Assembly (NCBI GenBank): GCA_031272995.1
Contig: JAISSY010000182.1
Span: 1-32,352, forward strand
Direction: 5' to 3'
From: Azoarcus sp.
GTDB lineage: Bacteria; Pseudomonadota; Gammaproteobacteria; Burkholderiales; Rhodocyclaceae
DNA: 32,352 nucleotides
Shown: positions 1 through 32,352 of the stretch, piece by piece
Numbering within the stretch: position 1 is the first letter of the stretch
Layout of the letters: the number at the start of each line of letters is the position of its first letter
Program-made: the position numbers and the translations under genes
Notes under the pieces: model-generated
Databases searched by the model: none
What the model was told of the DNA's origin: nothing
The model's input: the letters and a program-made list of their open reading frames with translations, nothing else

Positions 1-498
1 GTCGGGGCGATTACCGAATCCGACGTCAACCTCGCGCAAGCCTCCGGCGCGGTCATCATCGGCTTCAACACCCGCGCCGACGCGGGGGCGCGCAAGCTGG
101 CCGAGAACTTCGGCGTCCAGATTCGCTACTACGACATCATTTACGACGCCGTCGACGAAGTGAAGGCGGCGCTCTCCGGCATGTTGTCGCCGGAAAAACG
201 CGAAGAAGTCATCGGCATGGTCGAAATCCGGCAGGTGTTTACCATCTCCAAGGTGGGCGCGGTCGCCGGGTGTCAGGTGCTCGAAGGCGCGGTGCGGCGC
301 GGCGCTTCGGTGCGGCTGCTGCGCAACCATACGGTGATTTGGGCCGGCGAACTCGAATCCCTCAAGCGTTTCAAGGACGACGTGAAGGAAGTCAAGTCCG
401 GCTACGAATGCGGCCTGCAACTGCGCGGCTACAACGACATTCAGGTCGGCGACCAGCTCGAAGTCTTCGAAATCCGCGAAGTGGCGCGGACGCTGTAA
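1..498 (+). CDS. infB: Translation initiation factor IF-2, C-terminal part (5' truncated by window edge)
   Basis: Frame 1 is open from base 1: [62 protein letters not shown]...[19 protein letters not shown], characteristic IF-2 C-terminal domains; followed by rbfA and truB. Confidence 0.97.
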
Positions 499-515
499 GG
501 CAAGCGGCGACGACG

Positions 516-905
516 ATGGCGAAAGAATTTTCCCGCGGCCAGCGCGTCGCCGAGCAAATCCGCCGCGAACTGGCCGAACTCATCCGTCAGGAGGTGAAAG
601 ACCCGCGCGTCGGGCTGATTTCGCTCACCGACGTCGAACTCACCCCCGACTACGCTCACGCCAAGGTGTTCTTCACCGCGTTGGGCGGCGCCGAGGCCGC
701 TCCCGGCATCCTCGAAGGCTTGCGGCGCGCCTCCGGCTTTTTGCGCCGCGCCCTCGGCCAGCGCATCCACATCCACACCCTGCCGGAACTGCATTTCCAG
801 TTCGACCCCTCGCTGGAAGAAGGCAGCCGCCTGTCGCAACTCATCGACCAGACCGTGCGCGAGGACGAAGCCCGCGCCCGCGCCACGGGTGAGCAAAACG
901 ACTGA
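516..905 (+). CDS. rbfA: 30S ribosome-binding factor A
   Basis: MAKEFSRGQRVAEQIRRELAELIRQEVKDPRVGLISLTDVELTPDYAHAKVFF; ATG at 516; the listed ORF starting at 270 is an upstream extension into infB. Confidence 0.95.
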   Translation: MAKEFSRGQRVAEQIRRELAELIRQEVKDPRVGLISLTDVELTPDYAHAKVFFTALGGAEAAPGILEGLRRASGFLRRALGQRIHIHTLPELHFQFDPSLEEGSRLSQLIDQTVREDEARARATGEQND

Positions 906-1818
906 ACCCGCCCGTCGCCCGCCGCGCATCGCCATCGACGGCGTGCTGCTGCTCGACAAGCCGACGGGCGTCACCTCCAACGCCGCGCTGCAAACCGCGC
1001 GCCGCCTGCTCAACGCCCGCAAGGCCGGCCACACCGGCACCCTCGACCCGCTCGCCAGCGGCCTGCTGCCGCTCACTTTCGGCGAAGCGACCAAGTTCTC
1101 CCACATGCTGCTCGACGCCGAGAAGGAATACGTCGCGGGGGTACGTCTCGGCGTCGAAACCGCGAGCGGCGACGCCGAGGGCGAAATCCTGCAAACCAAG
1201 CCGGTCACGGCAAGCGCGGACGACGTGCGCCGGGCGCTCGCTCGCTTCGTCGGCGACATCGAGCAAATCCCGCCCATGCACTCGGCTCTGAAGCGCGACG
1301 GCAAGCCGCTCTACGAATACGCCCGCGCCGGCCTCGAAGTCGAACGCGCGCCGCGAAAGGTAAGAATCGACGAACTCGAACTGCTCGGCCTCGATGGCGA
1401 ACGGTTCGACGTGCGCGTCGCGTGCAGCAAGGGCACCTATATTCGCAGCCTCGCCATCGACCTCGGTCGCGCCCTCGGTTGCGGCGCGCATCTCGACGCC
1501 CTGCGCCGCACGCGCATCGGCGCTTTCGACCTCTCGCAAGCGGTGACGCTGGAGCGACTGGAGGCGGCGGCGCCGTCTGAGCGCCCTGCCCTGCTGGCGC
1601 CGGTCGACGCGCTGGTGACGGCCTACCCCCGGCTCGACCTCGACGACGACGCCACGCAACGCGTGCTGCACGGACAGCCGCTGCAAAAAGAAAGCGCCGG
1701 GACTCCCGGCGCTTGCGTGCGTCTTTATGGCGCGAGCGGCTTTCTCGGCCTCGCGCAATGGAAGGACGACGGGCGCCTGTGGCCGAAGCGCCTCGTCGCC
1801 GCGCCGCCGGTCAGTTGA
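889..1818 (+). CDS. truB: tRNA pseudouridine(55) synthase TruB
   Basis: GVLLLDKPTGVTSNAALQ...KAGHTGTLDPLASGLLPLTFGEATKF; GTG start at 889 overlaps the end of rbfA. Confidence 0.96.
   Translation: MSKTTEPARRPPRIAIDGVLLLDKPTGVTSNAALQTARRLLNARKAGHTGTLDPLASGLLPLTFGEATKFSHMLLDAEKEYVAGVRLGVETASGDAEGEILQTKPVTASADDVRRALARFVGDIEQIPPMHSALKRDGKPLYEYARAGLEVERAPRKVRIDELELLGLDGERFDVRVACSKGTYIRSLAIDLGRALGCGAHLDALRRTRIGAFDLSQAVTLERLEAAAPSERPALLAPVDALVTAYPRLDLDDDATQRVLHGQPLQKESAGTPGACVRLYGASGFLGLAQWKDDGRLWPKRLVAAPPVS
1684..1714 (-). terminator. Rho-independent terminator for the minus-strand CsgG-like gene, lying inside truB
   Basis: Perfect 10-bp stem AAGCGCCGGG(1692-1701)-ACT-CCCGGCGCTT(1705-1714); on the minus strand it is followed by TTTCTTTTTG. 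Confidence 0.8.
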
Positions 1819-2626
1819 CCTGCAGGCGTCCGCCTTTTCCGAGACCGCCTTTGACGTCCTGCGCCTTGTAGTTGCGCAACGAGACGACCATCTTGTTGTA
1901 GGCGTCGACGAAAGCGGCCACCGTCGCCTTGCCTGCGGGCGTTTTCGTGTAACCGTCCAGCGTGCCGCCCGCCGAAGTGCCAAACGCGCCCAGAGCCGCG
2001 CCGAAGTTGGTCGCGGTGGAACTGCCCTCGGAGGCCGAAATCTGTATCGCCGCGCGGATGTCGAACAAGGAAAGCGTCACCACCGACGCCTTCGATTCCA
2101 CGCTACCCGCCAGATTGCCCAACGTGCGGTTCTTGGCGCCCAACAGGCCGCTCAAGGCGCTGCCGATGCCGCCGGTCGACTCGTTGCTGATGATGATGGA
2201 AGGCTCGAGAAAATAATCCGCCGCGACCCGCTGACCTTTCTCCTGCTTCGACCCGGCGCGGTATTCGCCCGATTCGCGCTGCTTTTGGGTGATGCTCGAC
2301 AGACGGTCGTCGGTGCGCTGATTGCCGATCGAGGTGATGACGAAACAGTTGGATTGCTGCACCGCCAGCCGCAGCAAGGGTTCGATGGAAGTCACACCGG
2401 TATTGCTGCCGAATTGCCCGATCCAGTCCGAATTGCGCCCATCGTCGACGGCGAGCGTGCCCAGTGTTTCGGCGCAACGCTCCAGACCCGACGATGCGCC
2501 GACGCTCGCGCCGCCGCCCGCCGAACCCGTCACCGCGGTGGAATCGGTGCCCGTCGTGATACAGCCCGCCATGAAAGCGACGCTCGTCACGATGCCGGAC
2601 AAACGGAAAAACGTTTCGTGTTTCAT
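1811..2626 (-). CDS. CsgG/HfaB-family lipoprotein (curli-assembly-like outer-membrane component)
   Basis: MKHETFFRLSGIVTSVAFMAGC lipobox; GLERCAETLGTLAV...SGEYRAGSKQEKGQRVAADYFLEPSIIISNESTGG...ASVVTLSLFDIRAAIQISASEG, CsgG-like architecture. Start taken at MKHET (2626), not 2809. Confidence 0.7.
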   Translation of the reverse strand: MKHETFFRLSGIVTSVAFMAGCITTGTDSTAVTGSAGGGASVGASSGLERCAETLGTLAVDDGRNSDWIGQFGSNTGVTSIEPLLRLAVQQSNCFVITSIGNQRTDDRLSSITQKQRESGEYRAGSKQEKGQRVAADYFLEPSIIISNESTGGIGSALSGLLGAKNRTLGNLAGSVESKASVVTLSLFDIRAAIQISASEGSSTATNFGAALGAFGTSAGGTLDGYTKTPAGKATVAAFVDAYNKMVVSLRNYKAQDVKGGLGKGGRLQVN

Positions 2627-2648
2627 GATCGTGGAACTCCCTGAATTA

Positions 2649-3290
2649 TTATCGACCGCGAACGGCGCCGGGGCTGATCGCTTCTTCCCGGCTTTGGCTA
2701 CGGCCACGCCTGTTTCCATGTCCATGCCCGTCGCCGTAGTAAGGATAATCCGTCGATAACATTTGTTGTATGAGCGGTCGCCAGGTTTGCAGGAATTTGT
2801 ACTCTGCATCCTCCGATTGACGCGCCGCTTCCGCTTCGGCGAGCAATTTGGCCGATTCCTTGTCGCCCCGTCCGGCGGCCAGTTGCAACCATGTTTGCGC
2901 CTCGCGCGCGTCGCGCCCTTGTTCAGCGAATCCGGTCAGATAGAGCCTGCCGAGCGCCTTTTGCGCCTGCAAGTCGCCACCCTCGCCCGCTTTGCGCAGC
3001 CAAACCACCCCCTTGAAACCATCGCGGGCGATGCCGTCGCCACGCAGATAGCGCAATCCGAGGTCGTACGCGGCGCGCGCATCGTTCTGCGCCGCTTCTT
3101 CGAGCGCGGCGATACGCCCGTCGACCGGCGGCAAACGTTTGAGATCCTGATTGACTTGTTCTCTGGGGCGCTCCGAACAGTTCGGATCGCACACGTTGAC
3201 GGACGGCGTCGGCGGCGGCTGTACGCAACCGGCGGCCAACAGACAGGCGGAGGCGGCCAGCGCCATCCGGGCGGTGAAAACGCGCTTCAT
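2649..3290 (-). CDS. Sel1-like repeat lipoprotein
   Basis: Lipobox MALAASACLLAAGC; Sel1-type repeats AAYDLGLRYLRGDGIARDGFKGVVWLRKAGEGGDLQAQKALGRLYLTG. Confidence 0.75.
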   Translation of the reverse strand: MKRVFTARMALAASACLLAAGCVQPPPTPSVNVCDPNCSERPREQVNQDLKRLPPVDGRIAALEEAAQNDARAAYDLGLRYLRGDGIARDGFKGVVWLRKAGEGGDLQAQKALGRLYLTGFAEQGRDAREAQTWLQLAAGRGDKESAKLLAEAEAARQSEDAEYKFLQTWRPLIQQMLSTDYPYYGDGHGHGNRRGRSQSREEAISPGAVRGR

Positions 3291-3364
3291 GGTTCCGTGC
3301 TCCTGTAAAAGTACAACATACGGATGATGCGCCTAACCAAAACCGCTTTGGCGGGGATCATTCC

Positions 3365-3394
3365 TTGAACTTCCTCCCGACATTGGGATAGAAT
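3365..3394 (+). promoter_or_regulatory. Sigma-70-type promoter for rpsO
   Basis: TTGAAC(3365-3370)-N18-TAGAAT(3389-3394), about 43 nt upstream of the rpsO ATG. Confidence 0.6.
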
Positions 3395-3436
3395 TCGCCG
3401 CTTTCATCGAACCGAACCCAAAAGAGCAGGACACAG

Positions 3437-3706
3437 ATGGCACTCGACATTGCAACCAAGGCGCAAATCGTCTCGGAGTATCAACGCGCCAAAGGCGACA
3501 CCGGATCGCCGGAAGTCCAAGTTGCGCTCCTTACCGCGCGCATCAACGGACTCACCGACCATTTCAAGGCCAACGGCAAGGATCATCACTCGCGCCGCGG
3601 CCTGCTCAAGATGGTCAGCCACCGTCGCAAGCTCCTCGACTACCTGAAAGACCGGAACGCCGAGAGCTACCGCAAGCTGATCGAACGGCTGGGCCTGCGC
3701 AAGTAA
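3437..3706 (+). CDS. rpsO: 30S ribosomal protein S15
   Basis: [71 protein letters not shown]; precedes pnp. Confidence 0.98.
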
Positions 3707-3761
3707 ACCCGCCCGGTGATCGGCACAACGACGCCCGCTCGCGCGGGCCGAATCCATGGAA

Positions 3762-3791
3762 GCCGGGGCGCCCCACGACGGGCGCCCCGGC
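3762..3791 (+). terminator. Strong hairpin/terminator-like element between rpsO and pnp
   Basis: 12-bp perfect stem GCCGGGGCGCCC(3762-3773)-CACGAC-GGGCGCCCCGGC(3780-3791), followed by TTTCGTCTATTTT. Confidence 0.75.
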
Positions 3792-3864
3792 TTTCGTCTA
3801 TTTTCGGGCCAAGGTCGGCCCACGCGGTTGTAGTTCGCCGCACTAACGCATAAAGGAATTCACC

Positions 3865-5973
3865 TTGCCTACAGCAACCAAAAAAACCTTCGCCTGGGGC
3901 GCGCACACCGTCACGCTCGAAACCGGCGAAATCGCCCGTCAGGCCGGCGGCGCCGTGCTCGTCAACATGGACGACACCGTCGTCGTCGCTTCGGTCTGCG
4001 CTTCCCGCGACGTGCGCCCCGGGCAGGATTTCTTCCCGCTCACCGTCGATTACGTCGAGAAGTTCTACGCCGCCGGTCGCATCCCCGGCGGCTTCTTCAA
4101 GCGCGAAGGCCGTCCGACCGAGAAGGAAACGCTCACTTCGCGCCTGATCGACCGCCCGATTCGTCCGCTCTTTCCGGACGGCTTCTACAACGAGGTGCAG
4201 GTGATCGCCATCGTGCTGTCGCTGAACCCCGAAGTCGACGCCGACATCCCGGCGATGATCGCCGCCTCTGCGGCGCTGGTGATTTCCGGCGTGCCGTTCA
4301 ACGGCCCCATCGGCGCGGCGCGCGTCGGCTACGCCAACGGCCAGTACATCCTCAACCCCACCGCCACCGAGTTGCAGACCAGCCAGTTGAATCTTGTCGT
4401 CGCCGGCACCGAAGCGGCGGTGTTGATGGTGGAATCCGAAGCGCAGGAGCTTTCCGAGGAAGTCATGCTCGGCGCGGTCGTTTTCGGCCATGAACAGGCG
4501 CAACACGCCATCCGCGCCATCAACGAACTGGTGGAAGTCGCCGGCAAGCCGGAATGGGACTGGCAACCGCCGGCCAAGAACGAGGCGTTGATCGCCCGCG
4601 TCACCGAACTGGCGCGCGCCGATCTCGAACAGGCTTTCGCCCTCACCGCCAAGCAGGCGCGCACCACGCGTCTGGCGGAAATCGAAAAGGCGACGCTGGC
4701 GGCGGTGGTCACCGACGCCGAGGACAGCCCGTCCGAGAACGACGTCAAGGAAATCCTCTTTTCGCTCGAAGCCAGCATCGTGCGCGGACGCATCCTTGCC
4801 GGCGAGCCGCGCATCGACGGCCGCGACACCCGCACCGTGCGCCCCATCGACATCCGCACCGGTGTGCTGCCGCGCACCCACGGCTCGGCGCTGTTTACGC
4901 GCGGCGAGACGCAGGCGCTGGTGGTCGCCACGCTCGGCACCGGGCGCGACGAGCAAATCATCGACGCCATCGCCGGCGAGTACCGCGAAAACTTCATGCT
5001 GCACTACAACTTCCCGCCCTTCTCCACCGGCGAAACCGGCCGTTTCGGCGGCACCAAGCGCCGCGAAATCGGGCACGGGCGCCTCGCCAAGCGGGCGCTG
5101 CTCGCGGTGCTGCCGAAGCCGGAAGATTTCTCCTACACCATCCGCCTCGTCTCCGAAATCATGGAGTCGAACGGCTCCTCGTCGATGGCATCGGTGTGCG
5201 GCGGCTCGCTCGCCCTGATGGACGCCGGCGTGCCGACCAAGGCGCACGTCGCCGGCATCGCCATGGGTCTGATCAAGGAAGGCAACCGTTTCGCGGTGCT
5301 CACCGACATCCTCGGCGACGAAGATCACCTCGGCGACATGGACTTCAAGGTGGCGGGCACCGAAAACGGCGTCACCGCCCTGCAGATGGACATCAAGATT
5401 CAGGGCATCACGCGCGAAATCATGCAGGTCGCCCTGTCGCAAGCCGGCGAAGGCCGCCGCCACATCCTCGCCAAGATGAAGCAAGCCATCGAAGGCGCGC
5501 GTGGCGAAGTCTCGGAATACGCGCCGCGCATGATCACGCTGAAGATCAACCCGGAAAAAATCCGCGACGTCATCGGCAAGGGCGGTTCGGTCATCCGCGC
5601 CATGCAGGAAGAAACCGGCACCGTCATCGAAATCGAGGATGACGGCAGCGTCACCATCTCCAGCGTCAGTTCCGAGGGCGCGCAGGAAGCGAAGCGCCGC
5701 ATCGAGGAAATCACCGCCGAGGTGGAAGTCGGCAAGGTCTACGAAGGCACCGTGCAGCGTCTGCTGGATTTCGGCGCCATCGTCAACATCCTGCCCGGCC
5801 GCGACGGTCTGCTGCACATTTCGCAGATCGCCAACGAGCGCGTGAATAACGTCTCCGACTACGTGAAGGAAGGTCAAGTCGTGCGCGTGAAAGTGCTCGA
5901 CACCGACGAACGCGGCAAGATTCGCCTGAGCATGAAAGCCTTGCTGGAACAGGCTCCGAAGGCCGAATCGTGA
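3865..5973 (+). CDS. pnp: Polyribonucleotide nucleotidyltransferase
   Basis: Two RNase PH domains plus KH/S1: [41 protein letters not shown]...[19 protein letters not shown] start at 3865. Confidence 0.98.
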
Positions 5974-5982
5974 CCGCTTTTC

Positions 5983-6011
5983 TTGACTGAAAAAGGCGCC
6001 GCCCTTAGAAT
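5983..6011 (+). promoter_or_regulatory. Sigma-70-type promoter for tRNA-Asn
   Basis: TTGACT(5983-5988)-N17-TAGAAT(6006-6011), immediately upstream of the tRNA. Confidence 0.75.
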
Positions 6012-6023
6012 GCGCGGCTCCAT

Positions 6024-6099
6024 TCCTCGATAGCTCAGTCGGTAGAGCGACGGACTGTTAATCCGCAGGTCCCAGGTTCGAGCCCTGGTCGAGGAGCCA
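6024..6099 (+). tRNA. tRNA-Asn (anticodon GTT)
   Basis: TCCTCGATAGCTCAGTCGGTAGAGCGACGGACTGTTAATCCGCAGGTCCCAGGTTCGAGCCCTGGTCGAGGAGCCA; 7-bp acceptor stem, D/anticodon/T arms, encoded CCA. Confidence 0.97.
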
Positions 6100-6104
6100 T
6101 ATTG

Positions 6105-6129
6105 AAGGGGGTGCGTATCGCACCCCCTT
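6105..6129 (+). terminator. Hairpin terminator downstream of tRNA-Asn
   Basis: Perfect 11-bp stem AAGGGGGTGCG-TAT-CGCACCCCCTT; only a weak T-tract follows. Confidence 0.6.
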
Positions 6130-6158
6130 GCGCTTTCCGCCCCTCACGCGTTCCTGCC

Positions 6159-7214
6159 GTGTCTGAGTCCCGTGCAACGCCTTCGCGCCCGTTTCGTGTC
6201 GCCGTCAACGGCTATGGCCGCATTGGGCGCTGCTTCGTGCGCGCCATTCATGAGGTCGGGCTGACTGACGTGCTGGAGGTGGTGGCGATCAATGAACCGG
6301 CCGGACTCGCCAGCGTCGCGCATCTGACGCGCTTCGACTCCACGCATGGACGCTTTCCGGGTACGGTCGCGGTCGATGGCGACGATTTGTTGCTCGAAGG
6401 GCGACGTATCGCGGTCACGCACGCGCAGACGCCGGAGGGCGTCGATTGGCGCGCGTTGGGACTGGATCTCGTCGTCGAATGTTCGGGGCGTTACACCGTG
6501 CGCGAGCAGTTGCAACGCTTTCTCGACGCCGGCTGCCCACGGCTGCTGCTCTCCAACCCCGGCGCGCACGCGCAGGACGTCGACGCCACGGTGGTGCACG
6601 GCGTCAGCCGCACGACGCTGGACGAAAGCGTGCGACTGGTTTCCGCCGCTTCCTGCACCACCAACGCGGTGGTGCCGGTGCTGGCGCTGTTGCAGGAGGA
6701 AGTCGGCATTGAACGGGCGCTGCTCACCACCCTGCACTCGGCGATGAACGACCAGCCGCTGATCGACGGCTACCATCACCCGGAACTCGCGCGCACGCGC
6801 TCGGCGATGCAGTCGATCATTCCGGTGGCGACCGGGCTGGCGCGCGGCGTCGAACGGCTGTTGCCGGAATTGGCCGGCCGGGTCGAGGCCAAGGCGATTC
6901 GCGTCCCGACCCACAACGTCTCAGCCATCGACATGGTGCTCACCCTGCGCGCCGACGTCAGCGCCGAGCGGATCAACGACCTGCTGCGCGCGGCGGCGCA
7001 AGGCTCCTACCGTGGCCTCATCGACTGGTCGGACGCGCCGCACGCCTCAATCGACTTCAACCACGACCCGCACTCGGCCATCGTCGACGGCAGTCAGACG
7101 CGCGCCTGCGGGCCGCGCATGGTGAATCTGTTCGTATGGTTCGACAACGAATGGGGCTTCGCCAACCGCATGGTGGAAGTGGCGCGCAACTGGCTGGAAG
7201 CCGCCAGACCCTGA
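6159..7214 (+). CDS. epd: Glyceraldehyde-3-phosphate / D-erythrose-4-phosphate dehydrogenase family
   Basis: FRVAVNGYGRIGRCFVRAI...SAASCTTNAVVPVL...TTLHSAMNDQPLIDGYHHPELARTRSAMQSIIPVATG...FVWFDNEWGFANRM; the MNDQ...SAMQSIIPV segment favours Epd over GapA. Likely GTG start at 6159. Confidence 0.8.
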   Translation: MSESRATPSRPFRVAVNGYGRIGRCFVRAIHEVGLTDVLEVVAINEPAGLASVAHLTRFDSTHGRFPGTVAVDGDDLLLEGRRIAVTHAQTPEGVDWRALGLDLVVECSGRYTVREQLQRFLDAGCPRLLLSNPGAHAQDVDATVVHGVSRTTLDESVRLVSAASCTTNAVVPVLALLQEEVGIERALLTTLHSAMNDQPLIDGYHHPELARTRSAMQSIIPVATGLARGVERLLPELAGRVEAKAIRVPTHNVSAIDMVLTLRADVSAERINDLLRAAAQGSYRGLIDWSDAPHASIDFNHDPHSAIVDGSQTRACGPRMVNLFVWFDNEWGFANRMVEVARNWLEAARP

Positions 7215-7233
7215 AAAAGCCCGCGCCAAAAGA

Positions 7234-7258
7234 AAAGCCCCCGAAAATCGGGGGCTTT
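7234..7258. terminator. Bidirectional terminator between epd and PEP-CTERM gene 1
   Basis: AAAGCCCCCGA-AAA-TCGGGGGCTTT, perfect 11-bp stem between convergent genes. Confidence 0.85.
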
Positions 7259-7281
7259 GTCTGTGAAACGAATCTTCAGAT

Positions 7282-7899
7282 TCAGGCACGACGACGGCGA
7301 CGCGCCACTGCGCCGACCACCGCCAAACCGGCCAACAGCATGGCGTAGGTTTCGGGTTCGGGAACCGCGACCGCAGAGATGTCGTCCAGCGCCCAGTGAC
7401 CGCCGGAAGGCGCCCAGTTCGGCGGGAAAACATCCGAGTTATTGACGAAACTGATCGAGAACGAGTCGATGTTCTGCCACGAACTGTCGAAGGTCACCAG
7501 ATGCGCAGCGGTATCCGTAAAGGTCACGACCACATCCGTAGCGACCTTGGCGCCATCCTTGAAGCCTTCGATGGTGTAGGTGACGTTGTCCGACCACACG
7601 TTGCCAAGCACGAAAGAATTGAGGTCGAAAGCGTCGCCATAAACGTAGTTGAAGACCGACGGCTGATTTTCCATGTATGGGTACGCGACGTTCGAACCTT
7701 CCGAATACCCGCCCACGGCGTAAAAGCCACTGGAGGTATCCTGCCCGGCGCCATCGACGATACCGACCATATTGGTGTCGTACGTGAAATATGGAGCGGC
7801 GCTGCCGTTTTCGAAATTGACCACGAAGGCATCGTCGGCTTGGGCAACACCCATGCAGAACAACGCAGGCAGGGCGAACAGACACAGTTTCTTGTTCAT
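7282..7899 (-). CDS. PEP-CTERM sorting-domain protein
   Basis: MNKKLCLFALPALFCMGVAQA signal peptide; C-terminus VPEPETYAMLLAGLAVVGAVARRRRRA (PEP motif, TM segment, Arg cluster). Start at 7899. Confidence 0.92.
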   Translation of the reverse strand: MNKKLCLFALPALFCMGVAQADDAFVVNFENGSAAPYFTYDTNMVGIVDGAGQDTSSGFYAVGGYSEGSNVAYPYMENQPSVFNYVYGDAFDLNSFVLGNVWSDNVTYTIEGFKDGAKVATDVVVTFTDTAAHLVTFDSSWQNIDSFSISFVNNSDVFPPNWAPSGGHWALDDISAVAVPEPETYAMLLAGLAVVGAVARRRRRA

Positions 7900-7945
7900 G
7901 TCGATAATCCTGTAAAACAAGGCACACACTAAGACGAGCTTTAAA

Positions 7946-7961
7946 AGCATAATCCGTGCCT
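7946..7961 (-). promoter_or_regulatory. Sigma-54 (-24/-12) promoter of PEP-CTERM gene 1
   Basis: Minus strand AGGCACGGATTATGCT vs consensus TGGCACGN4TTGCW; GG and GC 12 nt apart; -12 GC 48 nt from the ATG. Confidence 0.7.
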
Positions 7962-8160
7962 CGAAAACAGTCATAAAAATTGCGAAATTATTCAACCCTT
8001 TAAGGCGCACTCAGCAGAATCAAAACCGGGTCGCAAAAAACTTGTAAAAAAACCCGACACTTTTCTGTGAAAAACCGCCGCAGCGCGCCACGCAAGCCGT
8101 CCACCATAAGGAACATACGACACCATTGGCGGCATGTGACAAATTACGCGCATCGAATAA

Positions 8161-8185
8161 AACGGGAAGGCGATGCCTTCCCGTT
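8161..8185 (-). terminator. Terminator of PEP-CTERM gene 2
   Basis: Perfect 11-bp stem AACGGGAAGGC-GAT-GCCTTCCCGTT; minus-strand reading continues CCCGTTTTATT. Confidence 0.8.
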
Positions 8186-8231
8186 CGTCGAGCCGACCCG
8201 ACAAGCCGTCTTGTCGGAAAAATTTACAAAC

Positions 8232-8924
8232 TCAGGCCGTCTTGCGGCGGCGGCTCAGACCGAACCCGGCCAGACCGACGCCAAGCAGCGCCAACACGCC
8301 CGGCTCGGGCAGCGGATGGTCGTTTTCATTGATCACCAGAGCGCCGAGGACGAATTGTTCGCCCCAATCCCCCGCGGCATAAAAGTCGGGGTCGTAGACG
8401 ATGTCGCCGCCCTTCTCTACGACGAAGCGCGAGATGTTGTCCCAGTTCAATTCTTCCAATACCGCATCCAACCCCACGAGGGCGCTGTCTTCATAGAGCA
8501 GTTGCCCGTCGGCGCCGAAACCGTAGAAGTACAGGGTTTGCGTGCCCCACGCGGAAGCGACGGAGAAAGAGGTGAGGTCGAAGGTGCCGCCGACGCCGTC
8601 GAGGATGTACTCGAAACTCATCCCCGGCCCGCCGCCCCAGTTAATTGCGACCGTGGAATCGGGAGTAAGCGCGGCGACGTTGTCGTAACCGGAGGGTTTC
8701 AGCAATGGGCAGGCGTTCGCGTATTGTTCGCACCCGGCCGACACGTCGAGAAAGGTCGTGATGAACGTGCGCCCGTCCTGAACGTATCTGGCGGTCGAAA
8801 AGTAAGGCGCGGCGGAGCCGCCGTAACGGTCGTCGCCGGGAACGCCGAACGTCACCAGCGTGGCCTGCGCGGCGCTCGACGCCAGCACAAGAACCAAAGC
8901 GAGGGGAAGGGATTTTTTGTTCAT
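8232..8924 (-). CDS. PEP-CTERM sorting-domain protein
   Basis: MNKKSLPLALVLVLASSAAQA signal; C-terminus PLPEPGVLALLGVGLAGFGLSRRRKTA. ATG at 8924; the 8936 start would be TTG. Confidence 0.92.
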   Translation of the reverse strand: MNKKSLPLALVLVLASSAAQATLVTFGVPGDDRYGGSAAPYFSTARYVQDGRTFITTFLDVSAGCEQYANACPLLKPSGYDNVAALTPDSTVAINWGGGPGMSFEYILDGVGGTFDLTSFSVASAWGTQTLYFYGFGADGQLLYEDSALVGLDAVLEELNWDNISRFVVEKGGDIVYDPDFYAAGDWGEQFVLGALVINENDHPLPEPGVLALLGVGLAGFGLSRRRKTA

Positions 8925-8970
8925 GATTTCTTTCAATACTTAAACGATAAATTATTCGACGCCCTGATTA

Positions 8971-8986
8971 AGCATATTCCGTGCCG
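8971..8986 (-). promoter_or_regulatory. Sigma-54 (-24/-12) promoter of PEP-CTERM gene 2
   Basis: Minus strand CGGCACGGAATATGCT; same 48-nt distance from -12 GC to ATG as for gene 1. Confidence 0.7.
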
Positions 8987-9163
8987 CGCATTTATTCGCA
9001 TGAAATACACTGACGATTCATTGCTTTAGCCACGATTTGGCCGTAACGGCGCGCAAACGAAGCGCTAAGGTGTAAAAAAAACTGACGAGGCTTTTGGCAT
9101 AAAACGGCAATGCCGACAACAAATCTGGATGCAGCCGAATTCAGCCGCGCGGGCAAAAACAAA

Positions 9164-9192
9164 AAGGCAAGAGAGGAAACCCCTCTTGCCTT
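9164..9192 (-). terminator. Terminator downstream of BrnA-like gene
   Basis: AAGGCAAGAG...CTCTTGCCTT stem; minus strand continues CTTGCCTTTTTGTTTTTG. Confidence 0.75.
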
Positions 9193-9252
9193 GCTGTACG
9201 GCTGTCGCTTACGCGACGGACGAATCTGGAAAACCGGACGGGCGACGCCCGT

Positions 9253-9435
9253 TCAGGATTCCGGCGGCTGGCTTTTGAGCCAGTCGCGCATGATGGCGTT
9301 GATCCGCGTCTGCCACCCTTTTCCGGTGGCGCGCAGACCTTCCAGCACGTCGATGTCCATACGCAGCGAAACCATTTGCTTCACGGGTCGCGTATAGGGC
9401 GGACGTCCTCTCCGTGGTTTTACTACTTCCGGCAT
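9253..9435 (-). CDS. BrnA-like antitoxin (DUF4415-type), no adjacent toxin
   Basis: RPVKQMVSLRMDIDVLEGLRATGKGWQTRINAIMRDWLKSQ, matching the BrnA-family motif of the type 'D.DVLE.FRATGKGWQTRIN..L..WL'. Confidence 0.7.
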   Translation of the reverse strand: MPEVVKPRRGRPPYTRPVKQMVSLRMDIDVLEGLRATGKGWQTRINAIMRDWLKSQPPES

Positions 9436-9839
9436 GGCTACAACCCCCCTTAGTTGCAGTTGTCTGGTTTGTCGTACCGCGACCCCTGTCGCGAGCCGTC
9501 AAAAATGTTACTGGTAGTATTTACAGAATTATAAGGCCAATAAAATTCAGCGACATGACAAAAAATGTAACTGTTGCGGCATGGTGCCATCATGGTCGTT
9601 TTTCCTCCGTGGTTCGATCTCCGGGCGCGACTTTCGGGGAAGCGTTCGCCCCGAAACCCATTTCACGCTTGGTACTTATTTAGGACACCCACGCCGGCAG
9701 CGTGTTCCCGCTAGATGCGAACCGCGCGATTATTCCAGCCAATTTGCTGCGGTTCGAGAATTTATCACGAATTCGACGCTCAACTTCCCGTGTCAAATGT
9801 CGTAGACAAACGTGACCCATCTCCAACAGAGACCCAACG

Positions 9840-10064
9840 ATGATAAACGTCAAACCCATCCACACCGAGGACGACTACAACGCCGCCCTCGCGCGCGTGG
9901 ACGAACTGTGGGAAGCCGAGCCGGGCTCGCCGGAGAGCGACGAATTGGAAGTGCTCGCGGTGCTGATCGGCAACTACGAAGAAGAACTGGCCGACTTCAC
10001 CGCCACCGTGCAGGCGGATTCCATCGAAGCCATCACCTATCTCATGGAGCAGCGCGGCCTGTGA
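9840..10064 (+). CDS. HigA-like protein, N-terminal region only (HTH domain absent)
   Basis: MINVKPIHTEDDYNAALARVDELWEAEPGSPESDELEVLAVLIGNYEEELADFTATVQADSIEAITYLMEQRGL resembles the region before the HTH of COG5499-type HigA antitoxins; stop directly after MEQRGL. Confidence 0.65.
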   Translation: MINVKPIHTEDDYNAALARVDELWEAEPGSPESDELEVLAVLIGNYEEELADFTATVQADSIEAITYLMEQRGL

Positions 10065-10083
10065 CGACGCGCGCCGGCGGCGC

Positions 10084-10266
10084 TCAATCGCGTTTTTCCT
10101 CCGCTTCGACGAGCATCGCGCCGGCGACGAACGTTTCGGCGATTTGACGCGCCTCGTGGATGATCGTCTTGCTGCTCAACGTCTTTCGAGCCTCCGGCTG
10201 CGAAAGCAGCGCCGGCAACACGTAAAGCGCGACGCGATCCACCAGACTGAGTTCGTCGAAATTCAT
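10084..10266 (-). CDS. Small conserved-looking protein at the end of the fliS-fliT operon, function unknown
   Basis: 60 aa MNFDELSLVDRVALYVLPALLSQPEARKTLSSKTIIHEARQIAETFVAGAMLVEAEEKRD; start overlaps the fliT-like stop (ATGA). Confidence 0.55.
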   Translation of the reverse strand: MNFDELSLVDRVALYVLPALLSQPEARKTLSSKTIIHEARQIAETFVAGAMLVEAEEKRD

Positions 10267-10538
10267 CAGTCCGTCTCCGCTTCCATCACCAACAGCAACT
10301 GCTTCGGGTCGTCGTGCAGCGGACGCACCTGTTCGGTGAGGCGAGCGAGGATGGAGAGCGCGCCCTCGATGGCGTCGCGGTCGGACACGTCGGCGGCGGG
10401 CAACTCACGCGCACGCTCGGCGAGCGAACTCATCACCCGGGCCGCTTCTTCCCAACGGCCCTCGGCGGTGAGCGCGCGCAATTCGGCGATCGCCTGCGCG
10501 AGCGCCTGATACGAACAAATTTTATCGGGAGGCATCAT
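10266..10538 (-). CDS. fliT: FliT-like flagellar chaperone
   Basis: MMPPDKICSYQALAQAIAELRALTAEGRWEEAARVMSSLAERARELPAAD...LTEQVRPLHDD; size and position downstream of fliS; start overlaps fliS stop. Confidence 0.6.
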   Translation of the reverse strand: MMPPDKICSYQALAQAIAELRALTAEGRWEEAARVMSSLAERARELPAADVSDRDAIEGALSILARLTEQVRPLHDDPKQLLLVMEAETD

Positions 10539-10936
10539 TTTTTCTGCTTGTCGGGATCGATCTGATTCCACGCCTCGTGGATTTCGCCGAGCAGTTTGAG
10601 CACTTCCTGCATGGCGTCGAGGTCGTTCTTCATGTTCGCGTACAGCAGCCGCGCGACCATGTAGTCGTACAGAGAGGCCAGACGCACGGCGAGTTCCCCC
10701 TGCCGCATGTCCAGACTCACCTTGAGTCCGTTGTTGATGATGTCGATGGCCTTGGAGATGCTCGTGCCGCGCTCGGCGATGCGCCCATGCTCCGCGTGCA
10801 CTTTGGCGACGTTGATCGCCGTCTCGGCGCCCTCGAACAACAGCACGATCAGCCGGTGCGGACTGGCGGTGACGATATCGGACTCGCGCCCGAGCTGCGC
10901 GTACTCGCGCGCCGGATTGGTATGGCTGCCAAACAT
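10535..10936 (-). CDS. fliS: Flagellar export chaperone FliS
   Basis: AREYAQLGRESDIVTASPHRLIVLLFEGAETAINVAKVHAEHGRIAERGTSISKAIDIINNGLKVSLDMRQGELAVRLASLYDYMVARLLYANMKND. Confidence 0.96.
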   Translation of the reverse strand: MFGSHTNPAREYAQLGRESDIVTASPHRLIVLLFEGAETAINVAKVHAEHGRIAERGTSISKAIDIINNGLKVSLDMRQGELAVRLASLYDYMVARLLYANMKNDLDAMQEVLKLLGEIHEAWNQIDPDKQKK

Positions 10937-10991
10937 GACTGCTTCTCCCTCGTTGCCGGCCGCGCCCTGCGGCCGGCTCGTTTCCAGTCCG

Positions 10992-12311
10992 TTACGAACT
11001 GCTGCTGCTCAGCGACGCCAGTTGTTGCGTCAGGTACGAACTGGTCGAATTCATGCTCGCCATCAGCGTATCGAGGGCGCTGAACTGCGAGCGATAGCGC
11101 GCCTCCACCGATTCCAGCCGCGTTTCCAACGCCGTCTGGCGTTTTTCCAGATTGGTGACGCTGGTCTTCAGGCTGTCGGTGGCCGATTGCACCGTCCCAC
11201 CGGTGGTGATGAGCTTGTCGACGCCGCTGTTGAAGCGCGAGCCGATTTCGCTGGTGAAATTCGCCACCGCCGCCGGATCGTTCGCCACCGCCTTGGCGAG
11301 CTTGTCGGCGTCCAGCGACAGCGTGCCGTCCGAGGTGAAGGTGATGCCGAGCGAGTTGAGCGACAGGCCGCTGGCGCTTTGTTCGTTGACCAGGCTGCGC
11401 AGCGCGGTCTGGGTTTCGCGCAGCACGCGATGGCCGTTCAGGGTGCCCGCCTCGCCGGTTTCGGAATCGTAGGAGCCGAGCGATTTGACGCTCGACACCA
11501 CGGCGTTGAACGCCGTGACGAAGGCGTTGAGACTTTCCTTGATCTTGTCGCCGTAGTCGGCGGTCACCGAAACCGTCGTCGGCGAACCGGCGTTGGTCGC
11601 CTTCAGGTTCAGGGTCACGCCGGCGACGGCGTCCTTCACCGTGTTCGATTCGCTGGTGATGCTGATGCCGTCGAGCTTGAATTGCGCACTCTGCGCGTTC
11701 TGTATCGTCGTTTCCGTTGCGCCGGTCGTGGCGCCGCCGCTGACGGTGAAGTTGTTGCTCGCGCCTTCCTTGCCGGTCAGCACCAGATATTGATTGCCAC
11801 TGCCGTCGTTGACCACCGTGGCGGAGATACCGGAGTCGGAACTGTTCACGGCGTTGGCCATCGACTCCAGCGTGTTGCTGGCCGCAGTGAAGTTGTAAGT
11901 CGTCCCGCCGACGGTGATGTCGAGTTGCTGACTGGCGTCGAGACCCTTAAGGCTGGTCTTTTGCGCCGTCGCCAGTTGCGACACTTCGAGGCTGTAGCTG
12001 CCGGCGATCGCGCCGGTTCCGGCCTCGACCCCCGCCACGCTTTCGTTGCCGACCTTGCCGGTGAAGGTGCCGAACTTGTCGAGCGCCGTTTGCAGCGTCG
12101 CCGGCTGCAAATTCTTCGCCGCCGTTTGCAGCGCCGACAACTTGCTGGTCAGCGTGCCGAGCGCGGAAATCTTGGTGTTGTAGGAGGAGAGCTGCGTCTT
12201 GAGCGTTTCGAGCGGCTGGCGCTCGACGTTCATCAAGCCGGTGACCAGCGATTCGAGATCCAGTCCGGACCCCACTCCGAGCGAGCTCCAGGTTGAGCTG
12301 ACGGTTGCCAT
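10992..12311 (-). CDS. fliD: Flagellar hook-associated protein 2 (filament cap)
   Basis: VSSTWSSLGVGSGLDLESLVTGLMNVERQPLETLKTQLSSYNTKISALGTLTSKLSALQTAAKNL; between fliS and flaG. Confidence 0.96.
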   Translation of the reverse strand: MATVSSTWSSLGVGSGLDLESLVTGLMNVERQPLETLKTQLSSYNTKISALGTLTSKLSALQTAAKNLQPATLQTALDKFGTFTGKVGNESVAGVEAGTGAIAGSYSLEVSQLATAQKTSLKGLDASQQLDITVGGTTYNFTAASNTLESMANAVNSSDSGISATVVNDGSGNQYLVLTGKEGASNNFTVSGGATTGATETTIQNAQSAQFKLDGISITSESNTVKDAVAGVTLNLKATNAGSPTTVSVTADYGDKIKESLNAFVTAFNAVVSSVKSLGSYDSETGEAGTLNGHRVLRETQTALRSLVNEQSASGLSLNSLGITFTSDGTLSLDADKLAKAVANDPAAVANFTSEIGSRFNSGVDKLITTGGTVQSATDSLKTSVTNLEKRQTALETRLESVEARYRSQFSALDTLMASMNSTSSYLTQQLASLSSSSS

Positions 12312-12382
12312 GTCGTTCTCCCCCTAATCAAATTCCAACGACGCCGAGTCCCGCCGACGCGGGCCGTTCGTGTGCTTCGGCG

Positions 12383-12799
12383 TCATGCTTCCTGTTCCAC
12401 CAGCAGTCCTTCCGGTTTCTCCATCGCTTCCGACAACGCCTTGGCGATGGCGAGAATCTTGTCGGACGGAAACTGCTTGATGACCTCTTTCGTCTCGGTG
12501 TCCATCACCTTGACGACGAATTTCCCCGCCTCTTTGTCGACGGAGAATTGCAGCGCGGTCACGTAAGGGCTGATGAAGTCGTTGATCTTCTCCACGCTCT
12601 CCTCGACCGCCTGCTCCAGTTCTTTTTCGTTCGCGGCGCGCACCGCATCGCTGACCTGTTCGGCCCGACTCGGTTGACGCTGCTCGGGAACGCTCGCGGC
12701 GGTGCCGCTATCCGGTGTCGCGGGCGTCGACGCGGTAGCCGGCGCGCGGTAAGGCGTTGCCTGCCCCGCGACTGTGGTGCTTATAGTATTGATGACCAC
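12383..12799 (-). CDS. flaG: FlaG family protein
   Basis: VEKINDFISPYVTALQFSVDKEAGKFVVKVMDTETKEVIKQFPSDKILAIAKALSEAMEKPEGLLVEQEA. Confidence 0.93.
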   Translation of the reverse strand: MVINTISTTVAGQATPYRAPATASTPATPDSGTAASVPEQRQPSRAEQVSDAVRAANEKELEQAVEESVEKINDFISPYVTALQFSVDKEAGKFVVKVMDTETKEVIKQFPSDKILAIAKALSEAMEKPEGLLVEQEA

Positions 12800-12826
12800 G
12801 ATTCGGCTCTCTCTGATGTGGCGGAA

Positions 12827-12855
12827 GGGAGCGTCGCCCGATTGCCGACGCTCCC
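12827..12855 (-). terminator. Hairpin downstream of flagellin 1
   Basis: GGGAGCGTCG...CGACGCTCCC, 10-bp perfect stem, 9-nt loop; weak T-tract. Confidence 0.55.
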
Positions 12856-12890
12856 ACCCTACTCGTTACGGCTGCAAACCGCCGTGACCG

Positions 12891-13709
12891 TTATCTCAAC
12901 AGCGACAACACGTTCTGCGGCAGCGCGTTGGCCTGCGAGAGCATCGCCACGCCCGCTTGTTGCAGCACCTGAGCGCGCGCCAGCTTCGAGGTTTCTTCGG
13001 CGTAGTCGGCGTCCATGATGCGGCTGCGTGCCGATTCGGTGTTTTCATGCGCGGCGGACAACTGCGTCAGCACGCCTTCGAACCGGTTCTGGATGGCGCC
13101 CAACGAAGCGCGGTTGGTGTTGATGCTCTGAATGGCGGCGTCGAGCTTGGAGATTTCGCTCAAAGCGTTCGCCCCGGTAGAACCGGACAACGAACCCGCG
13201 GCCACGGAGACATTGGCGATCGAGATGGCGATTTGCGATTCGCCCGTGGTGGTCGCGCCGACCTGGAAGGTGACGCCGCTGGCGAAATTGCCGTTCAACA
13301 GTTGCTTGCCGTTGAAGTTGGTGGCGCTGATGACGCGGTTGATTTCGGACGCCAGTTGCTGGTATTCGGTATTGAGCGCGTCGCGGTTGTCGGAGTCGTA
13401 TTGGCCGGAAGCCGCTTGCACCGCCAGTTCGCGCATCCGTTGCAGGTGTTCGCCGATGACGTTCATGCCGGCTTCGGCGGTTTGCGCCAGCGACAGACCG
13501 TCGTTGGCGTTGCGGATCGCGACGGTCATGCCGCGCGACTGGGCGTTCATTTTTTCGGCCACGGCCAAACCGGCGGCGTCGTCCTTGGAGCTGTTGATGC
13601 GCAAGCCGGAGGACAGGCGTTGCAGCGCGGTGTTCAACGAACCTTGCGAAGTGTTCAGATTGCGTTGCGCGTTCAGCGACGAGATGTTGGTGTTGATGAT
13701 TTGTGCCAT
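12891..13709 (-). CDS. fliC: Flagellin 1 (short form, little or no D2/D3 insert)
   Basis: MAQIINTNISSLNAQRNLNTSQGSLNTALQRLSSGLRINSSKDDAAGLAVAEKM...C-terminus QVLQQAGVAMLSQANALPQNVLSLLR; 272 aa. Confidence 0.97.
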   Translation of the reverse strand: MAQIINTNISSLNAQRNLNTSQGSLNTALQRLSSGLRINSSKDDAAGLAVAEKMNAQSRGMTVAIRNANDGLSLAQTAEAGMNVIGEHLQRMRELAVQAASGQYDSDNRDALNTEYQQLASEINRVISATNFNGKQLLNGNFASGVTFQVGATTTGESQIAISIANVSVAAGSLSGSTGANALSEISKLDAAIQSINTNRASLGAIQNRFEGVLTQLSAAHENTESARSRIMDADYAEETSKLARAQVLQQAGVAMLSQANALPQNVLSLLR

Positions 13710-13809
13710 TTTGGTTCTCCTTCAGGGTAGACCTTGTTCGAGTCAGAGCGGAACGTTGGACGACTACCCGAGGCTTCGATGGTGTCCGCTGCTCGTCTGC
13801 TTGGATGCT

Positions 13810-13836
13810 GTAACGGCGACCGAACAAATTTCTTTA
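13810..13836 (-). promoter_or_regulatory. Sigma-28 (FliA)-type promoter of flagellin 1
   Basis: Minus strand TAAA-N15-GCCGTTAC (consensus TAAA-N15-GCCGATAA), about 100 nt upstream of the ATG. Confidence 0.7.
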
Positions 13837-13948
13837 GCCCGCGAGCGGTTTTTGTGTCCGGAATCGTGGTTTTCCACAATGCGACGTGAAAAACGTCACG
13901 ACAAACAAAGGCGCCCGCCCCGGGGTAGGCCGGGTCGGGCGGCGTCAA

Positions 13949-14020
13949 GGGCGAATAATCATTCGCCCCTACAGTTCGTGGTTCATGGCGGTTTTTGTAG
14001 GGGCAAATAATTATTTGCCC
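13949..14020. repeat. REPIN/MITE-like pair of inverted palindromic repeats
   Basis: GGGCGAATAATCATTCGCCCCTACA (13949-13973) and TGTAGGGGCAAATAATTATTTGCCC (13996-14020): each an 8-bp palindrome with 4-nt loop, and inverted with respect to one another across 22 nt. Confidence 0.75.
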
Positions 14021-14049
14021 AAACCACGACCGCCCGAACCCCACCGCCA

Positions 14050-14874
14050 TTACCCCTGCAACAGACTCAACACGTTCTGCGGCAAGGCGTTCGCCTGCGT
14101 CAGCATCGCCACCCCGGCCTGTTGCAGCACCTGCGCCCGCGCCAGCGCGGCGGTCTCGGCCGCGTAGTCGGCGTCCATGATGCGGCTGCGCGAGGCGGTG
14201 GTCGCTTCGTGCGCCGAGGCCAATTGCGTCAGCACGCCCTCGAAACGGTTCTGGATGGCGCCCAACGAGGCTCGATTGGTGTTGATCTGATTGATGATGC
14301 CGTCGAGCTTGCTCATCTCGGAGAGCGCGTTGCTGCCGGTCGCGCCGGAAATGCTGGCAAGGTTGTTGACGATGATTTGCCCGATGCTCACCGCGATTTG
14401 CGATTCCGCCGTCGTCGTCGGCCCCACCTGGAAGGTGATGCCGTTGGAGAAGGTGCCGTCGAGCAGTTTCTGTCCGTTGAAGTTGGTGGCACTGATGACG
14501 CGGTCGATTTCCGAGCGCAGTTCCTGAAATTCGGTATCCAGCGCGGCGCGGTTGTCGGAATCATACTGACCGGAAGCCGCCTGCACCGCCAGTTCGCGCA
14601 TCCGTTGCAGGTGTTCGCTGATGACGTTCATCCCCGCCTCGGCGGTCTGCGCCAGCGAAATGCCGTCGTTGGCGTTGCGGATGGCGACCGTCATGCCGCG
14701 CGCCTGCGCGTTCATTTTCTCCGCCACCGCCAAACCGGCGGCGTCGTCCTTGGAGCTGTTGACCCGCAGGCCGGACGAGAGCCGTTGCAGCGCGGTGGTC
14801 AGCGACCCCTGCGAGGTGTTGAGGTTGCGTTGCGCGTTCAGCGACTGAATGTTGGTGTTGATGACTTGTGGCAT
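14050..14874 (-). CDS. fliC: Flagellin 2 (short form)
   Basis: MPQVINTNIQSLNAQRNLNTSQGSLTTALQRLSSGLRVNSSKDDAAGLAVAEKM...QVLQQAGVAMLTQANALPQNVLSLLQG; start ATG at 14874, not 15297. Confidence 0.97.
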   Translation of the reverse strand: MPQVINTNIQSLNAQRNLNTSQGSLTTALQRLSSGLRVNSSKDDAAGLAVAEKMNAQARGMTVAIRNANDGISLAQTAEAGMNVISEHLQRMRELAVQAASGQYDSDNRAALDTEFQELRSEIDRVISATNFNGQKLLDGTFSNGITFQVGPTTTAESQIAVSIGQIIVNNLASISGATGSNALSEMSKLDGIINQINTNRASLGAIQNRFEGVLTQLASAHEATTASRSRIMDADYAAETAALARAQVLQQAGVAMLTQANALPQNVLSLLQG

Positions 14875-14927
14875 TTTGTTTTCTCCTCCGGCTCCTTGCC
14901 GGATTTCCGTTGCTTCGCCCCCTGATG

Positions 14928-14943
14928 AGCACATAGCGTGCCA
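14928..14943 (-). promoter_or_regulatory. Sigma-54 (-24/-12) promoter of flagellin 2
   Basis: Minus strand TGGCACGCTATGTGCT vs TGGCACGN4TTGCW, correct GG-GC spacing; about 55 nt from -12 to ATG. Confidence 0.7.
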
Positions 14944-15082
14944 AGCGGATATGCCCGCCGCCCGGAATCGCGCCGAGGGTGACGAATTTAACGAATCCGT
15001 GAATTGCTGCCCTTGCCGAAAGCCGCGCCAATGGCGAGGCTTGCAACCATTACAAAAGCATGGCGAAAAAAGGGAGAGCCGC

Positions 15083-17485
15083 GTGTCCGTCAAGCTGAAC
15101 CATTTGCTCAAGCGCGCCGAAAAGGCGCTCGACAAACACGACCACGCCAGCGCCGGCGCGCTGTTCGAGGAAGCGGTGACGCTTGCCCCCGCGGCGCACA
15201 AGGGTTGGTACGGACTCGGTCTGGTGGCCGCGAACATCGGGCAGGACGACACCGCCGCCACCTTTTTCGCGCAAGCGGCGGAATTGCAGCCGGACAACGT
15301 CGCCTACCGGCAAAAGCTCGGCGAAACCCTCGCCCGGCTCGGCCAGATACAGGAAGGACTCGCCCACCTGCAAGCCGCCCGCCGCCTCGCGCCCAGAGAC
15401 GCCAACGTGCTGTGCGCGCTCTCCGGCGGCTACGTCAAGGCCGGCGACTGGCACAAGGCCAAGGCCGTGTTGCAGGAAGTCGTGCGTCTGCCGCATCCGC
15501 AAGGGGCGCACTTTTGCCTGTTGGGGCTGGCTTGCCAGCACCTCGGCGAACTCGACGAAGCGCTGCCGGCGCTGCAGAAAGCCACCGCGCTGGCGCCGCG
15601 CTTCGCGGACGCGTGGCTGTCGCTCGCCCATCTCTATGTAGACAGAAACCAACTGGACAAGGCAGACGACGCGCTGCGCCGCCTGCAGGAACTGGCGCCC
15701 GACGCCGCGACCACGCAGGCGCTGGCGGGCGACGTCGCTTGGGGACACGGCAACACCCGCGAAGCGGCAAAATTTTACGCACAGGCGGCAGAAACTGCCC
15801 CCGACAACGTCGACTATCGCGCCAAGCTCGCCGTCGCGCTCGTCATGTCGGGCAACGCGCTCGCCGCCATCGACGCCATGGAGGAGTGCCACCGCCTCGG
15901 CATGCCGGAGGACTGGATACTCGAAAAACTCGGCACCCTGTTCACGCTGAAGTATTGGACGCCGATGGCGCGCGAAAACCTCGAAATGGCGGTCGAGCGC
16001 AACCCGGACAACCTCGCGGCGTGGAACGCCCTGTTGATGACCTACGCCCGCAGCGGCGAGAGCGAAAACGTGCGCAAGGCCGCGAACGCCATCCTCGACA
16101 AGGAACCCGACAACCTCTACGCGCTGATGAACCTGACCACTTGGTACGACGATCAGGGGCGCCACGACGAAGCGATGGAACTCGTCGAGCGCTGTCTGAA
16201 AATCGCCCCCACCAATCGCGGCATTTACAGCAAGGCGCTGTGGGTGATGTTGAGTTCGTCGTCGGAAAGCGCGGCGGACATCCTCGCCATGGCGCGCCGC
16301 ATGGACGAACTGTGCCTGCGGGCGCTGAAACGCGACAACGATTTCGCCACCCGCGACCGCAACCCGGAACGGCGGCTGAAAATCGGTTGGGTGTCGTCCG
16401 ACCTGCGCCAACACCCGGTGGCGGCCTTCGTGCAGCCGTTCATGCCCCATCTCGACCACGAAGCGCTGGAGATCTTCGTGTATTACAACTTCACCGAGGA
16501 GGACGCCATCACCCGGCAAATCAAGCCGTGCGCCGACCATTGGCGCACCGTCGCCGGCATCGGCGACGACGCCTTCGCCGACCTCGTCGAAGGCGACGAA
16601 ATCGACATCCTCGTCGACCTGAACGGCTTCACCGACAACGGACGCACCGGCGCCATCGCCCGCAAACCCGCCCCCATCGTGGCGGGATGGCTCGGCTTTC
16701 CCGGCACCAGCGGCATGACGGCGACGGATTACGTCCTCGTGCCGCCCGACGAGGTGCTGGAGCGCGGCGTATGGTGCTCGGAAACCCCGTGGCCGCTGCC
16801 GCACTGCTACGGCGTGCGCGAAAACATCGCGAACGTCGCCGTCCAACCCGGTCTGCCCTGCGAGCGCAGCGACAAGCCATTCACCTTCGCCTGCCTCAAC
16901 CACTTCCGCAAAGCGAGCGTGCACACCATCGAACTGTGGAGCCACATCCTCAACGCCGTGCCGGAAGCGCGTCTGGTGCTGGTCGCCATCGGCGGCAAGG
17001 ACGACGCCACCATCAAATACTTCCGCAGCCGTTTCGAGCGCCACGGCGCCAACCCCGATCAGGTGGAGTTTCGCGGCTACGTGGCGCGGCAAAAGTATTT
17101 CGACAGCTACAACGAAATCGACCTCGGCCTCGACCCCTTCCCCTTCAACGGCGGCACCACCGGTTACGACTCGATCTGGATGGGCGTGCCCTTCGTGACC
17201 TTGCCGGGCGAACATCTCTCCGCCCGCATGGGCAAAGCGATTCTGGAAAACGTCGGCCTGCAAGAATTGGTGGCGAAAAGCGCCGACGATTACGTAGACA
17301 TCGCAGTAAAACTGGCGCGCGACCACGAGCGTTTGAAGGCGCTACGCGCCAACCTGCGCGAGCGAATGCTCGCCAGCCCGCTGCTCGACGCCCCGCTGAT
17401 GGCGAAAAATCTAGAAGAAGCCTTTCGCGGCATGTGGCGGCGGTGGTGCGAGAAACGTCTCAGCGCACCGGCTCCAGATCGCTGA
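15083..17485 (+). CDS. TPR + GT41 (SPINDLY/O-GlcNAc transferase-like) glycosyltransferase
   Basis: N-terminal TPRs; C-terminus RLKIGWVSSDLRQHPVAAFVQPFMPHLD...ILVDLNGFTDNGRTGAIARKPAPIVAGWLGFPGTSGMTATDYVL...NHFRKASVHTIELWSHILNAVPEARLVL...LGLDPFPFNGGTTGYDSIWMGVPFVTLPG. GTG start at 15083 (AGGGAGAG upstream). Confidence 0.92.
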   Translation: MSVKLNHLLKRAEKALDKHDHASAGALFEEAVTLAPAAHKGWYGLGLVAANIGQDDTAATFFAQAAELQPDNVAYRQKLGETLARLGQIQEGLAHLQAARRLAPRDANVLCALSGGYVKAGDWHKAKAVLQEVVRLPHPQGAHFCLLGLACQHLGELDEALPALQKATALAPRFADAWLSLAHLYVDRNQLDKADDALRRLQELAPDAATTQALAGDVAWGHGNTREAAKFYAQAAETAPDNVDYRAKLAVALVMSGNALAAIDAMEECHRLGMPEDWILEKLGTLFTLKYWTPMARENLEMAVERNPDNLAAWNALLMTYARSGESENVRKAANAILDKEPDNLYALMNLTTWYDDQGRHDEAMELVERCLKIAPTNRGIYSKALWVMLSSSSESAADILAMARRMDELCLRALKRDNDFATRDRNPERRLKIGWVSSDLRQHPVAAFVQPFMPHLDHEALEIFVYYNFTEEDAITRQIKPCADHWRTVAGIGDDAFADLVEGDEIDILVDLNGFTDNGRTGAIARKPAPIVAGWLGFPGTSGMTATDYVLVPPDEVLERGVWCSETPWPLPHCYGVRENIANVAVQPGLPCERSDKPFTFACLNHFRKASVHTIELWSHILNAVPEARLVLVAIGGKDDATIKYFRSRFERHGANPDQVEFRGYVARQKYFDSYNEIDLGLDPFPFNGGTTGYDSIWMGVPFVTLPGEHLSARMGKAILENVGLQELVAKSADDYVDIAVKLARDHERLKALRANLRERMLASPLLDAPLMAKNLEEAFRGMWRRWCEKRLSAPAPDR

Positions 17486-17780
17486 AATTGTTGAACTTCA
17501 CCGCCCGATCCGGGAAGCGCGCGATGATTTCGAGTTCGCCGCCCATGGCCTCGACGTATTTGCGCAGGGTCGAGATATATATATCCGTGCGCTTTTCGAG
17601 CTTGGCGACGGCGGGTTGCTGGATGTGCAAGGTCTCGGCGACCTCCTTCTGCGACAACCCGCGCGCCTGACGCAGTTCGTCGAGGCGCATTTCGGCCAGT
17701 CTGGCCTGCGCCCACGCATGTGCCCTCTCCTGTGCCTCTGGCGGCATCTTTGCCACGAGTTCGGAAAATTTCTTAGCCAT
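17460..17780 (-). CDS. XRE/HTH antitoxin (HigA-like)
   Basis: LDELRQARGLSQKEVAETLHIQQPAVAKLEKRTDIYISTLRKYVEAMGGELEIIARF; directly follows and overlaps the toxin gene. Confidence 0.88.
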   Translation of the reverse strand: MAKKFSELVAKMPPEAQERAHAWAQARLAEMRLDELRQARGLSQKEVAETLHIQQPAVAKLEKRTDIYISTLRKYVEAMGGELEIIARFPDRAVKFNNFSDLEPVR

Positions 17781-18147
17781 TTATCAATCCCTCTTTGCGA
17801 AGTTGTTCCAAATGTTCGTCATACAGTCTGTCCGCAATGGGCACGTAGGTTTTGTACCAGCGATCGTCACCGGTTTTGTCTCCGCCAATGAGCAAAATCG
17901 CGGAACGACGAGGATCGAATGCGTACAGCGTCCGATAAGGCCGCCCGGAGAACTGTGTCCGCAACTCGCGCATGTGCGAATGCTTCGATCCTTTTATCCC
18001 GCTGCTATCAGGGAAGCCCAAATTCGGCCCAAGCGCCATCAACAGTTCGACCGATCCCTCAATGGCCGTTTGTTCGCTCAACGTCAGGCTTTCCCACCAA
18101 GCCTCGAACTCGTCCGTGTACTCAACGTCCCAAGTCATCTCAAGCAT
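17773..18147 (-). CDS. HigB/RelE-type toxin (phage Gp49-like family)
   Basis: WDVEYTDEFEAWWESLTLSEQTAIEGSVELLMALGPNLGFPDSSGIKGSKHSHMRELRTQFSGRPYRTLYAFDPRRSAILLIGGDKTGDDRWYKTYVPIADRLYDEHL; overlaps antitoxin by 8 nt. Start uncertain (18171, 18147 or 18138). Confidence 0.88.
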   Translation of the reverse strand: MLEMTWDVEYTDEFEAWWESLTLSEQTAIEGSVELLMALGPNLGFPDSSGIKGSKHSHMRELRTQFSGRPYRTLYAFDPRRSAILLIGGDKTGDDRWYKTYVPIADRLYDEHLEQLRKEGLING

Positions 18148-18269
18148 AGCCTCCCAAAAACATTCCGTCAAAGGAATAAACGAATCGGAGCGCGATAATG
18201 CGCCATCAAGACGTAATCATATATTCATTTAAGTTTTTGCATATATTTTTATGATGTTTGTAAACATGA

Positions 18270-18395
18270 CTCATTATGCGAACACATTTCAAACCACCCC
18301 CAACCGTTACCTATTTCCTTGCCCGTGACTTAGTACGCGCCTAGTCTCATTTCATATTCAGGCACTTCAGGCGTGCCGATATGCGCTCCCCTACG
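18270..18395 (+). repeat. Upstream element copy A (paired with copy B at about 19760-19870)
   Basis: CGTTACCTATTTCCTTG-N20-TAGTCTCATTTCATATTCAGGCACTTCAGGCGTGCCGATATGCGCTCCC, aligning with copy B at identical internal spacing. Confidence 0.75.
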
Positions 18396-18451
18396 TTTTG
18401 CGGCTCGACTACGGTCGCGCCGCCTGATTCCGTTCGACCGCCGGAGAAATC

Positions 18452-19759
18452 ATGGAGATGGCAAGCACCACCCCCTGGCGCAAACAGCCCTACCTCGACG
18501 TTTATCGCAACCACCATGGATTGGTTTCCCACAAGTGGACGCAATTCCCGTTCATCTACGACCTCATCCTGCAAGCGCGGATCGAGGCCGGACGACCGCT
18601 GACGCTGCTGGAAATCGGGGTGCAGAACGGCGGGTCGCTGGAGATATGGAAAAAATATCTGCCGCCGGGGTCGGAAATCCACGGCATGGACATCAACCTC
18701 GCCTGCCTGACGCTGAAGTTCAGCGACGGCATCCAATTTCATCTCGGCAGCGCCACCGACCTCGAATTCGTCAATGCCATCTTCCGCGACACCCGTTTCG
18801 ACGTCGTCCTCGACGACGGCTCCCACATGCAGGGAGACATCGTCTCCACGTTTCTCAATCTGTTCAAAAAGCTCAAACCCGGCGGGGTCTATATCGTCGA
18901 GGATTTGCAGACTTCCTATTGGCTCGAATACGGAGGCGCTCTGGGCAGACACGACAGCGCCATCGAATTCTTCAAACGCATGGTCGACGGCATCAACGGC
19001 GATTATTCGACGGGACAGGCTCCCAAAGCCGGAACGGACGCCATTCCGTTTCTGTCCCTGTATCGCGAGGAAGTCGCCAGCATCGCCTTCTACGACTCCG
19101 TTTGCGCCATAACCCGCTATCACGCGCCCAAGCGCGAGCGATTCGCCATGGTGGCGGCGGGAGAAAACGCCAACGTCGCCAGCTTGCCGCCGGAGCAAAC
19201 GGTCGAGAACCGCGCGCCGCAACTTGCCGTCGCGCAGGCGGTTTTCACCGGCGAGGACGCGCCGTCCGACCCGGTGAGCGAATTCGAAAGGCTGCTCGGT
19301 CGGGGCATCGAGGCGGTGCATCGCGATTGCCTCGAACAAGCGGCGGCGATTTTTTCCGAGTTGCTCTACCGCTACCCGCAAGACCCGCTCCCTCCGGCTT
19401 GGATGGCCATCGTCTGCGCCGGTTTCGGACTCGCCGACGGCGCGCAGGATTTCATCTCCCAAGCCCAGACGCTGGCGCCGGAACGCGCCGACCTGAAAGC
19501 GGCGCTGGGCGAGACGTTCCTGAAAGCGGGCAACCCCGAACTCGGCGCGCAATATCTGCGCGACGCGCTGGCAAACCAACCCGACCTTTGGGCCGCTTAC
19601 CCGGCGTTGGCGCAAAGCCTGTTCGAAACCGGCAACGACGACGAGGCTATCGCCGTCCTCGAAAGCGCCGTCGCGGCAATCCCGCCCGCACAGGCTGCCA
19701 TCCGCCAGACTCTCGTCGAAATGCTGCCGGGAAACGGCGAAATCGAGTCGCCGCAGTGA
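18452..19759 (+). CDS. Class I SAM methyltransferase fused to C-terminal TPR module
   Basis: TLLEIGVQNGGSLEIWKKYLPPGSEIHGMDINLACL...FDVVLDDGSHMQGDIVSTFLNLFKKLKPGGVYIVEDLQTSYW; C-terminus PQDPLPPAWMAIVCAGFGLADGAQDFISQAQTLAPERADLKAALGETFLKAGNPELGAQYL. Confidence 0.85.
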   Translation: MEMASTTPWRKQPYLDVYRNHHGLVSHKWTQFPFIYDLILQARIEAGRPLTLLEIGVQNGGSLEIWKKYLPPGSEIHGMDINLACLTLKFSDGIQFHLGSATDLEFVNAIFRDTRFDVVLDDGSHMQGDIVSTFLNLFKKLKPGGVYIVEDLQTSYWLEYGGALGRHDSAIEFFKRMVDGINGDYSTGQAPKAGTDAIPFLSLYREEVASIAFYDSVCAITRYHAPKRERFAMVAAGENANVASLPPEQTVENRAPQLAVAQAVFTGEDAPSDPVSEFERLLGRGIEAVHRDCLEQAAAIFSELLYRYPQDPLPPAWMAIVCAGFGLADGAQDFISQAQTLAPERADLKAALGETFLKAGNPELGAQYLRDALANQPDLWAAYPALAQSLFETGNDDEAIAVLESAVAAIPPAQAAIRQTLVEMLPGNGEIESPQ

Positions 19760-19870
19760 TGGCGAACACATAGCAAAACGTTATCTAGTTCCTTGTACCC
19801 GTTTTTTGCAAGGCATAGTCTCGTTTCATATTCCGGCACTTCAGGCGCGCCGAAATGCTCTCACCACGCA
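19760..19870 (+). repeat. Upstream element copy B
   Basis: CGTTATCTAGTTCCTTG-N20-TAGTCTCGTTTCATATTCCGGCACTTCAGGCGCGCCGAAATGCTCTCAC, ending at the ATG of the aminotransferase gene. Confidence 0.75.
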
Positions 19871-20994
19871 AAAATATCTACGTCACTCGGCCGTTGTTGC
19901 CGCCGCTGGAGGAATTCGTCCCCTATCTGGAGGAGATATGGGCGAGCCGCTGGCTGACCAACGGCGGACGCTTCCATGAGGCGTTGGAACAGGAACTGGC
20001 GCGCTACCTCGGTGTCGAGCACCTGAGCCTGTTCGCTAACGGCACGCTGGCGTTGATTACCGCCTTACAGGCGCTGCGCATTTCGGGCGAGGTCATCACC
20101 ACGCCCTATTCCTTCGTCGCCACCTCGCATTCGCTGCTGTGGAACGGCTTGAAGCCCGTATTCGTCGACATCGACCCCGACACACGCAACCTCGACCCGG
20201 CGCGCATCGAGGAAGCCATCACCCCCGCCACCAGCGCCATTCTGCCCGTGCATTGCTACGGCATTCCCTGCGACACCGAAAGCATCGGCCGCATCGCCGA
20301 CAGCTACGGCCTGAAAGTGATCTACGACGCCGCGCACGCTTTCGGCGTCCAGCGAGACGGCAAAAGCATTCTGGCGAACGGCGACCTCACCATCCTCAGT
20401 TTCCACGCCACCAAGGTCTACAACACCTTCGAAGGCGGCGCCATCGTCTGCCCTGACGCCAAGCTCAAACGCCGCATCGACTTCCTGAAAAACTTCGGCT
20501 TCGCCGACGAAACCACCGTGGTCGCCCCCGGCATCAACGGCAAGATGAACGAGTTCGCCGCCTCGCTTGGCTTGCTGCAACTCAAGCACATCGACGCGGC
20601 GCTCGCGGCGCGCAAGGCGATTTTCGCCCGCTACATGGAACACCTGAAGGACGTGCCGACGCTGGAAACGCTGCGCGTCCCGCATGGCGTGAAGTGGAAT
20701 CACGCCTACTGCCCAATCTTCGTCAGACCCGACCATCCCCTCAGCCGCGACGAACTCGACGAGCGCCTCAAGGCGGAAGGCATTTACGCGCGCAAGTATT
20801 TTTATCCGCTGATTTCCGAATTTCCGATGTATCGCGGCCTGCACTCGGCACGACCGCGAAACTTGCGCGTCGCGCACGACATCGCCGCGCGCGTGTTGTG
20901 CCTGCCGATCTATCCGGGGCTGCGCCTCGACACGGTCGACCGCATTTGCCGGGTGCTCGCGCAATCGGCCGTTTGCATGGAGGGGGCGGCATGA
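19855..20994 (+). CDS. DegT/DnrJ/EryC1/StrS-family nucleotide-sugar aminotransferase
   Basis: VTRPLLPPLEEFVPYLEEIWASRWLTNGGRFHEALEQELARYLGVEHLSLFANGTLALITALQAL...VIYDAAHAFGV...LSFHATKVYNTFEGGAIV (PLP lysine). Confidence 0.93.
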   Translation: MLSPRKNIYVTRPLLPPLEEFVPYLEEIWASRWLTNGGRFHEALEQELARYLGVEHLSLFANGTLALITALQALRISGEVITTPYSFVATSHSLLWNGLKPVFVDIDPDTRNLDPARIEEAITPATSAILPVHCYGIPCDTESIGRIADSYGLKVIYDAAHAFGVQRDGKSILANGDLTILSFHATKVYNTFEGGAIVCPDAKLKRRIDFLKNFGFADETTVVAPGINGKMNEFAASLGLLQLKHIDAALAARKAIFARYMEHLKDVPTLETLRVPHGVKWNHAYCPIFVRPDHPLSRDELDERLKAEGIYARKYFYPLISEFPMYRGLHSARPRNLRVAHDIAARVLCLPIYPGLRLDTVDRICRVLAQSAVCMEGAA

Positions 20995-22082
20995 CTCACG
21001 ACGACTGCGCGGCGGACGGCACCGCCGTACTCGTTTTCCCGGCGGGAATGCCCAAAGCGCTGGCGTATCTTGCCCGGGCGCGGGAAGAAGGACGCCGCGT
21101 GATTGGCTCGTCGTCGCTAGGTTACGACCCCGCCCGCGCCAACTATCCGGAGTGGGTTTCCCTGCCATACGTCACCGCGCCCGATTTTGTCGATGAAATG
21201 AGCCGCGCCATCGACGAACTCAAAATCGACACGGTTTTCACCCCCAATCCGGTGGTGTGGAACTATCTCAACCGCTGGCTCAGGGAAGCCTTTGCGCAGG
21301 TTGATTTGGAACCGGCGACCCCACCGGTCGAAAACGATGCCGCGCCCTACCGCCGGGCGAAGGATTTTGCCGCGTCGCTCTGCGCCGACCCGTTGCCCGT
21401 CGCGGCGCGCTCTTTGCCCATAAGCATGGTCTCCGCGCTGGAAATCGCCGCCCTCTTTCATCATTCCGAGAACATCCCCGGCTCTTGCGACCATCAGAAG
21501 ATACGAGCGCTGTGCGAAATTTTCCGTTACGCGCCGGAAGGCGACATGGTGGAAATCGGCTGCCTGTTCGGCAAATCCGCCTTCGTGTTGTCGCGGCTAG
21601 CCGGTTTATACGCAAGAGGCGCGTTGTTGTGCGTCGATCCGTGGTCGTCGGAATTCCTGCCGCAAAAAACCGAATGGGTCGACAGCACGTCGAGCCAGCG
21701 CGACTTCGAGGAAGTGCTGACGGCGTTCCAAATCAACCTGCTGCCCTATGCGCAGGGCACGGTCAATTATCTCCGCCTCCCCTCGCTGGAAGCGGCACAG
21801 GTTTACCGGCGCGGCACGGTCGTGGAAACGGCGGAATTCGGTGAAACGCGCTATTCGGGGCACATCGCCGTGCTGCACATCGACGGAAATCACGAGTACG
21901 AAAACGTTCGCAACGACATGGCCGCATGGGCGGAACTCGTCCAACCGGGCGGCTGGATAGTGGTCGACGACTACAAATGGCCTTACGGCGACGGCCCGCG
22001 CCGCGCCGCCGACGAATTTCTCCAGCGCCGCCAATGCCAATGCGCGTTTTTCACCGGCGGAGCGTTGTTCATCCAGACATGA
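20991..22082 (+). CDS. Bidomain protein: N-terminal pre-ATP-grasp-like region plus class I SAM methyltransferase
   Basis: N-term AVLVFPAGMPKALAYLARAREEGRRVIGSSSLGYDPARANYPEWVSLPYV; C-term GDMVEIGCLFGKSAFVLSRLAGLYARGALLCVDPWSS...IAVLHIDGNHEYENVRNDMAAWAELVQPGGWIVVDDYKWPYG. ATG at 20991, ATGA overlap with upstream gene. Confidence 0.75.
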   Translation: MTHDDCAADGTAVLVFPAGMPKALAYLARAREEGRRVIGSSSLGYDPARANYPEWVSLPYVTAPDFVDEMSRAIDELKIDTVFTPNPVVWNYLNRWLREAFAQVDLEPATPPVENDAAPYRRAKDFAASLCADPLPVAARSLPISMVSALEIAALFHHSENIPGSCDHQKIRALCEIFRYAPEGDMVEIGCLFGKSAFVLSRLAGLYARGALLCVDPWSSEFLPQKTEWVDSTSSQRDFEEVLTAFQINLLPYAQGTVNYLRLPSLEAAQVYRRGTVVETAEFGETRYSGHIAVLHIDGNHEYENVRNDMAAWAELVQPGGWIVVDDYKWPYGDGPRRAADEFLQRRQCQCAFFTGGALFIQT

Positions 22083-22867
22083 AATCGAACGCCATGAAAC
22101 TCGAGTTCATGCACCCGCGTTCGACGAGGTTGGCAGTGATGCAGCCCTACCCTTTTCCGTACATCGGCTATTTCGAGCTGATGGCGCGGGTGGATCGCTG
22201 GGTGGCGCTCGACATCGTGCAGTACACGAAACTGAGTTGGATGAATCGCAACCGCATCCAACATCCCGAACACGGCTGGCATTACTTCACCTTGCCGGTG
22301 AAGAAGGCGCCTCACACGACGCCTGTCAATGAAATCCGGCTGGCCGACCTCGAAGCGTCGAAACACAAACTGCTGGCGCAATTACAGCACTATCGCAGGC
22401 ACGCGCCACATTACGGGCAAGTCGTGGATCTGGTGCGTGACGCGTTCTCCCGCGTCGACTCGGATCGCCTCGTCGATTTCAACCTCGCCAGCCTGCGCGC
22501 GAGCGCCGAAAGGTTGGACATCGCGACCGCGCTGGAGCCTTGTTCGCGTCTCGGACTCGACCTCGGCGGCATCGAACATGCCGGCCAATGGTCGTTGCGA
22601 ATCGCGCAACAGCTTGGCGTCGACAGCTATCTGAACCTTCCCGGCGGCCGCGGGATATTCAGGCCGGAGGAATGGAAAGCGGCGGGCGTCGAACTGGCTT
22701 TCACCGAAATGAACGACCTCGTTTACGACTGCGCCCCTTACGTTTTCGAGCCGAACCTTTCCATTCTCGACGTGCTGATGTGGAACGACGCCGACGATAT
22801 TCGGGACTGGTTGCGAAAACGATCCGGGGACGACGACCACATCCACGTCGGTGAAAAGGTCGCCTGA
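22079..22867 (+). CDS. WbqC-family protein
   Basis: RLAVMQPYPFPYIGYFELMARVDRWVALDIVQYTKLSWMNRNRIQ...WHYFTLPVKK...INEIRLAD-type motif; ATGA overlap with upstream gene. Confidence 0.92.
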   Translation: MKSNAMKLEFMHPRSTRLAVMQPYPFPYIGYFELMARVDRWVALDIVQYTKLSWMNRNRIQHPEHGWHYFTLPVKKAPHTTPVNEIRLADLEASKHKLLAQLQHYRRHAPHYGQVVDLVRDAFSRVDSDRLVDFNLASLRASAERLDIATALEPCSRLGLDLGGIEHAGQWSLRIAQQLGVDSYLNLPGGRGIFRPEEWKAAGVELAFTEMNDLVYDCAPYVFEPNLSILDVLMWNDADDIRDWLRKRSGDDDHIHVGEKVA

Positions 22868-22869
22868 CG

Positions 22870-23871
22870 ATGTCCGCCCCGCTCCCCGCCATCGGCGGCT
22901 ATTTCGAGTTGGAGCTTGCGCGCGGTGAAAGCGAATTTCATCGCCGCGCCCGGCGCTATCAGTCGGCGCGCGCCGCCTTGCTGGCCTTGTTGCGTGCCGG
23001 TCGTCCCGCCGCGCTCTGGCTGCCGTGGTACATCTGCGATTGCATGTTGGAACCGCCGGCCATGGCGAATATCCCGGTTCGGCGTTACGCGCTGGACGAG
23101 TCATTGCGCGTCGTGGACGCGCAACCGGACGCCGACGACTGGCTGCTGTACGTCAATTACTTCGGCATTTGCGGGCGCAACGTCGCGGAAACCCTGCGAC
23201 GATTCGACCCCGCACGAGTCATCGTCGACAACTGTCAGGCGTTCTTCGACGCCCCCGCGAACTGCCTCGCGACGCTTTATTCCCCGCGCAAATTCCTCGG
23301 CGTGCCCGACGGCGGGTATCTGTATTCCCGGCTGGAGGCGCCCGAACCGGACGAGACGGACGACGGTTCGTTCGCCCGCTGCGCGCACCTGCTGAAACGC
23401 CTTGGCGGAAATCCCGAAGCGGGTTACGCGGATTTCGTCGCGGCGGACGCCAGCCTCGCCGGTCAGGAACCCAAACGCATGTCGCGGCTGACGCAAACCC
23501 TGTTGAGTCGTCTTCCCTATTCCGACATACAAGCCCGCCGCACCGCGAACTTCGCATGGCTGCACGAACGGCTGTCCGAAGACAACGACTTTCCGCTCGA
23601 CCCGCAAGGCGATGAAGCGCCGTTGTGCTACCCCTATCGTTCCCGTGACGCCTGCGCGCCGGAAACACTGCACGCCCGACGCATTTACGTCCCGCGCTAC
23701 TGGCAGAGCGTTGCGGAATCGAAAAACGTCCCGGCTTTCGAGTCCGCATTGGCGCACGACACGCTCTTTTTGCCTTGCGACCAACGCATGACGACCGCGC
23801 AGCTTGAAAGGCTGCTGGATGTTCTTCTGGCACGGACAGGGCGCATGAACGCCCTGCGCTGCATGGCCTGA
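22870..23871 (+). CDS. Divergent DegT-fold PLP-dependent aminotransferase-like protein
   Basis: ALWLPWYICDCMLEP...VIVDNCQAFFDAP...ATLYSPRKFLGVPDGGYLY: fold-type I landmarks (Asp and candidate PLP Lys) in a shortened DegT-like context. Confidence 0.65.
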   Translation: MSAPLPAIGGYFELELARGESEFHRRARRYQSARAALLALLRAGRPAALWLPWYICDCMLEPPAMANIPVRRYALDESLRVVDAQPDADDWLLYVNYFGICGRNVAETLRRFDPARVIVDNCQAFFDAPANCLATLYSPRKFLGVPDGGYLYSRLEAPEPDETDDGSFARCAHLLKRLGGNPEAGYADFVAADASLAGQEPKRMSRLTQTLLSRLPYSDIQARRTANFAWLHERLSEDNDFPLDPQGDEAPLCYPYRSRDACAPETLHARRIYVPRYWQSVAESKNVPAFESALAHDTLFLPCDQRMTTAQLERLLDVLLARTGRMNALRCMA

Positions 23872-23890
23872 GCGTAAAGGGGAAACGGCC

Positions 23891-24697
23891 ATGGAAAAAA
23901 TTGCGATTTTCGGCGTCCCGCGTTCCGGCACCTCATGGTTGAGCGCCATCTTCAACAGCCACCCCGACGTGGCGATGCGCTTTCAGCCCCTGTTTTCCTA
24001 CGAGCACAAAGGTCGGCTCGACGAACGCTCGACCGGCGCGGAGATTGATGAATTCTTCGCCGAAATTCTCGCTTCCCGCGACGAGTTCGCGCTGATGCAC
24101 GCGCCCTACCACAAGAACTATCCGCGCTTCGCCAAATCCGCATCACCTTCCCATATCGCCTTCAAGGAAACCCGTTATCTCAACATCGTCGCCAACATGC
24201 TGGCACAGAACCCGGGGGTGAAAGTCGTTGGCATCGTCCGCAATCCTCTGGCGACGCTCGCTTCATGGATACAACTGCCGAAGGAATTCGACCCGGTCTG
24301 GAATCTGGCGGACGAATGGCGCGCCGCGCCGGGCAAGAATCAAAACCGCCCGGAGGAGTTCTTCGGCTTCGACAAATGGAAGCGAAGCGCGCTGGATTTT
24401 CTCGACTTCGCTGCGCGCTATCCGCAGCAATTCAAATGGGTGAGCTACAAACGACTCCATGACGATCCGATGGGAGCCGCCACCGAACTGCTGGAGTTCT
24501 GCGGACTGAAAACGCATCCGCAAGTCGTCGAATTCATCGCTCAAAGCGGCGTCAAACATGACGGCGACGACCCTTATTCCGTTTATCGCGCCAAAGCGGA
24601 CGACACGCGCTGGCGCGAGATTCTGCCCGGCTTCGTCGTCGACGAAGTGCGCCGCGAACTGGCGGCTTCCCCCTTGGAAGATTTGCTTTCGGAGTGA
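23891..24697 (+). CDS. PAPS-dependent sulfotransferase family protein
   Basis: EKIAIFGVPRSGTSWLSAIFNSHPDVAMRFQPLFSY (5'-PSB loop); VVGIVRNPLATLASWIQ (3'-PB-like); WVSYKRLHDDPMGAATELLEFCGL. Confidence 0.88.
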   Translation: MEKIAIFGVPRSGTSWLSAIFNSHPDVAMRFQPLFSYEHKGRLDERSTGAEIDEFFAEILASRDEFALMHAPYHKNYPRFAKSASPSHIAFKETRYLNIVANMLAQNPGVKVVGIVRNPLATLASWIQLPKEFDPVWNLADEWRAAPGKNQNRPEEFFGFDKWKRSALDFLDFAARYPQQFKWVSYKRLHDDPMGAATELLEFCGLKTHPQVVEFIAQSGVKHDGDDPYSVYRAKADDTRWREILPGFVVDEVRRELAASPLEDLLSE

Positions 24698-24700
24698 ACC

Positions 24701-25309
24701 ATGAACCTGCATACGCAAAATTTCAGCGTCACCCGCGCCGCCCGCGAGGAACTCAACGGCCACAAAGGCATGGTGGTGTGGTTCACCGGGCTGTCCGGCG
24801 CCGGCAAGAGCACGCTGGCGAACGCGCTCGAAAAACGCCTGCACGCGCACGGCAGGCACACTTACCTGCTCGACGGCGACAACGTGCGTCAGGGGTTGAA
24901 CAGCGATCTGGATTTCTCCGTCGCCGGGCGCGCCGAGAACATTCGCCGCGTCGGCGAAGTGGCGGCGTTGATGGCCGACGCCGGGCTGATCGTCATCACC
25001 GCCTTCATTTCGCCGTTCCGCCGCGAGCGCGAAATAGCGCGCCAACGCGTCGGCGACACGCGTTTCTACGAAGTTTTCGTCGACGCGCCGCTCACCGTTT
25101 GCGAGGCGCGCGACCCCAAGGGGCTGTACCGCAAAGCGCGCGCCGGCATCCTGACCGACATGACCGGCATTCAAAGCCCGTATGAAAGGCCGCGCCATCC
25201 CGATCTGACCCTCGAAACCGCGCTGCTTTCGGTATCGGAATCGGTAAGCGAACTGCTCGCCGGCATCGAAGTCGCCGGGTGTCTGGAAATGCCCGAATAC
25301 GCCCTTTGA
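24701..25309 (+). CDS. cysC: Adenylyl-sulfate (APS) kinase
   Basis: [91 protein letters not shown]...[28 protein letters not shown]. Confidence 0.96.
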
Positions 25310-25321
25310 GCGAGAGCCGAC

Positions 25322-28156
25322 ATGCCCAAAGTCACTATCGTCCTCACCTCCCTCAACCACGGGCGCTGGCTGCGCGAAGCCATCGAAAGCGCGCTGCGCC
25401 AAACCTTCGACGACTTCGAGATGTTCATCTGGGACGACGCCTCGGAGGACGATTCGTGGGCGATCATCGAGAGCTACGAAAAGGCCGACGCCCGCATCAA
25501 GGCTTTTCGCAACCCCGAAAGGCGGCGCGGGATTTATGCCTACAACAACGCGATAAAAATCGCGCAAGGGGAATACATCGCCATCCACTCGTCCGACGAC
25601 GTATGGGAGGCGGACAAACTCCAGAAGCAGGTCGATTTTCTCGACAGGAATCCCGAATACGGCGCCGTATTCGCGTGGCCGCTCATCATCGACGACGATA
25701 GCCGCCCCATCGCCGTCGGGAACGATCTGGAAAGAAGTTTCGCCCAACCCAACAGACCCCGCCAACAATGGCTGCGGCGTTTTCTGCAAGCCGGCAACGC
25801 GCTCTGCCATCCTAGCGTTCTCATCCGCAAACAGTGCTATGCCGACTGCGGCCCGTACAACCCCGCCTTTTGCCAGCTCGGCGATTTCGACATGTGGGTT
25901 CGGCTGTGCCTGCGTCATGAAATTTACGTGCTCCCCGAACTTCTTGTGCGCTTTCGCTGGCATGGCGACGGCAGCAACACTTCGGCGCCTAACCCGGCGA
26001 CGAACAATCGCCACGATTTCGAGTCTTTGTTGGCGCTGGAAAACTTCGACCGTCTCGACGATCTCGACGAGGTGCTCGCGATAATCCCGGAAGGGACGAA
26101 ATATCTCGGCGAGGGGGACTCCGACCCCACCTACGTGCTAGGTCGGGCGCTCGCCGACATCTGCCCTTTCGGCTTTCGGCGCTTTTACGCGCAGAAGCTG
26201 CTGTTCAAGCTCCTTGCCGACCCGGAACGCGCCGCGCGCATCAAGGCGCTGCACGGCTTCGGCCCCACTGAATTGCGGGAAATAATCGGCGCGGGAGTCG
26301 TTTTCGCCCACCCGGCGTCCACAGCGGCGGAAGCGGCCGGCGCCCCCAAGCAACCGGCTACGACGCCGGGCGAAAACGCCACGATGAACTCACCGCAAAA
26401 CTTCGGGTATTACAGCGACGACCCGCTATCGGACGGCATCGCGGCCTTCAATGCCGGAGACTACGCCCACACCATCGAATATCTGGCGCAGGCGATGCAG
26501 CGAGCGCCTGAGGATCCGCTGCCGCCCGCTTATCTCGCCTTCACCGCCGTGCAACAGGATTTGCTCGCCGAGGCGCAGGACTTTTTCGCCCGCTGCATGC
26601 AGTTGGCGCCGCAGCGCGCCGACTTGAAGGCCGCTTTTGGCGAATCGCTGCTCAAGGCCGGACACGCCCGCCTCGCGGCGGATTATCTGCTCGAAGCCGT
26701 CGACGCCCAACCCGATTTGTTGGTCGCCTACCCGGCGCTGGCGCGCAGTCTGTACCTGAGCGAACGCGCACCGGAAGCGATTTCGCTGTTGCAGGGCGCG
26801 GCCGGAATTCCGTCCGCCGCGCAGGAAACCATCCAAAGCGTCTTGCTGGAAATTCTTGCCGAAAGCGGCGATTTGACCGAATTCACCCACTACTGCCAGA
26901 AATACTCCAAGGGCTTGTCCGACGATTTGTTGGCGGTGAAGTGCCTGATGCGCTTCGAGCAAACGGGCGAGACGCTGCTGCAGACGCTCGCGAACGTTCA
27001 GGCACGAATCGAACGCGAGGGCGAATTGGCGCGGCTGGCGCGTGAATCCGTCGAAGCGACGCGTCTGGCGAAGCCTCGCGCCGACAACGAAAAAAAGATT
27101 GTTTTCATGGTGCGTGAGCACGCCAACCTCGAACGCCTGCAACAGTTGCATACCGTCATGCTTGGACTGCCGCCGGAACGTTTCATCACGTCGCTGATTC
27201 TAGGCGGTCGGGCATGGCTCAACCACGACGCCTTGCAAGCCTGCGGACTCATCGCCGACGAGGTGCTGGTCATCGCCGACGAGAACAGCGAACAAACGGC
27301 GCGCAACATCGGCGCCATGGCGCCGGACATCCTGATCGACATGAACGCGTACGACCCTACGGATTGGCTGGAAGCCTTTCTGGCCGCCGCCGCGCCGCGC
27401 AAACTGCTGTGGGGCGAAACGCCTTTGCCGCCCATCGCGCAGGGCGTCGCCACGTTGGCCGGAGAACGTCTGGGACTGGCGGAAATGTTTCCCACCGTGA
27501 CGCTGCCGCAAATGGGCGAGTATCTGGCGCTGCCGGAGCTTGCCTTCACGAACGACGAGGCGCGAGCGGCGGACGAAGCCGCTTTCGCTTTCGCCTGCCT
27601 GACCCCCGCCAACCGCATCGGACGCGACGGCTGGCGTCTGTTCGCCAACGTGTTGCGCGCCTGCCCCGGCAGCGTGCTCACCCTCAATCTGAAGGATTTG
27701 GGCGCGGCGGCGCGCAGCTTCATCGCCGCCCGCTTCGAAGCCGCGCAAATCGACCCCGCCCGCCTGCGCTTCGTGCAAGCGCACACGATGGAAGAACTGT
27801 GCCGCCTCTGGGTCGCCATCGACGCCGGACTGGCGGCGCCGGTCGACGGCGGCGGCCTGGCGCTGCCGACCTGCCTGTGGATGGGAAAACCCTATGTGGC
27901 GTTGGCCTCGACCCTGCCATGGTCGCGCCGCCCGGCGGCGTTGCTGGAGACGGCCGGCGCCGCCAACCGGGTGGCGGCGGACGAAGCGGCTTACGTGGAA
28001 CAGGCGCGCACCCTCGCGGCAAACGGCAAAGTCGCGCCCGACCCGGCCTTGCGCGAAAACCTGCGCGCGGCGGGATTGAACGACGAAGCCGCTTTCGTGC
28101 GTGGTTTCACCGCCGCCATCGACGGCGTGCTCCAGTCCGAGTTGGCGGCCGCCTGA
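25322..28156 (+). CDS. Tri-domain glycosyltransferase: GT2 + TPR + GT41/SPINDLY-like C-terminus
   Basis: GT2: VTIVLTSLNHGRWLREAIESALRQTFDDFEMFIWDDASEDDSW...HSSDDVWEADKLQKQ; TPR: PEDPLPPAYLAFTAVQQDLLAEAQDFFARCMQLAPQRADLKAAFGESLLKAGH; C-term: DILIDMNAYDPTDWLEAFLAAAAPRKLLWGETP...FACLTPANRIGRDGWRLFANVLRACPGSVLTL...DAGLAAPVDGGGLALPTCLWMGKPYVAL. Confidence 0.8.
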   Translation: MPKVTIVLTSLNHGRWLREAIESALRQTFDDFEMFIWDDASEDDSWAIIESYEKADARIKAFRNPERRRGIYAYNNAIKIAQGEYIAIHSSDDVWEADKLQKQVDFLDRNPEYGAVFAWPLIIDDDSRPIAVGNDLERSFAQPNRPRQQWLRRFLQAGNALCHPSVLIRKQCYADCGPYNPAFCQLGDFDMWVRLCLRHEIYVLPELLVRFRWHGDGSNTSAPNPATNNRHDFESLLALENFDRLDDLDEVLAIIPEGTKYLGEGDSDPTYVLGRALADICPFGFRRFYAQKLLFKLLADPERAARIKALHGFGPTELREIIGAGVVFAHPASTAAEAAGAPKQPATTPGENATMNSPQNFGYYSDDPLSDGIAAFNAGDYAHTIEYLAQAMQRAPEDPLPPAYLAFTAVQQDLLAEAQDFFARCMQLAPQRADLKAAFGESLLKAGHARLAADYLLEAVDAQPDLLVAYPALARSLYLSERAPEAISLLQGAAGIPSAAQETIQSVLLEILAESGDLTEFTHYCQKYSKGLSDDLLAVKCLMRFEQTGETLLQTLANVQARIEREGELARLARESVEATRLAKPRADNEKKIVFMVREHANLERLQQLHTVMLGLPPERFITSLILGGRAWLNHDALQACGLIADEVLVIADENSEQTARNIGAMAPDILIDMNAYDPTDWLEAFLAAAAPRKLLWGETPLPPIAQGVATLAGERLGLAEMFPTVTLPQMGEYLALPELAFTNDEARAADEAAFAFACLTPANRIGRDGWRLFANVLRACPGSVLTLNLKDLGAAARSFIAARFEAAQIDPARLRFVQAHTMEELCRLWVAIDAGLAAPVDGGGLALPTCLWMGKPYVALASTLPWSRRPAALLETAGAANRVAADEAAYVEQARTLAANGKVAPDPALRENLRAAGLNDEAAFVRGFTAAIDGVLQSELAAA

Positions 28157-28175
28157 CGCATCCGGAGAGAACGCG

Positions 28176-28997
28176 ATGAAAGAACCTTTCTTTTCCATCG
28201 TCGTCTGCAGCATCGACCCGTGGAAATTCGCCCAGACGCGCGCCTGCTACGAACGGCTGCTGGCCGGTTACCGGCACGAAATCCTCGGCATCCACGACGC
28301 CCGTTCGCTGGCCGAAGGCTATGGGCGCGGATTGACGCGCGCCTGCGGCAACATCATTGTCTTTTCGCACGACGACGTGCTGTTTCTCGACCCCGATTTC
28401 GGCGCCAAAATCGCCGCCCGCATGGCCGATTGGGACTTGCTCGGTTTCGCCGGCGCGACGCGCGTGACTCATCCGGCGTGGTTCGGCGCCAACTGGCCCC
28501 ATTTGCGCGGCGCGGTTTGCCATGCCAGCCAACTTCACCCGATGGAACTGAGTCTGACGGTTTTCGGCGTCGACGACTGGCCGGTGTCGGGCGGCATTCA
28601 TGTGCTGGACGGCCTGTGCATGATCGCCCGCCGCGAGGTGGCGGAACGCGTCGGGTTCGACGCCGACACTTTCGACGGCTGGCACCTTTACGATTGCGAT
28701 TTCAGTTTCGCCGCCCATCTGGCCGGATTCAGAATCGGCGTGTGCTGCGACATTCCTTACATTCATGCGTCGGGAAGCGTGCAGACCGAAGAAAACGTTT
28801 ACGCGTCGAGAGACTATCTGAAATATGGCCGCCGTTTCGTCGAGAAATACGCCGCCTACGGCGCGTCGATGCCCGACGCCATAAAAGCCGCCCACGCCAA
28901 CGGATGCTGCGTCAGGGACTACGGCGCGTTGACAGAAATGTGGACGGAAGCCGTATTTCGCCGCACTGCGGTCGTCGTCGCCCGACAGGCGGCCTGA
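28176..28997 (+). CDS. Glycosyltransferase (GT2-like, Glyco_tranf_2_5 type)
   Basis: FFSIVVCSIDPWKFAQTRACYERLLAGYRHEILGIHDARSLAEGYGRGLTRACGNIIVFSHDDVLFLDPDF. Confidence 0.82.
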   Translation: MKEPFFSIVVCSIDPWKFAQTRACYERLLAGYRHEILGIHDARSLAEGYGRGLTRACGNIIVFSHDDVLFLDPDFGAKIAARMADWDLLGFAGATRVTHPAWFGANWPHLRGAVCHASQLHPMELSLTVFGVDDWPVSGGIHVLDGLCMIARREVAERVGFDADTFDGWHLYDCDFSFAAHLAGFRIGVCCDIPYIHASGSVQTEENVYASRDYLKYGRRFVEKYAAYGASMPDAIKAAHANGCCVRDYGALTEMWTEAVFRRTAVVVARQAA

Positions 28998-29011
28998 ACC
29001 GGAAAAACGCC

Positions 29012-29860
29012 ATGAACGCAAGCAGACGACCTTTCTTCACCGTGGCGATATGCAGCATCGACGCGTGGCGTTTCGCGCAGGCGAGCGAATGCTACAAGGC
29101 GCTGCTGCGGGATTTTCCGCACGAAATCGTCGGCATCCACGACGCCCGGTCGCTCGCCGAAGGCTATAACCGCGCGCTACGCCGGGCGCGCGGCGACATT
29201 GTGGTTTTTTCCCACGACGACGTCCTGATTCTCGACCCCGCTTTCGCGTCGAAAATCGCCCGCCGCTTGGCGGACGGCGCTTTCGACATGCTTGGCTTCG
29301 TCGGCACGACCCGGTTGGTCAACGACGCATGGTGGGGCGCGGGCGGCAACTGGCTCAATGGCGCCGTGTGCCATTACCACACCAAAAAAATGACGCTCAA
29401 CGTATGGAACACCGACCCTTGGCCGGTCGTCGGCGGCATTCAGGCCATCGACGGGTTGTGCATGATGTCGCGCCGCGACACGGCGGAAGAAATCGGTTTC
29501 GACGAAGAAACCTTCGACGGTTTCCACCTCTACGACCTCGATTTCAGTTATTCGGCGTGGCGCGCGGGCAAGAAAATCGGCGTCTGCTGCGACATACCCG
29601 TGATTCACGCCTCGGCCGGACGATACGACCGCGTTCATGAAGCATTCGGTCGCCGCTTCCTCGCCAAACATCGCGACGCCCTGCCGAGCGACGCGCAAGC
29701 GGTACCTCGCATCGCCGGGCCGGTAGGCGTTTTTTCCACCGACCGCATCATGCTCGAATCGTGGCGGCAAGACGTTTTCCACCGCGCCAGCTTCGCCCTG
29801 CGCCGTCAGGTCGAGGCGCGGACGGGAGACGTGGCAGGCTCACCGATGCTCCCTCGTTAA
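29012..29860 (+). CDS. Glycosyltransferase, tandem paralog of the preceding gene
   Basis: FFTVAICSIDAWRFAQASECYKALLRDFPHEIVGIHDARSLAEGYNRALRRARGDIVVFSHDDVLILDPAF; near-collinear with 28176-28997. Confidence 0.82.
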   Translation: MNASRRPFFTVAICSIDAWRFAQASECYKALLRDFPHEIVGIHDARSLAEGYNRALRRARGDIVVFSHDDVLILDPAFASKIARRLADGAFDMLGFVGTTRLVNDAWWGAGGNWLNGAVCHYHTKKMTLNVWNTDPWPVVGGIQAIDGLCMMSRRDTAEEIGFDEETFDGFHLYDLDFSYSAWRAGKKIGVCCDIPVIHASAGRYDRVHEAFGRRFLAKHRDALPSDAQAVPRIAGPVGVFSTDRIMLESWRQDVFHRASFALRRQVEARTGDVAGSPMLPR

Positions 29861-29983
29861 AGGCCCCCGGATTCACGCCCGCGACGCCCCGCCACCAGTT
29901 CCATTACGGCTCGCGCCGCAAAAACTTGCGAGCGAAATCGCGCCCGATGTGAATACTTCACGCATGGCATCGGCTAGGCATAT

Positions 29984-31045
29984 TCATGTGCGTACTCCTT
30001 CGGAAGCGGCATTGATACGCGCTTCGATTTCCCGACATTGGTTCATGACTTGTGCAAACTCCGGCGCTCCCCGCGCCAACAAACCGTCTTTGAGCATCGC
30101 CGCGTAGTCGCGCCCGAGAGCGGCAAGTGCCTCGGCTTCCGGCACGAGTTCGATTGCGCCTGAAACCGCACGAAAATAGTCAATCTTGTCGCCCTGCGCA
30201 TCCTTGGCGGCAAAGAAAGCGGTTTTATGTTCGGCCACCTGCCGCGCCAAAGCGCGATCCGCGAGCGCGGAGGTGAAATACGGCGACACGGCGATGGCGG
30301 TCAAGTCGTACCAGTGACGCGAATAGCGTTCGCCGCGCAGCCGGCCTTGCAGGCAATAGACGTGCATGGCGGTGGCCTTTTCCCAGAAGGTTCGCTCGGC
30401 GGCCATGACGGTCGGCGTCGCCGTCGGAAAGCTGACTTCCGGGATCTCCGCCGCAATGTCGCAAGCGACGGCGTATGCCTTGTGCGGCTCGCCTGTGGCG
30501 CGCGCGCCGAATTCCAGTTGCACGTTCGCTGCCGCGTAGCCGGTGCCGGTTTTGAGCGCCGGGTAGACGAGCAGAAGTTTTTCGTTTTCGCTGCCGGCGA
30601 CGGTAAGCGTGGCTTCCTGCCCGCTCGCCGCCAGAGCGGCGCGGAGGACGGGCGTGACGTTGGCTTCGATCCAGCCGGGCAGCCGGTTTCGCACGGCGGC
30701 GCTAATCTTTTTTTCTTGACTGCCGGTGGCGGGAATCGGGTTGCCGTCGCGCAGCAAGTCGGGCACCAACTCCCGAATGTCGCAGGTGAGGTCGACATCC
30801 TCGGAGAAGCGGTCGATGAGGCGATAGACCTTGGAAAGCGAGGTGCCGCCCTTGAAGGTGAGGGATTTGCCCACCGGCGCACCGTAAAGCGCGGCGAGCG
30901 TCCAAACCACCCAAATATCTTTTTCGAGCAGGTGCGCGGGACGTCCACACCGCGCAGCGGCGACCTCCAGCGCCTCCGCCCGGTCGCGCGCGCCGAGCCA
31001 AAACCACGCCTCAGCCAATTTGCCCGCCTTCCGCGCTGACAGCAC
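29984..31045 (-). CDS. Nucleotidyltransferase AbiEii/AbiGii-type toxin
   Basis: RPAHLLEKDIWVVWTLAALYGAPVGKSLTFKGGTSLSKVYRLIDRFSEDVDLTCDIREL (GGTSLSK and DVDL motifs). Start uncertain (GTG 31045 proposed); the ORF-track start at 31600 runs through the antitoxin in another frame. Confidence 0.88.
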   Translation of the reverse strand: MLSARKAGKLAEAWFWLGARDRAEALEVAAARCGRPAHLLEKDIWVVWTLAALYGAPVGKSLTFKGGTSLSKVYRLIDRFSEDVDLTCDIRELVPDLLRDGNPIPATGSQEKKISAAVRNRLPGWIEANVTPVLRAALAASGQEATLTVAGSENEKLLLVYPALKTGTGYAAANVQLEFGARATGEPHKAYAVACDIAAEIPEVSFPTATPTVMAAERTFWEKATAMHVYCLQGRLRGERYSRHWYDLTAIAVSPYFTSALADRALARQVAEHKTAFFAAKDAQGDKIDYFRAVSGAIELVPEAEALAALGRDYAAMLKDGLLARGAPEFAQVMNQCREIEARINAASEGVRT

Positions 31046-31610
31046 GTGCCATCCATGTGGGCATGGACGCTCGCACCGCTTGCATGGATTTCCATTCCTC
31101 GGCGGACAATTTCGCGCGCAGTTGCCGCAGCGCGGCGGGGCCGTGTTCGGGACCCAACCATGCCAGCGCCCGGATGGCGCGACCCGCCGGGCGCTGGCCG
31201 AGCAGCAGTTGCACCTTGTTGCCGTGGCGAAGTTCGACGTTCCGATTGCCCAACCTGAGCGTGCGCGAACGTCCGGAGGTGATGAACACTTCGCGCGTCG
31301 GCACCTGCGTGGACAATCCCAGAGCGTTGGCCTCCGCCGCGCCGTTGGCGACGATGGCTTCGCCGGTGGCCGCCTCGATGGCCGCGACGACGGTTTCCGT
31401 TGCCGGCGGACGCGCGCCGAAACGCCCGACGACCGGGGCGGCGTAAAGCCCGCGTCCGACGCGCAACAACGCGCCTTCGCCCACCAGCCGTGTAAAGGTT
31501 TGGTCGACGGCGGCGCGCGAGGCGAGATGGAGAAATTCCTTGGGCAAGAGCAAACCGCCTTCAGGCAAGGCTTGCGCGGCGGACAGGATGGCTTGGGCAA
31601 GGCGACTCAT
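31011..31610 (-). CDS. AbiEi-type antitoxin (DUF6088-like)
   Basis: FLHLASRAAVDQTFTRLVGEGALLRVGRGLYAAPVVGRFGARPPATETVVAAIEAATGEAIVANGAAEANALGLSTQVPTREVFITSGRSRTLRLGNRNVELRH; directly upstream of AbiEii. Confidence 0.82.
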   Translation of the reverse strand: MSRLAQAILSAAQALPEGGLLLPKEFLHLASRAAVDQTFTRLVGEGALLRVGRGLYAAPVVGRFGARPPATETVVAAIEAATGEAIVANGAAEANALGLSTQVPTREVFITSGRSRTLRLGNRNVELRHGNKVQLLLGQRPAGRAIRALAWLGPEHGPAALRQLRAKLSAEEWKSMQAVRASMPTWMARAVSAEGGQIG

Positions 31611-31740
31611 GATCGTGCGGCGGAAATATTTGTCAGAATTATAATCTATTTTCTGACAATTGCACATCATCAAAATTGGGCTAGCGGCATCTGACCACCC
31701 CCGTTTCGATTTGCTTTTACCCGGGGAAACCCGAAAATAA

Positions 31741-31781
31741 AAAAGCCGGAAAACCTCGCTATGCTTGGCTTTCCGGCTTTT
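31741..31781 (-). terminator. Terminator for minus-strand gene at 31975-32214
   Basis: AAAAGCCGGAAA...TTTCCGGCTTTT, 12-bp stem, 17-nt loop; minus strand continues with TTTTATTTTC. Confidence 0.65.
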
Positions 31782-31974
31782 ATGACATTCGAATGGTGGA
31801 CCGAAAGGGGATAGAAGAAAGCCGCGTAACCCGCATGGTTGCGTGCTTTCAAGATTTCATTTTTTTGATATGCCCCCAAAAATGCCCCCAACCGTGAAGC
31901 GTTGCCGGTTCGCTACAAACTTTCCAATATTCCGTCTTTCCTCGCGCGCGCGCGCGTTTACGTGTCTGAGTTGG

Positions 31975-32214
31975 TTACTTTCCTGCGTGGGCGCGTGCTA
32001 CCAAGGCCATGAACTTATCGCGTGATATGGGTATGCCGTTGCGCACGAGTTTATCTATATCAACCCAACGCGGCGGGTTAGTATCCCAGCGTCTACATCC
32101 AGACGTAGCACTGAACGACAATGGTATGTCGTTACCCTCAAGGTCGAAGAACCTCGTAGACTCGTCGAATTCCGGCAATGATGGTGCGGTCATAGGTGAC
32201 ACCTCCAGTTCCAT
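31975..32214 (-). CDS. Hypothetical protein
   Basis: 79 aa MELEVSPMTAPSLPEFDESTRFFDLEGNDIPLSFSATSGCRRWDTNPPRWVDIDKLVRNGIPISRDKFMALVARAHAGK; followed by a terminator. Confidence 0.5.
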   Translation of the reverse strand: MELEVSPMTAPSLPEFDESTRFFDLEGNDIPLSFSATSGCRRWDTNPPRWVDIDKLVRNGIPISRDKFMALVARAHAGK

Positions 32215-32232
32215 TGTAGGCCAGAGACGGAA

Positions 32233-32352
32233 TCATTTTGCCGCCTTGGTTGCTTCTCTCAGGGTTTCCGCCCTCGTTGCGCCGTCTTGCTGGCAGGCTG
32301 CCAGCGTCAGCGCGATGGTTTCGGGGTCTTGCTCGCCGATGCTCGCCAGCCA
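32233..32352 (-). CDS. C-terminal fragment of a hypothetical protein (truncated by window edge)
   Basis: Minus frame open to the window edge: WLASIGEQDPETIALTLAACQQDGATRAETLREATKAAK*. Confidence 0.5.
   Translation of the reverse strand, partial: WLASIGEQDPETIALTLAACQQDGATRAETLREATKAAK

Follow-up and report, generated by a model that had tools for sequence, protein, structure and literature searches.

The window that we analysed is a 32,352-nucleotide stretch of Azoarcus sp. DNA, and it contains two genes for PEP-CTERM proteins, a kind of protein that is secreted and sorted to the cell surface. The two, here called gene 1 and gene 2, lie in tandem on the minus strand. By translation, gene 1 (7282..7899, ATG at 7899) encodes a protein of 205 amino acids, with the signal peptide start MNKKLCLFALPALF and the sorting end VPEPETYAMLLAGLAVVGAVARRRRRA, and gene 2 (8232..8924, ATG at 8924) encodes a protein of 230 amino acids. 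The PEP-CTERM sorting signal, which consists of a C-terminal PEP motif, a transmembrane stretch, and a basic tail, is present in both. Gene 1 scored 34.7 bits against PF07589 (cut-off 20.7) and 26.9 bits against TIGR02595 (cut-off 16); gene 2 scored 26.4 bits against PF07589 and was also above the cut-off for TIGR02595. We considered and rejected membership in the PepA family (NF033554), for which the two proteins reached 32 and 29.3 bits, in the C-terminal part only, against a curated cut-off of 80. The predicted structure of gene 1 is a beta sandwich (pLDDT 86), and its best matches among solved structures are mostly carbohydrate-binding modules, with low TM-scores of 0.5 or less. Such a predicted fold would be compatible with a role in an exopolysaccharide matrix. 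The window neighbours include polynucleotide phosphorylase-like (3865-5970), glyceraldehyde-3-phosphate dehydrogenase-family (6102-7211), and flagellar cap (fliD, 10992-12308) genes, and we noticed no exopolysaccharide genes adjoining the pair among them. Directly upstream of gene 2, positions 9258-9437 of the minus strand encode a BrnA antitoxin-like protein (PF14384, 63 bits); we saw no PrsR box before this gene on inspection by eye.

Genes 1 and 2 are spaced about 330 nt apart and each has a terminator-like hairpin behind it, identified from sequence and fold on the minus strand. The hairpin 3' of gene 2 (8161..8185) is followed by TTTT, and the other lies 3' of gene 1 (7234..7258). Because a hairpin follows gene 2, the sequence suggests that the two genes are separate transcripts. 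Each would thus be a single-gene transcript after a long intergenic region.

The initial annotation placed a -24/-12 site in front of each gene, with the -12 GC exactly 48 nt from the ATG in both cases, and this description is accurate. On the minus strand, gene 1 is preceded by AGGCACGGATTATGCT (7946..7961) and gene 2 by CGGCACGGAATATGCT (8971..8986), each with the -24 GG and -12 GC of a sigma-54 promoter and with 46 nt between its end and the ATG. Counted from the C of the -12 GC to the A of the ATG, the distance is 48 nt at both genes; the final T of GCT leaves 46 nt to the ATG. Scoring the bare -24/-12 pattern proved uninformative. TGGCACG-N4-TTGCW with up to two mismatches matched six times in the window versus 6.5 expected, and the exact core GGCACG-N5-TGCW matched 14 times in the genome versus 18 times for a reversed-pattern control, so that neither was above chance. 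The sites gain their significance from context. The genome to which the window belongs is a 2.3-Mb draft of 189 contigs (93% complete), and our genome-wide statements about it come from pattern and family searches plus selected stretches. It has 13 PEP-CTERM matches above the Pfam cut-off, plus one below the cut-off with a true C-terminal motif, and in 8 of the 10 PEP-CTERM genes with intact 5' ends a GGC-N8-WGCH site ends 38-57 nt before the ATG.

Further upstream, each gene has the other half of its promoter, a PrsR box that the initial annotation overlooked. We derived the consensus of this box, TGTCG-N6-TTTACA (11 scored bases), from the genus. The box of gene 1, TGTCGGGTTTTTTTACA (8043..8059, minus strand), has 11 of 11 consensus bases and lies 82 nt upstream of the -24 GG, and that of gene 2, CGTCAGTTTTTTTTACA (9071..9087, minus strand), is weaker and degenerate, with 9 of 11 bases, and lies 85 nt upstream of the GG. 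A second, exact box, TGTCGGAAAAATTTACA (8212..8228, plus strand), is inverted; it comes directly after the stop codon of gene 2 and lies 312 nt before the ATG of gene 1. Four homologous loci (L219, L220, L222, L224) likewise have an inverted box, at a distance of 309-313 nt, and in L218 the distance is 238 nt.

This arrangement has been described before. Of 167 proteobacterial PEP-CTERM genes in Haft et al. 2006 (PMC1569441), 99 have in front of them a 17-nt motif 1 with TTTACA at its end, then a spacer averaging 62.8 +- 10.6 nt (range 32-92), and then a motif 2 that is a -24/-12 site; by matching phylogenetic profiles, the authors linked this arrangement to PrsR, PrsK, and PrsT. Both window genes have all of these parts: a 17-nt box ending in TTTACA upstream of motif 2, a distance of 82 or 85 nt from TTTACA to GG that falls within the 32-92 nt range, and the three Prs proteins encoded in the genome. 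A prsT-prsR-prsK cluster on contig C188 scored above all curated cut-offs (PrsR 746 bits versus 503, PrsK 826 bits versus 300, and the adjacent PrsT 673 bits), and the family search also identified RpoN (472 bits). Genes 1 and 2 are therefore two instances of the Haft et al. 2006 PEP-CTERM promoter class. The circuit has been published in other floc formers: the pepA gene of Aquincola tertiaricarbonis RN12 is RpoN1-dependent and has a mapped start site and a -24/-12 promoter (PMC9850573), and, as summarised in PMC9012009, the PrsK-PrsR system of Zoogloea is needed for flocs and for PEP-CTERM expression. Control of genes 1 and 2 by RpoN with PrsK/PrsR, which the initial annotation had proposed, is thus well supported as a prediction by the PrsR boxes at both genes, the rpoN, prsK, prsR, and prsT genes, and this literature. 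Attributing such genes to RpoN and PrsR is no discovery, since this kind of promoter has been known since 2006.

Conservation beyond this genome bears on whether the -24/-12 sites could be chance matches, with the genes transcribed from ordinary sigma-70 promoters. This is what the null results for the 16-mer pattern alone, in window and genome, would lead one to expect. However, the sites are placed before 8 of 10 PEP-CTERM genes, and box and sigma-54 site are kept together in 14 of 17 same-genus homologues. A genus search for a PrsR box followed after 40-100 nt by GGC-N8-TGCW found about 95 pairs, spread over 20 of 22 genomes, and none with the reversed-pattern control. We consider chance matches extremely unlikely, and we confirmed both sigma-54 sites as real.

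We then asked what accounts for the shared geometry of the two promoters. The initial annotation reasoned that, because the proteins differ in sequence, the identical geometry looks like selected co-regulation. The first step does not hold, since the proteins are homologous: BLASTP aligned gene 1 with gene 2 at E=3e-9 and 27% identity, and an alignment revealed invariant positions common to genes 1 and 2 and 17 same-genus homologues. Two other genomes of the comparison (G001 and G010) also have such tandem pairs, and in the tree gene 2 clusters with the upstream gene of these pairs (support 100/99). Outside the genus we found no close gene 1 orthologue in the named genomes searched, and matches were mostly C-terminal. 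Genes 1 and 2 are old, diverged tandem duplicates whose order is conserved in three genomes; we take the duplication to be old on account of the low protein identity of 27% and the 100/99 support with which the clade of gene 2 separates.

The second step, that selection holds the distance between promoter and start codon, fares no better. The two window promoters do have exactly the same distance, and distances across this genome concentrate at 38-57 nt, yet those in the orthologous tandem pairs are 70/43 (G001) and 37/51 (G010), and they span 37 to 70 across 14 homologues. Equal distances occur in 4 of the 91 pairs of homologous promoters among these 14 (4.4%), a rate at which equality arises by chance. 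That both distances are 48 nt is a coincidence of little weight: a leader of about 40-60 nt is loosely typical and exact equality is not maintained, and a selected ATG distance is very unlikely as the explanation. Recent copying of a whole unit, gene and promoter together, is also unlikely, if less so. The genes are tandem paralogues in an order conserved in three genomes, and their box-to-promoter gaps are alike, as such copying would leave them; against it stand the age of the duplication given above and the intergenic sequences, which cannot be aligned outside the motifs and have no extended upstream similarity. Common descent explains the shared architecture, and its survival still needs selective maintenance. 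What looks selected instead is the spacing from enhancer to promoter, which the initial annotation overlooked.

Of the 14 homologues that keep both elements, 11 have 83-87 nt between box and GG; the remaining gaps are 74, 94, and 97 nt. Read from the DNA, the gaps in the genus fall into five classes, 50-54 (63 sites), 61-67 (12), 72-76 (7), 82-87 (13), and 93-94 (2), with nothing between them. The search for box plus sigma-54 site, extended to 399 genomes of the order, found pairs in 100 genomes and five control matches. Among the matches listed per genome, 144 promoters from 57 other genomes of the order, a sample and no census, have gap modes at 42, 53, 64, 75, 86, and 97 nt. Among these 144 listed pairs, the circular concentration R at a period of 11.0 nt was 0.735, versus at most 0.30 in 5000 jittered sets. 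The phasing persisted when we took one pair per genome among the pairs listed (mean R 0.645, null maximum 0.40) or kept a single gap for each of the 48 downstream protein families (mean R 0.625, null maximum 0.42). Single protein families include members one or two turns apart, such as 64/75 and 74/84/94. We re-read 90 sites from the DNA and the gap classes were unchanged; 72 of these 90 promoters precede a PEP-CTERM-like ORF. We read the period of 11 nt, slightly above 10.5, as the helical repeat. Quantisation of the spacing in whole helical turns across the class is statistically firm. The mean of 62.8 nt in Haft et al. corresponds to the main 64-nt class, and the text of that paper (PMC1569441) makes no mention of helical phase or of integration host factor (IHF). 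The window gaps of 82 and 85 nt belong to the 8-turn class (82-89), gene 1 at its lower edge.

Searches for the IHF consensus WATCAANNNNTTR pointed to a third element between box and promoter. Among 90 promoters from other genera, 62 spacers (69%) contain the consensus with at most one mismatch, versus 13.5 +- 3.1 in dinucleotide shuffles, and 17 contain a perfect match, versus 0.8 +- 0.8. Flanking DNA of equal length has an IHF-like site in 3 of 90 segments on the downstream side and in 2 of 37 on the upstream side (3-5%). The sites prefer certain positions upstream of the GG, 32-34 or 43 nt in reversed orientation and 20-22 nt in forward orientation. Genus spacers gave a similar picture (64 of 96, versus 18.4 +- 4.0). 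At gene 1, ATTCAACCCTTTA (7990..8002, plus strand) has one mismatch to WATCAANNNNTTR and lies 42 nt upstream of the GG; its orientation is opposite to that of the gene, and its register is that of homologous promoters in the same spacing class. At gene 2, the degenerate ATTCATTGCTTTA (9016..9028, plus strand) has two mismatches and lies 43 nt upstream of the GG, in the same register as at gene 1. Neither window site is significant on its own. A role for IHF in the class is a strong inference from sequence, and in the window it is only weakly visible.

The same spacers could instead be intrinsically bent or HU-bound DNA that resembles the IHF consensus by accident. They are A+T-rich, and the gene content of the draft leaves room for this explanation: IHF alpha (ihfA) was found at 164.5 bits (cut-off 111), while the three HU/IHF-family matches of the 93% complete genome include two HU-like genes and no ihfB. 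The three genes are at L360-L362, and the IHF alpha one stands beside a phenylalanyl-tRNA synthetase-like gene. Accidental resemblance would not, however, readily produce the excess over dinucleotide shuffles (62 versus 13.5 +- 3.1; perfect matches 17 versus 0.8) or the fixed positions (reversed 32-34 and 43, forward 20-22), and permuted control consensus patterns gave 6-18 matches for four of five and 35 for one. We regard bent or HU-bound DNA as a possible explanation, the less likely of the two, and keep IHF as the preferred candidate. IHF-assisted looping is known in other sigma-54 systems (PMC7057263). In the literature searched, we found no paper that treats PEP-CTERM together with IHF, and no report of either phased spacing or an IHF-like site for PEP-CTERM promoters.

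The searches also touched other genes. A search of this genome for pairs of box and sigma-54 site at gaps of 45-75 nt left out genes 1 and 2, whose gaps of 82 and 85 nt exceed this range. Eight genomes of the genus encode, behind a PrsR box and sigma-54 site in phase at 51-52 nt, a small protein with a BrnA-antitoxin-like C-terminal part (in this genome G000:C126:1319-1755, L234; elsewhere L255, L271, L288, L292, L296, L312, L316). The BrnA_antitoxin Pfam match (36 bits) comes from the copy in this genome only, and the other seven copies share a sequence motif with it. By its promoter, this gene, which is no PEP-CTERM gene, would be a conserved member of the regulon. Another sigma-54 site in this genome (G000:C127:9940-10099, L235) has a PrsR box with 10 of 11 bases at a gap of 64 nt and an exact box at a gap of 128 nt, and the gene behind it encodes a secreted-looking protein with a trypsin-like protease domain. 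Conversely, among the PEP-CTERM genes on contigs C121, C154, and C144, two are without a sigma-54-like site near the ATG and the C144 gene has a site and no PrsR box; part of the PEP-CTERM family is therefore probably under other control.

We conclude, with a probability of roughly 90%, that genes 1 and 2 are tandem-duplicated, separately transcribed genes, each with a Haft-class PrsR/sigma-54 promoter and a bent spacer. What we observed of it are the sites at both genes, the genes for the regulators, the quantised spacing across the class, and its IHF-like element. RNA polymerase with sigma-54 would wait at the -24/-12 site until the kinase PrsK activates the response regulator PrsR by phosphorylation. 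Phosphorylated PrsR would then bind TGTCG-N6-TTTACA some 8 helical turns (82 or 85 nt) upstream, and a bend in the spacer DNA would carry it onto the polymerase, where its ATPase would open the promoter. Across the class, IHF probably makes the bend, and PrsR would have to sit on a fixed face of the helix, because the spacing varies by whole turns. We infer that binding, phosphorylation, looping, and RpoN dependence apply in Azoarcus sp. Points that we count against this reading are the 9/11 box of gene 2, the one and two mismatches of the window IHF-like sites, the position of the 82-nt gap of gene 1 at the edge of its class, and the missing ihfB. For the order as a whole, PEP-CTERM promoters are probably a helically phased unit of three parts (PrsR box, IHF site, and sigma-54 promoter), in which the spacing changes in steps of one turn, from 4 to 9 turns, and IHF keeps a fixed register.

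PEP-CTERM proteins and exopolysaccharide hold bacterial flocs together, activated-sludge treatment relies on flocs, and the PrsK/PrsR switch decides whether PEP-CTERM proteins are made. The window contributes two clear members to this regulon. The comparison yields a rule that can be tested, namely spacing in whole turns together with a likely IHF site. It sharpens regulon prediction and predicts promoter-killing insertions, and the class supplies many natural variants for the study of bacterial enhancer looping. If the rule is true, the PrsR regulon would be readable from sequence as a strict grammar, and IHF would be a third, unreported regulator of extracellular-matrix PEP-CTERM proteins.

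The arrangement resembles several known systems. At nif, Pu, and other sigma-54 promoters that IHF assists (review: PMC7057263), an IHF site between activator site and promoter bends the loop, as proposed here for the class, whereas IHF is unreported for PEP-CTERM promoters in the literature searched. Aquincola RN12 pepA (PMC9850573) is also a PEP-CTERM gene with a -24/-12 promoter, mapped in Aquincola, and a predicted upstream enhancer; in contrast, the NCBIfam model does not class the window proteins as PepA (32 and 29 bits versus 80), and the window promoters are predicted from sequence. Loops at the LuxO-driven sigma-54 enhancers of the Vibrio qrr genes tolerate insertions and deletions of a whole helical repeat (PMC4740811). 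This tolerance was read from natural sequence there as it is here, although the present case involves another activator, other genes and taxa, many unrelated protein families, and an IHF-like site. With the Haft et al. 2006 class itself, the window promoters share the 17-nt box ending in TTTACA, a spacer of 32-92 nt, the -24 GG/-12 GC site, a single PEP-CTERM gene behind a long intergenic region, and prsK-prsR-prsT in the genome. The spacer, given for that class as 62.8 +- 10.6 nt, resolves in our comparison into separate length classes that differ by single helical turns, and most spacers contain an IHF-like site.
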